Assembly: GCF_029910535.1 (NCBI RefSeq)
Contig: NZ_CP069362.1
Span: 992,001-1,056,000, forward strand
Length of the DNA: 64,000 nucleotides
Direction of reading: 5' to 3'
Origin: Marinitoga aeolica
Lineage (GTDB): Bacteria > Thermotogota > Thermotogae > Petrotogales > Petrotogaceae
Shown: piece by piece, positions 1-64,000 of the stretch
Position numbering within the stretch: position 1 is the first letter of the stretch
Layout: each line of letters starts with the position of its first letter
The notes under the pieces: generated by a model
Seen by the model: the letters and a program-made list of their open reading frames with translations, nothing else
What the model was told of the DNA's origin: nothing
The model's database searches: none
Program-made: the position numbers and the translations under genes

Positions 1-968
1 ATAAAATATAATCCTATTGTCAATAGTAAAATAATTCCCGGATTAAAGATATAAGATAAAATTTTTATGGCAATAACAAAGGTTAAAAACTTTTTCAATG
101 ATAATGTTCTTCTGGTTAGGAAGATAAATGCAATCAACATAACAAATATAGCTGAAATTACACTATATGCGGAAATAATACCAAAATCATATTGTGTATT
201 TGAAATAAAATAATTAAAAACTCCCATTGTTGTTGTTATTCCTACAATGCTATGTGAAGTAAAACCAGCAAAAATTGGAGGACCACCTGCAGTTAAAAGG
301 AAAGGAACTGTAAAATCCTTAAAATGATTCGCAAATGTAATTAAAAACCACGTTATTATCGTAGGTTTTATATATGGTATAGTTATATTTATTAACGTAT
401 TCAAAGAATTTGCACCATCTATTTTCGCCGCAAGATGTAGCTCTCGTGGTACTTCTTGATATGCTGATATTAACACCATGACAACTATTGGCAATTCAAG
501 CCAAATACTAACAAAAATACCCCACCCCAAACCAGCAAAAATATCTGTAAATATATTCGTATTTAAATGAAAAAGATTTTTTATAATAGACTCTGTTCCA
601 TAACCGTAAATTAAAGACCTCCAGATTAAAACTCCCATATATGATGGAATTATCCACGGCAACATTATTATAAAAAACAATATTTTTTTATTTTTCGCTT
701 TAGTTTCTAATATATAAGCTATTATTATTCCTAAAATTATTACGATAGATGATATTATTGATGCCCAGATAAAACTTATTTTAACAGCAATACCCATTCC
801 AGAATCATTCAAAACTTTTATATAATTTTGAATTCCCACAAAAGATCCATTTTCTCCAAAAGGAGAATTATAAAATGATGTTTTTAACATTGATACCATC
901 GGAATTATTAATATAAATACAATCAACACCAAAGCTGGCAATACAAGTAAAAATTTTTTATTTGCCAT
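1..968 (-). CDS. Sugar ABC transporter permease (MalF-type), 3' end cut by window edge
   Basis: Inner-membrane permease of a carbohydrate ABC importer. Reading from ATG at 968, about 322 codons stay open to the edge. The N-terminus has one hydrophobic segment (MANKKFLLVLPALVLIVFI), followed by further membrane spans and a clear EAA cytoplasmic loop (LAAKIDGANSLNTLINITIP, about residues 178-197) that contacts the ATPase. The start overlaps the end of the binding-protein gene by 11 bases, so the two are co-translated. Ordinary MalF-type permeases end near 290-300 residues. Here the frame continues past a basic stretch (LTRRTLSLKKF) into another hydrophobic segment, so the protein is longer than usual and may be a double-length permease. 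Family assignment is firm; substrate is unknown. Confidence 0.85.
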   Translation of the reverse strand, partial: MANKKFLLVLPALVLIVFILIIPMVSMLKTSFYNSPFGENGSFVGIQNYIKVLNDSGMGIAVKISFIWASIISSIVIILGIIIAYILETKAKNKKILFFIIMLPWIIPSYMGVLIWRSLIYGYGTESIIKNLFHLNTNIFTDIFAGLGWGIFVSIWLELPIVVMVLISAYQEVPRELHLAAKIDGANSLNTLINITIPYIKPTIITWFLITFANHFKDFTVPFLLTAGGPPIFAGFTSHSIVGITTTMGVFNYFISNTQYDFGIISAYSVISAIFVMLIAFIFLTRRTLSLKKFLTFVIAIKILSYIFNPGIILLLTIGLYF

Positions 969-2178
969 CCATAAACTCCTGTGCTTTTTCTACAATTTCT
1001 CCATCATACCCTTCTTTTTGATTCAAAATTAATGTCATCATAGTTCTTACACCTTGCCAATACTTTGATTTAAAATAGGCTGATGTTGGCATTATTTTAC
1101 CTATTCTTGCTGATTCATAAGCAACTTTGAAATATTCATCTTTTTCTTTTAATTTATCAAATGCTTCTTTATTTATAGGAAATTTATATAAATTCTCACA
1201 AAATTCTACTTGGGAATCTTTACTAAGAACAAAATCTATAAATCTTTTTACTTCCTTTGTTTTTCTTCCTTTAATTATACTAAATCCTTTATAATCAAGA
1301 ATAGGCGTCATATAATTTCCCGCTTCTTCGATATATGGTAATGGCAAAATTTTAAATTCAATGCCAGATTTAATAAAATCGGGAATCATAAATGTACCAA
1401 AAAACATAGCTGCAATTTTTCCACTTTTAAATCCAGAAATTAATCCCTGTCTTTCCACTAAATGAGCACTATTGCCTGCAATATTCTTAAATATAAAATC
1501 TATCGCATTATACGTTTCATCATCATTTATTATTATTCTACCATTTTCCATTAATTCTTTTTTCCCAAAAGCCCATTGAAATGGTGGAAACCAATATGGC
1601 GAATTTGCACCCCAGGCTAATCCCATTATTTTTCCTTTACTTTTATCCTCTACTACATAACTGGCAAACAATAAATCTTCAAAGGTTAATCCCTCATATA
1701 GTGGAAAACCGTAATCGTAAAAAACTTTGTCATGGTAATATAAAACTTGTGTATCAAAATAAAATGGAACACCATAATAATGAGCCTCTTTAATAAAATT
1801 ACCAGTTTCTTTATCAATTACCCGATTATCAACCTTAAAAGCTTCGAATGAATTACTTAAAACTTTATTTTCAATATCACTTTTTACATCATCGACATTT
1901 TCAATTAAATTGGCTTCTTTTAATTTTCCAATTTCATCATTTTTCACCAAAATAACATCTGGAATATCGCCATTTCCTCTAACTGTTGTAAAAAGCTTAT
2001 CAGAAATCCTTTTTTGTTGTATAATATTAACGGTAATCCCTGTTTCTTTTTCAAATTCTTTAGCTATTTCTTTCATTTGTTTCAGCCCTTCATATTCAAA
2101 CCACAGCGTAATGGAATTTGAAAAAATACTCGACATCATAGATAGTAAAAATAAAATTAAAACTATATATCTATTCAT
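958..2178 (-). CDS. Extracellular sugar-binding protein (solute-binding family 1)
   Basis: Periplasmic binding component of the sugar importer whose permease follows directly. 406 residues: signal peptide at 1-20 (hydrophobic core VLILFLLSMMSSIF, cleavage near SNS), then a mature start ITLWFEYEG typical of maltodextrin-type binding proteins, with the usual 'PDVILVKNDEIG' segment near residue 75. There is no lipobox cysteine, so it is probably free in the periplasm or held by its uncleaved signal. ATG at 2178 is preceded by a good AAGGAGG Shine-Dalgarno. The upstream region (2179-2244) also serves the divergent gene at 2245. The sugar cannot be deduced from sequence. Confidence 0.9.
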   Translation of the reverse strand: MNRYIVLILFLLSMMSSIFSNSITLWFEYEGLKQMKEIAKEFEKETGITVNIIQQKRISDKLFTTVRGNGDIPDVILVKNDEIGKLKEANLIENVDDVKSDIENKVLSNSFEAFKVDNRVIDKETGNFIKEAHYYGVPFYFDTQVLYYHDKVFYDYGFPLYEGLTFEDLLFASYVVEDKSKGKIMGLAWGANSPYWFPPFQWAFGKKELMENGRIIINDDETYNAIDFIFKNIAGNSAHLVERQGLISGFKSGKIAAMFFGTFMIPDFIKSGIEFKILPLPYIEEAGNYMTPILDYKGFSIIKGRKTKEVKRFIDFVLSKDSQVEFCENLYKFPINKEAFDKLKEKDEYFKVAYESARIGKIMPTSAYFKSKYWQGVRTMMTLILNQKEGYDGEIVEKAQEFMDGK

Positions 2179-2244
2179 ACATAACCTCCTTAATTGTGAT
2201 ATAATCTTAACATATATTATACATCAAATGGAGTGATTAAAAAA

Positions 2245-2799
2245 ATGAAAATATTAGGCGTTATTTTAGCTGCTGGACTTTCTAAGAGATTTAAAGGAAA
2301 TAAAATGCTTTTTAGTTATAATGGAAAACCTATTTTACAATGGACAATAGATTTATTAAATTCTTTTAATTTTGATAAATTAATAATTGTAAACGAGAAA
2401 TGGGAAGAATATAAAGATAATTTTTATCTATATGATTTTAAAATAATAGAAAATAAAGAATATAAAAATGGAATATCTTCTTCTGTTAAAGTTGCTATAA
2501 AATATGCTTTATCTCATGGTTATGATAATGTGCTAATATTCCTTGGTGATATGCCTTTAATACCCAAAAAAATAATAGAAAAAATATTAAATATTCAAAC
2601 GCAAAAACCTATTATTGCACCTTATTACAATGAAAAAAAGGGATTTCCTACGTATATAAAAAAAGAATTATTTGAAGAAATATTAAAATTAGAAGGTGAT
2701 GCAGGCATAAAACAAATCATAAAAAAACATCCCAATATCGTTGAAAAAATAATAGTAGATTCACCAGAAGTAACTGTAGATTTCGATTATAAACCTTAA
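2245..2799 (+). CDS. MobA/MocA-like nucleotidyltransferase
   Basis: Predicted cytoplasmic NTP transferase, 184 residues from ATG 2245. The N-terminal nucleotide-binding signature GVILAAGLSKRFKGNK is the LAAG.S.R..G.K motif of MobA/MocA/GlmU-type enzymes, and 'FLGDMPLIP' is the metal-binding GD(M/Q)P motif. The family transfers CMP or GMP to molybdopterin, or nucleotides to sugar phosphates; nothing nearby decides between these. A GTG at 2233 is in frame, but it lies inside the Shine-Dalgarno GGAGTGAT (2230-2237), which is well spaced for ATG 2245, so the shorter start was chosen. It is 14 bases upstream of the iron transporter gene, probably in one operon. Confidence 0.75.
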   Translation: MKILGVILAAGLSKRFKGNKMLFSYNGKPILQWTIDLLNSFNFDKLIIVNEKWEEYKDNFYLYDFKIIENKEYKNGISSSVKVAIKYALSHGYDNVLIFLGDMPLIPKKIIEKILNIQTQKPIIAPYYNEKKGFPTYIKKELFEEILKLEGDAGIKQIIKKHPNIVEKIIVDSPEVTVDFDYKP

Positions 2800-2813
2800 G
2801 GAGGGAAAACAAT

Positions 2814-3677
2814 ATGGATGAAAATATTAAAAACCAATTAATAGCTTTTCAAAAAAATGAAATAACAGAATATCATGTGTATAAAAAACTCGCAAAAAGG
2901 ATAAAAGGGAAAAACGGTAAAGTTTTAGAAGAAATTTCCAAAGATGAATTTAAACACTATAATATTATGAAAAAATACACCGAAAAAGATGTTCAACCAA
3001 ACAATTTTTTAGTATTCTGGTATGTATTGCTATCATATATATTCGGATTAACATTCGCATTAAACGCAATGGAAAAAGGAGAAGAAAAAGCTCAAGCAAA
3101 CTATGAAGAAATTAAAAACTACGTTCCGGAATTTGAAGAAATTATAAAAGATGAAAATGAACATGAAAAGAAATTATTGGGATTAATTGATGAAGAAAAA
3201 ATAAATTATATTAGTTCAATGGTTTTAGGTTTAAATGATGCATTAGTTGAATTAACAGGCACATTAGCTGGTTTAACTTTTGCATTCCAAAATTCAAGAC
3301 TTGTTGCATTATCGGGATTAATCACAGGAATTGCCGCTTCATTTTCAATGGCAGCTTCTGAATATTTGTCCCAACGTGCAGAAAAAAATGCCACTAATCC
3401 ATTAAAAGCTTCTATTTATACAGGAATTGCATATATCATAACTGTTGTACTACTTGTAGTACCATATTTTATATTTTCTAACCCTATGATTTCATTAATA
3501 TTTACTATAATCAATGCAATTATTGTAATTATCTTTTTCTCATTCTTTGTCTCTGTGGTCCAAGAAAAAACTTTCAAACATTATTTCTTTGAAATGCTTA
3601 CAATTAGTTTTGGAGTTATGATCATTTCCTTTGTCATTGGTCTTATAGCCAGACAATTTTTCCATATTGAAATATAA
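2814..3677 (+). CDS. Ferritin-like domain fused to VIT1/CCC1 iron transporter
   Basis: 287-residue membrane protein. The N-terminal part (about 1-130) is a rubrerythrin/ferritin-like helical domain with Glu and His iron ligands (NEITEYHVY near 15-23, KDEFKHY near 41-47, DENEHEKK near 118-125). The C-terminal half is a VIT1/CCC1-type domain with the conserved MVLGLNDALVELTG segment and about five membrane helices. Related erythrin-VIT fusions (MbfA type) export ferrous iron, using the ferritin-like domain to sense or oxidise iron; that role is inferred here. Good Shine-Dalgarno (AAGGAGGG). Probably co-transcribed with the nucleotidyltransferase just upstream and ended by the hairpin immediately downstream. 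Confidence 0.88.
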   Translation: MDENIKNQLIAFQKNEITEYHVYKKLAKRIKGKNGKVLEEISKDEFKHYNIMKKYTEKDVQPNNFLVFWYVLLSYIFGLTFALNAMEKGEEKAQANYEEIKNYVPEFEEIIKDENEHEKKLLGLIDEEKINYISSMVLGLNDALVELTGTLAGLTFAFQNSRLVALSGLITGIAASFSMAASEYLSQRAEKNATNPLKASIYTGIAYIITVVLLVVPYFIFSNPMISLIFTIINAIIVIIFFSFFVSVVQEKTFKHYFFEMLTISFGVMIISFVIGLIARQFFHIEI

Positions 3678-3700
3678 AAACGGGGGAAAATCCCCCGTTT
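3678..3700. terminator. Bidirectional intrinsic terminator
   Basis: Hairpin AAACGGGGGA/TCCCCCGTTT with a 3-base loop, A-rich on the left and T-rich on the right, between the convergent iron transporter and hpf genes. It serves both strands. Confidence 0.9.
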
Positions 3701-3710
3701 ATTTATATTA

Positions 3711-4253
3711 TTAACCTATTAATTCTATTAAACCAATGCTTCCATCTTTTCTCTTATAAACCACATTAACCTCTTCAGAATCTGAATTTCTAAATACAAA
3801 GAATTCATGTCCCAAAAGTTCTAATTGCATAATTGCTTCTTCCAAAGAGTACATATTTAAATCATAACGTTTTCTCTTTGCTATCTTGTTTAAAACATCC
3901 TCCTCTTCAATAACATCAGTGTTAATTTCTTTTAGTGGATTTGGAGCATCATGGTCTTGAAGTTTTTCTTTAAATTTTTTCAATTTTCTTTCATAGGCAT
4001 CAGAAACTTTATCTATAACCTCATAGAGGTCTGTTCCTCTTTCTTCTACCTTTAAAATAGTACCTTTTACCTTTAAATGTGATGTAGCTTCAACTTTAAA
4101 TGTTTCTTTTTCTTTTGTAATTCTAATATCAGTGTTCATTAATAAATCATCATGTTTCTTAAAAACTCTATCAATTTTTTCCATCCTTTTTTCTAAATAA
4201 TCTTCTAACGCCTTTGTTAGTTCAATGTTTTTTGTATATAACTTGTAATCCAT
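3711..4253 (-). CDS. hpf: Ribosome hibernation promoting factor, long form
   Basis: 180 residues, the long HPF type. The N-terminal S30AE/YfiA domain (1-95; MDYKLYTKNIELTKALEDYL) binds the ribosomal decoding region. The C-terminal dimerisation domain (about 125-180; KRYDLNMYSLEEAIMQLELL, then HEFFVFRN and GSIGLIELIG) joins two 70S ribosomes into 100S dimers in stationary phase. An acidic linker joins the two parts. A consensus-like promoter lies directly upstream. Single-gene unit facing the iron transporter. Confidence 0.95.
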   Translation of the reverse strand: MDYKLYTKNIELTKALEDYLEKRMEKIDRVFKKHDDLLMNTDIRITKEKETFKVEATSHLKVKGTILKVEERGTDLYEVIDKVSDAYERKLKKFKEKLQDHDAPNPLKEINTDVIEEEDVLNKIAKRKRYDLNMYSLEEAIMQLELLGHEFFVFRNSDSEEVNVVYKRKDGSIGLIELIG

Positions 4254-4285
4254 AAGAACACCCCCTTTGGTTGATCCCTACTATA

Positions 4286-4314
4286 ATAATAACACTTTTT
4301 ACCAAAAAAGTCAA
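4286..4314 (-). promoter_or_regulatory. Promoter of hpf
   Basis: On the minus strand TTGACT (4314-4309), 17-base spacer, TATTAT (4291-4286), about 30 bases upstream of the hpf start codon. Close match to the sigma-70/SigA consensus. Confidence 0.7.
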
Positions 4315-4374
4315 ACTTTCTTAATACTAAGATAATAAAAGCTCCTTGCATAACGAAAGAATATCTAGGTCCAA

Positions 4375-4402
4375 TTGACAATTTTCATTTCTATTTTATA
4401 TT
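4375..4402 (+). promoter_or_regulatory. Possible promoter in the long AT-rich gap before the peptide operon
   Basis: TTGACA (4375-4380), 16-base spacer, TATATT (4397-4402). The gap 4315-4666 carries no gene I can support. It is extremely AT-rich and holds this box pair, a second -10-like TATAAT at 4611-4616 and a palindrome at 4627-4638. If this promoter is used, the peptide gene would have a leader of about 260 bases. Chance matches are common in DNA this AT-rich. Confidence 0.3.
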
Positions 4403-4610
4403 TTCTATACTATTTATGAAATAAATTAAATATATTTTTGGTAATAATTGTGATTTTTTAGACATAAAACTTAATATCTTAATTTTATACAAACATATAT
4501 AAACATAAATAATAAATATTTAATTAATAATAATAAATAAATATTTTATTTAAACTTTTTAATTTACTTATTCTTAACGCTTTCTTATTTTTTTTTTTAC
4601 TTATTAAAAG

Positions 4611-4638
4611 TATAATAATATTGTATTCATCCGGATGA
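4611..4638 (+). promoter_or_regulatory. -10 element and 12-bp palindromic operator before the peptide gene
   Basis: TATAAT at 4611-4616 is followed 10 bases later by the perfect palindrome TCATCCGGATGA (4627-4638), which would overlap the start of transcription. A GC-containing perfect palindrome is conspicuous in this very AT-rich stretch. Its position fits a repressor site controlling the operon that begins at 4667. The regulator is not identified. Confidence 0.45.
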
Positions 4639-4666
4639 TACAAAAAATATGAGGGAGGGATTTTTC

Positions 4667-4885
4667 GTGAACGCATTGTATTTAACTTCAGGTGTTAACA
4701 ATTCTTCATATTCTACTACAAATAACAAGATTTATGGGAATGGTAACAATCAAACAACTGTTGATGCAGGTCAAAGTTATTCAGAACAATTAAATAGCGC
4801 TATTGGCATTTATGGTGCTTCAACTATGTCTGGAACTGGTGGTGGAGCTGCTATTTCTGCAGAGTTGCTTAAATTATCGAAATAA
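4667..4885 (+). CDS. Small Gly/Asn/Ser-rich peptide, possible secreted or processed peptide
   Basis: 72 residues from GTG 4667, chosen because the strong Shine-Dalgarno GAGGGAGGG (4651-4659) is well spaced for it; an in-frame ATG at 4649 overlaps that site. The composition is polar (NNSSYSTTNN, YGNGNNQTT) without a classical signal peptide. A glycine run (GTGGG, residues 56-60) is followed by a short helix-prone tail AAISAELLKLSK. This resembles a precursor with a Gly-Gly cleavage site, but the family is not recognised. The stop codon overlaps the next start (TAATG), so it heads an operon with an unknown gene, a CPBP-type protease and a propeller protein. Could also be a structural peptide. 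Confidence 0.6.
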   Translation: MNALYLTSGVNNSSYSTTNNKIYGNGNNQTTVDAGQSYSEQLNSAIGIYGASTMSGTGGGAAISAELLKLSK

Positions 4886-5517
4886 TGAAACATATTTTTA
4901 AATCAAGGTTTAAAAACACTTTTTCATTCATAACAATAGATAAAGAAATATTTGATATAAATAATATCGAGAATATTAAAAAGCCTTTTAGAACTAAATT
5001 TCTGGATAAGGAATTTTTGATTCCTTAGCCAGGTTTTGATTTATATTTTTTTGAAAACAAATTTTGGAACAAACCATCAAAAAAATATTCTTACAATAAT
5101 AATTTTGAAATATATAATATAAAATATAATTTACAATTTTTAAATTCTTTATGGAATATAAAAAACAAACGAATCTATTATTTAAATAAAAATTTTTATT
5201 TAAAATTTATCTTTAAATTAAATGATTTATCCATATTTTATTCTATTTTTGTTTTAATTTTTTTGAAAGGTTCTAAAGATACTTTCCATTATTTTTTTGT
5301 AGAAAAAACTCCCGAAACATATTCTGTATTTAAAAATCTGGGATTATTTCCATCTTTTTTTACTTTAAATGTCCATAATATTAACAAAATAAATATAATA
5401 TTATATCTCAACGGATTTGAAGTTTATAATGAAAATTTTACTTTATTCCCACTAATATATCATAAACATATAAAACAATATTTTCCAACTCATTATATTG
5501 CAAATTACTACTTTTAA
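4885..5517 (+). pseudogene. Unknown gene interrupted by one in-frame TAG
   Basis: A single frame runs from ATG 4885 (overlapping the previous stop as TAATG) to TAA 5515-5517, 210 codons, with one interruption: TAG at 5026-5028 after codon 47. The frame on both sides is open and similar in composition (rich in Phe, Tyr, Asn, Ile, Lys). The simplest reading is therefore a point nonsense mutation, for example CAG to TAG, in a protein of about 210 residues. No restart codon with a Shine-Dalgarno was found just after the TAG; a TTG at 5263 would give only the last 84 residues. Function is not recognised; no signal peptide or clear membrane helix except a hydrophobic stretch near residues 112-126. 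Confidence 0.6.
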
Positions 5518-5527
5518 GGTGATTGTA

Positions 5528-6119
5528 ATGAAAGATCTTTTTGATTTTCTTATAATAATTATTTATATGTTTACTTTTATATTTTTTAAAAATTTATCTT
5601 TAATATTTGAACCATCTATATATAGATATATATTTTCCTCTATATATTTAACTTTTATATTTGTACTTTTTCTTTCTGCTTTTCTTTTTAAAAGAAGATA
5701 CATAATGGAACAATTAAAAAAAAGCTTTAAAATTAAAAAATATTTTATTCCTTTTTATATTTTAATTCTAATAATTATTATATTTTTAAATATTAAATAT
5801 TATCTCCAAAAAGAAGAATTGTTTTTTAATCTTTTAGTAGCTAGTTTTAGTGAAGAATATATATTTAAATGTTATTTTTATAATTCATTTAAAGAAAATA
5901 AATATAATAAATTACTAATATATATTTATTTCAATTGTGTTTACTTTAAGTCATTATTCAATAGAAACTTTTCAAACACCTTATTTATTAAAGCTTTTTA
6001 CTTTTAGATTTTTTTATCAAATAGTCTCTCTTATTATATATGATATTTCAAAAGATATATATTTAATATCTGGAATACACTCAATAATTAACTTTTTTGT
6101 ATTTAAGGAGGTCTTTTAA
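5528..6119 (+). pseudogene. CPBP-family intramembrane protease, frameshifted
   Basis: Starts at ATG 5528 behind AAGGTGAT. The first frame gives several membrane helices and SFSEEYIFKCYFY, close to the EExxxR motif of CPBP (CAAX protease and bacteriocin-processing) proteins with Lys for Arg. It then runs out of family at about 5918-5930. The adjoining frame continues ISIVFTLSHYS (FxxxH motif) and SGIHSIINFFV (HxxxN motif) to a stop at 6117-6119. The break sits in an (AT)4 tract at 5918-5925; one more AT unit would join the frames as LLIYIFISIVFTLSH. So the gene is either a recent pseudogene, a slippage-switched gene or an assembly error. Its stop overlaps the ATG of the next gene. Confidence 0.7.
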
Positions 6120-7240
6120 TGAAGAAAAAAAATTTGATTTTGTTGACATTTATAATTATATTATTAATTCCTACTATATATGTGATAAAAAAATCTTCTG
6201 TTAAAAATTTCTATAAATTCAAAAACTTTGTTAATTCTTCCTATATGTTTAAAGATAAAAATGGAAATGTTTATGTTGGCTTTCGAAATAATAAATTATT
6301 TTCATTTTCTAAACATCTTAAAAAAAATTGGGAAAAAACTTTTAATTCTAATATTTTAAGTTTTTTTGCATTAGATGATGAACTTATCCTTACTACTAAC
6401 GATTCTAATTTATATGTTTTAGATTTAAATGGAAATATTTTAAAAAAGAAAAATTTTAATTATGATGTTTTAATTTTAAAAGGAAAAATAAGTAATAATA
6501 AATTTCTTGTAATATATAAAGAAAACAGATTTTTCAGAGTAGGCGAATTAGATATCGATGAAGATAATATATCTATAACTGAAATTTCTCTATATATGGA
6601 AAGTATCGTTAATGGCTATGAACACTTAAAAATATATCCTATAAATAAAACTGATTTTTTTTACTTTAAAAAAGAAGATAAAAAAATTTCACAGATTTTT
6701 ATTACTTATGATGAAGATAATATCCCATATATTAAAAAAATTGTTCCTATTAAAATCTTTTATATAAAAGATAAAAAATATGCAAAATATGGATTTCCAA
6801 CTTATAAAAACAAAAAAATTTTTTTCAGTGTTGATGAATACTATTATATTCATAATATAGAAAACGGTTCAGAAAATATTATTGATTTGAAAAAATACTA
6901 TACATTTAAAGATTATATTCCAAAGGTTAATTCTAATATCGTTACAACAGATGACAAATCATATTTTACATCAAATTTTGGGGATTTGTTTGAGATTGAT
7001 AATAAAACCCTTAATACAGAAAAATATAAAATAAATGCATTTGGAGACCATAGTATAATAAAAACATTTAATGATAAACTATATATATTGTCTGGCAATA
7101 ATTTCATAATTTTTGATACAATCTCAAAAGAATTTAAATTAAAAAAATTTGGAGAAAACTATAATAATTTTGTTGTAATAGATGAAAATAATGTCATATT
7201 ATTAAATAATAATAAAATTTCAAAACTTCTTTTATTATAG
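6119..7240 (+). CDS. Membrane-anchored beta-propeller-like protein
   Basis: 373 residues. Residues 4-24 are a hydrophobic N-terminal anchor (LILLTFIIILLIPTIYVI), so the rest is probably outside the cytoplasm. The remainder shows repeated short beta units such as NGNVYVGFRNNKLFSFSK, SNLYVLDLNGNILKKK and DKLYILSGNNFIIFD, the pattern of PQQ-like or WD-type propeller blades. ATG overlaps the stop of the broken protease gene, with GGAGG upstream, and the gene itself is intact. It is the last gene of the AT-rich peptide operon and ends at a hairpin terminator. Function unknown; a role as a surface or immunity-type partner of the peptide is only a guess. Confidence 0.6.
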   Translation: MKKKNLILLTFIIILLIPTIYVIKKSSVKNFYKFKNFVNSSYMFKDKNGNVYVGFRNNKLFSFSKHLKKNWEKTFNSNILSFFALDDELILTTNDSNLYVLDLNGNILKKKNFNYDVLILKGKISNNKFLVIYKENRFFRVGELDIDEDNISITEISLYMESIVNGYEHLKIYPINKTDFFYFKKEDKKISQIFITYDEDNIPYIKKIVPIKIFYIKDKKYAKYGFPTYKNKKIFFSVDEYYYIHNIENGSENIIDLKKYYTFKDYIPKVNSNIVTTDDKSYFTSNFGDLFEIDNKTLNTEKYKINAFGDHSIIKTFNDKLYILSGNNFIIFDTISKEFKLKKFGENYNNFVVIDENNVILLNNNKISKLLLL

Positions 7241-7273
7241 ATTTAGAAAATTTAATTTTTTAGTAAAATTAAA

Positions 7274-7310
7274 TAATAAAAAAGGGACTCCAAAGAGTCC
7301 CTTTTTTATT
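7274..7310. terminator. Bidirectional intrinsic terminator
   Basis: Hairpin AAAAAAGGGACTC/GAGTCCCTTTTTT with a CAAA loop, between the propeller gene and the convergent opp operon. It overlaps the last codons of oppC. Confidence 0.9.
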
Positions 7311-8985
7311 AATGTCCTAATGCTCTTGGATCTAAAGCATCTCTTATAGCATCACCAAATAAGTTAAATGCAAGAACAGTAATAAATATAAACAAACCTG
7401 GTAATAATAACCATGGATAATTAGTTAAAGCAGTAATATTTTGAGCTTGTGACAACATTAATCCCCAACTAGCTGAAGGTTCTCTAATACCCAATCCAAG
7501 GAAACTCAACCCAGCTTCACCAAGAATATAACTTGGTATTGACAATGTCGCTGAAACTATAACATAAGTTGCAGTATTTGGTAATAAATGTTTCCATATA
7601 ATCCTTCTTGAAGGATATCCTAATGCAACAGCTGCCTGAATAAATTCTGTTTCTTTTAAACCCAATGTCATACCTCTAATAACCCTTGTCATACCTGGCC
7701 AACCAATGAATGAAAGGATTACAATAATCAAAATATATTTTACAGATGGTGACATACCCGATGGTAAAATAGCACTCAAAGAAACAAGCAAATAGAAACT
7801 TGGTATTGACATCAATATTTCTGTAAACCTCATTAAAACCTCATCAATCCATCCGCCAAAATATCCAGCAGTTCCACCTAACATCAAGCCTATTGAAAAT
7901 GTTATTGCAATACCCAATAACCCTATTGTTAAAGAAACTCTACTTCCAAATACCAGCCTGCTGATCATATCTCTACCAAATTTATCAGCACCCCATAAGT
8001 ATATAATTCCATCCTTCGAGGAATAATCTTCTGCTAAAAATGGCAATTTGCTCTTTTCAACACCAAACAAATGTAAATTTCCAGGAATAAAACCTAGCCA
8101 TTTATATTCCCAACCCTTTGTAAAGAATTTAATGTTAAACTTCTTTAAATTAACTCCTTCAACATTTTCCGGAAAATATTCATAAAAATCATCTTCTGTT
8201 TCAACTTCAATGGAATCAAGAGAAACATATTCTCTAAATTCTTTTACATCCTCTGGCTTCAAATTTAACTTCGACAAATTACCCTTCGTTTTATAATTTT
8301 CTTCAAAATAATATGTTTTTGAAATCCCTCTATCTTCAACACTTAAAAGAACATCTTTACCTTTTAACAAAGGTATTTGATCAACAGGTAAAAAACCTTC
8401 TTCATTTCTTTTTAATATCTTATTTTTTATCCCTAATTCTTCAAAAGTTACTAATGGTTCTGTTTTGGTTTCTGATAATATTTTATATTCTTTTCCATCA
8501 TTTGTTACTGCAATTGTTTTATAATTCAATACAAATTGATAATTAGTTACGGTAGATTCAAAATCTGGATTATACTCTCCCAGTTTTAATACTGTTTCCT
8601 TTTCTGTATCAAAATTCAAATCATCGTATACTTTAAAGTTTTCAAAATATGTTGCAGGTTTAAATGTACTCTGAAAAGTCACTGGATCTTTTACTCTCTT
8701 ATATAAATAAACATGTGGACCAATATTTTTTCCTGTTTCATCTTTCCAGAATACTTTCATTGGTGGTGCAAATTTATATTTTATATGTTGAACTTTGTAA
8801 TCCATTGGTGATAAAAAATCTGCAAACAATGCAAATAAATATAATATTATCAAAACCCACATTGATATTAAACCAAATTTATGCCTTTTCAAAGCTCTCC
8901 ATACAAGTTGAGGGGTAGATAAAAATTGTTTCTCGAAAACATCTTGATTTTCCTGTTTCTTAACTTCTTTATTCTCAGCCATCAT
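7309..8985 (-). CDS. oppC: Oligopeptide ABC transporter permease OppC, with large inserted domain
   Basis: Inner-membrane permease, 558 residues against about 300 for ordinary OppC. Residues 1-60 hold the N-terminal segment and first helix (GLISMWVLIILYLFALFADFLSPM). About 230 residues of soluble, beta-rich sequence follow before the conserved core (GRDMISRLVFGSRVSLTIG to the end), which carries the EAA loop (QAAVALGYPSRRIIWKHLLPN) and the terminal LAFNLFGDAIRDALDPR. The insert would lie outside the membrane, facing the binding protein. Last gene of the D-F-A-B-C operon; 10 bases separate it from oppB. ATG is preceded by GGAGGG. Confidence 0.92.
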   Translation of the reverse strand: MMAENKEVKKQENQDVFEKQFLSTPQLVWRALKRHKFGLISMWVLIILYLFALFADFLSPMDYKVQHIKYKFAPPMKVFWKDETGKNIGPHVYLYKRVKDPVTFQSTFKPATYFENFKVYDDLNFDTEKETVLKLGEYNPDFESTVTNYQFVLNYKTIAVTNDGKEYKILSETKTEPLVTFEELGIKNKILKRNEEGFLPVDQIPLLKGKDVLLSVEDRGISKTYYFEENYKTKGNLSKLNLKPEDVKEFREYVSLDSIEVETEDDFYEYFPENVEGVNLKKFNIKFFTKGWEYKWLGFIPGNLHLFGVEKSKLPFLAEDYSSKDGIIYLWGADKFGRDMISRLVFGSRVSLTIGLLGIAITFSIGLMLGGTAGYFGGWIDEVLMRFTEILMSIPSFYLLVSLSAILPSGMSPSVKYILIIVILSFIGWPGMTRVIRGMTLGLKETEFIQAAVALGYPSRRIIWKHLLPNTATYVIVSATLSIPSYILGEAGLSFLGLGIREPSASWGLMLSQAQNITALTNYPWLLLPGLFIFITVLAFNLFGDAIRDALDPRALGH

Positions 8986-8995
8986 TTTCCCTCCA

Positions 8996-9973
8996 TTATC
9001 CTAATCTCAAACGAACTCTTGGATCAACAGCTGCAAGTAATATATCAGCAATTAAGTTACCAACAACCAATAATACAGAAGCTAACATAATATCAGCCAT
9101 TATAACGAAAATATCCTGCTGCAACAATGCTTCTATAATTAATTGACCCATTCCTGGCCATCCAAATACATTTTCTGTTAAAACCGCTCCGCCCAAAAGT
9201 CCTGAAATTGAAAAACCTAAGGCTGTAATAATAGGATTAATTGCATTTCTCAATGCGTGTTTATAAATAACAACATTTTCTGGCATACCTTTAGCTCTTG
9301 CAAATTCAACATAATCCTGTTTCAATTCATCAAGCAATTGTCCTCTCATAACCCTCATTGTTCCTGCAAGACCAGAAGTTCCCAAAGTAATCATAGGTCC
9401 AAGAACATGCCATAATATATCTAAAAACTTTTTCCATGCAGGAAATGTATCATATCCTAATGAAATATAACCACCAACTGGAAAAATCTTTCCACCGGTT
9501 TTTGCCGCAAAAAACAAAAACAATAAGGCAAAAAAGAAATTTGGTATTGACAATCCTATAAATCCTATAACACCAACAATCTGATCTCCTAAACTATATT
9601 GATGCAATGCTGCATATATACCCAGCGGGATACCTATCCCCCAGGTAAAAATGAATGTAGTTATACTTAATAATAAAGTTGCTCCAACTCTTCTCCATAT
9701 TAAATCCCAAACAGGAATTTGATATGTAAATGAATCTCCCCAGTCACCTTTCAATATATTTTTTAGCCATATAAAATATTGAACAACTGGTGATTTATCA
9801 AGCCCAAACCTTTTTTCTAAATTCTTAACCTGATCGGCACTTACTGCCGGATTAAGTCTATAAGAATCCAAAAAATCACCTGGTGCTAATGATATTATCA
9901 TAAAAGATACTATTGACACACCAAGCAATACAGGTATGGCCAAAATAATTCTCCTAAGGATATACTTTAGCAT
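8996..9973 (-). CDS. oppB: Oligopeptide ABC transporter permease OppB
   Basis: 325 residues, normal length. N-terminal LRRIILAIPVLLGVSIVSF, the conserved GLDKSPVVQYFIWLKNILKGDWG segment, several membrane helices, the EAA loop (ARAKGMPENVVIYKHALRNA) and the C-terminal DPRVRLR typical of OppB/DppB. ATG 9973 was taken rather than TTG 9976 because AGGAGG (9986-9981) is then 7 bases away. It forms the heterodimeric pore with OppC. Confidence 0.94.
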   Translation of the reverse strand: MLKYILRRIILAIPVLLGVSIVSFMIISLAPGDFLDSYRLNPAVSADQVKNLEKRFGLDKSPVVQYFIWLKNILKGDWGDSFTYQIPVWDLIWRRVGATLLLSITTFIFTWGIGIPLGIYAALHQYSLGDQIVGVIGFIGLSIPNFFFALLFLFFAAKTGGKIFPVGGYISLGYDTFPAWKKFLDILWHVLGPMITLGTSGLAGTMRVMRGQLLDELKQDYVEFARAKGMPENVVIYKHALRNAINPIITALGFSISGLLGGAVLTENVFGWPGMGQLIIEALLQQDIFVIMADIMLASVLLVVGNLIADILLAAVDPRVRLRLG

Positions 9974-10001
9974 CAAAAGACCTCCTCACATTAATTTGAA
10001 A

Positions 10002-10036
10002 GGGAGCGGAGAAAACTCTCCATTTCCCCCACTCCC
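10002..10036 (-). terminator. Stem-loop between oppA and oppB
   Basis: A compound hairpin (GGGAG...CTCCC outside, GGAGA...TCTCC inside) lies in the 85-base gap after oppA and lacks a strong U tract. Such hairpins after binding-protein genes usually give partial termination or protect the 3' end, so that the binding protein outnumbers the permeases. Read from base pairing only. Confidence 0.5.
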
Positions 10037-10058
10037 AATTAAATAAGAATAATAAATA

Positions 10059-11801
10059 TTATTGATCTTTCCAGATATTCCATCCTGCCCAAAGAACACC
10101 TGCTGCTGGGTTAGGATCTGGATTGTAAATATGTACTGATTTTTTATAAGCAATTAAATAATTTTGTGCTACTGTGTATACTAATACTTGATGTTCTGCT
10201 ACTAACATCTGGAATTCGTCGAATAATTTGTGTAATTCATCTTTATCAACTGCTGATACCTGTAATCTCATGATTTCATCAATTCTCTTTTCATATTCAG
10301 GAACAACATAATCTGCTTTTAAAGCATCATCAAACATTTTTGGTTTTACTTCTGGTGAATAATTCCAGAAATGTAATCCACCATCTAATCTCCATACATT
10401 CCATCCTGATGCTGGATCTACAGAACCTGTTAAACCTATAATAACTGCTTCCCAATCTCCTGTTGCCACTAATTTACCAACTAATGCATTAAATTGCATT
10501 GGAGCAAAGTTAACATCAATACCTAATTTTGATAAGTTTTCTTTTAAGATATTACCAATTTCTTCCCTAACGTTGTTACCAGCATTTGTTGTTAATTCGA
10601 ATTTTACAGGATTTCCATCAGCATCATATAATTTTCCACCTTTTAATACAAATCCGCCTTTTTTAAGTTCTCTCTTAGCTCTTGCTAATGAGTATCTGAA
10701 TCCTAAATTTTCTACTTCTGGATTATAAAATCCTGATGATGGTGATACAGGACCATATAATGCTGCACCTAATCCGTTATATAATACATCGATCAATGTT
10801 TGTTTATCAATTGCATAAGCTATAGCTCTTCTGAAGTTATCATTTCTAAACCATTTTCTCTTAACAGGATCTTTTGCATTGAAGTTAAAGGTTACAAAGT
10901 TTGAACCTAAGTTTGGTCCACCTTGTCTTACTACCCAACCTTTTTCTTCTGCCATTGCTCTAATTTCTGGGAATTCTTCAGCTGTAGGTGAATAAATATC
11001 TGTTTCACCAGCTTCGAACTTTAATCTTTCTGTGTTTAAATCTTTAACAATAACATAAACTATTTGATCTAAGTAAGGTAATTGAACACCATTTTTATCT
11101 TTTCTGTAATAATATGGGTTCTTTTCTAATACAACTCTAACGCCTTCTTTATATGTTTTTAAAACAAATGGGCCAGAAGAAACTACTGATTTTAAATCTG
11201 CTAATGACCATGCTTCTTTAAATTTACCTTCTTTATAATATGGTTCTAAAATATGTTTTGGTAATATTTCTGTCCATCCAATTGATTCGTGACCTCTTCT
11301 GAATTTTGAATTATAAATAAATTGAACTGTGTAATCGTCAACTTTTTTAATTGTTGGTAATGCGTCATTTGAATCCATATAACCAGCATTTCCATTTGCT
11401 GTCATATCATTATCAAACCAGATTTTTTCGAATGACCATATAACATCGTCAACTGTCAATGGTTGTCCATCTGACCATTTTAAACCTTTTCTTAATACAT
11501 AAGTATAAACTGTTTTTCCGTCTTCAGTAACTTTAGCTGAAAATTCCTTTGCTAAACCTGGTAATTCGGCTAAACCTTTATTAGATGAATGTACCAATGT
11601 GTCTAATACCCATCCAATAATGTCTGTAGATGATGTTTCTTGTGCCCATGCTGGATTCATTGTTTTTGGACCTGATGTTGTACTCAAAAACAATGTACCC
11701 CCTGGTTTTCCAGCAACGTCTTCAATTGCCCAATCTACTGTATCAGCAAATACAGCAAGGGCTGTAACTAAAACGAACAATAAAACTAAAAACTTCTTCA
11801 T
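10059..11801 (-). CDS. oppA: Oligopeptide-binding protein OppA (solute-binding family 5)
   Basis: 580 residues from ATG 11801, chosen for the GGGAGGG site 6 bases upstream; the frame runs on upstream but without a plausible start. Signal peptide at 1-20 (KKFLVLLFVLVTALAVFA), cut before DTVDW, with no lipobox cysteine. The family 5 signature is present: KFSAKVTEDGKTVYTYVLRKGLKWSDG is reflected around residues 85-110, then 'PLTVDDVIWSFEKIW'. Captures peptides (some Thermotogota homologues bind oligosaccharides) for the OppBC pore. Sits in mid-operon between oppF and oppB. Confidence 0.9.
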   Translation of the reverse strand: MKKFLVLLFVLVTALAVFADTVDWAIEDVAGKPGGTLFLSTTSGPKTMNPAWAQETSSTDIIGWVLDTLVHSSNKGLAELPGLAKEFSAKVTEDGKTVYTYVLRKGLKWSDGQPLTVDDVIWSFEKIWFDNDMTANGNAGYMDSNDALPTIKKVDDYTVQFIYNSKFRRGHESIGWTEILPKHILEPYYKEGKFKEAWSLADLKSVVSSGPFVLKTYKEGVRVVLEKNPYYYRKDKNGVQLPYLDQIVYVIVKDLNTERLKFEAGETDIYSPTAEEFPEIRAMAEEKGWVVRQGGPNLGSNFVTFNFNAKDPVKRKWFRNDNFRRAIAYAIDKQTLIDVLYNGLGAALYGPVSPSSGFYNPEVENLGFRYSLARAKRELKKGGFVLKGGKLYDADGNPVKFELTTNAGNNVREEIGNILKENLSKLGIDVNFAPMQFNALVGKLVATGDWEAVIIGLTGSVDPASGWNVWRLDGGLHFWNYSPEVKPKMFDDALKADYVVPEYEKRIDEIMRLQVSAVDKDELHKLFDEFQMLVAEHQVLVYTVAQNYLIAYKKSVHIYNPDPNPAAGVLWAGWNIWKDQ

Positions 11802-11820
11802 GCTACTCCCTCCCTTGATT

Positions 11821-12984
11821 TCAAGATTTTGGTTCATATTTATAACAACCTACAAAATGATTATTCCCCACTTCATAATATGGTGGATATTTTTTTGAAC
11901 ATGGTTCAAAGGCATATTTACACCTTGGTGAGAAGAAACATCCTTTTGGTCTATTAATTGGTGAAGGCACCTGTCCTTTAATAATAAATTGCTTTCTATC
12001 TCTTCTTTTCCTTGGATCAGGAACTGGTGCAGCATTCAATAGCGCTTCAGTGTATGGATGCTTAAAGTTATCAAATATTTCATCAGAATCACCATACTCA
12101 ACCATTCTACCAAGATACATAATACCAACATAATTTGAAATAAACCTAACAACACCAAGATCATGAGATATAAATAAATATCCAGCATTTAATTCTGATT
12201 GTAAATCCTTTAATAATTTAATTATTTGTGCTTGAACAGAAACATCCAATGCAGAAGTCGGCTCATCAAGAATAATTAAATCTGGTTTTAATATTGCTGC
12301 TCTTGCTACAGCAATTCTCTGTCTTTGACCTCCAGAGAATTGATGAGGATATCTATCAACATGGTATTTCTTCAATCCAACATTCACAAGAATCTCTTTA
12401 ACTATATCAAATGCTTCATTTTTATTCTTAGCAATTCCATGAAATAATAATGGTTCAGATAAAATTGATCCCACTGTCATTCTTGGATTTAATGACGATG
12501 TTGGATCCTGAAAAACGATTTGAACTTTCCTTCTAAAATGCATTCTTTTACCTTTTAAATCTGAAAGCATATAATCTATAAATTTACCTTCACCATTTTT
12601 TATCAAATATTCAAAATATGGCTTCTTATATTCTGGTAAATCTTTTAAAAATTCTGATTCCGATTTTTTCTTTATTTCTTTATGTAACATGTCTATATAA
12701 TGTCTTTTTAAATAATCTTTAGCTTCACTTTTTTTCATGAAAAAATAACTCGTATCTTTATCATCAATAAATATCTCGCCATCTGTCTGATTATAAAGTC
12801 TTAATATTGTTTTTCCAATTGTAGTTTTACCACAACCAGATTCCCCAACAAGGCCATAAGTTTCTCCTTTATCAAGAGAAAAGGTTACTCCATCGACAGC
12901 TTTCACATATCCTACCGTTTTTTCCACTATAAATCCATGTTTTATAGGAAAATATTTCTTAAGATTATTAACTCTTAAAAGCAT
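11821..12984 (-). CDS. oppF: Oligopeptide ABC transporter ATPase OppF, with insertion
   Basis: 387-residue ATPase. Walker A GESGCGKTT near residue 47, Q-loop VFQDPTSSLNPRMTVG near 160, signature SGGQRQRIAVARA near 219, Walker B LIILDEPTSALD near 243, His-loop ISHDLGVV, and the C-terminal oligopeptide-transporter domain with Cys residues (GCFFSPRCKYAFEPC), which in relatives can hold an Fe-S cluster. Between Walker A and the Q-loop there is a charged, helical insertion of roughly 55-60 residues (from about KKSEAKDYLKRHY to MLSDLKGKRMH) that ordinary OppF lacks. The start overlaps oppD's stop by one base (TAATG). Confidence 0.94.
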   Translation of the reverse strand: MLLRVNNLKKYFPIKHGFIVEKTVGYVKAVDGVTFSLDKGETYGLVGESGCGKTTIGKTILRLYNQTDGEIFIDDKDTSYFFMKKSEAKDYLKRHYIDMLHKEIKKKSESEFLKDLPEYKKPYFEYLIKNGEGKFIDYMLSDLKGKRMHFRRKVQIVFQDPTSSLNPRMTVGSILSEPLLFHGIAKNKNEAFDIVKEILVNVGLKKYHVDRYPHQFSGGQRQRIAVARAAILKPDLIILDEPTSALDVSVQAQIIKLLKDLQSELNAGYLFISHDLGVVRFISNYVGIMYLGRMVEYGDSDEIFDNFKHPYTEALLNAAPVPDPRKRRDRKQFIIKGQVPSPINRPKGCFFSPRCKYAFEPCSKKYPPYYEVGNNHFVGCYKYEPKS

Positions 12985-14009
12985 TATTTATCTCCCTCCA
13001 TTCTTGTGTCCATAACCGGATTCCAACATCTTACGAAATGTCCTGGTTCGACTTCTTTAAGCTCCGCTAATTCTTTTCTACATCTATCTGTTGCCCTTGG
13101 ACATCTTGGTAAAAATGGACACAAATTAGGAGGATCCAACATTATCGGTGGTTGACCAGGAATTGGCTCCAAATCATCTTTTTTAGCATCATGCCTTGGA
13201 ATACAGTTAAGAAGCATATTTGTATATGGATGAGTTGGTTTTTCAAAAATAGTATTAACATCAGCCATTTCCATTTGCATTCCACCATACATAACCATAA
13301 CCTTATCCGCAATTTCTGCTACAACGGATAAGTCATGCGTAATATATATCATAGCTGTATTGAATTCATTTTGCAAGTCTTTCATTAGTTCCAATATTTG
13401 AGCCTGAATAGTAACATCAAGAGCTGTTGTTGGCTCATCTGCAATTAATAATTCTGGATTACAAGATAGCCCTATAGCAATAACTATTCTTTGTCTTTGA
13501 CCTCCAGAAAACTGAAAAGGATAATCATCTATTCTTTTATCGGCATTAGGAATTCCAACTTTTCTTAAAAGTTCAATAGCTCTTTTTCTTGCTTCTTCTT
13601 CAGAAACATTTTGATGATACATTATAGTTTCAATCATTTGATCCGCAACAGTATACATTGGATTTAATGATGTCATAGGATCCTGGAAAATCATAGCAAT
13701 ATGTCTTCCCCTAATCCTTGTAAATTGGTGTTGAGGTAATTTAGCTAAATCTATATATTCTTTTTTACCATCTTTACTAAATTCATCAGTATGAAATAAT
13801 ATTTTTCCTTCTGGAATATATCCAGGCTTTTTTATTAAACCCATAATTGTTTTCATAGTTACACTTTTACCTGAACCCGTTTCTCCAACAACACCAAGGG
13901 ATTCATTTTTATTCAATGTAAAAGATACACCATTTACTGCCTTTACTGTTCCTTCAGCTATGTCGAAATACGTTTTCAAGTTTTCTACTATAAGAACTGG
14001 CTCAGACAA
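12984..14009 (-). CDS. oppD: Oligopeptide ABC transporter ATPase OppD
   Basis: 341 residues. Walker A GETGSGKSVT, Q-loop IFQDPMTSLNPMYTV, signature SGGQRQRIVIAIGL, Walker B LLIADEPTTALD, His-loop ITHDLSVV, and the C-terminal domain CPFLPRCPRATDRCRKE with its Cys cluster. TTG 14009 is proposed as start because GAGGTGAT ends 4 bases upstream; the alternative GTG 14018 lies inside that ribosome site. First gene of the operon, behind a consensus promoter at 14069-14097. Pairs with OppF to drive peptide uptake. Confidence 0.93.
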   Translation of the reverse strand: MSEPVLIVENLKTYFDIAEGTVKAVNGVSFTLNKNESLGVVGETGSGKSVTMKTIMGLIKKPGYIPEGKILFHTDEFSKDGKKEYIDLAKLPQHQFTRIRGRHIAMIFQDPMTSLNPMYTVADQMIETIMYHQNVSEEEARKRAIELLRKVGIPNADKRIDDYPFQFSGGQRQRIVIAIGLSCNPELLIADEPTTALDVTIQAQILELMKDLQNEFNTAMIYITHDLSVVAEIADKVMVMYGGMQMEMADVNTIFEKPTHPYTNMLLNCIPRHDAKKDDLEPIPGQPPIMLDPPNLCPFLPRCPRATDRCRKELAELKEVEPGHFVRCWNPVMDTRMEGDK

Positions 14010-14068
14010 CTCTATCACCTCATAATTTATAATTAAATTTATTGTAATTGATTATTTCTGCTAAATAT

Positions 14069-14097
14069 ATTATAATTGTTTTAAGAGAGTATGTCAA
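14069..14097 (-). promoter_or_regulatory. Consensus promoter of the opp operon
   Basis: On the minus strand a perfect TTGACA (14097-14092), 17-base spacer and perfect TATAAT (14074-14069). This gives a leader of about 50 bases before oppD and indicates strong expression unless repressed. Confidence 0.8.
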
Positions 14098-14160
14098 GTA
14101 TTAAAATTTCTTTTTATTTCGCATTATTTAAAACTTTTTCATGGAGGTGTCTTAACTTAA

Positions 14161-14397
14161 ATGAGATTAGACAAATTTTTAAAAACAAATAGAATAATTA
14201 AAAGAAGAACTGTTGCAAATGAATTAGCAAAATCCGGAAAAATATTGAAAAACAACAAACCGTTAAAACCATCATATGAAGTCAAGGTTGGAGATATTAT
14301 TAACATCCTATTATACAATAAAAAAATTATTTTTAAAGTGTTAGATAACTATAAAATAGAAATATTACAGGAAATAATTGAGGATAAAAACACCTAA
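14161..14397 (+). CDS. rqcP: S4-domain RNA-binding protein, RqcP-like
   Basis: 78 residues, almost entirely an S4 RNA-binding fold: MRLDKFLKTNRIIKRRTVAN matches the start of RqcP/YabO (Hsp15 family), which helps RqcH add alanine tails to stalled peptides on 50S subunits. The KSGKILKNNKPLKPSYEVKVGD segment is the conserved S4 loop. GGAGGTG lies 11 bases upstream, a little far, but ATG 14161 is the only good start. It overlaps the convergent rarA gene by 4 bases at the stop codons, so no terminator separates them. Symbol given by similarity only. Confidence 0.8.
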   Translation: MRLDKFLKTNRIIKRRTVANELAKSGKILKNNKPLKPSYEVKVGDIINILLYNKKIIFKVLDNYKIEILQEIIEDKNT

Positions 14398-15626
14398 TAA
14401 TTCTTAAAACCATCCCATAACTTCTTCAATCTTTGTTTTATTTTACCTTCAAAACCTATATTTTTCGGCAAATAAAATTGTTTTTCTTTTAATTTATCAG
14501 GTAAATATGTATCTATAACAAATCCACCAGAATCATGCGGATATTTATAGTTTTTTCCATATCCTTTATTTTTCATCCATTTAGTAACGGGATTCCTTAA
14601 TTTAAATGGAATTTCAAATTTTTCACCAATATACTTTTTTGCTGTCATATATGCATTTAATACTGAATTAGATTTTGGTGCTGATGAAAGATATAGAGTA
14701 GCTTCACCTAATGGATATAAACACTCTGGGTAGCCTATTTCCTTTGTTGCCTGAAACGCTGAAACAGCTATATTCATCGCCATCGGATCTGCAAGTCCTA
14801 TATCTTCAGATGCTAAAATCATTAATCTTCTTGCAATATATAGTGGATCCTCACCATTTTCCAGCATATATGCCAGATAAAAAATTGCTGCATCAGGATC
14901 ACTTCCTCTAATGCTTTTAATGAAAGCTGAAATTGTATCGTATTTGTCTTCTTTTGAATATCCAAAAGAAGAATGTATTTCTTTAAATGAATCTGAGGTT
15001 ATTTCCTTTATTCCCATGTCTATTAAAGCTTCAATGGTATTAATAATTCTTCTTATATCATAATTAAAGAAATTCTTTAAACTGAATTTTAATTCTTCTT
15101 CGAATATTATGTCTGGATAAATTTTATTAATTCTTTTTAATAATATTCCTATATTTTCTTCATTTAGAGGGATAATTTCAAAAGTCAATATCCTTGATAA
15201 TAAAGCTGGATTAATAGAAAACGATGGGTTCTCTGTAGTCGAACCCACCAATATTAAATCTCCTTTTTCTACATGAAGTAGTAAAACATCTTGTTCTGCT
15301 TTATTTAATCTATGTATTTCATCCACAAACAAAACTGTCTGTTTTTTAAACAACGGTATTTCTGAACTGGCTATAATGTTTTTTAAAGTTTTTGCACCCT
15401 CTAATGCTCCAGAAATCTTATGTATCTCGTATTTTTTATCATCAAGCTCATTTAAAAAAGCTGAAATAACCGTTGTTTTTCCAGAACCTGGGGGTCCATA
15501 TATAACAAAAGATTTTATTTTATCTTTTTCAATCCAACTTTTTAATATTTTTTTTAATCTTGAATTTCCTAATACTTCATTTAAACTTTTTGGTCTTAAT
15601 TTTTCATATAATGGTATATTATTCAA
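14394..15626 (-). CDS. rarA: Replication-associated recombination protein A (RarA/MgsA)
   Basis: 410-residue AAA+ ATPase acting at stalled replication forks. N-terminal PLYEKLRPKSLNEVLGNS is the family start; Walker A GPPGSGKTT near 44, Walker B VLFVDEIHRL near 99, sensor 1 STTENPSFSINPALLSR. Then the RarA-specific C-terminal tetramerisation region with GSDPDAAIFYLAYMLENGEDP and 'RRLMILASEDIGLADP'. Start is TTG 15626 with GAGGTGAG upstream. It follows the degV pair on the same strand after 14 bases. Confidence 0.93.
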   Translation of the reverse strand: MNNIPLYEKLRPKSLNEVLGNSRLKKILKSWIEKDKIKSFVIYGPPGSGKTTVISAFLNELDDKKYEIHKISGALEGAKTLKNIIASSEIPLFKKQTVLFVDEIHRLNKAEQDVLLLHVEKGDLILVGSTTENPSFSINPALLSRILTFEIIPLNEENIGILLKRINKIYPDIIFEEELKFSLKNFFNYDIRRIINTIEALIDMGIKEITSDSFKEIHSSFGYSKEDKYDTISAFIKSIRGSDPDAAIFYLAYMLENGEDPLYIARRLMILASEDIGLADPMAMNIAVSAFQATKEIGYPECLYPLGEATLYLSSAPKSNSVLNAYMTAKKYIGEKFEIPFKLRNPVTKWMKNKGYGKNYKYPHDSGGFVIDTYLPDKLKEKQFYLPKNIGFEGKIKQRLKKLWDGFKNY

Positions 15627-15640
15627 TTTGTTTTCTCACC

Positions 15641-16507
15641 TCATTCTATAATAAAAGCACCTATTCCGAACATATCCGGTCCAGAATGTACCAGTAGAGT
15701 ACTGGAAACCTTACCAACTACTACTTCAACAGAATGTTCTAAACTTGAAACCTTCTCAAAAAAATTCTTTTGAAGTTTTTCAAATTCTTTTGATGTCCCG
15801 CTTATATAAACAGCAGCCATATGTTTCTGATCATCAACAAACTTTAAAAACTCTTCATATACCTTTGAAAAAGATTTTTTAAAACCTCTTGTTTTTGAAA
15901 TTGTATAATAAATTCCTTCATCATTAATTGATATTATCGGCTTTATATTTAACAATTCACCTATTTTTGCTGAAACCTTACCTATTCTTCCACCTTTTGC
16001 AAGATATTTTAAAGATGGTATTACAAAAAATACTTTTGATTTATTTTTATTTTTATTACACCATTCAACCACCTCATCAAAACTTTTTCCTTCCTCTATC
16101 ATTTGAGCAGCTCTATAGGCAATAATCCCTGCTCCTATCGATATATTTAATGTATCTATATTTTCTATCTGAACCTCAGGATATTTTTCCTTTATACTAT
16201 TGGTGGTCAATCGAAACAAATTATATGTTCCACTCATATTGCTTGAAATATTAAATGTTATAATCTTATTTACACCTTCATTAATACAACTTTCAATAGC
16301 ATTAACTATTGAATCTGGATTTGGTAAAGAAGTTTTCACTTCACTATCATCAAGCCTCTTTAATAAAAACTCTTCACTAATACTACCCTCTTCATACTCT
16401 TTACCATTTATAACAATTCTTAAAGGTACTACCTTTATATTATATTTTTCTATTATATTCTTTGGAATATCTGTTCCAGAATCCACAATAATACCTATCT
16501 TTTCCAC
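15641..16507 (-). CDS. DegV family fatty-acid-binding protein (copy 1)
   Basis: 288 residues from GTG 16507. The ORF can be extended to ATG 16522, but the sequence there (GGAGGATGAT) is the ribosome site, which also overlaps the stop of the upstream paralogue. DegV signatures: GIIVDSGTDIP at the N-terminus, ITFNISSNMSGTYN near 90 with the lipid-contacting serines, 'KYLAKGGRIGK' and a C-terminal SSTLLVHSGPDMFGIG. DegV (FakB-type) proteins carry fatty acids to a kinase; no FakA-like kinase is in the window. Tandem copy of the next gene. Confidence 0.9.
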   Translation of the reverse strand: MEKIGIIVDSGTDIPKNIIEKYNIKVVPLRIVINGKEYEEGSISEEFLLKRLDDSEVKTSLPNPDSIVNAIESCINEGVNKIITFNISSNMSGTYNLFRLTTNSIKEKYPEVQIENIDTLNISIGAGIIAYRAAQMIEEGKSFDEVVEWCNKNKNKSKVFFVIPSLKYLAKGGRIGKVSAKIGELLNIKPIISINDEGIYYTISKTRGFKKSFSKVYEEFLKFVDDQKHMAAVYISGTSKEFEKLQKNFFEKVSSLEHSVEVVVGKVSSTLLVHSGPDMFGIGAFIIE

Positions 16508-16511
16508 AATA

Positions 16512-17387
16512 TCATCCTCCATTATTTAGTCTTAATACGCCTATACCAATTAAATCTGGTCCGGTATGAACAGATAAAGTACTGGAAACTTTCCCTTTAA
16601 AAACCTCTATTGAATTACTAAAAGATTTTAATTTTGAAATTAATATTTCCTGCATTTTCTTTACTTTTTCTCCATTTCCACTAATAACCACCCCAGCAAC
16701 AAACTTATTATTACCAATATATTTTAAAATTTCATTATATAACGCTTCTACTGATCTATTAAATCCTCTGATTTTCGAAACTGTATAATAAATACCTTCA
16801 TCATTAACAGAGATAATGGGTTTTATATTCATGATCTGCCCTAACATAGCAGAAACCTTACCAATTCTACCTCCACGAGCAAGATATTTCAAAGTTGGCA
16901 CCACATAAAAAACCGTAGCATTTTTTATATCTTCCTGTATTAATTTAATAATCTCATTAAAATTTTTTCCATCTTCAATATATTGTACAGCTTTATATAC
17001 AATCAGGGCAGAGCCAATTGAAATATTTAATGTATCTATATTTGCAATTTCAATTTCATTATTACCCTTCATAATCCCTTCTGAAATCATTTTAAAAAGA
17101 TTATATGTTCCACTTAAATTCTTGGAAATATTTAAAGTAATAATTTTATTATATCCTTTTTCAATCATATTTTCAATTGCTAATTTCACATTTTCTGGTT
17201 TTGGTAAAGATGTTGTGATTTTCTCATCAAGATGTTCAAAAAGAAATTCTTCAGAAAAAGTTCCTTCATCATATTCTTTATTATTAATTATTGTTCTTAA
17301 TGGAACAACCTCAATATTGTCATATTTTTTTATGATATCCTGTGGAACATCACAACCTGAATCAACAATAATACCTATTTTTTCCAT
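16512..17387 (-). CDS. DegV family fatty-acid-binding protein (copy 2)
   Basis: 291 residues, closely similar to the downstream copy along its full length: GIIVDSGCDVP, ITLNISKNLSGTYN, KYLARGGRIGK and SSTLSVHTGPDLIGIG. ATG 17387 has a G-rich ribosome site. Its TGA (16514-16512) lies in the ribosome site of the downstream copy, so the two are translationally linked. The pair arose by tandem duplication and has diverged, suggesting different fatty acids, as seen for FakB1/FakB2; that specificity is inference. Confidence 0.9.
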   Translation of the reverse strand: MEKIGIIVDSGCDVPQDIIKKYDNIEVVPLRTIINNKEYDEGTFSEEFLFEHLDEKITTSLPKPENVKLAIENMIEKGYNKIITLNISKNLSGTYNLFKMISEGIMKGNNEIEIANIDTLNISIGSALIVYKAVQYIEDGKNFNEIIKLIQEDIKNATVFYVVPTLKYLARGGRIGKVSAMLGQIMNIKPIISVNDEGIYYTVSKIRGFNRSVEALYNEILKYIGNNKFVAGVVISGNGEKVKKMQEILISKLKSFSNSIEVFKGKVSSTLSVHTGPDLIGIGVLRLNNGG

Positions 17388-17490
17388 TACTATCCCCCCA
17401 AAAATTGAGATTTTTTTGATATTTTAATTATAGCACAATTTTCATCCTTTTTGGTGTATAATATAATAAAAGAAAAAGGGAGGATTTTTA

Positions 17491-18099
17491 ATGTATGTAA
17501 AATTATGGATGAGAAATAAATTTGAAACTTTACGAATAACAAATACTGTAGATGATGCAATAAAACTGTTTTTTGAAAAAGATATTGAAATCATTTTAAT
17601 AATCAGAAAAAATGGAACTCTCCTTTCATCCATACGTCGGGAGGATATTGCAATATTAAGGGAATATAATAGCGATGATTATTTAATAGATGTATTTGAA
17701 CCTATCGAAGATTTCTTATATGAAGATGATTTAGTTGAAGATGTTCTATTAACAATGTTAGAAACAAATTATAAAGTACTACCCGTTGTTGATTATGACA
17801 TGAAACCTGTAGGATTATTTGGCTTTCATGAATTAATTCAGGCAATGGTGAGCATAACAGCACTTGATGAAGTTGGAACAAAGGTTATTCTTACTTTAAA
17901 TGACAAACCAGGAGAATTAAGAAAAATTGTAGAAACAATAAGCAACAATAAATTAAACATACTTTCAATGACCACATGCAAAATAAATAAAGATAGAAGA
18001 ATGTTATCTATTAAACTATCATTGAAGGATGTTAATACCGTTTCTACTATTCTTGATAAAAATAACATTGAATATGATGGAATATATGAAGAATCATAA
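17491..18099 (+). CDS. CBS-pair and ACT domain protein (AcuB-like)
   Basis: 202 residues. Two CBS motifs span about 1-125 (KDIEIILIIRKNGTLLSSI and NYKVLPVVDYDMKPVGLFG), which usually bind adenine nucleotides. An ACT domain follows at about 130-198 (VILTLNDKPGELRKIVETI), usually an amino-acid sensor. This CBS-ACT order is that of AcuB-like regulatory proteins. No catalytic domain is present, so it probably regulates a partner. GGGAGG precedes ATG 17491. Followed 12 bases later by a metallo-beta-lactamase gene, likely one operon. Confidence 0.8.
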   Translation: MYVKLWMRNKFETLRITNTVDDAIKLFFEKDIEIILIIRKNGTLLSSIRREDIAILREYNSDDYLIDVFEPIEDFLYEDDLVEDVLLTMLETNYKVLPVVDYDMKPVGLFGFHELIQAMVSITALDEVGTKVILTLNDKPGELRKIVETISNNKLNILSMTTCKINKDRRMLSIKLSLKDVNTVSTILDKNNIEYDGIYEES

Positions 18100-18111
18100 G
18101 GAGGTTTGAAT

Positions 18112-18726
18112 ATGAATTTTAAAGTTATTCTGGATGGTGGTTTACTAACTATAACAGGTAGAGTTCACGGAACATTTTCTTCAGTTTTCTTATTGGAAAA
18201 CGATGAAAGAAAGATATTAATCGATCCAAGTCATATTCATGTAATTCAGGACATTGAGGCAAATCTGGATATAGCCCCAGAAGATATTACAGATATTATA
18301 CTAACTCATGTTCATCTCGACCATGCATATAATTCCATATTTTTTCCAAATGCTACAATAAGAATACATGAAAATTATAAAGGAAAAAATTATAGAAAAT
18401 TCGGGCCTTTAATCGGCCAGGCATACCAACAAATGATTGATTCATGGAATGGACGAGTTGAAACATTTAAAGATGGTGAAAAATTATTTGATTCAATAAA
18501 AGTAATATATACTCCATATCATTCAAAAGAACATGTTTCATTATATATAGAAACAGAAAATATGGGAAATCTATTTTTACCAGGGGACATTTGCATGACA
18601 AAAATAGATTTTTATGATATTATGAGGAACCTGAGAACAGATAAAGTTGCTGAAATAGTTAAACATTGGACAGAAAAATCAGATTATGTAATTTTCACAC
18701 ATGATACTCCATATAAAATAAAATGA
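18112..18726 (+). CDS. Metallo-beta-lactamase fold hydrolase
   Basis: 204 residues from ATG 18112 (AAGGAGG is 7 bases upstream; an in-frame TTG at 18106 is too close). The metal-binding motif THVHLDHA is near residue 65, a further His at TPYHSKEH near 140, the Asp in LPGDICM near 158, and a last His in FTHDTP. It resembles MBLAC1-type small hydrolases; the substrate is unknown. Ends at a hairpin terminator immediately after the stop. Confidence 0.85.
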   Translation: MNFKVILDGGLLTITGRVHGTFSSVFLLENDERKILIDPSHIHVIQDIEANLDIAPEDITDIILTHVHLDHAYNSIFFPNATIRIHENYKGKNYRKFGPLIGQAYQQMIDSWNGRVETFKDGEKLFDSIKVIYTPYHSKEHVSLYIETENMGNLFLPGDICMTKIDFYDIMRNLRTDKVAEIVKHWTEKSDYVIFTHDTPYKIK

Positions 18727-18750
18727 GAAGTGCCTTTGCACTTCTTTTTG
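18726..18750 (+). terminator. Intrinsic terminator
   Basis: Hairpin AGAAGTGC/GCACTTCT with a CTTT loop followed by TTTTTGTTTT, directly after the metallo-beta-lactamase gene. Confidence 0.9.
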
Positions 18751-18834
18751 TTTTATATGGTATAATTATCATGGATTAATTTTATAAAAGAGGAGGCTAA
18801 TTAAAAATATTTCTTTGAAGAGGTGGTGAAAAAA

Positions 18835-20295
18835 GTGAATATTGTGTTAGTTTCATATGAGGTTGACCCGTTTGCGAAAGTTGGAGGATTAGCCGATGTT
18901 GTTGGAACTCTACCTAAATTTTTAAAAGATAAAGTGGATAAAATAAGTGTTATTATGCCTTTCCATAAAATCGTTGAAGAAAATATTCAAAAATATGGAT
19001 TACCTCTGGAAAAAGTAACCGAAAATTTATATCCATTTAGCCATTCTTTTAAATACCCTTTCTCAGTCTTTAAATCACATTTACCTGAGACCGATATACC
19101 TATATATTTAATTAAAAATGAAAATCTATTTTCAACAAAAGATATATATGAATATCCAAACAAAGACCATCAAACATCCTATTTTTCAGATTGTGTTCTC
19201 ACATTTGTAAAAAATAATTTAACAGATACTGAAATAATTCACATTAATGATTGGCAAACATCTTTAATACCAGTATATTTAAAAAATAATTATAGGGATG
19301 ATAAAGTTCTTTCAAAAATTTCAACAGTTCTAACAATACATAATCTCGGATATCAGGGTATATTTTCTCCAGAAATTTTAAGTATTGCTGGACTACCAGG
19401 ATATTTATATAATATCGATGCATTAGAATTTTTTGGACAAATTAATTTTCTAAAGGGCGGCATACTTTTCAGCGATATAATTAATACAGTAAGCAAAACA
19501 TATGCAGAAGAAATTCAAACCGATGAATATGGATATAAACTTGATGGTGTCCTAAAAGTAAGAAATGATGACTTATATGGAATTTTAAATGGTATCGATT
19601 ATAATCAGTTTGATCCAGAAACAGATAAAACTATTCCATACAATTTTAATAAAGAAAATTTAGAAAATAAAACAAAGAATAAATTAGCTCTTCAGGAAAA
19701 ATCAAATCTTCCTAAAAATGAAAATATTCCTGTAATAAGTTTTATAGGAAGAATTGTTGAGCAAAAAGGTATAGATTTAATCTCTGAAATTCTTGACTAT
19801 TTAACATTACTTGATATTCAAATAGTAATTCTTGGTACTGGCGAAAAACGTTATGAAGAGCTATTATTAAAATATCGTGATAAATATCCAGAAAAACTTT
19901 CTATAAACATTAAATTCGATAAAAATTTTGCTCAACTAATATATGCAGGAAGTGATATGTTTATAATGCCTTCAAAATATGAACCGTGTGGATTAGGTCA
20001 AATGTATGCTATGAGATATGGTACCATCCCAATAGTTAGATATACCGGCGGTTTAGCTGATACAGTTAAAGAATTTTCATGCAGTACCTATTCAGGAACA
20101 GGCTTTGGATTCTATGAATATTCATCATCTAATTTGTTAATAGAAATATTAAAAGCTATTCATGTTTATAAAAGAAATAAAAATTGCTGGAATAAACTCA
20201 TTATAAATGCAATGAATGAGGATTTTTCGTGGGATAAATCTGCTGATGAATACCTACATATTTACAAAAGAGCATTAGCAAAAAAAAGATTTTAG
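18835..20295 (+). CDS. glgA: Glycogen synthase (ADP-glucose type)
   Basis: 486 residues, GT5 family, adding glucosyl units from ADP-glucose to glycogen. N-terminal NIVLVSYEVDPFAKVGGLAD holds the Lys-x-Gly-Gly nucleotide-binding loop; HINDWQTSLIP, IHNLGYQG, 'FIGRIVEQKG' and the C-terminal acceptor motif PSKYEPCGLGQMYAMRYG are all present. GTG 18835 gives the normal family start and has GAGGTGGT upstream; GTG 18826 and 18823 lie in the ribosome site. The leader contains a -10 TATAAT (18761-18766) and a second, unused AGGAGG near 18790. First gene of a unit with the GalT-like gene and an outer-membrane barrel. Confidence 0.95.
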   Translation: MNIVLVSYEVDPFAKVGGLADVVGTLPKFLKDKVDKISVIMPFHKIVEENIQKYGLPLEKVTENLYPFSHSFKYPFSVFKSHLPETDIPIYLIKNENLFSTKDIYEYPNKDHQTSYFSDCVLTFVKNNLTDTEIIHINDWQTSLIPVYLKNNYRDDKVLSKISTVLTIHNLGYQGIFSPEILSIAGLPGYLYNIDALEFFGQINFLKGGILFSDIINTVSKTYAEEIQTDEYGYKLDGVLKVRNDDLYGILNGIDYNQFDPETDKTIPYNFNKENLENKTKNKLALQEKSNLPKNENIPVISFIGRIVEQKGIDLISEILDYLTLLDIQIVILGTGEKRYEELLLKYRDKYPEKLSINIKFDKNFAQLIYAGSDMFIMPSKYEPCGLGQMYAMRYGTIPIVRYTGGLADTVKEFSCSTYSGTGFGFYEYSSSNLLIEILKAIHVYKRNKNCWNKLIINAMNEDFSWDKSADEYLHIYKRALAKKRF

Positions 20296-20304
20296 GAGGC
20301 AAAT

Positions 20305-21309
20305 ATGCCTGAATATAGAAAAGATCCTATCACTAACAGATGGGTTATTATTGCATCAGAAAGGTCAAATAGACCGATGGATAAAGTAGTATCAACTGTT
20401 TCAAAAAAAGAATTTTGCCCATTTGATAGTGGGAATGAGCACTTAACTCCACCGGAAATTCTTGCATTTCGACCTGAAAACTCTAAGCCAAATGATGAAA
20501 ATTGGTGGTTAAGAGTTGTTCCAAATAAATTTCCTGCTGTTACTCAGGATACATTGCCTAAATTAATAAAAAACGGTATATATTTTTCAATTGAAGGTTA
20601 TGGATATCATGAAGTTATTATAGAAACCCCTGAACACAACTCTACTATTGCTTATATGAGCAATTTTGAGGTTGAAGAAATTATATGGGCATATTTGCAA
20701 AGGTTTAATGAAATAAAAAAAGATAAAAAAATTAAATATGTTCAAATTTTTAAAAATTATGGTAGAAATGCGGGAGCTTCTTTATCACATCCTCACTCAC
20801 AATTAATAGCAACACCTATTATTCCAATTTTTATAGAAGAAGAGTTAAAAGGAGCTAAAACTTATTTTAATATAAAAAAAAGGTGTATTTTTTGTTCTAT
20901 TATACAACAAGAAAAAGAAGAAAAAGTGAGGATTATTGAAGAAAATGATAGTTTTATATCTTTTGAACCTTTTGCTCCTCGCTTCCCATATGAAACATGG
21001 ATAATTCCAAAAGAACATAGTTCAAATTTTGGTGATCTAAATACTAAATTGGTAAAAAATTTCGCTAAAATTCTAAAAACAACATTGCTAAGATTAAATA
21101 TTTTATTAGGTGACATACCTTATAATTATATGATACACACATCTCCGTTCGATAACATTGAAAATCATTTCTATCATTGGCATCTGGAAATTATTCCACG
21201 ATTAACAAATGCAGCTGGGTTCGAATGGGGATCAGGTTTTTTTATTAACTCAGTATCTCCAGAAAATGCTGCACAAAATCTAAAATCATTAGAGGAGGGA
21301 TTATTATGA
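20305..21309 (+). CDS. galT: Galactose-1-phosphate uridylyltransferase-like (HIT superfamily)
   Basis: 334 residues. Starts YRKDPITNRWVIIASER as GalT does; the catalytic HPHSQ is near residue 161 (the second His takes the nucleotide), and the C-terminal domain repeats the fold (CIFCSII, then FYHWHLEIIPRL). The N-terminal zinc site, usually CPFC, reads CPFD here, so one Cys is lost. GalT converts UDP-glucose and Gal-1-P; some relatives act on ADP-glucose instead. Its place directly after glgA makes that alternative reasonable, but sequence alone does not decide it. GGAGG before ATG 20305. Confidence 0.85.
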   Translation: MPEYRKDPITNRWVIIASERSNRPMDKVVSTVSKKEFCPFDSGNEHLTPPEILAFRPENSKPNDENWWLRVVPNKFPAVTQDTLPKLIKNGIYFSIEGYGYHEVIIETPEHNSTIAYMSNFEVEEIIWAYLQRFNEIKKDKKIKYVQIFKNYGRNAGASLSHPHSQLIATPIIPIFIEEELKGAKTYFNIKKRCIFCSIIQQEKEEKVRIIEENDSFISFEPFAPRFPYETWIIPKEHSSNFGDLNTKLVKNFAKILKTTLLRLNILLGDIPYNYMIHTSPFDNIENHFYHWHLEIIPRLTNAAGFEWGSGFFINSVSPENAAQNLKSLEEGLL

Positions 21310-22505
21310 AAAAAATGTTGATGTTACTATTGGTAGTTGCATTTGCTATTTCAGCTTTTTCATCATTTTACGTGAGACCATATTTTAACACAATTAAAGA
21401 AAATGGTCAGGATTACTTAACCTATTCTATAACTGGTGTATTCGAAAATACCAATTTTGGTATAGGTTTAGGACTAAATGCTTATCAAACAGAAATTGGT
21501 GGTTCTTTATATTACGGAAAGCCAGGTATGGAACAATCAACAGATGTATTAAACGGTTTAACAATTAATCTTTTAAAATTAAGGGTTGGACCTTTATACT
21601 TTAGATACGGAATGTCTTTTCCAAAAACTATGGGACTTGGTATGTTAATGTATAATTACACAAATAATTATCAAAACGCATTAGATTTAGGTCTTATCAC
21701 ACCAGTAGCAAACGTGGAAATCCATGCTCCATATTCTTTAGATTCAATAATGCCATTTTCATACAGCCAAACAGCTCACTTATATTATGGAATATTAAGA
21801 ACAAAATTAGGTTTTATAAATATCGAAACATTTGCTGGAAAAACTATGCCTAAAAATGATGTTAACCCATTAAGAGAAGATGTATTAGGTAGTGTATCTG
21901 CATATATTGGTGGAAATGCATTAAGATTAGGTGGTGAAGCTGGGTATATAAATTCTTCATTTGATTCCACGTCAGTAACTGGTTATGGAGCTGGTGTTGG
22001 GGGAATTTTAAATCTTGGCATAATTACGGTTAAAGCTTTACCAGTTGTTTATCAAATGCCATATTATAAACTTGGATTCGTGAATGCTGATTATGAAAAG
22101 AATTTAGACGATTCTACAAAATATAATGAATTATTATCTTATAACACAACCAGACTTGGTGGCATAGGTGAATTAGGAATAAATCTCGGTAATTTATTAT
22201 CTGCAAAAGCAAGATTAAATTATGATTTAACTACAGAATTTGAAGTTAAGAATCCTGAATTAAATGGTTCATTATATGCAAAAATTCCTTCAGACCAATT
22301 CCCATTAATAATCGTAGGAAAATATTATAAACCTATGACAACATTATCAGAATTAAAAAATCTCTTGGATGAAAACACATCTGCAGAAGTATCCGTCGGA
22401 TATCCAATTTCAAATGGTTTATTTATGCTATATACAAAATATTATGACAACACAAATAATGAATTTAAAGACAAAATAGAATTTAGCGTTATTGCCGAAT
22501 TTTGA
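21306..22505 (+). CDS. Outer-membrane beta-barrel protein (toga type)
   Basis: 399 residues. Signal peptide at 1-18 (KKMLMLLLVVAFAISAFS). The rest is a series of alternating amphipathic strands rich in Gly, Tyr and Asn (FGIGLGLNAYQTEIGGSLYY, ALRLGGEAGYINSSF, YGAGVGGILNLGIITVKA) and ends with a C-terminal Phe (FSVIAEF), the usual signature for barrel insertion. About 16-18 strands by eye. The ATGA overlap with galT makes it part of the glgA operon. No close family recognised; likely a porin or structural toga protein. Confidence 0.7.
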   Translation: MKKMLMLLLVVAFAISAFSSFYVRPYFNTIKENGQDYLTYSITGVFENTNFGIGLGLNAYQTEIGGSLYYGKPGMEQSTDVLNGLTINLLKLRVGPLYFRYGMSFPKTMGLGMLMYNYTNNYQNALDLGLITPVANVEIHAPYSLDSIMPFSYSQTAHLYYGILRTKLGFINIETFAGKTMPKNDVNPLREDVLGSVSAYIGGNALRLGGEAGYINSSFDSTSVTGYGAGVGGILNLGIITVKALPVVYQMPYYKLGFVNADYEKNLDDSTKYNELLSYNTTRLGGIGELGINLGNLLSAKARLNYDLTTEFEVKNPELNGSLYAKIPSDQFPLIIVGKYYKPMTTLSELKNLLDENTSAEVSVGYPISNGLFMLYTKYYDNTNNEFKDKIEFSVIAEF

Positions 22506-22560
22506 TGATTAAATAAAATTAATTTAAATTATGCTATTTTTTCTTAATTTTTTTATGATT

Positions 22561-22595
22561 TTCCCCTATAAACTTTTTATAGGGGAATTTTTTTT
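22561..22595 (+). terminator. Intrinsic terminator
   Basis: Perfect 12-bp stem TTCCCCTATAAA/TTTATAGGGGAA with a CTT loop, followed by about eight T residues. Ends the glgA-galT-barrel unit. Confidence 0.92.
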
Positions 22596-22611
22596 ATTTT
22601 AAAATTTATGT

Positions 22612-22658
22612 TATAATTGAAAAGAAGTTGTTTTTATAAATTAACGAAAACGGTTGCG
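22612..22658 (+). promoter_or_regulatory. Promoter -10 and LacI-type operator of the sugar transporter
   Basis: TATAAT (22612-22617) is followed by the near-palindrome CGAAAACGGTTGCG (22645-22658), whose core AAACGGTT fits the LacI-family pattern AANCGNTT. The site lies about 20 bases into the transcript, where a bound repressor would block elongation. No LacI-type gene is in the window. Confidence 0.55.
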
Positions 22659-22682
22659 CAAAATGAAAGGGAGGGTGTTAGC

Positions 22683-23933
22683 ATGAAGAAGCTATTAGTG
22701 TTATCCTTAGTTGTTTTAATGGCTGTTATGGGGATGAGTGTAAAAATTACTATGGCAGCTGGTGCTGTTGGAAAAGAGTTAGAAGTTTTAATGAATCAAA
22801 TTAAGATGTTCAACAAGATTTATCCGGATATTGAGGTTCAATTATTACCTATGCCAAATAGTTCTACAGCAAGACATGACTTATATGTTACATATTTAGG
22901 AGCCATGACACCAGATCCAGATATTTTAATGATAGACGTTATCTGGCCTGCAGAATTTGCTCCATTTGTAGAAGACTTGACAAATGATTATAAATATTTT
23001 GAATTAGACAAATTTTTACCAGGAACAGTAAAATCTGGAACAGTTCAAGGAAGAATAGTTGCTATTCCTTGGTTTACCGATGCTGGTTTATTGTATTACA
23101 GAAAAGACTTATTACAAAAATATGGGTATGATGTTCCACAAACATGGGAAGAATTGAAAAAAGTTGCTGCAGATATTGCATCAAAAGAAAAAATAAACGG
23201 TATGTTATTCCAATTAAACCAATATGAAGGTTTAGTTTGTGACGTTGCAGAATTTGTACATTCATACGGCGCAGATTTCTTAGATGCAAATGGAAAAGTT
23301 ATAATTGGAGATCCAGATAATCACGCAAGATTAGTAAAAGCATTAACAATGTTAAAGAGCTTCATTGACGACGGCGTTGCTCCAAAAGGTGTTTTAACCT
23401 ACATGGAAGAAGAAACAAGAAGACCTTTCCAAAATGGTGAATCAGTATTCTTAAGAAACTGGCCATATGTTTGGTCATTGGCTAATGATCCAAAACAATC
23501 AAAAATTGCTGGTAAAATTGGTGTTGCTCCATTACCAATGGGTGACATTGAAGGTGGAAGACATTCAGCTACATTGGGTGGATGGATGTTAGCAATTAAC
23601 AAATATTCTTCAGCTGCAGAAAAAGATGCTGCAAAGAAATTCATAAAATTCTTAACATCTTATGATCAACAATTATACAAAGCAATGAATGCTGGGCAAA
23701 ACCCAACAAGAAAAGCTGTTTATTCAGATCCAAAATTAAAAGAAGCTGCTCCATTTATGGTTGAACTTTACAATGTATTTATCAATGCAGAACCAAGACC
23801 AATTACACCATTATACACAGAAGTTTCAGATGCTATTCAAAGACATATTCACGATTTCTTATTGGGTAAAGTTGATGTAGAAAAGGCTTTAAAAGACTTA
23901 GAATCTGAATTAAAGATGATCACAGGTCAATAA
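22683..23933 (+). CDS. Sugar-binding protein (solute-binding family 1, trehalose/maltose type)
   Basis: 416 residues from ATG 22683, which has GGGAGGGTG well placed and starts a signal peptide (MKKLLVLSLVVLMAVMGMS). The mature protein begins VKITMAAGAVG, with IEVQLLPMPNSSTARHD, DILMIDVIWPAEFA and 'TDAGLLYYRKDLLQKYG', typical of trehalose/maltose (ThuE/AglE-like) binding proteins. An upstream in-frame extension lacks a start with ribosome site and covers the operator. A stem-loop separates it from two permease genes. Confidence 0.9.
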   Translation: MKKLLVLSLVVLMAVMGMSVKITMAAGAVGKELEVLMNQIKMFNKIYPDIEVQLLPMPNSSTARHDLYVTYLGAMTPDPDILMIDVIWPAEFAPFVEDLTNDYKYFELDKFLPGTVKSGTVQGRIVAIPWFTDAGLLYYRKDLLQKYGYDVPQTWEELKKVAADIASKEKINGMLFQLNQYEGLVCDVAEFVHSYGADFLDANGKVIIGDPDNHARLVKALTMLKSFIDDGVAPKGVLTYMEEETRRPFQNGESVFLRNWPYVWSLANDPKQSKIAGKIGVAPLPMGDIEGGRHSATLGGWMLAINKYSSAAEKDAAKKFIKFLTSYDQQLYKAMNAGQNPTRKAVYSDPKLKEAAPFMVELYNVFINAEPRPITPLYTEVSDAIQRHIHDFLLGKVDVEKALKDLESELKMITGQ

Positions 23934-23947
23934 TTTTTCCTAAAATA

Positions 23948-23971
23948 AAAGCCGGGGGTAACCCCGGCTTT
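23948..23971 (+). terminator. Stem-loop between binding protein and permeases
   Basis: Strong GC-rich 10-bp stem AAAGCCGGGG/CCCCGGCTTT with a GTAA loop, without a long T tract after it. It probably allows partial read-through and stabilises the binding-protein mRNA, giving less permease than binding protein. Confidence 0.65.
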
Positions 23972-23992
23972 AAAAATAGGAGGGTGGAAATC

Positions 23993-24889
23993 TTGAGTAC
24001 TAAAATCAAAATAAACTATAAAAAGAAAGACATATGGTTAGGATTTTGGTTAATTGTTCCTGCTATGTTAGCTATCTTCATCACAGCATTCTTCCCATTA
24101 ATAAAAACATTTTGGGATAGCTTTTTTTCCTTCGGTTTAAGACCTGGAATTCCTAAAAGGTTTATAGGTTTTGATAATTATATTAGATTATTTCATGACA
24201 CAAGGTTTATGACAAGTTTATGGAATACCTTAATATTTACGCTTATTTCAGTAACTTTAGAATTTATTCTCGGATTGGCTACCGCTTTGATTTTAAATGC
24301 CAAATTTGCCTTAAGAGGTGTTGTAAGAGCTGCTATCCTTATTCCTTGGGCTGTTCCTACATCTGTTTCTTCACAAATGTGGAAATGGATGTATAATGAT
24401 CAATATGGAATTGTAGCTCAAATATTATATAAATTAGGTTGGCTGGCCCCAGGAACACCTATATTAAGTGAAAAATGGTCTTCTATGGTTGCGATTATCG
24501 CTGTAGATGTATGGAAAACAGCTCCATTTATGGCTTTATTATTGCTTGCAGGATTGCAAACAATTCCTTCAGAATTATATGAGGCAGCAAGAATTGATGG
24601 CGCTTCTGGATGGAAGCAATTTACAAAAATAACTTTACCTATATTAAGTCCAACAATAGCTGTTGCTTTGATTTTCAGAACATTAGATGCTTTAAGAGTA
24701 TTTGATATTTTCTATATCATGAATAAGTCTGTTGAAACAATGGCTGTTTATAATAGGCATATTTTAATGGATAGAGCATTTACTGGTGCATGGTTTGGTT
24801 ATGGTTCAGCAATTTCTGTTGTTATATTCCTTATAATTAGTATCTTCGCAATAATTTACATGAGATCATTAAACTTAAAGTTTGAATGA
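23993..24889 (+). CDS. Sugar ABC transporter permease (MalF/ThuF-type)
   Basis: 298 residues from TTG 23993 (AGGAGG 9 bases upstream; GTG 23984 is too close to it). Six membrane helices by inspection, starting LGFWLIVPAMLAIFITAFFP, and the EAA loop EAARIDGASGWKQFTKITLP near residue 200. Pairs with the next gene. No ATP-binding subunit is encoded in this operon, so a shared MsmX/MalK-type ATPase elsewhere is expected. Confidence 0.92.
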   Translation: MSTKIKINYKKKDIWLGFWLIVPAMLAIFITAFFPLIKTFWDSFFSFGLRPGIPKRFIGFDNYIRLFHDTRFMTSLWNTLIFTLISVTLEFILGLATALILNAKFALRGVVRAAILIPWAVPTSVSSQMWKWMYNDQYGIVAQILYKLGWLAPGTPILSEKWSSMVAIIAVDVWKTAPFMALLLLAGLQTIPSELYEAARIDGASGWKQFTKITLPILSPTIAVALIFRTLDALRVFDIFYIMNKSVETMAVYNRHILMDRAFTGAWFGYGSAISVVIFLIISIFAIIYMRSLNLKFE

Positions 24890-24907
24890 TCAAAAGGAGG
24901 CTTAAAC

Positions 24908-25765
24908 ATGACTTTTATTAAATCCTACAAAACAAAGAAAAAAATTGGAACTACTTTATTATATATATTAGTCGTCATTATGCTTATATTTTATATATTC
25001 CCATTTTATTATGCTATTACTTCATCGATAACACCTAATTCGGAACTGTTTTCAAAAACTATAAAATTATTCCCAAAACATCCTACTTTTAAAAATTATA
25101 TACTGGTATTTACCGAAAGGCCATTTTATAAAAATATAATTAATTCTATTATCGTAGCAGGAACAACAACGATATTATCATTAATATTTGGTTCTTTTGC
25201 AGGATATGCCGTTGCAAGATTAAAAATGCCTGGAAAAGTTGCTATAATGTCTTTAATTCTTGCTGTTAGTATGTTTCCGCAGGTATCTATTTTAGGTGCT
25301 TTATTCCAGATATTAAGAAATATGCGATTAATTAACACATATCCTGGTTTAATCATTCCATATATAGCTTTAAATTTGCCGTTAACAACCTGGATATTAC
25401 ATAATTTCTTTAAGGATATTCCTATTTCTATTGAAGAATCTGCTGCAATTGATGGTTGTTCAAAATTTATGACGTTATGGAGAATAATTATTCCATTATC
25501 TGCCCCAGGACTTGTAACAACAGGTCTTTTAACCTTTATAGCCGCATGGAATGAATTCTTATTTGCATTAACATTTATGCAATTACCAGAAAAATATACT
25601 GTCCCTGTAGCAATAGCTATGTTCTCTGGTAAAACATTCTATGAACTTCCATGGGGTCAATTAATGGCTGCTGCTGTTATAGTTACATTGCCACTTGTTA
25701 TTCTGGTATTAATATTCCAGAAAAAAATAGTTGCAGGTTTAACCGCTGGTGCTGTAAAAGGCTGA
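24908..25765 (+). CDS. Sugar ABC transporter permease (MalG/ThuG-type)
   Basis: 285 residues. First helix LLYILVVIMLIFYIFPFYYA, the conserved ITSSITPNSELF segment, and the EAA loop ESAAIDGCSKFMTLWRIIIP near residue 180. C-terminal KKIVAGLTAGAVKG is a MalG-type ending. AAAGGAGG upstream of ATG 24908; 18 bases after the partner permease. Confidence 0.93.
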   Translation: MTFIKSYKTKKKIGTTLLYILVVIMLIFYIFPFYYAITSSITPNSELFSKTIKLFPKHPTFKNYILVFTERPFYKNIINSIIVAGTTTILSLIFGSFAGYAVARLKMPGKVAIMSLILAVSMFPQVSILGALFQILRNMRLINTYPGLIIPYIALNLPLTTWILHNFFKDIPISIEESAAIDGCSKFMTLWRIIIPLSAPGLVTTGLLTFIAAWNEFLFALTFMQLPEKYTVPVAIAMFSGKTFYELPWGQLMAAAVIVTLPLVILVLIFQKKIVAGLTAGAVKG

Positions 25766-25770
25766 TAATA

Positions 25771-25795
25771 AAATCCCCCTTTTAAAGGGGGATTT
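25771..25795. terminator. Bidirectional intrinsic terminator
   Basis: Hairpin AAATCCCCCTTT/AAAGGGGGATTT between the sugar transporter and the convergent chemosensory operon, touching the last codon of the HD gene. Confidence 0.85.
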
Positions 25796-27500
25796 ATAAT
25801 TCAGAAATAGATCCCATTTTTCTAATGGAAGATTGTCTTCTAAAAATTATCCTGTATATTGCAGACTGCAATCTTTCTGGCAATTCAAAAAATTTAGCTT
25901 CATATTCATTATGATACAAAAGTTTTTTCTTTGAAATCAATGATGCTGGAATAAATAATTTTTCTCCAAATTCTTCTATATATATCATAATCACATCATC
26001 TTGTTTAAAAACATCATCCTCTTGAAGTATAGAAAAAATCATCCCTTCTGCCCCAAAAACCTTACATCTTGCTGGCTTCATTTTCGACTTCAAAACATTC
26101 CATATAACTGGGGTGAGTTTTTCTTTTAATAATGGTGTAATTTCATTTTTATGACCAATTAAAAATTCAAAATTCCAAAAAACTTTTAATTTTGATTTTT
26201 TTGTTTCTCTTTTTTCAATAATTTTTATAATATATCCATAAGGATTTTTTAATATTACCTGAGCTTTTGCTATCAATGGAAAATCCTTTGTTGTTATTTT
26301 TACTTTTAATATCGACCCTATATTAATTTGATCCATCGTTCTTACATTTACATATAACATATCTCCCAACACTTTTTCCACAATTCCTGTTAATTCAATT
26401 AACTCTTCTCCCAAGCCTTCATATCTTAAATTAATTGTTTTTGATTTTAATGCTAATCCTGAAAATTTCCCATTATCAAATTCTGTATAATAAATCTTTA
26501 ATGCTTCAATAGCAGCATTAACAACATTCTTATCATATAATTTTCCAGCATTTTTTTCCAGATATTTTATTATATTCTCTGTTTCCTGATTTCCTGAAAG
26601 GACTATATTCTCATCAATATAATTTGCAACTATTAAAATATTATCTTCTATAGATAAATCTTTTTTCTTAAAATATCCCGTTCCTGCCATGTTTTCATGA
26701 TGATTTAATGCCAAATCTACATATGGTTTCATTAAAACATTTCCAAAAAACATTTCCTCAAGCCTTTTTAAATGCATACTTATCATATGATCCTTTTCTC
26801 TACCATTTTGTATATCAAATATTTCCTCAAGAGCTTTTTCAGAAAACCATATATATCCTATATCATGAATAAACGATGCTATCTGCAATCTATACAAGCT
26901 CTCTTCATCTAACCCTAATAAACTTCCCATAATATTTGTTAAATCTGAAACTCTTAAAGAATGCTCATATAAAACCTCAGAATGATTTTGAAGGAGTGTC
27001 AAATAATTTTTCACAAAAGCGTTTATGGAATATTTTGAATATTTATTAAAATAAACTGCATCAATATTCTTTTCAAATATAGAAATAAATCTTGAGAACA
27101 CATCTCTATTATCAAATACTATCTCATCCTTAGAAATCAAATAAAAAAAACCATAATTTTTTTCCTTTTCTGGCAATAATATTGTTTTTATAATAAAATT
27201 ATCAAATCTATTATTTATCAAAAACGAAAACTCATTTGAAAATGTTACTTTAAATTGAGATTCTCTTTTTTCTTCAAAAACATCATACATTTTTTGTGGA
27301 ACTTCAAATACAACATCTTCAGAATATTCAAAATATTCTTTATTTAAATTATCAAAAGTAAATATATTTAGAAAGCTTGTGCCTTCTAAATTCACTGCAA
27401 GTCCTATAAACAATTCTTTATTTTGAAATAATGTTCTCGAAAATATATTGATAGCTCTTTTTATAATTTCAAGATTAAATATTTTAATCACCTCAATCAA
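25794..27500 (-). CDS. HD-domain protein with N-terminal GAF-like and C-terminal PilZ-like regions
   Basis: 568 residues, last gene of the chemosensory operon. Residues 1-150 look like a GAF-type sensor. Residues 180-330 carry an HD phosphohydrolase core (YEHSLRVSD, FIHDIGYIW, LNHHENMAGTGYF) that is HD-GYP-like but with GYF for GYP and ANYID where the final Asp segment normally stands. The last 200 residues are beta-rich and end ELPERLQSAIYRIIFRRQ, suggestive of a YcgR/PilZ-type domain; the PilZ arginine motif is not clear. The start is uncertain: TTG 27500 overlaps the previous stop (TTGA), while the GAGGTGAT at 27494-27487 points to ATA 27482, a rare start codon. Role in cyclic di-GMP turnover is inferred. 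Confidence 0.72.
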   Translation of the reverse strand: MIEVIKIFNLEIIKRAINIFSRTLFQNKELFIGLAVNLEGTSFLNIFTFDNLNKEYFEYSEDVVFEVPQKMYDVFEEKRESQFKVTFSNEFSFLINNRFDNFIIKTILLPEKEKNYGFFYLISKDEIVFDNRDVFSRFISIFEKNIDAVYFNKYSKYSINAFVKNYLTLLQNHSEVLYEHSLRVSDLTNIMGSLLGLDEESLYRLQIASFIHDIGYIWFSEKALEEIFDIQNGREKDHMISMHLKRLEEMFFGNVLMKPYVDLALNHHENMAGTGYFKKKDLSIEDNILIVANYIDENIVLSGNQETENIIKYLEKNAGKLYDKNVVNAAIEALKIYYTEFDNGKFSGLALKSKTINLRYEGLGEELIELTGIVEKVLGDMLYVNVRTMDQINIGSILKVKITTKDFPLIAKAQVILKNPYGYIIKIIEKRETKKSKLKVFWNFEFLIGHKNEITPLLKEKLTPVIWNVLKSKMKPARCKVFGAEGMIFSILQEDDVFKQDDVIMIYIEEFGEKLFIPASLISKKKLLYHNEYEAKFFELPERLQSAIYRIIFRRQSSIRKMGSISEL

Positions 27501-28864
27501 TCTGATTTTGAAGGTATTTGAAGCACAAATTCTGTTCCATTTTCATTGGATGAATAATAAAATTCAATATGATAATTGCTTAACATCGTTGATGAAATTT
27601 TTAATGAGTTTTTTAAATCCTTATTATTCATTTCTGATCGTATAATATTGGTTTCAATTCTTAATATATAAAAACCTTTTTCCTTAATTAAATATACATC
27701 AAATCTTTTATTATTGGTATATTTTAAAATAGAGACAATAATATTTAATATTATATTATATAATATATTTCTTGATGCAAATATTAAAGCTTTTACTTCT
27801 ATATGATTAAAAAATTTAATGTCTGGATTTAAGAATACTATTTTTTTCTCAATTTCTTTTATAATGTCATTTATAGAAACCAATTCAATACTTTCATCGT
27901 TATAAAAATTAGATTTATACTTAATTATAGCTTCTTTGATTCTATTTATAGATTTCTTAAGTTCATTGGCTATTTTCGGATGTTGTGATTCAAAAAAGAA
28001 CATTATTAAATTTAATCCTGTTAAAGCACTATTGATTTCTTGTATTAAATCCCAGGATATAAAATTCATTAAAAGTGTTTCTTTAGCTAATTCAGAATAA
28101 TTTTCCAGAATTTTATTCAATTCTTCTGAGTGTTTAATGATTACAATTTTCATAAAAAAATCTTTTATTTTCTCGACAATCTCTTCATCTGTATTATAGT
28201 CTATATATATTTTATAATATTTATCTTTAATTCTCAGACTATTTTTTCCAGGAGTATCTGAAGAAATGAGTTTTACATCTACACCAAATTTGTTTTTAAC
28301 AGTTTTTATTACACTATTCATAAATTCTATTGCTGTATTTGTTTTAGAATATATATCAACAATTAATTCAAAAATATATGCATAATTTTTAAATCGCTCT
28401 CTTTCACTATGTATTTCCTCAAGTAAAATTATATTATATATTGCTGGTAAAATATATGCTTTAATTTTAAAAAGAAAATCTAAATCTGTTTCACAAAATT
28501 TTTTATCCTTTCTGTTTAAATTCATAATCCCTATTAATCTATCTTTGAAATACATGGGAAAAATAATTGATGAAATAACATCATTTTTTTTCTTTTTTAT
28601 ATTATATTTTTCAAGATCTTCATTATTAATTATTATTGGCTTTTTCTCTTTTAAGAACATTTGATCTATTTTACCTGGAGATATATTATCAATGTCAATA
28701 TTTAAGTTTTTTTCTATTTTGAATATAATGTTATTATTTTCATCGAAAACAATCAAAGAGCCCGAGTAAACATTCAGATTTTTTATAATATCATTAAAAA
28801 TGTTGTTTATATATTCATTAAATTCATTAAAAGATAATGTAGATATAAAATTCATATTTAACAC
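27497..28864 (-). CDS. GAF-domain histidine kinase-like protein, probably catalytically dead
   Basis: 455 residues. GAF domain at about 1-150 (FPMYFKDRLIGIMNLNRK). The segment FISWDLIQEINSALTGLNLI (about residue 273) is the place of a kinase H-box, but the phospho-accepting His is Gln. The ATPase-like C-terminal part keeps a trace of the N-box (NILYNIILNIIVSILKYT) and the last strand (NGTEFVLQIPSK), yet lacks the DxGxG and GxG loops. So it looks like a pseudokinase or scaffold. Overlaps the HD gene by 4 bases and lies 1 base after the response regulator, suggesting these act together. Confidence 0.72.
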   Translation of the reverse strand: MLNMNFISTLSFNEFNEYINNIFNDIIKNLNVYSGSLIVFDENNNIIFKIEKNLNIDIDNISPGKIDQMFLKEKKPIIINNEDLEKYNIKKKKNDVISSIIFPMYFKDRLIGIMNLNRKDKKFCETDLDFLFKIKAYILPAIYNIILLEEIHSERERFKNYAYIFELIVDIYSKTNTAIEFMNSVIKTVKNKFGVDVKLISSDTPGKNSLRIKDKYYKIYIDYNTDEEIVEKIKDFFMKIVIIKHSEELNKILENYSELAKETLLMNFISWDLIQEINSALTGLNLIMFFFESQHPKIANELKKSINRIKEAIIKYKSNFYNDESIELVSINDIIKEIEKKIVFLNPDIKFFNHIEVKALIFASRNILYNIILNIIVSILKYTNNKRFDVYLIKEKGFYILRIETNIIRSEMNNKDLKNSLKISSTMLSNYHIEFYYSSNENGTEFVLQIPSKSD

Positions 28865-28865
28865 C

Positions 28866-29258
28866 TCATAATAATCCCAAAGTCTTTTTCCACCTTTTTA
28901 CTCTTTCAACATTCTCTTTTACTAATTCTATTATATTTTCTGGTTCAAATGGTTTTTCAATAAAATCTGTAGCTCCAAGTGTCAATGCATGTAAAACATA
29001 ATCTGGACTTGAATAAGCCGTCATCATAATAATTATTGTTAACGGAGAAATCTTTTTTGTTTTTCTTAATACCTCTATGCCATCTAAATCTTCCATTATA
29101 ATATCAAGCAAAATTACATCATATTCTGTATTTTTTATTAATTCTATAGCCTTATTTCCTCCTTCTGCTACATCAACTCGAAAATTTTCACTTTCTAAAA
29201 CTTTTTTAAGAACATTTCTAATTACACTGTCATCATCAACAATCAATATCTTCCCCAT
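28866..29258 (-). CDS. Single-domain response regulator
   Basis: 130 residues, one receiver domain. Acidic pair in ILIVDDDS, phosphorylation Asp in VILLDIIMED near residue 52, Thr in MMTAYS, and Lys in IEKPFEP. The tail VERVKRWKKTLGLL is like that of the regulator at 42088-42492 (IERWRNAF), so the two may share a partner. Lies between an HD-GYP gene and the pseudokinase gene. Confidence 0.9.
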   Translation of the reverse strand: MGKILIVDDDSVIRNVLKKVLESENFRVDVAEGGNKAIELIKNTEYDVILLDIIMEDLDGIEVLRKTKKISPLTIIIMMTAYSSPDYVLHALTLGATDFIEKPFEPENIIELVKENVERVKRWKKTLGLL

Positions 29259-29260
29259 AA

Positions 29261-30397
29261 TTATACCTCCTCTAAAAACTTATTTATTTTTAAAAATTTT
29301 ATGAATTCATCTGCCAGATATGGGTCAAATTGTTTTCCTTTATTTTTAATAATTTCTCTTATTGCATCATTAATAGATAATGAGTTTCTATAAGGCCTTG
29401 CTGTTGTCATAGCATCAAAAGCATCAACCACTGTAATTATTCTTGATTCAAATGGTATTTCCTCTCCAATTAGTCCATCAGGATATCCATTTCCATCATA
29501 TCTTTCATGATGATGTCTTATTATTTTTCCTATTTTTTCAAATCCTTCAAATGTTTTGACCAATTCCTCTCCTCTAACAGGATGTTCCTTAATTTTTTCA
29601 AGCTCTTCACAAGTTAATTTTTCTTTCTTTAATAATATACTTTGAGGTATTGAAAGCTTTCCAATATCATGTAAAGCACTTGCAAGAAAAATATCATTTA
29701 TAATTTCTTCTTTCCCTATTATTTTAGCAAGTGTTGTTGCATAGTAAGAAACCCTTTCAGAATGACCTTTTGTATATGGATCATAAAAATCTACAGCTTT
29801 TAAAAATGCAAATGCCGTATTTTTTAAAAAATTCTTTTGCTGACTATATAATTCTCTTGACATTAAAAAATTAGATGCTATATTGCTCATAACTTTAATT
29901 AAATCTATTTCAACCTTTTTAATTATTTTGTCTTTTAAATCCAAAATTATATATCCATACAATTCATATGTTTTAAGCGGTATCACAAGACTTTTATGAG
30001 CAGAAAATATTTTATCTTTCAATGAATCATAATTTTTAATATAGGTACTGTAAAAATTCTCAATTTCCTTTATTTCAATAAATTCTTCTGTTAAAATAGC
30101 TGTATCTAACAATAATTTTTTGCTATGTCCTAATGTTGAAACAAATCTAAAAAAATCTCCTTCTTTTTTTAAAACACAACCATATGAAATTTCAGGAATT
30201 AACTCAACAAAATAGGATAATAATTTACCAAAATAATTTTTCATAGATATATCTATAGATATATTTGTTATTAAATCTGTAACCCTGACAAATTTACTAT
30301 TTATTTCTTCTAATTCTTTATATGAAATTTCTAATTGTTCATATGCTTCTTCTAATTCTTTTTTAAGAGCTTTTAATTCTTCATAATTTTTATCCAT
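29261..30397 (-). CDS. GAF and HD-GYP domain protein, putative cyclic di-GMP phosphodiesterase
   Basis: 378 residues. N-terminal coiled coil (1-40, ELKALKKELEEAYEQLEISY), GAF-like domain (45-185), and a complete HD-GYP domain: GHSERVSYYA, ALHDIGKLSIP, RHHHERYDGNGYPDGL, VVDAFDAMTTARPYR and KGKQFDP. All metal ligands and the GYP motif are intact, so hydrolysis of cyclic di-GMP is likely. Overlaps cheB by 8 bases. No membrane segment, so cytoplasmic. Confidence 0.9.
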   Translation of the reverse strand: MDKNYEELKALKKELEEAYEQLEISYKELEEINSKFVRVTDLITNISIDISMKNYFGKLLSYFVELIPEISYGCVLKKEGDFFRFVSTLGHSKKLLLDTAILTEEFIEIKEIENFYSTYIKNYDSLKDKIFSAHKSLVIPLKTYELYGYIILDLKDKIIKKVEIDLIKVMSNIASNFLMSRELYSQQKNFLKNTAFAFLKAVDFYDPYTKGHSERVSYYATTLAKIIGKEEIINDIFLASALHDIGKLSIPQSILLKKEKLTCEELEKIKEHPVRGEELVKTFEGFEKIGKIIRHHHERYDGNGYPDGLIGEEIPFESRIITVVDAFDAMTTARPYRNSLSINDAIREIIKNKGKQFDPYLADEFIKFLKINKFLEEV

Positions 30398-31457
30398 ATC
30401 TCAATCCTGCTTTCTTTATAATTTCCTCAGCTATTTTATAAGAAGGTAAGGTTATATCTGCGCCTCCCAACCTAATAGCTTCAGCAGGCATTCCAAAAAC
30501 AACTGCTGTTTCTTCAGATTCAGCTATAGTATACCCTCCATTTTGTTTTATTTTAACCATTGCGTTAGCTCCATCATTTCCCATACCAGTCATTAATACA
30601 CCTATGGTTTTATCATTAAAATTATCTAAAACAGACTCCATCATTATATCCACTGAAGGCATAAAAACATGTTTTGGAGATTTGGATAACATTATCTTTA
30701 AACTATCCAATCCTTTTCTCAATTTTAAATGATATCCACCTTTTCCTACATAAACATTTCCCGGCTTAACTTCCATTTCATCCTCTGCTTCAACAACTTT
30801 TAACTCACAACTAGCATTTAATCTTTCAGCATAAGTTTTGGTAAACTGTGCGGGAATATGTTGCACTAAAAAAATTGCTGCATTTAAGTTTGCAGGGAGT
30901 TTTGGTAAAACATCATATATTGTTCTTGGACCTCCTGTTGAAATACCTATTGCAACAGCATAAAAATCACTTTTTACTGGAGTTGTAATTTCTTTTTTCT
31001 CTTTTGGTTTATATGAAATTTCTTTCTCGGAAAAAAATTCTTTTTTTGCTTCTTCTGACAAAGAAAATATATATGCTGCATGAATCTTTTTTATTAGTTC
31101 ATCCTTTAAATAATATAAATCAGCGGGTTTTTCAATATAATCAAAAGCTCCTAATTCAAGTGCTTCATAAGCTATCACTGAACTTCTTTCCCCTAAAGAA
31201 GAAACAACAATAACAGGAATATTTTTTTCTTCAAGAATATATTGTAATGCCGTTAATCCATCCATATTTGGCATTTTTATATCCATTATTATGACATCTG
31301 GATTTAATTCATTTGTTTTTTCAATTGCTTCAATTCCATCTCTTGCTACCCCTATTACTCTCAATTTTTCATCTGATTCAATCAACATCTTTAATATTTT
31401 TCTTGTTAATGGCGAATCATCAGCAATTAATATTTTTATTTTCTGAATAACAATCAC
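30390..31457 (-). CDS. cheB: Chemotaxis response regulator methylesterase CheB
   Basis: 355 residues. Receiver domain at 1-125 (ILIADDSPLTRKIL, phospho-Asp in VIIMDIKMPNMDG) and methylesterase domain from 165 with catalytic Ser (GISTGGPRT), His (VQHIP) and Asp (TGMGNDGANAM). Removes methyl groups from receptor glutamates, opposing CheR. GTG 31457 overlaps the CheW stop as GTGA; however, GAGGTGATT sits over it and would be well spaced for an ATT at 31448, so the true start is uncertain. Confidence 0.95.
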   Translation of the reverse strand: MIVIQKIKILIADDSPLTRKILKMLIESDEKLRVIGVARDGIEAIEKTNELNPDVIIMDIKMPNMDGLTALQYILEEKNIPVIVVSSLGERSSVIAYEALELGAFDYIEKPADLYYLKDELIKKIHAAYIFSLSEEAKKEFFSEKEISYKPKEKKEITTPVKSDFYAVAIGISTGGPRTIYDVLPKLPANLNAAIFLVQHIPAQFTKTYAERLNASCELKVVEAEDEMEVKPGNVYVGKGGYHLKLRKGLDSLKIMLSKSPKHVFMPSVDIMMESVLDNFNDKTIGVLMTGMGNDGANAMVKIKQNGGYTIAESEETAVVFGMPAEAIRLGGADITLPSYKIAEEIIKKAGLRYG

Positions 31458-32962
31458 CTCGATCGTTTTAATTTAACATTTCTTTTCTTGGTTTTACTCT
31501 CTTTATTTTCATTTTTTTCAATGAATTTATTTTCTAATTTCTTTGCCTTTTCAATATCTTTTTTTGATTCCTCATTTTGAACATCCTTTTTATTACCAAT
31601 TTTTTCTTTTTTTCTTATTTTAGATTTTTCAATACTTTTATTCAGAGCATCTAATTCATTTTTATTTAAAACTTTTTTTAAATCCAGAAGAAGGATTGAA
31701 TCCCCATTATATTCTCCCAATCCTTTTATAAATCTACTATCTGATTTAAGCTGAATATAATCCATTGATACTAATTTATTTACGGAATCAACAAGAAATC
31801 CTATCAATTGGTTTTCTACATTAACAACCATTATTCTTGAAAATTGAGAAACTTCTATACCTTTAGAATTACCAAATCTAATCTTTAAATCTATTAATGG
31901 TAATACATCACCTCTTAAATTCATTATTCCACGAATATATGGTGATGAATATGGAATTTTAGTTATGTTTTTAATTCTATTCACTTCCCTAACTAAATTC
32001 ATCTCAATAGCATATTTCTCATTATTTACTTCGAACAATATATATTTATTTTTGGTTTTTCTTTTTTCATTCTTAATTTTTTTTTCGCTTTTTTTGTTTA
32101 GTGATTTTATATCATCATTTAAAACATCCGAAAGATTTAATATTACAGCAGAAAATTCATCTGTCTTAATATAACCACTTAAAATATTTTTACCCTTTAT
32201 TATAAATGGTATTTCTTTTATTTTATCCACTTCAATTAATCTATGAATATTTTCAACAATTAAACCTATTTTAATTTGATCTATATCAATTATTGCAATT
32301 TTAGTATATTCTGTAATTTTAGACTCTGTATTATATAATAATTCCTTTAAATCTATGATTGGTATTGTTTCTTCTCTTTCGGTTATTATTCCTTTAACAT
32401 AATTTATTACATTGGGTATTTTACCCGGTTCAATATAATTAATTATTTCAAATATATCTTTTATTTCAAAACCATATATTTCATTATTAATTTTAAAAGT
32501 AATTATCTTTTTCTTTTTTATATTTTTGACGTTTTCTTTACTTTGTTTATGAGACTCAGAATTCATAAAAACTGTTTTCTCTATATCAATTATTTTATTA
32601 ATATCTAACAAAAGATATTCTTTATTTTTGTTCTTCAAAACAGATTCAATATATTGAGACTTCGTATCTATTTTTTCTTCTATTTTATTTAAAATCCCTT
32701 TTATTGAATCTACCATAATCCCATATCTTTTTTGACCTTGAAGTATAATAATCTTTGAAAGATTATTATACTCAGTTTTATATTTCATTCTTATCTTTAA
32801 GTTAACAATAGGGATTATTTCTCCCCTTAAATTGATTAATCCTTCAATATATTCTGGAAACATGGGAACTCTTGTGATTTTCTTCATATCTATAATTTCT
32901 TCAATATTATTCATTGGAATACAGTATTCCTGATTATCCAGAGAAAATATGATATAATTCAT
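31454..32962 (-). CDS. Triple CheW-domain coupling protein
   Basis: 502 residues with three CheW domains in tandem: about 1-135 (PEYIEGLINLRGEIIPIVNL), 150-280 (VINYVKGIITEREETIPIID) and 300-430 (PYIRGIMNLRGDVLPLIDL). A highly charged Lys/Glu-rich tail fills 430-502. Domains 1 and 3 keep the NLRG(E/D)(I/V)(I/L)P receptor and kinase contact motif; in domain 2 it reads TEREETIP, so that contact is weakened. CheW links receptors to CheA. Three domains could bridge the two-tip receptor encoded next to it. ATG 32962 with AGAGGTG upstream. Confidence 0.88.
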   Translation of the reverse strand: MNYIIFSLDNQEYCIPMNNIEEIIDMKKITRVPMFPEYIEGLINLRGEIIPIVNLKIRMKYKTEYNNLSKIIILQGQKRYGIMVDSIKGILNKIEEKIDTKSQYIESVLKNKNKEYLLLDINKIIDIEKTVFMNSESHKQSKENVKNIKKKKIITFKINNEIYGFEIKDIFEIINYIEPGKIPNVINYVKGIITEREETIPIIDLKELLYNTESKITEYTKIAIIDIDQIKIGLIVENIHRLIEVDKIKEIPFIIKGKNILSGYIKTDEFSAVILNLSDVLNDDIKSLNKKSEKKIKNEKRKTKNKYILFEVNNEKYAIEMNLVREVNRIKNITKIPYSSPYIRGIMNLRGDVLPLIDLKIRFGNSKGIEVSQFSRIMVVNVENQLIGFLVDSVNKLVSMDYIQLKSDSRFIKGLGEYNGDSILLLDLKKVLNKNELDALNKSIEKSKIRKKEKIGNKKDVQNEESKKDIEKAKKLENKFIEKNENKESKTKKRNVKLKRSR

Positions 32963-32975
32963 AAGTCAGCACCTC

Positions 32976-34910
32976 TTAGAGTTGCAAATCACTTGATTGA
33001 TTCATTATCTCTTTTACCACTTTCAACATTTCATTTATTCCTCTTTCATGTTCTAACGAGGCTTTAGAAGCTTCTTCAATAGATGCAAACGATTCTTCAA
33101 CAGCGCTTTGAGCCTGTTCTACAGCTCTTTTAGATTGTTCAATCGCTATTGTTATTTCTGAAATAGAATGCGTAATAGAATCATATTTATTCAATAGATT
33201 ATTTAAATTTTTTTCTATTTCAACAATAGCATATATCGATGAATTTGCCTCTAATATCCCTGAATATGCTCTTTTTTGGTTTTCATAAACATTTTCTTCT
33301 GAACTCTTTATATTTTCGTCTATCTCTTCAAGAACCATTTTAATCGATTCTAAATTTTCTTCTGAATTTTTTGATAACTCTCTAATATCATTAGAAACAA
33401 CGTAAAAACCTTTTCCGGATTCTCCTGCTCTTGCAGCTTCAATAAATCCATTTACAGCTAACATATTTATTTGAATAGACATCTTCTCCATTTTAGAAAT
33501 AATATTATTTATTTGCTTAAAATTTGAAGATAACTTTTTTATATTTGCATATATATTTGAAAATCCATCATTTGTTTGAGTTATATTTTTTATTAATTCA
33601 TTTACTTTATCTTTATCTTCTTTAACCTTCTTATATATTTCATTAAGAACATCTTTATCCTTTTTATTTGTTTCCAATAATTCACGAGATAATTCATAGA
33701 ATTTTATTACTAAAGTATTCATATTATCCATTTCTCCAGCAAATACCGATGAAATTTTTTCAAGTTGCTCAAGGTGAGATTTTATATTTTCTGATCCATC
33801 ATAAGCTTCTTCCATTACATTAAACAATTCATCTATTGAAGTTGATAACAATTCTAAAGATGTTTTATCTTCTACTGAATTTAAAATTTTTTCAGAAACG
33901 TCAACTAAATCTTGAGATGCCTGGGAAATTTGAATAAATGCTTTTTCTTCTTCTTGCAAAGAAATAGAAATATCTTCTGACTCCCTTGCCACCTGTTCAG
34001 AAAAAGATACAACATTTTCTGCAGAAGATAAATATTTTTCTGATATTTCAGCAAATTCTTCTATTATATTCATTTCTTTATTTATATTATTTTTAACCTC
34101 TTCAAAAACTTCTCTTATTTTCTTAAAATCCTCATTTATATCATTTCCTAAATCTCCCTGATTCTTAAAAAATTCGCTTAATTTTTCCACATTTTCAATT
34201 ACAAAATCCATACTTTTCCTGAGATTACCTATATATTTTTCTATGCTTTTTGCATTAATCTCCGAAATTTCTGCAAGATTTCTAACTTCATCAGCTACTA
34301 CAGCAAATCCAACACCATATTCTTCAGCTCTTGCTGCTTCTATTGCTGCATTTAATGATAACAAATTTGTTTGATCGGCTATTAAAACTACGGAATTAAT
34401 TATTTCAGATATTTTCTGAGATTTTTCTTTTAATTCCATAATATTTTCGTTTGTTTCTTTATTAAATTCTATAGTTTTATTTACAGAATTTATCAACGTA
34501 TCCACACTATTTATTGATTGTAAAATTTGAACTTGTGATTTATCCGTTTCATATAAAATATCATTTGCTTCTTTTTTTATGTTTTCTGAATTTTTATTTA
34601 TTTGATATATTGCTGCTCTTATTTCGTGAATGGAATTTGATATTTGTTCTGTTCCGGAACTTATTTGCATCATGGATTTTGATAATTCTTCAACACTGGA
34701 ACTAATCTGTTCAACAGCCGCCAACAATTCTTCAGAGGATGATGTTAAATTCTCTGCAATAACCTGTCTCTTTATAATTGTTTGCTTTTTAGCTCTTTCC
34801 ATAGCCTTTTGACGAGCTTCTTCTCTTTTTTTCTTAAGTTCTTCATCTTTAATCTTCATTATTCCGGGTTTTTTTTGTGACTCAGGAGAGAGTAATTTTT
34901 TTTCTTCCAT
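32976..34910 (-). CDS. Soluble chemoreceptor with two signalling tips
   Basis: 644 residues, no signal peptide or membrane segment, almost wholly coiled coil, so a cytoplasmic receptor. The N-terminus (1-50) is basic and charged ([18 protein letters not shown]). Two MCP hairpin tips are visible. The first, at 176-205, is close to consensus ([20 protein letters not shown]). The second, at 475-505, is diverged ([20 protein letters not shown]) and lacks the QTN and LNAAIEA details. Each has flanking heptads, so the protein seems to be two receptor hairpins in one chain. No ligand-binding domain is evident. Followed by the triple CheW gene and preceded by the ParA/TPR pair. Confidence 0.88.
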
Positions 34911-34959
34911 TTCAATTCCCCCTTATATCAACATATAATTTTTTATAATTTCATTTTAG

Positions 34960-35250
34960 TCAAAACATTCCCTCCAAATATTCAAGGTTTTCCTTTGCTT
35001 CTTTATTATCAGGATTAGCTTCTAAAGATTTTTTTAATAATTCTATAGCTTCTTTCTCAAAACCATTTTCCGCTAATATAACTGCAGCATTATTTAATGC
35101 TTTTGATTTAATTTCTTCATTGCTTTCTGCTGCTTTCATATAATAATGAAAAGCATAAAATATATTTCCCTTTTCATCCAATTCTAATGCCTTTTTAAAT
35201 AAATTATCTGAATTAAAAAATACATTTAAACCACGTCCTAATGTTTTCAT
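34960..35250 (-). CDS. TPR protein with Spo0J/ParB-like N-terminal peptide
   Basis: 96 residues. The first dozen (MKTLGRGLNVFF) match the ParB/Spo0J N-terminus (LGRGLxALF type), the short peptide whose basic residue stimulates ParA ATPase. The rest is about two tetratricopeptide repeats (KGNIFYAFHYYMKAAE, GFEKEAIELLKKSLEANPDN), with no ParB DNA-binding domain. It overlaps the ParA-like gene by 4 bases. The reading is that it is the partner and activator of that ATPase, docking it to the receptor array through the TPR part. The motif is seen; the role is inferred. Confidence 0.8.
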   Translation of the reverse strand: MKTLGRGLNVFFNSDNLFKKALELDEKGNIFYAFHYYMKAAESNEEIKSKALNNAAVILAENGFEKEAIELLKKSLEANPDNKEAKENLEYLEGMF

Positions 35251-36002
35251 TTAACCAACTCCTGTATTTCTTTTGCAATTTTTCTTATATCTAATGCCGC
35301 TCTTGATTTTGGCGCATATTTTTTTATTGGTATTCCATGACTTGATGACTCTATAAGCTTTACATCATTTCTAAGTGGAGTTAATACCTTTTTTTCTCCA
35401 AAAATTCTCTTTAACTCATTTATTATTTCCTTTGAAATTTTTGTCCTTTTATCAACCATTGTCGGAATTACACCAAGAAATTTTAAATCTGGATTTTCAG
35501 TATTTACTTTATAATAGATTTCCATCATTTGAGATAGTCCTACTAAAGACAGGAAATCACTTTTTACTGGTATTAATAAATAATCAGAAGCGTTTAACGC
35601 ATTAATCGTCAATAATCCTAAACTTGGAGGTGTATCTATAAAAATATAATCGTATTTATTATGAAAATCTATTAATATATCCTTTAAAACAAAATTTCTT
35701 CCTTCATATGATGCTAATTCAATTTCAAGTGCTGCTAAATTTTGGTTTGATGGAATAATATCTATATTATGAATATTTAAAGTTTTATTTTGATATTTCC
35801 CTGTATTTAAATAATCCACTATCATCTCATATATTCCATACTTCACATCAAAAGGATTTATGCCTGCATAAACAGTTGAATGTGCTTGAGAATCAAAATC
35901 TATTAATAATGTTTTTTTATTCATAACATTGGCTAAATTATATGCAAGTGTTGTTTTCCCACTACCACCTTTTCTATTAGCGAAAACAATAACTTCAGCC
36001 AT
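35247..36002 (-). CDS. ParA-like ATPase for chemosensory cluster positioning
   Basis: 251 residues. Deviant Walker A NRKGGSGKTT at 9-18 with the signature Lys, switch I region LIDFDSQAHST, Walker B FIDTPPSLGLLT near 120, and the usual C-terminal KSRAALDIRKIAKEI. ParA-type proteins embedded in che operons (PpfA in Rhodobacter, ParC in Vibrio) place and segregate chemoreceptor clusters rather than plasmids. Position between cheA and the TPR/receptor genes supports that role here. ATG 36002 overlaps the CheA stop by one base. Confidence 0.88.
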   Translation of the reverse strand: MAEVIVFANRKGGSGKTTLAYNLANVMNKKTLLIDFDSQAHSTVYAGINPFDVKYGIYEMIVDYLNTGKYQNKTLNIHNIDIIPSNQNLAALEIELASYEGRNFVLKDILIDFHNKYDYIFIDTPPSLGLLTINALNASDYLLIPVKSDFLSLVGLSQMMEIYYKVNTENPDLKFLGVIPTMVDKRTKISKEIINELKRIFGEKKVLTPLRNDVKLIESSSHGIPIKKYAPKSRAALDIRKIAKEIQELVK

Positions 36003-37879
36003 TATATCACCAATCCTGATGGTCTAAGAATCAATACTATATCTCCATTTCCTAAAATTGTTGAACCATATATAAATTTATGTTTTAAATATTCTGGTAA
36101 TGGTTTAACCAAAAATTCATTCTCTTCTATCAATTCATCTATTAATATAGCTGCATTACCATTATCAATTATAACCATCGGTAATAAATCATATTTATAT
36201 TCTCTACTTATTATCTCTTCATATGAATATTCCTTATTCTCTAAAATACCCTTTAAATCAAAAACGGGAATAATTTCATCATTATATTCAACAAATATCT
36301 GATTAGAATAGTTATGTATTTTATCTTTTTTTACCTTAATAATCTTCTCTACCTCTTCAAATGGAAAGATATATTTATTTTCTTCAATATAAAACATGAT
36401 GCCCTCTACATTCATTAATGAATTAGGAATTTTTAATGTGATTTTTGTTCCCTGTCCTTTTTTAGTTTCGATAAAAATCTTTCCATTCAATTTTTCTATG
36501 TTATTTTTTACCACATCCATTCCTACTCCGCGCCCAGAGATTTCTGTAACCTCTTCTGCAGTGCTAAATCCCGGTTCAAAAATATAATTAATAATTTCTT
36601 CATCTGATTTTTCCGTATTAAGCCCTAATTCTTTTGCTTTCTTTCTAATTTTTTCTGAATCAATACCACGTCCATCGTCAATAACTTCAATATACACATA
36701 ACCACTTTCATAATACACATTTGTTTTTATTAATCCTTCTTCATTTTTACCAAGCTTTTTTCTTTCCTCAATAGTTTCTATTCCATGGTCAATTGCATTT
36801 CTAATTAAATGAGTTAGCGGATCAGATAAGTTTTCCAATAAAATTCTATCCAATTCTATATTTTCACCTGAGATTTCATATGATATTTTTTTATTTTTTT
36901 CTTTAGCTAACTCCCTTATTAATCTTTTATATCTATATAATAATTCCTTTATAGGCACCATTTTCAAACTTAAAATCTGCTCCTGAAGATTAACACTTAT
37001 CTTGTCTAAATTTGAAAAAATCATGGAATATTCTTTATATAATACCGGAGATATCTTATATAATTCTTTTAACAAAAATGATGAAGTATTTTTTATAGTT
37101 ATTAATTCACCTACTAAATTCATTATGTTATTAATCTTTTTGATATCTACTCTAATTGTATCTGAAAATTCTATACTAACATCTTCAACCTTTTCATCTT
37201 TCTTATTATATAAAATTTTATCAAATTCATCAATGGTTTTTTTAATGCTATTTTTATTCTTTTGTTGAATATATTTTATTATTTCTTCAAACTTGTGAAT
37301 TAGTTTCTTATTGTCTATTTTCATTAGAATATTCATAATAGGCTTTTTCATTCTTTCTATTTGAAGCATATCATATTCTTCTGCATTTATTAAATATTCA
37401 AAAAATTGTTCTTTTAAATTTATTAATAATTTCAATTTCGTTTCTATTAAACTCGTTTCTTTATCCTTTTTTATTTTTATATTTTCAATATTTTTCATAA
37501 AATCTGAAATATCTATACTTACACTTTCATCCTCAAATGATTTTCTTATTTTTTTTATCAGGTCTAATCCCTCATATAACATATCGATTTTTTTTTCGTC
37601 CATCTTTTCTCCAAGAGTTAATGTCAAATCCTCCAATTTATGTGAAATATTTTCTAAAGCTTTTATCTTTTCAATATATCTATCGGGTATTTCCATAGAT
37701 AATAATAGCCTTGATATTCCCTTCAGGCTATGAAATCCTCGCATTATTGAATTAGTTAATTTAAAATTTCTCGTTTTTTCAAAATCAACCAAATTCATTT
37801 CAATTAAATTGATGTTTTCTTCCACTTCTTCATGGAAATCGGTTAATATACCTTCTATAAACTTTTTATCAAAATTCAT
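36002..37879 (-). CDS. cheA: Chemotaxis histidine kinase CheA
   Basis: 625 residues from ATG 37879 (GGAGAGG upstream; TTG 37894 lies before that site). P1 phosphotransfer domain with His50 in RGFHSLKGISR. A middle region without a clear P2 domain. P3 dimerisation (about 250-310; IMNLVGELITIKN), P4 ATPase (DPLTHLIRNAIDHGIE, DDGRGID, FEPGFSTA, GRGVGMDVV) and P5 CheW-like domain (490-625). All catalytic boxes are intact. Signals to CheY, CheB and possibly the other receivers in the cluster. Two bases separate it from cheY. Confidence 0.96.
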   Translation of the reverse strand: MNFDKKFIEGILTDFHEEVEENINLIEMNLVDFEKTRNFKLTNSIMRGFHSLKGISRLLLSMEIPDRYIEKIKALENISHKLEDLTLTLGEKMDEKKIDMLYEGLDLIKKIRKSFEDESVSIDISDFMKNIENIKIKKDKETSLIETKLKLLINLKEQFFEYLINAEEYDMLQIERMKKPIMNILMKIDNKKLIHKFEEIIKYIQQKNKNSIKKTIDEFDKILYNKKDEKVEDVSIEFSDTIRVDIKKINNIMNLVGELITIKNTSSFLLKELYKISPVLYKEYSMIFSNLDKISVNLQEQILSLKMVPIKELLYRYKRLIRELAKEKNKKISYEISGENIELDRILLENLSDPLTHLIRNAIDHGIETIEERKKLGKNEEGLIKTNVYYESGYVYIEVIDDGRGIDSEKIRKKAKELGLNTEKSDEEIINYIFEPGFSTAEEVTEISGRGVGMDVVKNNIEKLNGKIFIETKKGQGTKITLKIPNSLMNVEGIMFYIEENKYIFPFEEVEKIIKVKKDKIHNYSNQIFVEYNDEIIPVFDLKGILENKEYSYEEIISREYKYDLLPMVIIDNGNAAILIDELIEENEFLVKPLPEYLKHKFIYGSTILGNGDIVLILRPSGLVI

Positions 37880-37880
37880 T

Positions 37881-38252
37881 TTAATCCTCTCCAAGCGCTA
37901 TGTTTACACTTTCTATTAATGATTCTGGGTCTGATGGTTTTACTATATAAAAATTGGCTCCTACTTCAAACCCTTTCATTTTATTTGTAGATTTATCTAA
38001 CGTCGTTACAATAATTATTGGTATGTCTTTATAATTTTCATCTTCTCTAATCTTTTTTATCATTGTATAACCATCGAGATTTGGCATATTTAAATCCGTT
38101 AATATAAGATCTATATCTCCTTCTCTATATAATATATCTAAAGCCTTTGCACCGTCTTCTGCTTCAAGTACCTCATATCCTGCCGCTTTTAAAATACTGG
38201 CATGATAACTTCTTGTCATCTTAGAATCATCTATTACAAGAATTTTATACAT
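37881..38252 (-). CDS. cheY: CheY-type response regulator
   Basis: 123 residues, a single receiver domain: ILVIDDSKMTRSYH, phospho-Asp in LILTDLNMPNLDGY, Thr in IIVTTLD, Lys in IVKPSDPE. The alpha4 face has the aromatic-free sequence GFEVGANFYIVK. As no flagellar genes are nearby, its target may not be the flagellar switch. Overlaps cheR by 8 bases. Confidence 0.93.
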   Translation of the reverse strand: MYKILVIDDSKMTRSYHASILKAAGYEVLEAEDGAKALDILYREGDIDLILTDLNMPNLDGYTMIKKIREDENYKDIPIIIVTTLDKSTNKMKGFEVGANFYIVKPSDPESLIESVNIALGED

Positions 38253-39084
38253 TATTTGCCCCTCCTTCAGACGGTTTTTGATATAATATGAAATCGTTTG
38301 CCTTTACAATCCTGAAAGCATTTGTTATTCTGTTTATAGATTCAGAATGACCTAAAAATATATAGCCCCCTTCATTTAAAATCGTATAAAATTTAGTTAC
38401 AATCTTTTTTCTAATTTCATCTGAAAAATATATAAACACATTTCTGCAAAAGATAAAATCATAATCATCATCTAATTTTTCATATGTTTCATCTTCAATT
38501 AAATTAAGATTATATATATTTACTTTATCTTTCACTATATCCTTTACTTTATAATTATTTCCTTCTTTTTCAAAATATTTTGCTAAATATTCTTTAGGTA
38601 CATCTCTAATAGAATAATCACTATATACTGCACTTCTTGCCTTTAATACCATTATTGGATCAATATCCAGAGCATCTATTTTATAATCAAAACCATAATC
38701 AAGCATTTCCTTTAAAATTATAGATAATGTATAAGGTTCTTCACCAGAGGCACTACCAGCAGATAACACTTTAATATATTTATTACTTTTCCTTTTAATT
38801 ACATCATTTAATGCATATTCTGCAAAAACTTTTAATTGAGGAAATTCTCTAAAAAAATACGTCTCATTTATTGTTATTTCGCTTATTAGTTTTTTTAACT
38901 CCATCTCAGAGTATTCGCTTTTTACTAAAAAATTGTAATATGTTTCAGGATTATCTAATGCGAGTTTTTTTATCCTTTTAATAACCCTGTTTTTAAAAAA
39001 ATACATCCTTTTCTCTTCAATATATATTCCTGTTTTTTCATATATATAATCTCTTATTTTATTATAATTTATTGTATCTACCAT
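38245..39084 (-). CDS. cheR: Chemotaxis methyltransferase CheR
   Basis: 279 residues. N-terminal helical domain (1-75) and S-adenosylmethionine-binding domain: FFREFPQLKVFAEY, VLSAGSASGEEPYTLSIIL, IDALDIDPIMVLKARSAVYS, FDFIFCRNVFIYFS and FLGHSESI. Methylates receptor glutamates. No TPR extension. ATG 39084 with GGAGATG upstream, overlapping the HEAT gene by 7 bases. Confidence 0.95.
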   Translation of the reverse strand: MVDTINYNKIRDYIYEKTGIYIEEKRMYFFKNRVIKRIKKLALDNPETYYNFLVKSEYSEMELKKLISEITINETYFFREFPQLKVFAEYALNDVIKRKSNKYIKVLSAGSASGEEPYTLSIILKEMLDYGFDYKIDALDIDPIMVLKARSAVYSDYSIRDVPKEYLAKYFEKEGNNYKVKDIVKDKVNIYNLNLIEDETYEKLDDDYDFIFCRNVFIYFSDEIRKKIVTKFYTILNEGGYIFLGHSESINRITNAFRIVKANDFILYQKPSEGGANNV

Positions 39085-40127
39085 TCTTTCATCTCCAAAA
39101 AAACATCATCAATAATTGCTCTAACTTCTTCAGAAAATTTTTCTTTAACTTCTTGAAGATCCTCTTTTAGAGACGTTAATTTTCTTTCATTTACTATTTC
39201 AACTGCTGCCATTATTCCTTCATCATTTAAATATTTTATATTTTCTTTCAATATATCCTCAATTTCATCTTCAAACAAATTGTTTAAAACAATCAAAATA
39301 TCGTATTTATATGTATCAAAATCCTCTGACTTCAAAATATCTATCAATATTTCCCCTAATTTATTTTTTAATTTTTGATATATTTTTATATTTTTATAAT
39401 TCCTGAAAATATATTCCAGAAAATCATTTATAATCATTTTTTTATGTTTATTGTTAGCAAAAAAATCTATGCATTCAAAAACATTTTTTCTGCTGAATAT
39501 ATATTTAGAATATGGTATAATCAGATATGGTTTATTTAATTTTTTTATTTTTTCATCTATTATTTTATCTGTTTTTTCATTACCTATTAAAGACAGAGTT
39601 TCAAGTATAGTGGTAATTAAAAATGGATTTTTTGCTGTTTTTAATTTTTCTGATATCTCTTCAGCATATTCATTCGCTCCTAATAATCCCAAATACTCTA
39701 TTGCTGCAATTTGATTATTTATATCTGGATCGTTCAAACATTTAGCTATATATTTAATTGCTTCTTTTTCTTTTGTCCTATAAAGTCCATCTAATGCATA
39801 TTTTCTAATATCTTTATCTTCACTTTCAATTAATTTTCCTAATACCTTAATTTTTTTTGATATACTTAAAAGGGATAATGCAAATTCTTTTAATAATAAT
39901 TTTTCATCACTTAATAAATTCAAAAATAATTCATCTGGAATATTCTCTAAATTTAACTGCTTTAAAGTATTGATTATGGCTTCTTGAACTATTATATTAT
40001 TTTCGTATTTTAACATTTTAAATAAATCTTTCGCATATTTGTTCTTTTGCTCTTCAGCAATTATCTCAAGTGCTTTTAAAAGCTCTTTTTCATTAGAAGA
40101 ATATAACATTTTTTTTATATTCATCAT
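39078..40127 (-). CDS. HEAT-repeat protein at the head of the chemosensory operon
   Basis: 349 residues made of helical HEAT or PBS-lyase-like repeats of about 30 residues, e.g. LLSDEKLLLKEFALSLLSI, LIESEDKDIRKYALDGLYR, CLNDPDINNQIAAIEYLGLLG. No signal peptide, membrane helix or catalytic motif. Such repeats bind partners; HEAT proteins are found in some non-flagellar chemosensory clusters as scaffolds or regulators. ATG 40127 with AAGGAGAG upstream. First gene of the operon. Confidence 0.75.
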   Translation of the reverse strand: MMNIKKMLYSSNEKELLKALEIIAEEQKNKYAKDLFKMLKYENNIIVQEAIINTLKQLNLENIPDELFLNLLSDEKLLLKEFALSLLSISKKIKVLGKLIESEDKDIRKYALDGLYRTKEKEAIKYIAKCLNDPDINNQIAAIEYLGLLGANEYAEEISEKLKTAKNPFLITTILETLSLIGNEKTDKIIDEKIKKLNKPYLIIPYSKYIFSRKNVFECIDFFANNKHKKMIINDFLEYIFRNYKNIKIYQKLKNKLGEILIDILKSEDFDTYKYDILIVLNNLFEDEIEDILKENIKYLNDEGIMAAVEIVNERKLTSLKEDLQEVKEKFSEEVRAIIDDVFLEMKEW

Positions 40128-40157
40128 AATCTCTCCTTTACTCTAAACCTCATTGAA

Positions 40158-40163
40158 ATTATA
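40158..40163 (-). promoter_or_regulatory. -10 element of the chemosensory operon
   Basis: TATAAT on the minus strand, about 31 bases before the HEAT gene start; no clear -35 partner at 17 bases. A plus-strand TATAAT at 40250-40255 would serve the divergent cheX-like unit. The 160-base divergent region shows no other feature I can support. Confidence 0.45.
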
Positions 40164-40287
40164 CCACATTTTAACACCAACTCTAAAATATCTTTAATTC
40201 TATATTACTTTAATAATATAATTTACATTTATTATTTTCGTTTTTATGCTATAATTATAATAATAGATATTTTTAGAGGTGTTAAAT

Positions 40288-40785
40288 ATGAAAGAAAATT
40301 TAATACAGCAGGGAATTAAAAAAGCTGAACATATTTTAAAAGAATTAACTGGACTTGATATAAAAATGAGCTCTAATCCTCCTAAAAAAATAAAATTAAG
40401 AGAAAATATAAATAAAAATTTTTATATTATGTTTAAATCTGCAAAAAACGCAAATAAAATATGGGATTTTTACTTTACACTATTATCTTCTGATTTTCTA
40501 AAATTTTTGGGGTTAATAGAACAATTTAAAAACATAGAAAATATTCAACCAGAGGATGTATTGGATTCTTTTTTAGAAATAGGTAATATTATTTGTGGAA
40601 ATGTTATTAGCGTAATTGCAAAAAATGAAAAAAATTTAATTTTTACACCTCCAATAATATATAAATTCTCAGAAGTCGAAGATAAAATTATAACTGGTAT
40701 TACAATCAAATTCGAAGTAGAAACATTAAATATTTCAGGATATCTTTTATTTGCATATAGCGAGGGGATTAATGATGGAAATTGA
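40288..40785 (+). CDS. CheX/CheC-like chemotaxis phosphatase
   Basis: 165 residues from ATG 40288 (GAGGTG upstream; GTG 40279 is inside that site). The segment DSFLEIGNIICGNVISVIA (about 91-109) matches the CheC/CheX active-site helix with its conserved Glu and Asn (ExxN). The family dephosphorylates CheY-P. Only one such helix is seen, as in CheX. Divergent from the main operon and overlapping the histidine kinase gene by 14 bases. Confidence 0.7.
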   Translation: MKENLIQQGIKKAEHILKELTGLDIKMSSNPPKKIKLRENINKNFYIMFKSAKNANKIWDFYFTLLSSDFLKFLGLIEQFKNIENIQPEDVLDSFLEIGNIICGNVISVIAKNEKNLIFTPPIIYKFSEVEDKIITGITIKFEVETLNISGYLLFAYSEGINDGN

Positions 40786-42085
40786 TATTAATAATTTAAA
40801 CACTCCCATTGCTATAATTGATATTGATGGAAACATTCTTAATAGCAATTTTTCTTTTGACGTTTTTTTTAAAGAAAAAAATTTGTTTAACTTAATTAAT
40901 CCACTTTTTCATTCTATGCTAAAAAGTATTTTGAAGAATCATTCTACATTTTATTCATCTGAAAGAAAAAATAAAAAAATCTTTAAAAATAAAAACTATT
41001 TTATTTTAAATCTTCATCCTTTAAATGAAAAAGAATATATAATGGAGTTATATCCAAAATCAAAAGAATATATATCTGAAATAAGCATTAATACCAAACT
41101 TAAATATCTTTATTCACTAACAGATTTCTATAATAAAAGTCTATCTTTTTTATTTTCAATTCAATATTTAAATAAAGATGAAATTGAAGAAAATTTTATT
41201 AAATTAATTCAACATAATGATTTTATTTTATTTATTTCAAAAGAGAAGGAAAGCCCCTATTATTTTGAATTTTTTGAAAATACTTATTATTACAAATTAA
41301 AAAAAGATATCCCTTTAAATATTATTCCTCTTATTAACAATTCTATTGAAATATTATCAAAACATTCTGAAAGTATTTTTAATATATTTTCTAAAAGAGA
41401 AGGAACAAAGGTATTCGATTATCTTGAAATCGCAAATAATTTAATCGTTGGTATGTTTCATGAAATAAATAACCCTCTATCTATTGTTTTAATGAAATCG
41501 GAAATGTTAAGTAATTTAATAGATGAAAAATATCAAGGATATGTTAAAAGTATTATTGATAATGTATATAGAATAATTGAAATTACAGGGTTATTTAAAG
41601 CTTTAGTAAAAGGTGAAATTTCACAAACAAAAATCGATTTAATAGAAATTATAAAAAATGTTGTGAAATTTATGCGTTTTAAAGCACCTTCGAATATAAA
41701 AATAAATTTAAGTTCTAATTCCTGGGAACCACACTATATTAAAGGTAACAAACAAGAATTAATGATCGTCTTTTCAAATTTAATAGAAAATGCTATTGAA
41801 GCTATTAACTCCACCAAAAAAACAGGATTTATTAACATTTCAATTAATGAACTCCCAACCTTTTATACTGTAATTATTGAAGATAACGGAGAAGGTATCC
41901 CTAAAGAAAATATTAAGAAAATTTTTGAACCATTTTTTACCACAAAATCAAAACATGGTATGGGATATGGTCTCTTTTTCGTATATAATATATGTCTAAA
42001 GCATAAAATTGAAATTAATGTTGATAGTAAAGTAAATAAAGGAACCAAATTTATATTAAAAATTTCTAAAATAAAGGGGGATTAA
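40772..42085 (+). CDS. Cytoplasmic sensor histidine kinase
   Basis: 437 residues from ATG 40772 (or 40775), with GAGGGG upstream. N-terminal PAS-like segment (IAIIDIDGNILNSNFSFDVFF), a middle region of unknown fold, then intact kinase boxes: H-box GMFHEINNPLSIVLMKSE, N-box NLIENAIEAI, G1 DNGEGIP, F-box FEPFFTTKSKHGMGYGL. No membrane segment. Probably phosphorylates the response regulator 2 bases downstream, and perhaps its near-twin at 28866. Confidence 0.88.
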   Translation: MMEIDINNLNTPIAIIDIDGNILNSNFSFDVFFKEKNLFNLINPLFHSMLKSILKNHSTFYSSERKNKKIFKNKNYFILNLHPLNEKEYIMELYPKSKEYISEISINTKLKYLYSLTDFYNKSLSFLFSIQYLNKDEIEENFIKLIQHNDFILFISKEKESPYYFEFFENTYYYKLKKDIPLNIIPLINNSIEILSKHSESIFNIFSKREGTKVFDYLEIANNLIVGMFHEINNPLSIVLMKSEMLSNLIDEKYQGYVKSIIDNVYRIIEITGLFKALVKGEISQTKIDLIEIIKNVVKFMRFKAPSNIKINLSSNSWEPHYIKGNKQELMIVFSNLIENAIEAINSTKKTGFINISINELPTFYTVIIEDNGEGIPKENIKKIFEPFFTTKSKHGMGYGLFFVYNICLKHKIEINVDSKVNKGTKFILKISKIKGD

Positions 42086-42087
42086 AA

Positions 42088-42492
42088 ATGGCCTGGAAAG
42101 TATTAATAGTTGATGATGAACCTGGCATTAGAGAAGTTTTAAAGGATTATATTGAAATGAATTTTGAACACACAAAAATTGAAACTGCAGAAAATGCAGA
42201 TACTGCTTTAAAAAAAGTAACCGAAGACCAATACCATATTATTTTATTAGATATAGTAATGCCTGGACTTGATGCTTTTGAATTCTTAAGAAGGGTTAAA
42301 GATTTAAATTCACTCATACAGGTTATTATGATTACAGGAAACTCCACAATGGAAAGAGTTCTTGAATCTATAGAAGCAGGCGCTGATGATTATTTATTAA
42401 AACCTTTTTCCACAAAAGAAATTGAAGAAATATTAAAATGTTCATTTGCTAGAATAGAACGTTGGAGAAATGCCTTTAGAAATTCATTTTAG
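42088..42492 (+). CDS. Single-domain response regulator
   Basis: 134 residues. Receiver motif set complete: VLIVDDEPGIREVL, phospho-Asp in IILLDIVMPG near 54, Thr in IMITGNS, Lys in LLKPFSTKE. Ends FARIERWRNAFRNSF, similar to the tail of the regulator in the main operon. No output domain. Ends at a bidirectional terminator. Confidence 0.9.
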   Translation: MAWKVLIVDDEPGIREVLKDYIEMNFEHTKIETAENADTALKKVTEDQYHIILLDIVMPGLDAFEFLRRVKDLNSLIQVIMITGNSTMERVLESIEAGADDYLLKPFSTKEIEEILKCSFARIERWRNAFRNSF

Positions 42493-42525
42493 ACGAAACC
42501 TTAAAAAGGTTTCGTCTAATTTATT
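42491..42525. terminator. Bidirectional intrinsic terminator
   Basis: Perfect 12-bp stem AGACGAAACCTT/AAGGTTTCGTCT with an AAA loop and a T-rich tail, between the response regulator and the convergent HD-GYP gene. Confidence 0.92.
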
Positions 42526-44119
42526 TTTTTGATTCTAAATAATTAATGAATATGTCTACAATCATTGGATCAAATTGTGTTCCACTATTTTCTTTAATTC
42601 TTTTTATTGCTTCTTTCTTCAATAATGTTGTTCTATATGCCTTTTTTGTAATCATTTCTGCATAAGCATCAGCAACAGCTATTATTTTAGATTCTAAAGG
42701 TATTTCTTTACATTTTAGTCCTTCTGGATAACCTTTGCCATCACATCTTTCATGATGATATTTGACAATTTTAGCTAATTCTTTATCTCCCAAATATTTT
42801 AAAATAATATTATAGCCCAATAAAGTATGTTTTTTTATATTCTCATATTCCTCCAAAGTTAAAGCTGAACTTTTAACTAAAATATTTTGTGGTATTCCAA
42901 TTTTACCTATATCATGTAATATTGCTGCCCAATATAGTTTTTCTAATTGTTTTTCATCAAATCCCATTTCTTTTCCTATTAATGTCGCATAATATGCAGT
43001 TTTTTCAGAATGATTTAATTTATATGCAGTATTTTTATCAAATAAATTAATAAATGCTTTAATTAAATTTTTTGAAAACAATTTCTCTTTATTTAATCTG
43101 TCTTTCAATTCAATTAATGAATACAGTATATTTTCATATTTAGAAGATAAATCATATTTATCAACAAGATATTCTCTGTTTTTTTCATTTAATTTTATAA
43201 ATATATAATATGATGAAACTACTTTAATTTGATAAAAATCTCCTTCTATTTCTGAAAAAGTTATTATATTCATATTTTTTTCCTTAAACTCTCTTTTAAT
43301 TTTAAGCTTTTCTACCATTAAATTTTCATATCCTATACTATCTTTAATAATTATCTTATTATCCATTCTTTTAGCAAAAATCGCTTTTTCAAAAAAAGGT
43401 ATGATTTTTGCACAAATTCTTAAAGATTCTTTAATTAAATATTTTTCATCATCAGATGAAATTAACAATTGAGACAATTGATGAATAGAATCAATAAATA
43501 TTTTATACTTATTATGCATTTCTTCATTAAGTTTTTGGTATTCATAATTTTTGAATTTTAATTCTTTATTCAATTCATTTATTTTATCCTTTTCTATTTT
43601 ATTTTTTAAAAATATTTTTGCTAAATTTCCAAATAATTTCAATATATTTATTGAATCTTCAGAAAAAGTTTTATTGCTATTAGCATCTATATCAAGTGCA
43701 AATCCCATCCATATTTTCTCTGTTATTTTCAGATGGTATGCTATTGTTTGTTTGATAGGCGTTGACGCTTTTTTTATTATCCTATACGAATATTCAGACA
43801 TATTCTCCTTTGTTTTTTCTAATATATTTCCATCCACAAAAATTAATCCCTCTTTTAAATTTTTTCTATTAATATAAAACGTCATATTACATAATAAATT
43901 TTTATTATGTCCTACAGTTGCCAACCATATCCACGAATTCTTTTCTGGTATAATCATTATTAAAGAGCCATAATCTGCTTCAGGAATTGTTTTTATTGCT
44001 AATTCCAATAATTTTTCATAATATTCATCCATATTTTGTGTTTCATCAAAAATTGTTTCCAGCATTTCAATGAGTTTAGTAAAATTATTTACAACATTAC
44101 GGCTTAATTCAATATTCAT
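42521..44119 (-). CDS. GAF and HD-GYP domain protein, putative cyclic di-GMP phosphodiesterase
   Basis: 532 residues. N-terminal GAF-like domain (20-175; EADYGSLIMIIPEKNSWIWL), a coiled-coil linker (175-215; KDKINELNKELKFKNYEYQK), a second sensor-like region (215-330) and a complete HD-GYP domain (360-525): NHSEKTAYYA, ILHDIGKIGIP, KYHHERCDGKGYPEGL, VADAYAEMI and GTQFDP. Same architecture class as the HD-GYP in the chemosensory operon. Cytoplasmic. Followed 4 bases upstream by nadE on the same strand. Confidence 0.9.
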   Translation of the reverse strand: MNIELSRNVVNNFTKLIEMLETIFDETQNMDEYYEKLLELAIKTIPEADYGSLIMIIPEKNSWIWLATVGHNKNLLCNMTFYINRKNLKEGLIFVDGNILEKTKENMSEYSYRIIKKASTPIKQTIAYHLKITEKIWMGFALDIDANSNKTFSEDSINILKLFGNLAKIFLKNKIEKDKINELNKELKFKNYEYQKLNEEMHNKYKIFIDSIHQLSQLLISSDDEKYLIKESLRICAKIIPFFEKAIFAKRMDNKIIIKDSIGYENLMVEKLKIKREFKEKNMNIITFSEIEGDFYQIKVVSSYYIFIKLNEKNREYLVDKYDLSSKYENILYSLIELKDRLNKEKLFSKNLIKAFINLFDKNTAYKLNHSEKTAYYATLIGKEMGFDEKQLEKLYWAAILHDIGKIGIPQNILVKSSALTLEEYENIKKHTLLGYNIILKYLGDKELAKIVKYHHERCDGKGYPEGLKCKEIPLESKIIAVADAYAEMITKKAYRTTLLKKEAIKRIKENSGTQFDPMIVDIFINYLESKK

Positions 44120-44123
44120 ATTA

Positions 44124-44951
44124 TCACTCCATGTAAATATTTTTTATTTCTCTATATTTAGCTGCTTTCAAAATTTCTTTTACTTTTTCAACCATATTTT
44201 TATCTTCATTGCTTAAATCTTCATTGTTTTCTATTTTAATTAATATTCTATCTAAATCATTATAACTAATACCCATTGCATATTCATCTGTTATTCCAGG
44301 AATTAAATCAGGTGAAGGTGATTTATTTATTATCTTTTCCGGTATTTTTAACTCTTTTGCTAATTCAAACACTTGTGTTTTATACAAATGCATTATAGGT
44401 TCTATATCTACAGAATCATCTCCATATTTTACATAAAATCCTGTTTTTAATTCTGTTTTATTTGTGGTCCCAACAACTGCATAATTTATTTGTTCTGCAT
44501 AAAAATATAATAATACCATCCTTATTCTATGCTTTATCCTATAATATGCTAAACCTTTTAAAAAATCTTTATCTCCTTGATTTTTTAAATCGTTTATATA
44601 ATTTCTTTTTTCGAATTCTTTTTTAACATAATTTTCCTGAATCTTTCTTGGTATAAAAAACGTGGGTGGTTCTAAATTATATACACCTATTTTTCTTAAA
44701 ATTGGAGATATTTTTACAATTTTATAATCAATCCCCAAAAAATCACATACCAATTTAGCATCTTCAATTGTTTCTGGTGATGAATCCCTTTCTGGTAATA
44801 TTAACCCCTTTACGTTTTCTTTTCCAAGTGCTTCCACACATAATTTTCCAACCACAGCAGAATCTATTCCACCACTTATTCCTATCATAGCTCCGTTATA
44901 TTCATACTCTTTTATCTTTTCTTCTATAAACGATTCTATTTTTTTAATCAT
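44124..44951 (-). CDS. nadE: NAD synthetase
   Basis: 275 residues, ammonia-dependent type without a glutaminase domain. PP-loop IGISGGIDSAVVGKLC, GTTNKTELKTGFYVKYGD and the C-terminal KSPSPDLIPGITDE match NadE, which makes NAD from deamido-NAD. A stretch of about 40 residues in the middle (PPTFFIPRKIQENYVKKEFE and on) is somewhat longer than in compact bacterial enzymes. ATG 44951 after GGGGGCGAT. Confidence 0.92.
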   Translation of the reverse strand: MIKKIESFIEEKIKEYEYNGAMIGISGGIDSAVVGKLCVEALGKENVKGLILPERDSSPETIEDAKLVCDFLGIDYKIVKISPILRKIGVYNLEPPTFFIPRKIQENYVKKEFEKRNYINDLKNQGDKDFLKGLAYYRIKHRIRMVLLYFYAEQINYAVVGTTNKTELKTGFYVKYGDDSVDIEPIMHLYKTQVFELAKELKIPEKIINKSPSPDLIPGITDEYAMGISYNDLDRILIKIENNEDLSNEDKNMVEKVKEILKAAKYREIKNIYME

Positions 44952-45051
44952 AATATCGCCCCCATATTATTATAACTCATGTTACAAAAAAAATACATAA
45001 TATCCATTATATATGCTATAATTAATATATAAATAAAAAGAAGGTGAAACT

Positions 45052-45699
45052 ATGGGTATGCTTGATGTAGTCGGTCCTGTTATGGTTGGTCCTTCAAGTT
45101 CTCATACGCTTGGAGCATTAAAAATTGCCAGATTTGCATATAAACTCATTGAAGGCATTCCAGATGAAGTGGAATTTTATTTACACGGTTCTTTTGCAAA
45201 AACTTATTTAGGACATGGAACTGATAGAGCTTTAATTGCCGGCGTTTTAGGATTACGAGAATATGATTATGATATTAAAAACGCATATGAATTAGCAAAA
45301 AAAAATAATCTTAAATATACGTTTATAAAATCTGATCTTGGTGATGTTCATCCAAATACTGTTCTCATTAGATTAAAGAAAGAAGATAAAATAAACGAAA
45401 TACAGGGTGCTTCTATTGGTGGCGGTGCAATAAAAATCACTAAAATAAATGGTGTAGATTGTGATTTATCTGGAGACTATAATACTCTGATTATAGTCAA
45501 TAAGGATATAAAAGGAGCTTTAGAAAATATTCTAAGTATTATCCATGTCAATGTTGCAAATCTCTATTTAAAAAGAACAAATATACTAGAAGGTCGAGCC
45601 CTAACAATTTTAGAATTAGATGAAAAACCTTCTAATTTAAACGAATTAGAAAAATTAGAATGTGTAATTAAATATTTTTATGTTGGAAGTGATAATTAA
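45052..45699 (+). CDS. sdaAB: L-serine dehydratase, beta subunit
   Basis: 215 residues. N-terminal domain with LDVVGPVMVGPSSSHTLGA and HGSFAKTYLGHGTDRALI, and a C-terminal ACT domain from about 148 (NTLIIVNKDIKGALENILSI). The iron-sulfur enzyme turns L-serine into pyruvate and ammonia with the alpha subunit that follows. A -10 TATAAT lies near 45019 and AGAAGGTG precedes ATG 45052. Its last base overlaps the start of the alpha-subunit gene. Confidence 0.94.
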   Translation: MGMLDVVGPVMVGPSSSHTLGALKIARFAYKLIEGIPDEVEFYLHGSFAKTYLGHGTDRALIAGVLGLREYDYDIKNAYELAKKNNLKYTFIKSDLGDVHPNTVLIRLKKEDKINEIQGASIGGGAIKITKINGVDCDLSGDYNTLIIVNKDIKGALENILSIIHVNVANLYLKRTNILEGRALTILELDEKPSNLNELEKLECVIKYFYVGSDN

Positions 45700-46562
45700 T
45701 GACATTTAAACATCTCTTAGATATGTGGAAAGAAACAAATATTCCTTTTGAAGAAATTATATTAACTGAAGAAATGGTTGAAACAGGTATGGATCCAACT
45801 ATTATTAGAAATAATATGAAAAAATTGGTTGAAGTAATGCTTACAGAAGCTGAAAAAAATTACGGAAAAAAACACGATAGTTTAACTGGTTTAACCGGAA
45901 ACAATGCACCAAAATTACTAAATCACTCTCCGAAATTATTAAGTGAATTCAATTATGTTGCAACTGTAACTGCGATATCTACAGCAGAAAATAATGCTGC
46001 AATGGGTAGAATTGTCGCATGCCCGACTGCAGGTGCCTGTGGCGTTGTACCGGCAATACTATACGCATTAAAAACTATTCATAATGCTTCTTTTAATGAT
46101 TTAGTTTCATCATTTATAATTGCTGGTGCAATTGGAAATATTGTTGCAAAAAAAGCTACTATATCTGGAGCAGCTGGAGGGTGTCAGGCAGAAATTGGAA
46201 CAGCTGCTGCTATGGCCTCTGCTGCATTAACATATTATTTTTCAAAAGATGCTGAGAAATGTGGTCATGCTGCATCTTTAGCATTAAAATCATTAATGGG
46301 ACTTGTTTGTGATCCAGTTGGGGGATTTGTTGAGGTACCATGTGTAAAAAGAAATGCATCTGCTGCAAATGTTGCTATTACCACAGCAGAAATGGCTTTA
46401 GCTGGTATTGAAAGTGTAATTCCGTTTGATGAAGTTGTTGATGCTATGTATAGAGTTGGAAAAATGATGCATGAGGATTTAAGAGAAACCGGAAATGGTG
46501 GAATCGCAGCTACACCAACTGCTAAAAAATTAGTTGAAGATATTAGAAAGAGCTGGAAATAA
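45699..46562 (+). CDS. sdaAA: L-serine dehydratase, alpha subunit (4Fe-4S)
   Basis: 287 residues, catalytic subunit. Cysteines for the oxygen-sensitive 4Fe-4S cluster are seen in CPTAGACGVVPA, GGCQAEIGTA, GLVCDPVGG and VPCVKRN. The Gly-rich helical sequence around AAAMASAALTYYF is typical. ATG 45699 shares its A with the beta-subunit stop (TAATG). Supports serine fermentation and pyruvate supply. Confidence 0.95.
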   Translation: MTFKHLLDMWKETNIPFEEIILTEEMVETGMDPTIIRNNMKKLVEVMLTEAEKNYGKKHDSLTGLTGNNAPKLLNHSPKLLSEFNYVATVTAISTAENNAAMGRIVACPTAGACGVVPAILYALKTIHNASFNDLVSSFIIAGAIGNIVAKKATISGAAGGCQAEIGTAAAMASAALTYYFSKDAEKCGHAASLALKSLMGLVCDPVGGFVEVPCVKRNASAANVAITTAEMALAGIESVIPFDEVVDAMYRVGKMMHEDLRETGNGGIAATPTAKKLVEDIRKSWK

Positions 46563-46624
46563 AATTTTAATCGATTTATATTTTATTATATATATTTCCT
46601 TATTAATTCTATAACATATTATGT

Positions 46625-46748
46625 TATAATTAATTATAGAGCATTGAAAAAATTAATAGGTGATGGAGCTCACCATAATTTCTCATTAGAGATGATAGCC
46701 CCTATAATGGTAGTATTTTTTACTATCAATATAGGGGTTTATTTTTAT
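46625..46748 (+). promoter_or_regulatory. Fluoride (crcB) riboswitch with terminator, controlling enolase
   Basis: After a -10 TATAAT (46625-46630), the leader at 46655-46704 has the crcB-motif layout: GGTGATGGAGCTCACC (P1 closed by GGTGA/TCACC), ATAA, a small stem TCTC/GAGA, then TGATAGCCCCTA. The loop GGAGC can pair with GCCCC as the pseudoknot with one A-C mismatch. The same CCCCTATA (46699-46706) also pairs perfectly with TATAGGGG (46730-46737), and the inner arms extend this into a long terminator hairpin followed by TTTATTTTT. Fluoride binding should hold the aptamer and prevent termination. Enolase is a known target of this riboswitch class because fluoride inhibits it. Confidence 0.87.
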
Positions 46749-46763
46749 AAGGAGGTAGAAAAA

Positions 46764-48053
46764 ATGAGAGCTATTATTAAAAATGTTTCTGCTATGGAAA
46801 TTTTAGATTCAAGAGGTAATCCTACTGTTGAAGTAGAAGTAACTTTAGAAGATGGAACTATTGGAGTTGCTGGGGTTCCTTCAGGCGCATCTACAGGTGT
46901 TCATGAAGCGGTAGAGTTACGTGATGGTGATAAAAAAAGATATAATGGAAAAGGTGTTTTAAAAGCTGTTAACAACGTCAATGAAAAAATTGCTCCAAAA
47001 ATTATTGGATTAAGTTCATTTGATCAAGAAGATATTGACAATTTAATGATTGAGTTGGATGGTACTCCGAATAAAGCTAATTTAGGTGCTAATGCCATTT
47101 TAGGAGTTAGTCTTGCTATTGCAAGAGCATCTGCTAATTATTTAAAAATACCACTTTTCGAATATATTGGAGGAATCACTGCTAAAAGGTTACCTACTCC
47201 TATGTTTAATATATTAAATGGTGGTGTCCACGCGAATTGGCAAGGCCCTGATCTTCAGGAATTTATGATCTGTCCTGTAGGCGCTCCAAATTTTAGAGAA
47301 GCTTTAAGATGGGCTAGTGAAACTTATCATACTCTAAAATCTGTTTTAAAATCAAAAAAATATTCTGTAGGTGTTGGTGATGAAGGTGGATTTGCTCCTT
47401 CATTAAAATCTAATTCAGAAGCTCTTGAAGTTATAGTAGAAGCTATAGAAAAAGCGGGTTACAAACCTATGGAAGATATTGCAATTGCCATGGATCCGGC
47501 ATCAAGTGAATTTTATGATTCAGATTCAAACTTATATATTTTAAAGTCAGAAGGAAAAAAGCTAACTGCTGAAGAAATGGTTGATATGTATGCTAAATGG
47601 ATAGAAAAATATCCTATTATTTTAATTGAAGACGGACTTTCCGAAGACGATTGGGAAGGGTGGAAAATTCTAAATAAAAAACTTGGTAATAAAATCGAGC
47701 TGGTAGGTGATGATCTATTTGTTACTAATGTAAAAAGAATCGAGAAAGGTATTAAAGAAAATGTAGCCAATAGTGCTTTAATAAAATTAAATCAAATTGG
47801 AACTTTAACTGAAACTATTGCTGCAATAAAATTAGCATATAGTGCTGGTTGGGGGGCAATGGTATCTCATAGGAGTGGTGAAACTGTTGATAGTTTCATA
47901 TCAGATTTTGTTGTGGGTATGGATACAGGGCATATTAAAACTGGTGCTCCTTGTAGAGGAGAAAGAATTGAAAAATATAATCAATTATTAAGAATTGAAA
48001 AGAAATTGGGAAAAAATGCTGAATATGCTGGAAGAAATGGTTTTGTAAGATGA
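46764..48053 (+). CDS. eno: Enolase
   Basis: 429 residues from ATG 46764 with GGAGG 8 bases upstream; the frame extends upstream through the riboswitch but that part is not coding. N-terminal [28 protein letters not shown], the metal ligands in [21 protein letters not shown] and VGDDLFVTN, catalytic Lys in [10 protein letters not shown], and the C-terminal [14 protein letters not shown] signature. Converts 2-phosphoglycerate to phosphoenolpyruvate in glycolysis. Expression is predicted to rise with fluoride through the leader. Confidence 0.97.
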
Positions 48054-48078
48054 GACCATAAAAAATTTTGTGTAAATA

Positions 48079-48113
48079 AAAAAATAGGGAGATTTGTTAT
48101 CTCCCTATTTTTT
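48079..48113. terminator. Bidirectional intrinsic terminator
   Basis: 13-bp stem AAAATAGGGAGAT/ATCTCCCTATTTT with a TTGTT loop, A-rich before and T-rich after, between eno and the convergent patatin gene; it covers the patatin stop codon. Confidence 0.9.
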
Positions 48114-48899
48114 AGATAAAATTTTTTTTGCATCTTCATAACCCATTTCTATTAATGTTTTGGAATAATCAGGTGAAAAATCTAATGGAAATGGAACAGA
48201 ATCTGAAGGTCTAATAATTATTATATTCTTTTTTGTCTTTAAAATAGAATATATTACCCAATCTGTTGGTAAATCTATTACAGGATATACTGCTATAACC
48301 TCATCATAACCATATTTTTCTGCTAATAATGCTGGATATGTATTAGAAAATACTCCTCCATCAGTATATTTTTTCCCATCTATCTCAATAGCTCCAAATA
48401 AAGGATAACTTGCACTTGCAAATATAAAATCCACCATTTTTCCTTTCATTTCTTCTTTTCTTATAAAAACAGGTTTAAAATCTGTCATATTAAATGTCAA
48501 TATTCCATAATCGTATTTTGATTTCAAAATTAAATCTTCAGATATAATTTTTTTCAAAAATGTGTATAACGGTGATGGATCAAAAACAAACGGTTTTAAC
48601 TTGGGGTGATGATCTTTTATGTTTAAATCAAAAATATCATCATCATCAATACTTTTCCATAATTTCTCTACTTCATCTAATTTACCCATAACAAAACCCG
48701 CTCCATTTAATGCTCCTGCTGAAACTCCATAAATTCCATCTATTTCAACATTATTTTCAGTTATATATTTCAATACACCTATTTCATATGCTCCAGCCGC
48801 TCCACCGCCACCGAGCACTAACAATGTTTTTGAAAAAACTATAACATTTAATAATAGCAATAAAATTACTATAAATTTTTTTATACTCCCACATCCCAT
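48105..48899 (-). CDS. Secreted patatin-like phospholipase
   Basis: 264 residues. Signal-like hydrophobic segment near the N-terminus (IKKFIVILLLLLNVIVFS), then the oxyanion loop LVLGGGGAAGAYEIGVL, nucleophile Ser in YGVSAGALNG (near residue 62) and catalytic Asp in TDGGVFSN (near 182). A lipid acyl hydrolase, probably acting in the periplasm, unlike most bacterial patatins, which are cytoplasmic or effectors. Start is uncertain: ATG 48899 or TTG 48902 have no clear ribosome site, and the signal peptide itself seems to begin at ATA (IKKFIV). Five bases after the upstream gene's stop, so translation may be coupled. Confidence 0.82.
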   Translation of the reverse strand: MGCGSIKKFIVILLLLLNVIVFSKTLLVLGGGGAAGAYEIGVLKYITENNVEIDGIYGVSAGALNGAGFVMGKLDEVEKLWKSIDDDDIFDLNIKDHHPKLKPFVFDPSPLYTFLKKIISEDLILKSKYDYGILTFNMTDFKPVFIRKEEMKGKMVDFIFASASYPLFGAIEIDGKKYTDGGVFSNTYPALLAEKYGYDEVIAVYPVIDLPTDWVIYSILKTKKNIIIIRPSDSVPFPLDFSPDYSKTLIEMGYEDAKKILSKK

Positions 48900-48906
48900 C
48901 AATTTT

Positions 48907-50571
48907 TTATTTCACTATTATTTCCACATTTTTCTTATCAAAAGCAATTGCAACTTTTATAATTTTCTCTATTCCATAACTTTTTATTTCTTCTTCATAT
49001 CCTTTTTCTTCTATTTGTTTTATCCCTAATTCTGCACTGTTTTTTAAATCCCCTTCTTTTATGTAATGTTTTTTGAATTCAAATATTATTCCTGGTTCTG
49101 TTTTTTCTTTAGGTATTAATATTAAATTTGCTCTTCCATATCCCGCTTCTCTATTGCTTTTTACTATGTATTTTTTGCTTAGTCCCACTACCATTCCCAG
49201 TATTAATCCATGATAAAACCTTTCTGGTTCTTCTCCACTTACATCAAAATAACTTATTGTTCTTTCTACTATCTTTTTAAATGCTATTTTAAATTCTTCA
49301 TAGTTTTCATGTATTAATTCCATTAATATGCTTTCATAATGTATTTTACTTTCTTTTATTATATCCACCACTGTTTTTTTGAAGAATTGTAATGTTTCTT
49401 TGTTTGTTATTTTAAGACTATATCTCGGTTCTCCTTCTTCGCCTGTATGTTTTGTCCAGGTTAAGTATCCTGTGAATAGAAATAATGTCCATATGCTTTC
49501 TTCTGTGCTTTTGTCTAAATCTCCATATACTAAATTTTCATCTATACTACTTTCTATTTCTTTTCCTTCTATTAATTCTTCTATTTTTGTTTTTACTTCT
49601 GCTGTACTTTCTCTTATTAGTTGTTTTATTAATGCATTTCCACTGCTATTTATCCAATAGTATTTTATTTCACCTTTATTTCTTGCCAGATTTATTATTG
49701 AATATGGATTGTATATTTCTAATCCTCCAAAATTATATCCATTATACCATTCTATTACTTTTTCTTTTTCATATTCTAATCCATAGTCCTTTAATGTTTT
49801 TTCTACTTCTTCCCATGTTAATCCAAATTTGTCATTGAATAATTCACTCAATACTGTTGATGCTTGAAGATTATTTACTCCTGTGAATATACTTTCTTTT
49901 GCCACTCTTGTTATTCCTGTTAATACCCCTTTTTCTAAATACTCATTGTCTTTTAATGCATTTCCTAATATATTTCCCATGAAGTTTATGAATTCATTAT
50001 AATATCCATTTAAATATGATTGTTGTATTGGTGTATCATATTCGTCTATTAATAATATTACTTTTTGTTTGTAATATCGGTAGAGATATTCACTTAGATT
50101 TTTTAGGCTGTTTTCATATTTTACATTATCTGCAATACCTTTTGCTATTTCTATATAATCGTCTTTTTCAAATTCTTCCAATACATCTATTGATTCTTTG
50201 TGTTTTCTATATAAATCCGTTATTGTATATTTTACCGATTTTATCATATCTTCATAATTTTTTTGTTTTAAATCTTTAAACGTTATATATATAACAGGAT
50301 ATTTATTTAAATATTTTTCTATTATCTCTTTTTCATTCCAGATTTTTAGTCCTTCAAATAAATGTTTATTATCCTGATCGTTTCTAAAAAAATATTTCAT
50401 CATGCTCATATTTAATGTTTTTCCAAACCTTCTTGGCCTGGTTATTAATATTACATCTCCACTTTCTATTATTTCTTTTATCAGCATACTTTTATCTATA
50501 TAATACATATCGTCTTCTATTATACTTTTAAAATCACTCCGACCTATTGGTAGCCGTTTTAATTTCATCAT
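48907..50571 (-). CDS. AAA-ATPase-like and PD-(D/E)XK nuclease family protein
   Basis: 554 residues from ATG 50571 (GGAGGTGGA upstream). N-terminal KRLPIGRSDFKSIIEDDMYYIDKS and ITRPRRFGKTLNMSMMKYFF are the hallmark of AAA-ATPase-like proteins (PF09820 type), with Walker B LLIDEYDTPIQQ near 175. The C-terminal part is PDDEXK-like (PF08011 type; GRANLILIPKEKTEPGIIFEFK). This family is often multi-copy and mobile in anaerobes; its function is not established. Base use is odd: long open frames also exist on the opposite strand, which reflects the Thr/Lys/Ile-rich AT-biased codons. A -10 TATAAT lies just upstream. Confidence 0.85.
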   Translation of the reverse strand: MMKLKRLPIGRSDFKSIIEDDMYYIDKSMLIKEIIESGDVILITRPRRFGKTLNMSMMKYFFRNDQDNKHLFEGLKIWNEKEIIEKYLNKYPVIYITFKDLKQKNYEDMIKSVKYTITDLYRKHKESIDVLEEFEKDDYIEIAKGIADNVKYENSLKNLSEYLYRYYKQKVILLIDEYDTPIQQSYLNGYYNEFINFMGNILGNALKDNEYLEKGVLTGITRVAKESIFTGVNNLQASTVLSELFNDKFGLTWEEVEKTLKDYGLEYEKEKVIEWYNGYNFGGLEIYNPYSIINLARNKGEIKYYWINSSGNALIKQLIRESTAEVKTKIEELIEGKEIESSIDENLVYGDLDKSTEESIWTLFLFTGYLTWTKHTGEEGEPRYSLKITNKETLQFFKKTVVDIIKESKIHYESILMELIHENYEEFKIAFKKIVERTISYFDVSGEEPERFYHGLILGMVVGLSKKYIVKSNREAGYGRANLILIPKEKTEPGIIFEFKKHYIKEGDLKNSAELGIKQIEEKGYEEEIKSYGIEKIIKVAIAFDKKNVEIIVK

Positions 50572-50601
50572 TTCCACCTCCACCTCAATTATATCATAAC
50601 A

Positions 50602-50627
50602 AAAAGGAGTTCTTACGAACTCCTTTT
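50602..50627 (-). terminator. Intrinsic terminator
   Basis: Stem AAAAGGAGTTC/GAACTCCTTTT with a TTAC loop; in the minus-strand direction it is followed by a T run. Ends the tetR-RND transcript just before the AAA/nuclease gene promoter. Confidence 0.85.
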
Positions 50628-52752
50628 ATCTTTCACTTTTTAAGAAATTTGGTAATAACATTAATGTGAACATCGATGCACTAATCATACCTACCCACAT
50701 TATTATCGATAAATATGTATGGAAAGCAAATGGTGAAAAATTCAAAATTGATAATCCTAATGCCAATCCTATAGCATTAGCTAATATTGGTTTTTGTACA
50801 ACATTAAATGTATCTTCTATTGGATTTTTACTCCTTGTCTTATAATATCTATATGTTCCTATCATATGAATTGCATAATCAACACCAACACCTATTGTAA
50901 TATTAGCCATCAATGCACTTAGTATACTTAGCGGTATTTTAAATAATGCCATTACTCCAAATTCAACAATTAAAGCGCCTAATAATGGCAGTATTCCATA
51001 AAAAGAAATTTTTATACTTCTTATCATTATAAATATAGATATTAACACCAATATCAAACTAATAATAATACTTTTTATTTGACTATTTAAAACTGTAGTA
51101 TTCATTTCATTAAATACATAAGGCATTCCAGATACTTTTATATCAGTAAACACATCTTCGTTCTTTAAATTGTATACAACTTTTTGTATTTTCTCTAATG
51201 TATCTTGATTATTATCTTTTGTGGTTATTATTCCTAAATAGCTCTTTCCTTTTATTAAATCAAATAATGGTATAGATGGATTATTTTTAACTGCATTTTT
51301 TATTATTAATACTTGAATAGGATTTGGATACGATTTGAAATTAAAAAATTCTTTTCCCATTACATCTAAAAATTGTTGTGGATAATTAAACATAGATATA
51401 TTATCGCTCAGCGTATTTTCCAGTTTTTTCATTTCATCTAAATATGTTTTATCTAATGGATCCTTCTTTGTTTGAAAATCAACCATGACAGGTATATTAA
51501 AATCAAATACTGATGATAATTTCTCATAATCTTTTCTTACTTTAGTGAATTTTTTAAACATACTTATCTGATCAAATTTAATTGTAATTGATGGAATTAA
51601 TAATGCAAATATCAAAATTAATATTATGTACGTATATACTCCCTTTCTATTCCAAAATTTTTTAACAAAGCTTGCATCAAACATATGTGCTTTTTTTCTT
51701 TTTAGTTCAACATCACCAGCAATAATTACAGGTAATATATATAATGTTGCTATGCCAGCAAAACCTATACCAAATGATGTCCATAAACCCATTTCTTTCA
51801 TCATATTTGAATTAATAAATACCATGGAAATAAATCCTATTATTGTAGTAACTGTTGTCATTATCATTGCAATACCTGTACTTTTTAATGTTTCTACAGT
51901 TGCACTTTTTTTATCTAATCCTCTTTCTATATATTCTACATAATGAGTTAAAAAATGCATACCATCAGCACTACCCATGATAATTGTAAAAATTGGAACT
52001 AAAACACTTGCTAAACTCAATTCCCTTCCAGACCATCCCATTAATCCTAATGTCCATAATGCACCTAATCCTGCAGGTATAACAGAAAATAATGCTAGTT
52101 TCTTTGACCCTAATTGAAGAGAAAAGATTAATAACATTGTTAAAAATGCAAATGGTGGCAAAAATATAACTATACTCAACAGATAATCAAATAATTTTTT
52201 AGTAAAATATAACGTTCCACCGTTATAATGAGTAACGGCTTTTAATACTTCCTCAATTTTATCTATTACTTTAAAATCGTCAGTTTTTAAAGGAATTGTT
52301 AGTAAGGTATAATATTTCCCATCTTTTTCTTTAAAGAACTTATCTTTAAACATAGATATTTGAGAAATTTTATTTAAAAAATTCTCATTAATATCCTCAG
52401 GAGATTTTATATTATATCCAGGAAATGATTGAGGAAATAAACTGGAAATAAAATTTATTCCTTTTATACTCTCCAATTCTCTTTGCAATGACCATAATTT
52501 TCTATATAAATCTAAATCTTCTAATGGATTTTTATCTGTTTCTAACATCACCATAAGTTGATCTGATAAATCATACTTTTTTTCTATAATAGAATAACTA
52601 TCTAAATATTCAGAACTACTTGGTAAAAAGGCTTTCATATCAACATTCAGTCTAATTTGAAATAATCCTATTAATGCGGTAATGTTAATTATTACTAATA
52701 ATATCAATAGTTTTTTTCTGTTATTAAATACAAATTCTACATATCTTTCCAT
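50626..52752 (-). CDS. RND superfamily (MMPL/HpnN-type) exporter
   Basis: 708-residue inner-membrane protein. Topology is the RND double repeat: helix 1 at 12-32, a large outer loop, then helices 2-6; helix 7 near 370, a second outer loop and helices 8-12. The conserved motifs are 'VPIFTIIMGSADGMHFLTHYVEY' in the first half and ITIGVGVDYAIHMIGTYRYY in the second. This class exports lipids, hopanoids or hydrophobic compounds. It lies 12 bases after the TetR gene that probably regulates it. AAGGAGATGG precedes ATG 52752. Confidence 0.9.
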   Translation of the reverse strand: MERYVEFVFNNRKKLLILLVIINITALIGLFQIRLNVDMKAFLPSSSEYLDSYSIIEKKYDLSDQLMVMLETDKNPLEDLDLYRKLWSLQRELESIKGINFISSLFPQSFPGYNIKSPEDINENFLNKISQISMFKDKFFKEKDGKYYTLLTIPLKTDDFKVIDKIEEVLKAVTHYNGGTLYFTKKLFDYLLSIVIFLPPFAFLTMLLIFSLQLGSKKLALFSVIPAGLGALWTLGLMGWSGRELSLASVLVPIFTIIMGSADGMHFLTHYVEYIERGLDKKSATVETLKSTGIAMIMTTVTTIIGFISMVFINSNMMKEMGLWTSFGIGFAGIATLYILPVIIAGDVELKRKKAHMFDASFVKKFWNRKGVYTYIILILIFALLIPSITIKFDQISMFKKFTKVRKDYEKLSSVFDFNIPVMVDFQTKKDPLDKTYLDEMKKLENTLSDNISMFNYPQQFLDVMGKEFFNFKSYPNPIQVLIIKNAVKNNPSIPLFDLIKGKSYLGIITTKDNNQDTLEKIQKVVYNLKNEDVFTDIKVSGMPYVFNEMNTTVLNSQIKSIIISLILVLISIFIMIRSIKISFYGILPLLGALIVEFGVMALFKIPLSILSALMANITIGVGVDYAIHMIGTYRYYKTRSKNPIEDTFNVVQKPILANAIGLALGLSILNFSPFAFHTYLSIIMWVGMISASMFTLMLLPNFLKSER

Positions 52753-52764
52753 AACACCATCTCC

Positions 52765-53376
52765 TTATTCCTTTAATTTTTTTAAAGCTCCATATAAATA
52801 TATATCTGCTATATAATCTGGATAAATTTCATAAAATTCATCATCAAATATTTTTCCTGAAATTTGAGTAGCAATATCTTTTAATAAAAAGTGTGAAAAT
52901 ATCATACCACTTAATGCTGGACCTATTATTTCATACTTAACATTACTATTAAATCCTTTAAATTCATCTAAAAATATTTTTCCTAATATGATTTTTTTCA
53001 TTTTTTCTGTTCTATATTCTATTAAATCAATATCATCATCTGGAATTTGTGTCATTATGATTTTAAACATTTTCTCATTTTTTCTTAATGCTATTACTAA
53101 AGATTTAATTGCCATTCTGATTCTTTCTTCAAATTTTTTTTCTTCTACGTGTTCTTTGTTTAAATACTCTTCCATATAAGAAAAGAAAAGTTCCATTATC
53201 TCTTTTAATATACCTTTTTTAGAACCAAAATGATAATTTATCATAGACGGACTAACTTTTGCTTTCTTTGATATTTCTCTGACACCTGTTGCCTCAAAAC
53301 CCTTTTTATAAAATAATTCTATAGAGGTATTTAATATCTTTTCTTTTAATGAATTAATAATTTCACCACCTTTCAA
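52765..53376 (-). CDS. TetR-family transcriptional regulator
   Basis: About 198-203 residues. Helix-turn-helix domain: KEKILNTSIELFYKKGFEAT, VREISKKAKVSPSMINYHFGSKK; the ligand-binding domain follows. Normal TetR proteins start 5-8 residues before ILNxxxELF. TTG 53376 has no ribosome site and overlaps the operator, while AAAGGTGGTGA (53373-53363) is placed for an ATT at 53361 or 53358, giving MNSLKEKIL. So the start is probably a rare ATT. The palindrome CGAACGTTCG directly upstream is the likely operator, and the downstream RND exporter the likely target. Confidence 0.88.
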   Translation of the reverse strand: MKGGEIINSLKEKILNTSIELFYKKGFEATGVREISKKAKVSPSMINYHFGSKKGILKEIMELFFSYMEEYLNKEHVEEKKFEERIRMAIKSLVIALRKNEKMFKIIMTQIPDDDIDLIEYRTEKMKKIILGKIFLDEFKGFNSNVKYEIIGPALSGMIFSHFLLKDIATQISGKIFDDEFYEIYPDYIADIYLYGALKKLKE

Positions 53377-53401
53377 ACGAACGTTCGATTTAATTATAAC
53401 T
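53371..53401. repeat. 31-bp direct repeat, copy 1 (TetR operator and -10)
   Basis: Identical over 31 bases to 54511-54541, with different sequence on both sides. It contains the palindrome CGAACGTTCG (53378-53387) and a minus-strand TATAAT (53398-53393). It also supplies the TAA stop of the DUF1016 gene. A fair -35 (TTGAAA, 53422-53417, 18-base spacer) now lies inside the 3' end of that gene. Confidence 0.95.
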
Positions 53402-54485
53402 TATGTTTTTTCTTTTTTTCAATCATACTCAATTCTTCTTCTATTTCTTCAATCTCAGGTAAAGAAGATTTATATTCTTTCGGTAAATCTTTTGTTATCT
53501 TATATTCAGTTACACCTATTGGTTTTGAGATATCTCGCAGAGAGTATTCAACTACTGTATTGTTTTTTGATTTACAAATAAGTAATCCTATGGTTGGATT
53601 ATCCATTTCTGTTTTTAATATATTATCTACAGCAGAAACATAAAAATTCAATTTTCCAGCATATTCGGGTTTGAATTTTCCTGTTTTTAATTCAACAACT
53701 ACATAGCTATGAAGCTTTACATGATAAAATAATAAATCTATATAGAATTCGTCTTCTCCTATTTCAAGTTTGTATTGTCTTCCTAAAAATGAAAATCCAT
53801 TTCCGAGTTCGAGTAAGAATTTTGTTAGATGATTTAGCAAATCATCTTCAAGTTCTTTTTCGTTATAATCTTCTTTTATTGTAAGAAAATCAAAACAATA
53901 TGGATCTTTTAACGTTTCTTTAGCAAGATCGGATTGAATAGCTGGTAATGTTGTTTCAAAATTTGTAATTGCTTTTCCTGTTCTTTCATACAAATTACTT
54001 TCTATTTGATGGGTCAAAACATTTCTTGACCATCCATTTTCTATGGTTTTCTTTACATAAAACAAAGCTTCTTCTGGAGCTTTGCATTTTGAAATTATCG
54101 TAAGATTATGTCCCCATGGAATTTGTGTAATTAGTTCAATAATTTGTAATTTTTTTTCAATTTCGAATCGGGCAACAACTTGTTGCCCAATTTCATTAAC
54201 TTTATTCCAAAACAAATACCATTGTCGAATATACTTTAAATTTCTTAATGAAAAACCTTTTACATCAGGAAATTCTGACATCAAATCTTTACTTAACCTT
54301 TCAAGAAATTTTGTTCCCCATTTTTCTTCTTTCTGTTTTTCAACAATTTCTTTTCCAAGATCCCAATAAAAGTTAAGTAGTTCTGAATTAACTTTAACAG
54401 CTGCTTTAAGCTGTGCTTCTCTGAATTTTTTCTTTAAATCTTTTAACCAATTAGCATAATCATTATCTTTTAATAGATCGCTCAT
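53394..54485 (-). CDS. DUF1016 / YhcG-type PD-(D/E)XK nuclease domain protein
   Basis: 363 residues from ATG 54485 (GTGAGGA 8 bases upstream; ATG 54494 and GTG 54500 also in frame). N-terminal DUF1016_N region (AAVKVNSELLNFYWDLGKEI, GFSLRNLKYIRQWYLFW) and a C-terminal PDDEXK nuclease core: EFYIDLLFYHVKLHSYVVVELKTGKF (catalytic Asp, then ELK), followed by YAGKLNFYVSAVD. Members occur in defence islands and mobile DNA; precise function is not settled. The gene lies exactly between two 31-bp direct repeats, and its stop codon lies in one of them, so it entered this site as a cassette. Confidence 0.9.
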   Translation of the reverse strand: MSDLLKDNDYANWLKDLKKKFREAQLKAAVKVNSELLNFYWDLGKEIVEKQKEEKWGTKFLERLSKDLMSEFPDVKGFSLRNLKYIRQWYLFWNKVNEIGQQVVARFEIEKKLQIIELITQIPWGHNLTIISKCKAPEEALFYVKKTIENGWSRNVLTHQIESNLYERTGKAITNFETTLPAIQSDLAKETLKDPYCFDFLTIKEDYNEKELEDDLLNHLTKFLLELGNGFSFLGRQYKLEIGEDEFYIDLLFYHVKLHSYVVVELKTGKFKPEYAGKLNFYVSAVDNILKTEMDNPTIGLLICKSKNNTVVEYSLRDISKPIGVTEYKITKDLPKEYKSSLPEIEEIEEELSMIEKKKKHKL

Positions 54486-54510
54486 TTTTTTCATCCTCAC
54501 TTATAATTAA

Positions 54511-54541
54511 TTTCAAACGAACGTTCGATTTAATTATAACT
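54511..54541. repeat. 31-bp direct repeat, copy 2 (TetR operator and -10)
   Basis: Second copy of 53371-53401. It carries the same palindrome (54518-54527) and minus-strand TATAAT (54538-54533), here joined to a perfect -35, so this is probably the ancestral end of the locus. Confidence 0.95.
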
Positions 54542-54561
54542 CTTTTTTTTTACTTTGTCAA
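54533..54561 (-). promoter_or_regulatory. Consensus promoter upstream of the DUF1016-tetR-RND unit
   Basis: Minus strand TTGACA (54561-54556), 17-base spacer, TATAAT (54538-54533), with the TetR-type palindrome at 54518-54527 lying across the transcription start. It now drives the DUF1016 gene first. Confidence 0.82.
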
Positions 54562-54563
54562 CA

Positions 54564-54589
54564 AAAAAAGACCCTTTCGGGTCTTTCAG
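54564..54589 (-). terminator. Intrinsic terminator of the phosphate acyltransferase gene
   Basis: Minus-strand hairpin GAAAGACCC/GGGTCTTT with a GAAA tetraloop, then a run of T, ending just before the next promoter's -35. Confidence 0.9.
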
Positions 54590-54603
54590 ACATCGATAAT
54601 GTA

Positions 54604-55494
54604 TTAGTTTTCTGCTTTTAATACCGCTAATGCTAATGAAGCTAATTTTGATTCTGCCGTATCTGCTCTTGAAACAATAACAATTGGAGCTTTTGCTCCT
54701 AAAACAAGTCCTGCTATTTTTCCATTTGCAAGATATATTGCAGATTTTCCTAAAACATTTCCTGCATGTATATCTGGAACTACTAATATATCAGCATGTC
54801 CAGCAACATCACTCTTTATTTTCTTAATTTTAGCAGCCATTTCACTTAAAGCATTATCTAAAGCCAAAGGTCCATCTACAATACATCCTTTAATTTGTCC
54901 TCTCTTATTCATTTGAGTTATTATTGCTGCATCCATTGTTTCTGGCATATCTGGATTTACAACTTCAACTGCTGCTAATAATGCTACTTTTGGTGTTTCT
55001 ATTCCCATTGAATGAGCTAATTCTACTGCATTATTTATTATTGCTACTTTTTGATCTAATGTTGGTTTTATTATCATTCCGCCATCTGTAACTATTTTTA
55101 ATGAATCTAATGCTTCTGTTTCAACTATTGCTACATGGCTTAACACACTACCTGTTCTTAAACCCCATTCTTTATTTAAAACCGCTTTCAATAATTTTGA
55201 TGTTTTTATTAAGCCCTTCATAACTATATCCGCGGCTCCTGAAGATACTAACCTTACTCCTTGTTCTGCAGCTTCTTCTTCTGTTTTTGCATCAATAATA
55301 TCAAATTCTTTACCTAATTCTTTTAAATTTTCCTCTATAATTTCTTTTTTACCAACTAATACAGGCTCTACAAAACCTTCATCATATGCTGCAGATACTG
55401 CTTTCAATGCTTCCTTATCTTCTGCACCAACTACTACTACTCTTTTTTTGTTTAAGCTCTTTGCTTTTTCTATTACTTCTTTTAATGTTTTCAA
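54604..55494 (-). CDS. Phosphate acetyl/butyryltransferase
   Basis: 296 residues, Pta/Ptb family. RVVVVGAEDKEALKAV at the start; ADIVMKGLIKTSKLLKAVLN, SVLSHVAIVE, IVTDGGMIIKPTLDQK and a C-terminal GLVLGAKAPIVIVSRADTAE resemble phosphate butyryltransferase more than classical Pta in length and motif. In Thermotogota such proteins convert acetyl-CoA to acetyl phosphate for ATP by acetate kinase; substrate preference is not decidable here. Single gene with GGGGGAA ribosome site. Confidence 0.88.
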   Translation of the reverse strand: MKTLKEVIEKAKSLNKKRVVVVGAEDKEALKAVSAAYDEGFVEPVLVGKKEIIEENLKELGKEFDIIDAKTEEEAAEQGVRLVSSGAADIVMKGLIKTSKLLKAVLNKEWGLRTGSVLSHVAIVETEALDSLKIVTDGGMIIKPTLDQKVAIINNAVELAHSMGIETPKVALLAAVEVVNPDMPETMDAAIITQMNKRGQIKGCIVDGPLALDNALSEMAAKIKKIKSDVAGHADILVVPDIHAGNVLGKSAIYLANGKIAGLVLGAKAPIVIVSRADTAESKLASLALAVLKAEN

Positions 55495-55540
55495 CTTTAA
55501 TTCCCCCTTTGACTATGTTTATAAAATTGTTGATATTCAA

Positions 55541-56365
55541 TTATTGATATCCGATATATAAATCTATTTGTTCTTTAGTTACATCTAAATTTGTTGAACT
55601 ATCAGTAATTATATATGATTCAAAATTTACAATATTAACATCATTAAAATCCATTTCCGGATAAGCTACTGAAATTTCATAATTTTTAGTCAAATCCAAT
55701 TTTATCCTGTTAAATTTATACATACCATCGTTATTGGTTAATGTTGTATATAATATAGTCGAATAATTCGTATCCGTAATTAAAACCATATAGTGTGATT
55801 TGGGAACTTTTGTTATTTTATCATCATAAACATATCCATATAAAGTTAAATAATCAGCAGAAGTATCTGCAACCATCCATGTTCTAAAATATGGATTGAA
55901 TTTTGTATCTCCTGATAAAGATATTCCCAGATCAAGATCAATTATTATATTATAATTCCTATTTAGGTTAAATTCTGACGTATCTAAATTAAGTGTAATA
56001 TTTGTAGAATCAACAGAAATTTTTTTGCTTCCAATATCTATTGTTGAATCAAGGGTTATTTCTATTTTCGCATTTTTTAATGCACTTTCATTAATAACTT
56101 CTATATCTTTTATTTTTTCCAAAACTCCATCAAGTTTTAAAAAGTCTTCTTTTTGATTTGAAAGAAGTATAATTTCTGTAGAATCTGATGTATATTTAAT
56201 TTCTTTAACATTTAATTCTGCCTTTTGAATATCTGTTTTAGGTGAATCTGTTAAATAAAAGGTTATGGTTGAACCTTTTGAATTATCATTATTTGTTGGA
56301 AAACACGCTGTTAATAAGGTTAAAATTATGCTTATTATAAATATTCCTGATAATATTTTTTTCAC
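55541..56365 (-). CDS. Lipoprotein with DUF4382-like and carboxypeptidase-regulatory-like domains
   Basis: 274 residues. Lipobox LLTAC at 17-21 after a hydrophobic signal, so lipid-anchored. Residues 32-160 (ITFYLTDSPKTDIQKAELNV and on) resemble DUF4382, where 'LTDSP' stands for LTDAP. Residues 175-260 (LTLYGYVYDDKITKVPKSHY, NDGMYKFNRI) look like a beta-sandwich of the carboxypeptidase regulatory type. Function unknown, probably surface binding. Stands alone between the acyltransferase and a hydrolase. Confidence 0.72.
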   Translation of the reverse strand: MKKILSGIFIISIILTLLTACFPTNNDNSKGSTITFYLTDSPKTDIQKAELNVKEIKYTSDSTEIILLSNQKEDFLKLDGVLEKIKDIEVINESALKNAKIEITLDSTIDIGSKKISVDSTNITLNLDTSEFNLNRNYNIIIDLDLGISLSGDTKFNPYFRTWMVADTSADYLTLYGYVYDDKITKVPKSHYMVLITDTNYSTILYTTLTNNDGMYKFNRIKLDLTKNYEISVAYPEMDFNDVNIVNFESYIITDSSTNLDVTKEQIDLYIGYQ

Positions 56366-56389
56366 AATTACACCTCTTTAAAATTACTC

Positions 56390-57028
56390 CTAAATATTGA
56401 ATAATAATATTTTAGAACCTGATATGTTTATCTCTTCTTTGCTTATTATATACTCTTTTCCAACATTAGTTACTGTTCTCATCATCAATTTAGTAAAATT
56501 CTCTACAGAACTAATTGGAAATTTTATATATTTAGTTTTAAAATGCATAGGAATTATTATTTTTGGATTTAACTTATCTATTATTTGTTTTGCCTCATCT
56601 GCATCTATTGTATAATATCCACCTACTGGAATCATTAAAATATTTACATCTTTTAATTCTTCTATTGTTTTGTCATCTGGTATATGCCCTAAATCACCAC
56701 AATGCGCAATTGTCAATCCATCAGAAAATTTAAATTTAAATATTATATTTTCTCCTCTATCATGACCTTTTACTTTGTCATGATATGTTTTTAATCCTGT
56801 TATTTTTACTCCTTTCGATAAATGTTTTCCGGGAGTGTTAATAAGTACATAATTTCCTCTTATTAAATGATGTGCATTATGATCAAAATGCTGATGACTT
56901 TCTGTTATTATATCTGGCTGATAATCTGGTAATGGATAACCAACAGTTTCATTAAACGGATCTGTTAATATTTTAACATTTAAATATTCTATTCCAAAAC
57001 ATGAGTGTCCAAACCATTTTATTTTCAT
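56390..57028 (-). CDS. UPF0173-type metal-dependent hydrolase (MBL fold)
   Basis: 212 residues from ATG 57028 (ATG 57031 is nearer the GGGGGAG site and cannot be excluded). IKWFGHSCFGIEY at the start, the metal motif TESHQHFDHNAHH near 45-57, 'HCGDLGH' near 110, and IIPMHFKTKY near 160. This pattern is the YtkL/UPF0173 hydrolase family, substrate unknown. Cytoplasmic. Confidence 0.88.
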   Translation of the reverse strand: MKIKWFGHSCFGIEYLNVKILTDPFNETVGYPLPDYQPDIITESHQHFDHNAHHLIRGNYVLINTPGKHLSKGVKITGLKTYHDKVKGHDRGENIIFKFKFSDGLTIAHCGDLGHIPDDKTIEELKDVNILMIPVGGYYTIDADEAKQIIDKLNPKIIIPMHFKTKYIKFPISSVENFTKLMMRTVTNVGKEYIISKEEINISGSKILLFNI

Positions 57029-57089
57029 CATTTCTCCCCCTTTCTATATAATTTTATACCAAAATAACAAAGCAGAATATATGAACGTT

Positions 57090-58568
57090 TTATATAAGAC
57101 TAAATGTTAATGCTAATATCAATATAATTACAGTTATTATATCCGCATATTTTGTATAAAATGTTTCTTTACTTTCTATTGGAACATAAAAATTTTGTCC
57201 AATATATGTCTTTGTTGGCAATGTTTCAACTATCCTTCCATACTTATCTACTATACCTGTTATTCCAGTATTTGAAACCTGTATAAATGTTCTTCTGTTT
57301 TCAACTGCTCTAAATACGCTTTTTGAAAAATGTTGAATCAATGCTGTTTTTTGGCTAAACCATCCATCATTACTTATTGCTACTAAAAATTGAGCACCAT
57401 TTTTTACAAAATTTCTTGAAATTTCAGGAAAATATGTTTCAAAACAAATTTGAACACTAAACTTATTATCCTTTAAATTTAAAACAGTATATTTGTTACC
57501 AGGGGTATAATAATTTACCAGTTTAAAAAATGAAAATACTCTAAAGATATTTTCATATGGTAAAAATTCTGCAAATGGCATTAATCTAATTTTATTATAT
57601 ATTTCTTCTATTTGACCATTTTTATTTAAATATAGTGCACTATTATAAAATTCTCTTTTTTCACTATTTACTGTAGGAAATCCTATTATCCAATTTTTAT
57701 TGGATATTTTTACTGCTTCCTGTATTATTCTAAATATTTCAGAGCTTCTTATATCTTTTATAAACACCGCTTCTGGTAAAATTAGTAAATCACTTTTATC
57801 ATTATTTTCCTGTAAATAATTTGAGATTTCAACGTATGAATTCCACGTATTATCTGAATATTTAATTTCTTGAGGAACATTTGTTTGAAAGACACTTACT
57901 TTTACCGCATTTTTATTTATGTTGATTAATGGAAGTTTTTCTGTTATTACGAAATTTACTAAATATAAACTTCCAATTATTATTACAGCATATTTTACCC
58001 TTTCTCTTTCTGGAATGAATGCTATTATTGAATTAACAAATAAAATTAAAATTGTTAAACCTATAGTTCCTGTAAAGGGTAATACTTGTAAAAAACCTAT
58101 ATGTTGATATAGCGCATCTGATAAATTCCCTCCAGTAAAAGCAAAATCTCCAAATTCTTTCAGTATTTCTGCAGCTGCATATGAAAACACAGAAAAAAAT
58201 ACCTGTGATTTAAAATTTACTACTCTTGACTTTCTAAAATAAAGTTCACCCAAAAACCAGATAATATAATAGGGTAATGTCAAAATTAACACCATTAGCA
58301 AAAAAGATAGAAAACCTATATACCCGGGAAATGTATTTATTACTTCTGGAATATTTTTTGATAACACAGGAATTTCCCACCATAATGTGGTAAACATTAA
58401 TGAATAACTATATAAAAAAACCTTAAGTAATCTTTCTAATGTTCTTTTTGAATGTGAAAACGAGTATAAAAATGGAGCTACAGAAAACCAGATTAAAAAT
58501 GAAAAAAGATTCCCAGGCATCGCAAGTCCTGTTAAAATACCTGAAATAATTGGCAATAATATATTCAA
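57090..58568 (-). CDS. lnt: Apolipoprotein N-acyltransferase
   Basis: 492 residues from TTG 58568, which has GAGGAG 8 bases upstream; GTG 58577 lies in the site. Six or seven N-terminal membrane helices (1-200) and a nitrilase-type periplasmic domain (about 210-460) with the catalytic triad: Glu in LPEAVF, Lys in NKIRLMPFAEFLPYE and Cys in VQICFETYFPEISR. A C-terminal helix closes the protein. Adds the third acyl chain to lipoproteins, which fits the outer membrane of this lineage. Starts 2 bases after the PP-loop gene's stop. Confidence 0.93.
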   Translation of the reverse strand: MNILLPIISGILTGLAMPGNLFSFLIWFSVAPFLYSFSHSKRTLERLLKVFLYSYSLMFTTLWWEIPVLSKNIPEVINTFPGYIGFLSFLLMVLILTLPYYIIWFLGELYFRKSRVVNFKSQVFFSVFSYAAAEILKEFGDFAFTGGNLSDALYQHIGFLQVLPFTGTIGLTILILFVNSIIAFIPERERVKYAVIIIGSLYLVNFVITEKLPLININKNAVKVSVFQTNVPQEIKYSDNTWNSYVEISNYLQENNDKSDLLILPEAVFIKDIRSSEIFRIIQEAVKISNKNWIIGFPTVNSEKREFYNSALYLNKNGQIEEIYNKIRLMPFAEFLPYENIFRVFSFFKLVNYYTPGNKYTVLNLKDNKFSVQICFETYFPEISRNFVKNGAQFLVAISNDGWFSQKTALIQHFSKSVFRAVENRRTFIQVSNTGITGIVDKYGRIVETLPTKTYIGQNFYVPIESKETFYTKYADIITVIILILALTFSLI

Positions 58569-58570
58569 AA

Positions 58571-59551
58571 CTACCACTCCTCATCAAGAAAACGAAAATC
58601 AACAGCATGAAATGTTGCCAGTCTTTCATTTTTTGATTTTTTCCAGACTACTTTTAATGGTGCAGCAAATTCTGGTTGTAGTCTTCCTTTTTCTATCCAA
58701 TATCTCGATTCTTCATTTCCATATATTCCTGGATTTGCACTAATAGTTAATTCAATAGGTTTGTCAACAATATAAACTTCATCTATACTTTTTTCATTTT
58801 CTAATATTTCTATTATTTCATCATATATTTCTTTGGGTGGATGAGGTTTTATATTTATTAATGCAATATTTTTTGAAAGTGGCCCTATTATTTTTACATT
58901 AGCTATTTCTCTCTTATAATCATATCTATCCAACACATCATGAATTATCTCATTTGCAAAAGATACTGCCCTTCCATGATAGTCCATATTAATCAATAAT
59001 TTCAGTAGATGTTTTAACTTACACCCTTCTCTGTGGGCATTTTCACCAACTTTTCTTATCTTTAAATTATATCTTTTTACAATTTCTCTTAATTCCTCTT
59101 TTGTTAAACCTATAATAGGAGAATAAAGGTTATTCATTACTTTTATACATGTTTTACCCCATGAATCAGATTGATTAGCTCCTGTTGCTACCAATTTATC
59201 TTTAGCAACTTCCTTTACTCCTGACATTTTTAATGTTTTTGTACATTGATTACAATTTGGCCCTTTTTTCATTATTGAATACTGTGCCTGATGTTTGTCT
59301 GCAAATTCTATTTCAAGACCTAAATCTTCCGCTGTTTTCAACACAGATTCTACACTTTTTGAATATGCAAAAGGACCAAATAACACATTAACAAGTTTTA
59401 CTTTTTCTGGTCCTAACGCTTCTCTTGCGAGAAATGCTGCAATAGTACTATCCATACCGCCAGAAAAGGCTACATATAATATATCATCTTTCACTATGTT
59501 TTTTATTTCTGCTTTTATTTGTTCAATTTTCAAATTTAAACTTGCATCCAT
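58571..59551 (-). CDS. PP-loop ATPase, LarE/QueC-like, with CxxC
   Basis: 326 residues. PP-loop VAFSGGMDSTIAAFLA near residue 28, a CxxC motif (GPNCNQCTKTLK, near 107), ATGANQSDSWG near 132 and 'GLTKEELREIVKRY' near 160. The layout is that of adenylating sulfur-transfer or tRNA-thiolation type enzymes (LarE/QueC group). A C-terminal domain of about 110 residues ends FHAVDFRFLDEEW. Substrate not identified. Overlaps the phosphoesterase gene by 16 bases and abuts lnt, so one operon. Confidence 0.78.
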   Translation of the reverse strand: MDASLNLKIEQIKAEIKNIVKDDILYVAFSGGMDSTIAAFLAREALGPEKVKLVNVLFGPFAYSKSVESVLKTAEDLGLEIEFADKHQAQYSIMKKGPNCNQCTKTLKMSGVKEVAKDKLVATGANQSDSWGKTCIKVMNNLYSPIIGLTKEELREIVKRYNLKIRKVGENAHREGCKLKHLLKLLINMDYHGRAVSFANEIIHDVLDRYDYKREIANVKIIGPLSKNIALINIKPHPPKEIYDEIIEILENEKSIDEVYIVDKPIELTISANPGIYGNEESRYWIEKGRLQPEFAAPLKVVWKKSKNERLATFHAVDFRFLDEEW

Positions 59552-60003
59552 TTTAACGATAATGAATCACTCCCCATTTCTAAAATTGCATATTTTCCAT
59601 CACAAAATGCCCCTGGATTGATGCATCTTATCCCTTTTATTACTCTATCATCTTTTTTATGTGAATGTCCATATATTAATACATCTATATTATTAAATCT
59701 CTGAATTAATTTTGATGGATCACCCCAACCAGCTTGATGACCATGTATTATGCCAATATTATAATTTCCCAATTTTATAATCCTTTTTTCCGGTAAAGAA
59801 AATTTTATATTATATTCATCAGCATTTCCAAAAACACCATAAAATATAGGTTTTTGTGACTTAAAGTAAAATATCACATCTTCTTCTATATAATCTCCAG
59901 TTGCTATAATATAATCTAATTGTGAATAATTTATTTTTTCTAATTTATCATATCTATTTCTTTTTGGAATGTGTATATCCGAAATTAAAAGTACTTTTAT
60001 CAT
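59536..60003 (-). CDS. YfcE/MJ0936-type metallophosphoesterase
   Basis: 155 residues. All metal motifs: LLISDIHIP, ATGDYIEED, GVFGNADEY, IIHGHQAGWG and IYGHSHKKDD. This short family hydrolyses phosphodiesters in vitro; the cellular substrate is unknown. First gene of the phosphoesterase-PP-loop-lnt unit; ATG 60003 with GGTGAT upstream. Confidence 0.9.
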   Translation of the reverse strand: MIKVLLISDIHIPKRNRYDKLEKINYSQLDYIIATGDYIEEDVIFYFKSQKPIFYGVFGNADEYNIKFSLPEKRIIKLGNYNIGIIHGHQAGWGDPSKLIQRFNNIDVLIYGHSHKKDDRVIKGIRCINPGAFCDGKYAILEMGSDSLSLKWMQV

Positions 60004-60078
60004 ATTATCACCCGAATTTATTATACCAAATTTATATTAAAAAATTTATATTAAAGAAGATATTTTTCTACTTAAGAC

Positions 60079-60107
60079 TTGATTAAATTTAATTTTTAAA
60101 GTATAAT
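60079..60107 (+). promoter_or_regulatory. Promoter of tRNA-Arg
   Basis: TTGATT (60079-60084), 17-base spacer, TATAAT (60102-60107), 12 bases before the tRNA. It may also supply spoVS, since no terminator separates them. Confidence 0.75.
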
Positions 60108-60119
60108 ATATTTTGAGAC

Positions 60120-60196
60120 GCACCTGTAGCTCAATTGGATAGAGCGTCGGACTTCGGATCCGCAGGTTGGGGGTTCAAATCCCTCCAGGTGCGCCA
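60120..60196 (+). tRNA. tRNA-Arg (anticodon TCG)
   Basis: 77 bases with encoded CCA. Acceptor GCACCTG/CAGGTGC, D arm GCTC/GAGC, anticodon loop CTTCGGA with TCG at 60154-60156, and T arm GGGGG-TTCAAAT-CCCTC. The first anticodon-stem pair would be a T-C mismatch; the other four pairs hold. Confidence 0.93.
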
Positions 60197-60246
60197 ATTC
60201 CACTAATATATGCTGAAATAGTAGTAAAAAAAGGGAGGTAAAATTT

Positions 60247-60519
60247 ATGGCAGAAGTAGAAGTATTGAAAGTTGCTGCAAATTCAAAACCTATAGCTATA
60301 GCTGGCGCATTAGCTGCAATTATTAGGGAAAAGGGGAAAGCAGAAATTCAAGCTATTGGGGCAGGTGCTGTAAACCAAGCTGTTAAAGCTGTTGCTATTG
60401 CAAGAGGCTATGTGGCACCAAGCGGTATTGATTTAGTATGTATTCCTGCATTTGTTGATGTAAAAATCGATAGTGAAGAGAGAACAGCTATTAAATTTGT
60501 TGTTCAACCAAGAAAATAA
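60247..60519 (+). CDS. spoVS: Stage V sporulation protein S (SpoVS)
   Basis: 90 residues, normal family length, Alba-like fold: EVLKVAANSKPIAIAGALAA, the conserved AEIQAIGAGAVNQAVKAVAI, and VAPSGIDLVCIPAFVDV. Very conserved in bacteria including many that do not sporulate; thought to bind nucleic acid. GGGAGG precedes ATG 60247. It follows tRNA-Arg by 50 bases without a terminator and ends at a hairpin. Confidence 0.95.
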   Translation: MAEVEVLKVAANSKPIAIAGALAAIIREKGKAEIQAIGAGAVNQAVKAVAIARGYVAPSGIDLVCIPAFVDVKIDSEERTAIKFVVQPRK

Positions 60520-60545
60520 AAAGGGCTAATGCCCTTTTTATTTTT
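60518..60545. terminator. Intrinsic terminator
   Basis: Stem AAAAAGGGC/GCCCTTTTT with a TAAT loop directly after spoVS. The A-rich left arm lets it act for the convergent gene at 60555 as well. Confidence 0.88.
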
Positions 60546-60554
60546 TATATATAT

Positions 60555-61355
60555 TTATATTGCATTTTCTTCATAGTAAAATCTGGTAATTTTTTGTACG
60601 GTATCAAAAACATCTCTTTCTTCTTTTTCAATTGGCGTATCCCTTGAAATCACAACAATATATTTTAATAATCCTTCTTTGAGATATGGAACTACATATT
60701 TAATATTAAACACCTCATAATAAGCTTTTTGCTCGTCTGTAAAATTAAATATATTAAAAGCCTTTCCATTTGTTAATCCTTCATCCATATTATCAAATAT
60801 TTCTAACTCTTCTGGTAAACTCAATTTACCAAATTTTTTCAATAATTTTTTATCCGCTGAATATAACCCAACTGTTGAGAAAAATATCTCAGAGATACTA
60901 CTTAACAATGTTTCCATGAAATCCTGTTCTTCCATTTTTTTTGATAATAACCTTACAATGCTCTCAATCCCTGATAGTTGATAAGAAAGCCTGTCTACAA
61001 CCATTTCAAGTCTATATTTTTCATATATTTCTTCTTCTTTATCAAATAACATACTTAAAATTCTTATAATATTTTTATCTTCAAATTTTCCATCAAATAA
61101 TAAATATGTATTAAAAGGAAATTTAAGCACATTTACGTCCTCAAGTTTTAATAATAATTCTTCAAAAGTATCATAGGTTAAGCTTTCTGGATTATACCCT
61201 TTTGCATCTAAAATAACCCATTGTTCTTTTTGTGATCTAACAATAACTGTTTTTTGACTGTTTGTTTCTTCGTTTATTAATTCTCCAATCAAATTATAAA
61301 ATGATGGTGTACCTAAATATGCAGCTAATTGATACACTAAATATTTATTTTCCAT
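60555..61355 (-). CDS. Unknown protein coupled to the H-NOX chemoreceptor
   Basis: 266 residues from ATG 61355 (AAGGGG is 9 bases upstream; ATG 61364 touches that site). Not recognised. No membrane segment. Residues 30-115 are alpha/beta (QKTVIVRSQKEQWVILDAKG, NTYLLFDGKFEDKN); residues 120-150 are helical; the C-terminal part from about 155 (FMETLLSSISEIFFSTVGLY, LLKYIVVISRDTP) resembles a GAF-like domain. Its ribosome site follows the receptor stop (61371-61373) directly, so the two are made together and it may be a partner of the gas sensor. Confidence 0.6.
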   Translation of the reverse strand: MENKYLVYQLAAYLGTPSFYNLIGELINEETNSQKTVIVRSQKEQWVILDAKGYNPESLTYDTFEELLLKLEDVNVLKFPFNTYLLFDGKFEDKNIIRILSMLFDKEEEIYEKYRLEMVVDRLSYQLSGIESIVRLLSKKMEEQDFMETLLSSISEIFFSTVGLYSADKKLLKKFGKLSLPEELEIFDNMDEGLTNGKAFNIFNFTDEQKAYYEVFNIKYVVPYLKEGLLKYIVVISRDTPIEKEERDVFDTVQKITRFYYEENAI

Positions 61356-61370
61356 AATATCCATCCCCTT

Positions 61371-63185
61371 CTAAATATTTATTCCTTCAAAATTATCATA
61401 CAATATATTAATATACCCACCTATTTTTTCCACTTCAACAAGAATATCTCTGGTATTAAATAAGAAATTTTGAATTGATGCGCTTATTTCTTCAGCAGTT
61501 GCAGCACTTTCTTCTGAAATTGCAAGTAAACTCTCTATATTTTGTGTTGTTCCTTCTAATTTTTCTTCTTCATCTTTTAATCTCATAATAAGATTATTAA
61601 TTTCTGATGAAATCATAGAAATTGCTTCACTGGATTTTTTATTCTCCTGGGAGCTGACATTCAAATTACTTGATTGTTGTTTCATTTCTTCAAATTCACT
61701 TGTTAATTTACCCGTTAATTCATTTATTCCATTTGTTACTACACCTAAAAATTCTGAAATATTATTAGCTGATTCTTTAGATTCCTCTGCTAATTTTCTT
61801 ATTTCATCAGCAACAACAGCAAATCCTTTTCCACTTTCTCCAGCTCTTGCTGCTTCTATTGCTGCATTTAGCGCCAATAAATTAGTTTGTTCTGCTATAC
61901 TCATAACGGTTGAAGCAATCTCTTTTATTTGTTCAGCTTCTTTCTGTAATTTATCTCCAAGTTTTACCAACTCCTTAAACCTATTACTCATTTCAAGAAT
62001 ACCTTCAGATGAACTTTCAACATTATTTGCAGATTTTAGTATTGCCTTTACAGCTTCATTTAAAGATTCAACCATTTCCGATTCTCTTTCAACTATTTCA
62101 GAAAGTGTTTGAACATTAGAATTTACAGCCTCTGATACATTTTCCGTATCATTACTAATCTGTATTGAAGTATCGGCAACCTGTTGAGCTAAGTCTTGCA
62201 TTGTATCTATAAGTTCTTTTAAATTATGTGCTGATTCATTAACTGTATTTACAGCTCCTTCAATTTCTTGAACATCTCCTGTTACTCCAAGTAATATTTT
62301 TCTAAATTCATCTGTTAAATCATAAAAACCGTCTGTTATTTCTTTAATTTCCGTAGCACCTTCGAATTTGATAGGGTAATCAAAATTCCTCTTTTTATAA
62401 TTATTCAATATTTCTAAAATTGTTCTATGCCCTTTTCCATATTCGCCAGTACTCAAATAAGATAATACAAAATAAATTATTCCTGTCACTATTGCTGCTA
62501 TTAAATTATTATCAATATAATTAAAGGATAACCATGAAACTAAAATTATAAAAATAGGCATTAATATAATAAATACACTTTTCATTGATTTAAAAATACC
62601 CAATGAAAAAATCTTGAAAAATTTCATTTTTTCTATCTTTACATAGGGTTTTTCAGCTGTTAATTTTACTTTTAAATAATTAAATTCTCCATCTTTACCC
62701 TTTTCTATAATTTCAACATCAATCTTTTCATTAAAATAATCTGATACTCCTTCAATCAATCCTAAAAAATAATCTGAAAATTCTCTTTTAGATTTATAGA
62801 TCAAATAAGATTGTGTAGAAGTTATTGGTTGGTATATAATTCGTGGTGGTAAAATTCCTAATCTTCTTGTCAATAACATATGAATAGTATCCATAGCTGC
62901 TAAAAAAGATAATGCACTTGGTTTTTTAAAAAACAATGGATACCATTTTGAAAATGTTTTTATATTTTCTCGTCCAGTTTTTCTCATTACATCTGCTCGT
63001 GAAACGCCTGTACTTTCTGCAATTTCCTTGATAATCTTCTCCAATAGATTTTCATCAAAATCATCTAAAAGTGATCCCTTTTTTTCGGGGTTCACATTAT
63101 TATTTTTTAAAATTTTACTAATTTTCTCATCACCAAATATTTTTTTCCACGTTTCAATCCAGGTAAATACCAGTAATTTTTTCAT
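61371..63185 (-). CDS. H-NOX haem sensor fused to chemoreceptor
   Basis: 604 residues. Residues 1-180 are an H-NOX domain: proximal haem ligand His102 ([11 protein letters not shown]), porphyrin clamp Y130-S132-R134 (YKSKRE), and distal-pocket residues Trp9, Asn74 (GRENIKTF) and Tyr139 (SDYFLG) that in the Thermoanaerobacter protein stabilise bound O2. Two membrane helices follow (about 205-250), then an MCP domain with the tip [19 protein letters not shown] near 440. So it is a gas-sensing, membrane-bound receptor with cytoplasmic haem domain. An H-NOX–MCP fusion is known from thermophilic anaerobes; the O2-binding assignment here is by motif. Confidence 0.93.
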
Positions 63186-63292
63186 TTTTTCACCTCTTTA
63201 AAGATGTAATTTAACCTTTAAATAATATTTTCTTATTCTAATATAAATTATATCACATTTATTAATTTTTATGATATAATACTTTTTGAACA

Positions 63293-63368
63293 CGGGGAGT
63301 AGCGCAGATGGTAGCGTGTCAAATTCGGGATTTGAAGGTCGCCGGTTCGACTCCGGTCTCCCCGACCA
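63293..63368 (+). tRNA. tRNA-Pro (anticodon CGG)
   Basis: 76 bases with encoded CCA. Acceptor CGGGGAG/CTCCCCG, anticodon stem TCAAA/TTTGA with loop TTCGGGA and anticodon CGG at 63326-63328, T arm CCGG-TTCGACT-CCGG. A -10 TATAAT lies at 63275-63280. Confidence 0.94.
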
Positions 63369-63397
63369 AAATAAGCTGGGAAATCCCAGCTTATTTT
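63369..63397. terminator. Bidirectional intrinsic terminator
   Basis: Stem AATAAGCTGGG/CCCAGCTTATT with an AAAT loop and T run, between tRNA-Pro and the convergent kinase gene, overlapping the latter's stop codon. Confidence 0.9.
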
Positions 63398-63882
63398 TTA
63401 TATCCTGTTATATTTCTTAAAAATTCGTATCTTTTCTTTTTATCTTCTTCTCCCTCAACACCTAATGGAGATTGTCCATCAACAACTCCCATTACTCCTC
63501 TACCTAAATCTGTTTCAGCTACTAATACCTGTAAAGGATTTGCTGTAGCAGCATATATATTTACAATTTCTTGAACTTGTTTTAATCTCGGTAATATATT
63601 AATTGGATATCCATTTCTTATTATTAAAACAAAAAAATGTCCTGCTCCAACATTCTTTGCATTTTCTATTGCAAGATTTGTTAATTCCTCATCATTTCCA
63701 TCAAATCTAATTAGTCTTGGACCACTTGCTTCGTTGAAAGCTAATCCAAATTTCATACCTGGTACTGTTGTCACAATTGTTTCATATATATCTTCTACTG
63801 TTTTTATAAAATGCGATTGGCCCACTATAACATTACAATCTTCTGGAAATTTAATATCTACTGCTTCAAATTTAATGTTCAT
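63391..63882 (-). CDS. Adenosine-specific kinase (PF04008 family)
   Basis: 163 residues, full length for the family. [20 protein letters not shown] at the start, '[18 protein letters not shown]' near 42-59, [20 protein letters not shown] near 82-101, '[16 protein letters not shown]' and the C-terminal [12 protein letters not shown]. Homologues bind or phosphorylate adenosine; physiology is little known. ATG 63882 has GGAGGTG upstream and overlaps the end of the upstream frame by 11 bases. Confidence 0.9.
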
Positions 63883-64000
63883 TATTTACACCTCCACTTT
63901 TATTTATTTCTATCCAGATTTTATCTATTTCTTTATTATATTTTTTAAATATTTCTAATACATCATATCGAAAATGAGAAGGATTAGTCCTATTATCTCC
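63872..64000 (-). CDS. 3' end of an unidentified gene
   Basis: The frame entering from the right edge is open for 42 codons ([20 protein letters not shown], then a charged helical end) and stops at TAA 63874-63872, overlapping the start of the adenosine-specific kinase gene. The other two frames contain early stops. Too little is present to name the family. Confidence 0.5.

Follow-up and report, generated by a model that had tools for sequence, protein, structure and literature searches.

A ParA-type ATPase and a TPR protein with a ParB-like peptide: a cassette that may position a cytoplasmic chemosensory array of the F9 class in Marinitoga aeolica

Our analysis makes it probable that two adjacent genes of Marinitoga aeolica form a cassette that positions or partitions a cytoplasmic chemosensory array of the F9 class, with a 96-aa TPR protein as the ATPase-activating adaptor that would link a nucleoid-bound ParA to the array. 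The pair lies in a window (here the entire stretch of DNA analysed) of 64,000 nt on NZ_CP069362.1 (GCF_029910535.1; positions 992,001-1,056,000, forward strand). An earlier note on this DNA had described a ParA-type ATPase whose gene overlaps that of a TPR protein with a ParB-like N-terminus, inside a chemosensory operon, and had tied both to a cytoplasmic array. The data presented here uphold these points, the link to an array as a likely one, and add the class of the array.

Pfam assignments of the neighbouring genes confirm the chemosensory operon, in the order HEAT, CheR, CheY, CheA, ParA, TPR, receptor, triple CheW, CheB, HD-GYP-type protein and response regulator (Table 1). The stop codon of parA and the start codon of the TPR gene (TGA/ATG) share 4 bp on the minus strand, which makes translational coupling likely. 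Two MCP signalling tips were found in the receptor, and reading its sequence by eye revealed no membrane segment. A DosM with two signalling domains and a concatenated triple CheW define the F9 class in the relevant passages of PMC9321776 and PMC7534058. Because both are present here, as in the V. cholerae cluster I described in parts of PMC7534058, the operon is by its gene content an F9-class cytoplasmic array system.

Table 1. Features of the che operon in the window and of che-type Hsp70 genes at other loci.
Feature	Coordinates	Strand	Remark
HEAT-repeat protein, opening the operon	39078..40127	-	Gene order kept in relatives
CheR methyltransferase	38245..39084	-	
CheY-type response regulator	37881..38252	-	
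CheA kinase	36002..37894	-	Pfam
Soj-like ParA ATPase of che type (251 aa); Walker A deviant (KGGSGKT), motif 2 DSQAH	35247..36002	-	
parA stop/TPR start overlap, 4 bp, ATGA	35247..35250	-	
TPR protein of 96 aa, N-terminal peptide ParB-like; putative adaptor that activates ParA	34960..35250	-	
Codons of LGRGLNVFF (residues 4-12), ParB-type candidate ParA-binding peptide	35215..35241	-	
Short TPR-DosM intergenic gap	34911..34959	.	Hsp70-like gene at the equivalent place in 8/9 relatives
DosM-type cytoplasmic receptor, two MCP signalling tips, basic N-terminal tail	32976..34910	-	
Triple CheW with its three CheW domains, a hallmark of F9	31454..32962	-	Pfam
CheB methylesterase	30390..31457	-	Pfam
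HD-GYP-type HD_5 protein, same operon	29261..30397	-	Pfam
Response regulator, same operon	28866..29258	-	Pfam
Lidless che-Hsp70 with hydrophobic C-terminus (KII/EVL type), two phyla	L028:10391-11809, L121:11003-12490, L144:2381-3895		

Some further features of the region were recorded. Three HD-GYP-type (HD_5) proteins are encoded in or beside the operon (25794-27500, 29261-30397 and 42521-44119), hinting at a link to cyclic-di-GMP. Upstream and divergent (40279-42492, plus strand) are genes for a CheX/CheC-like protein and a histidine kinase, followed in relatives by a response regulator. DosM-type receptors have an N-terminal tail of about 50 aa with a net positive charge (+5 to +8 in five checked), in most cases with a short TGI motif; by analogy to FrzCD, which has a DNA-binding tail (PMC5716589), the basic tail could provide a second nucleoid contact.

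The ParA product matches the AAA_31/CbiA family (Pfam, 6.8e-49) and carries the Soj-type motifs, namely the deviant Walker A (KGGxGK[ST]), motif 2 (DxD) and Walker B. Residues are given in M. xanthus ParA numbering, onto which the ParB-peptide pocket was mapped (PMC12462528). Both Walker lysines, D58 and D60 are kept in the che-type ParAs (che-ParAs), as are the basic residues for DNA binding, with R209 in 10/10 and Lys for R238 in 9/10, a position also occupied by Lys in 46/71 Soj proteins. Within the pocket, L150, G151 and E82 are kept in 9/9 Thermotogota che-ParAs, E117 and L152 in 8/9 each, and Y81 in 8/9 (Phe once). The pocket differs at L187, which is Lys or Arg in all che-ParAs and hydrophobic in most Soj; D110 is usually Asn, and the L192 position is a gap in the ParAs of the window's genus. 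The catalytic Asn64 is replaced by His in nine of ten che-ParAs (residue 41 in M. aeolica) and by Gln in one (G048), whereas 70/71 Soj have Asn; judged from this alignment the replacement is diagnostic for che-ParAs. In view of the pocket changes and the Asn64 replacement, the kinetics of che-ParAs may differ. The che-ParAs form one group in the tree (98/93; long branches flagged for some members), apart from the 71 Soj, and share 36-41% identity with the Soj found by the scan. This genome scan, run with a profile of five ParAs, mostly returned chromosomal Soj/ParB pairs, which were kept as a yardstick; only L032-L034 had neighbours matching che query proteins.

The 96-aa protein starts MKTLGRGLNVFF (the product of its ORF begins MKTLGRGLNVFFNSD...) and carries the LG[RK]GL peptide of ParB/Spo0J N-termini. 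In nine homologues, with identities down to 48%, L4, G5, G7 and L8 are invariant while positions 12-17 vary. The earlier note had named TPR homologues without the peptide beside a ParA as counter-evidence; none was found among the Thermotogota homologues, LGxGL being present in 9/9 and R/K in 8/9 (LGRGL in six, LGKGL in two, LGMGL in G048). Scored with a 9-mer profile that combines 26 distinct ParB motifs, the protein came first among the 109 ORFs of the window (second-best below 0). Its score of 10 bits is expected about once per genome by the profile alone, and the strong evidence is therefore the conservation of the peptide in homologues. The pattern LG[KR]G[LI] occurred within the first 25 residues of 96 out of 6,534 mechanical ORFs (window plus loci, many of which overlap); apart from a spurious ORF in L065, all short carriers belong to this TPR family, and those of more than 200 aa were counted as ParBs by length alone. 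For the M. xanthus ParA/ParB peptide, the Arg is needed more for ATPase stimulation than for binding (PMC12462528), and the LGMGL of G048 has no such charged residue. Covariation between R/K of the peptide and E117 was considered, as the deviant peptides of G048 and G105 both go with a non-acidic residue at the E117 position; it was not used because a genuine Soj/ParB pair with LGMGL (L058) keeps Glu.

Behind the peptide follows a TPR body. The TPR_2 match (6.2e-06) is slightly below the Pfam gathering cut-off, and the fold is clear: AlphaFold models the protein with confidence (mean pLDDT 88) as a TPR-like array of helices, the N-terminus being poorly ordered (pLDDT below 50 at residues 1-4), and designed TPR proteins head its fold matches in the PDB. 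K50, N53, N54 and N88 are invariant in the nine homologues. Neither a ParB_N CTPase domain nor an HTH was matched by Pfam in the 96-aa protein, which is therefore not a ParB. The M. aeolica genome likewise gave no HTH_ParB or ParB_N match and no Spo0J-type ParB, and hence no sign of a chromosomal competitor. Such matches are few across Thermotogota; one ParB_N match (L134 in G053; 262 aa, without LGxGL, near a methyltransferase-like ORF) was rejected as a Spo0J.

The search for linkage suggested by the earlier note was completed over 103 Thermotogota genomes (che-type ParA cut-off E <= 1e-50), and the same nine contained a che-type ParA and an LGxGL-TPR protein, always adjacent. A further, weaker ParA match (G052) has other neighbours and belongs to a different kind of ParA, and the two weaker TPR matches, of G101 and G102, begin downstream of the peptide. 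Strong, full-length DosM matches, well above other MCPs, were found in 14 genomes, six of which have a che operon of the same layout without ParA and without TPR (G003 and G004 of the window's genus and four others); in G089, the ninth cassette genome, the contig ends before dosM. Most Thermotogota, these six F9-type clusters included, have no ParA-TPR cassette. Most members carry it between cheA and dosM; G068 has the trio of ParA, TPR and Hsp70 genes at the operon head. Since the two genes are missing together from F9-type clusters and share the changed place in G068, they behave as one unit: ParA-TPR is a cassette inserted in the F9 operon and gained or lost jointly. At L175 (G003:C11), in the window's genus, the F9 genes for CheA, CheB, HEAT and the HD-GYP-type protein are split into several ORFs, reflecting either decay or sequencing errors (the genome is 87% complete). 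A divergent ParA-TPR-Hsp70 trio with the peptide LGKSL is encoded, along with a DosM-type receptor and CheW, on a 5.4-kb Spirochaetota MAG contig too short for certain taxonomy. The TPR profile, run on 393 Spirochaetota with up to 12 candidates scored per genome, gave only G105 among the matches listed, and a plasmid search gave no match.

Most simply, the TPR protein would take the place of ParB, serving as both activator and adaptor, and the F9 array would be the cargo. We infer the following cycle. ATP-bound ParA dimers would coat the nucleoid while the TPR body docks on the array; the disordered LGRGL peptide would fold into the pocket at the ParA dimer interface and stimulate ATP hydrolysis like a ParB N-terminus. 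Cycles of tethering and release would then hold the sandwich arrays of DosM, CheW3 and CheA at the centre of the nucleoid or distributed across it, and such placement could let each daughter cell inherit one array.

In most relatives a third gene belongs to the cassette. Directly after the TPR gene, eight of the nine relatives have an Hsp70-like gene (truncated in one by the end of the contig), as does the Spirochaetota contig. These che-Hsp70s (473-512 aa) match positions 1-501 of 599 of Pfam HSP70, i.e. they have no C-terminal lid, and end in similar hydrophobic tails (KII, KIL, EVI, EVL, QVL, NVL). The M. aeolica genome contains only a canonical DnaK and weak matches; its che-Hsp70 is lost, and Hsp70 is for this reason dispensable to the ParA-TPR pair. 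A signature pattern of the Hsp70 matched 17 genomes among the 393 Spirochaetota; G105 and three others were opened and 13 are known by the pattern only. The copies at L145 and L153, from small spirochaete genomes, have an NERG signature and lie outside any che context; at L161 only long ORFs on the opposite strand were listed, and the other matches within L146-L159 are by pattern. Where present, the Hsp70-like protein probably remodels the array or the adaptor. A further possibility, doubtful though worth stating, is a chaperone-coupled partition machine of ParA, LGxGL-TPR adaptor and lidless Hsp70, in which the adaptor-held Hsp70 would break or trim the double-layered F9 array and ParA would divide it between daughters.

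TPR proteins are classic binders of the C-terminus of Hsp70 and Hsp90. The neighbourhood in most relatives and the similar hydrophobic tails would also fit a TPR protein that is mainly a co-chaperone, its groove binding the Hsp70 C-terminus and ParA recruiting Hsp70 to dismantle the array, with positioning secondary. We regard this as unlikely. The che-Hsp70 tail is not EEVD-like, and M. aeolica, without a che-Hsp70, retains the TPR protein with K50, N53, N54 and N88, which implies a further partner for the groove. It is quite improbable that the pair, instead of positioning arrays, switches their assembly or the signalling of CheA in an ATP-dependent way, with the peptide as on/off regulator. 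The site between cheA and dosM would suit a switch, the loss of Asn64 could make ParA slow and switch-like, and PpfA has been described as non-dynamic on the nucleoid (PMC10924463); however, the basic DNA-binding residues and Walker motifs are conserved, and placement is the role of those ParAs of che operons that have been studied (PMC10241942). Very improbable is a takeover of chromosome segregation in a ParB-less lineage, with the che location incidental: the lack of ParB matches in M. aeolica and their scarcity in the phylum would agree with it, but the pair is confined to nine of 103 genomes, comes and goes within F9 clusters and includes a TPR protein without a DNA-binding domain match in Pfam. 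That LGRGL is merely the chance start of a TPR protein, as the once-per-genome expectation for the 9-mer might suggest, is scarcely credible given a peptide invariant amid variable flanks and a Soj-like ParA adjacent each time.

The positioning cassette has its closest counterpart in PpfA/TlpT of Rhodobacter sphaeroides CheOp3, where a ParA of a che operon with a cytoplasmic receptor likewise serves a cytoplasmic array together with a putative ParB-like N-terminal activator (PMC3964821, PMC10924463, PMC2829493) and PpfA positions the arrays on the nucleoid (PMC10924463). There, by description, the activator segment is part of the chemoreceptor TlpT itself, whereas M. aeolica has a separate 96-aa TPR protein, an F9 system (DosM/CheW3) and, in most relatives, an Hsp70 gene. 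The earlier note saw in the adaptor a different solution for placing arrays, which stands in part. The separate TPR carrier is absent from the open-licence papers searched; the principle itself was already known, because the N-terminus of TlpT is thought to act ParB-like and so do the same for PpfA (PMC3964821). Neither the F9 setting nor an Hsp70 partner for an array ParA was found in this open-licence literature, and carrier, context and partner appear to be new. With Soj/Spo0J the pair shares a Soj-like ParA, an LGxGL N-terminal peptide and a largely conserved pocket; it differs in a partner without ParB_N/HTH and DNA binding, and in a ParA with His for Asn64, Lys/Arg for L187 and a tree group of its own. 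ParC/ParP of polar Vibrio arrays also combine a ParA-like ATPase with a partner for array placement, yet ParP, as portrayed in the available excerpts, has an AIF domain for integration into the array and acts on F6 arrays at the pole. Activation of a ParA/MinD ATPase by a partner unrelated to ParB is a likeness to PomX/PomZ, where PomX uses a short N-terminal peptide (PMC7993993), and to McdB/McdA (PMC9178275); peptide sequence and cargo differ, the M. aeolica peptide being ParB-like. The V. cholerae cluster I/F9 array has the same double-signalling-domain DosM and triple CheW, but its descriptions, in the passages available, mention no ParA, TPR or Hsp70 gene, unlike the M. aeolica operon, and neither do the relevant passages of an F9 survey (PMC9321776).

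How F9 arrays work is functionally still poorly understood, according to passages of PMC7534058. For the placement and inheritance of these purely cytoplasmic arrays, our results offer a candidate made up of two defined genes, with R6 as the site at which the peptide could be mutated. The TPR protein would represent a minimal ParA activator, reduced to a peptide and a docking domain, and its conserved Hsp70 neighbour raises a new question on chaperone control of array size.
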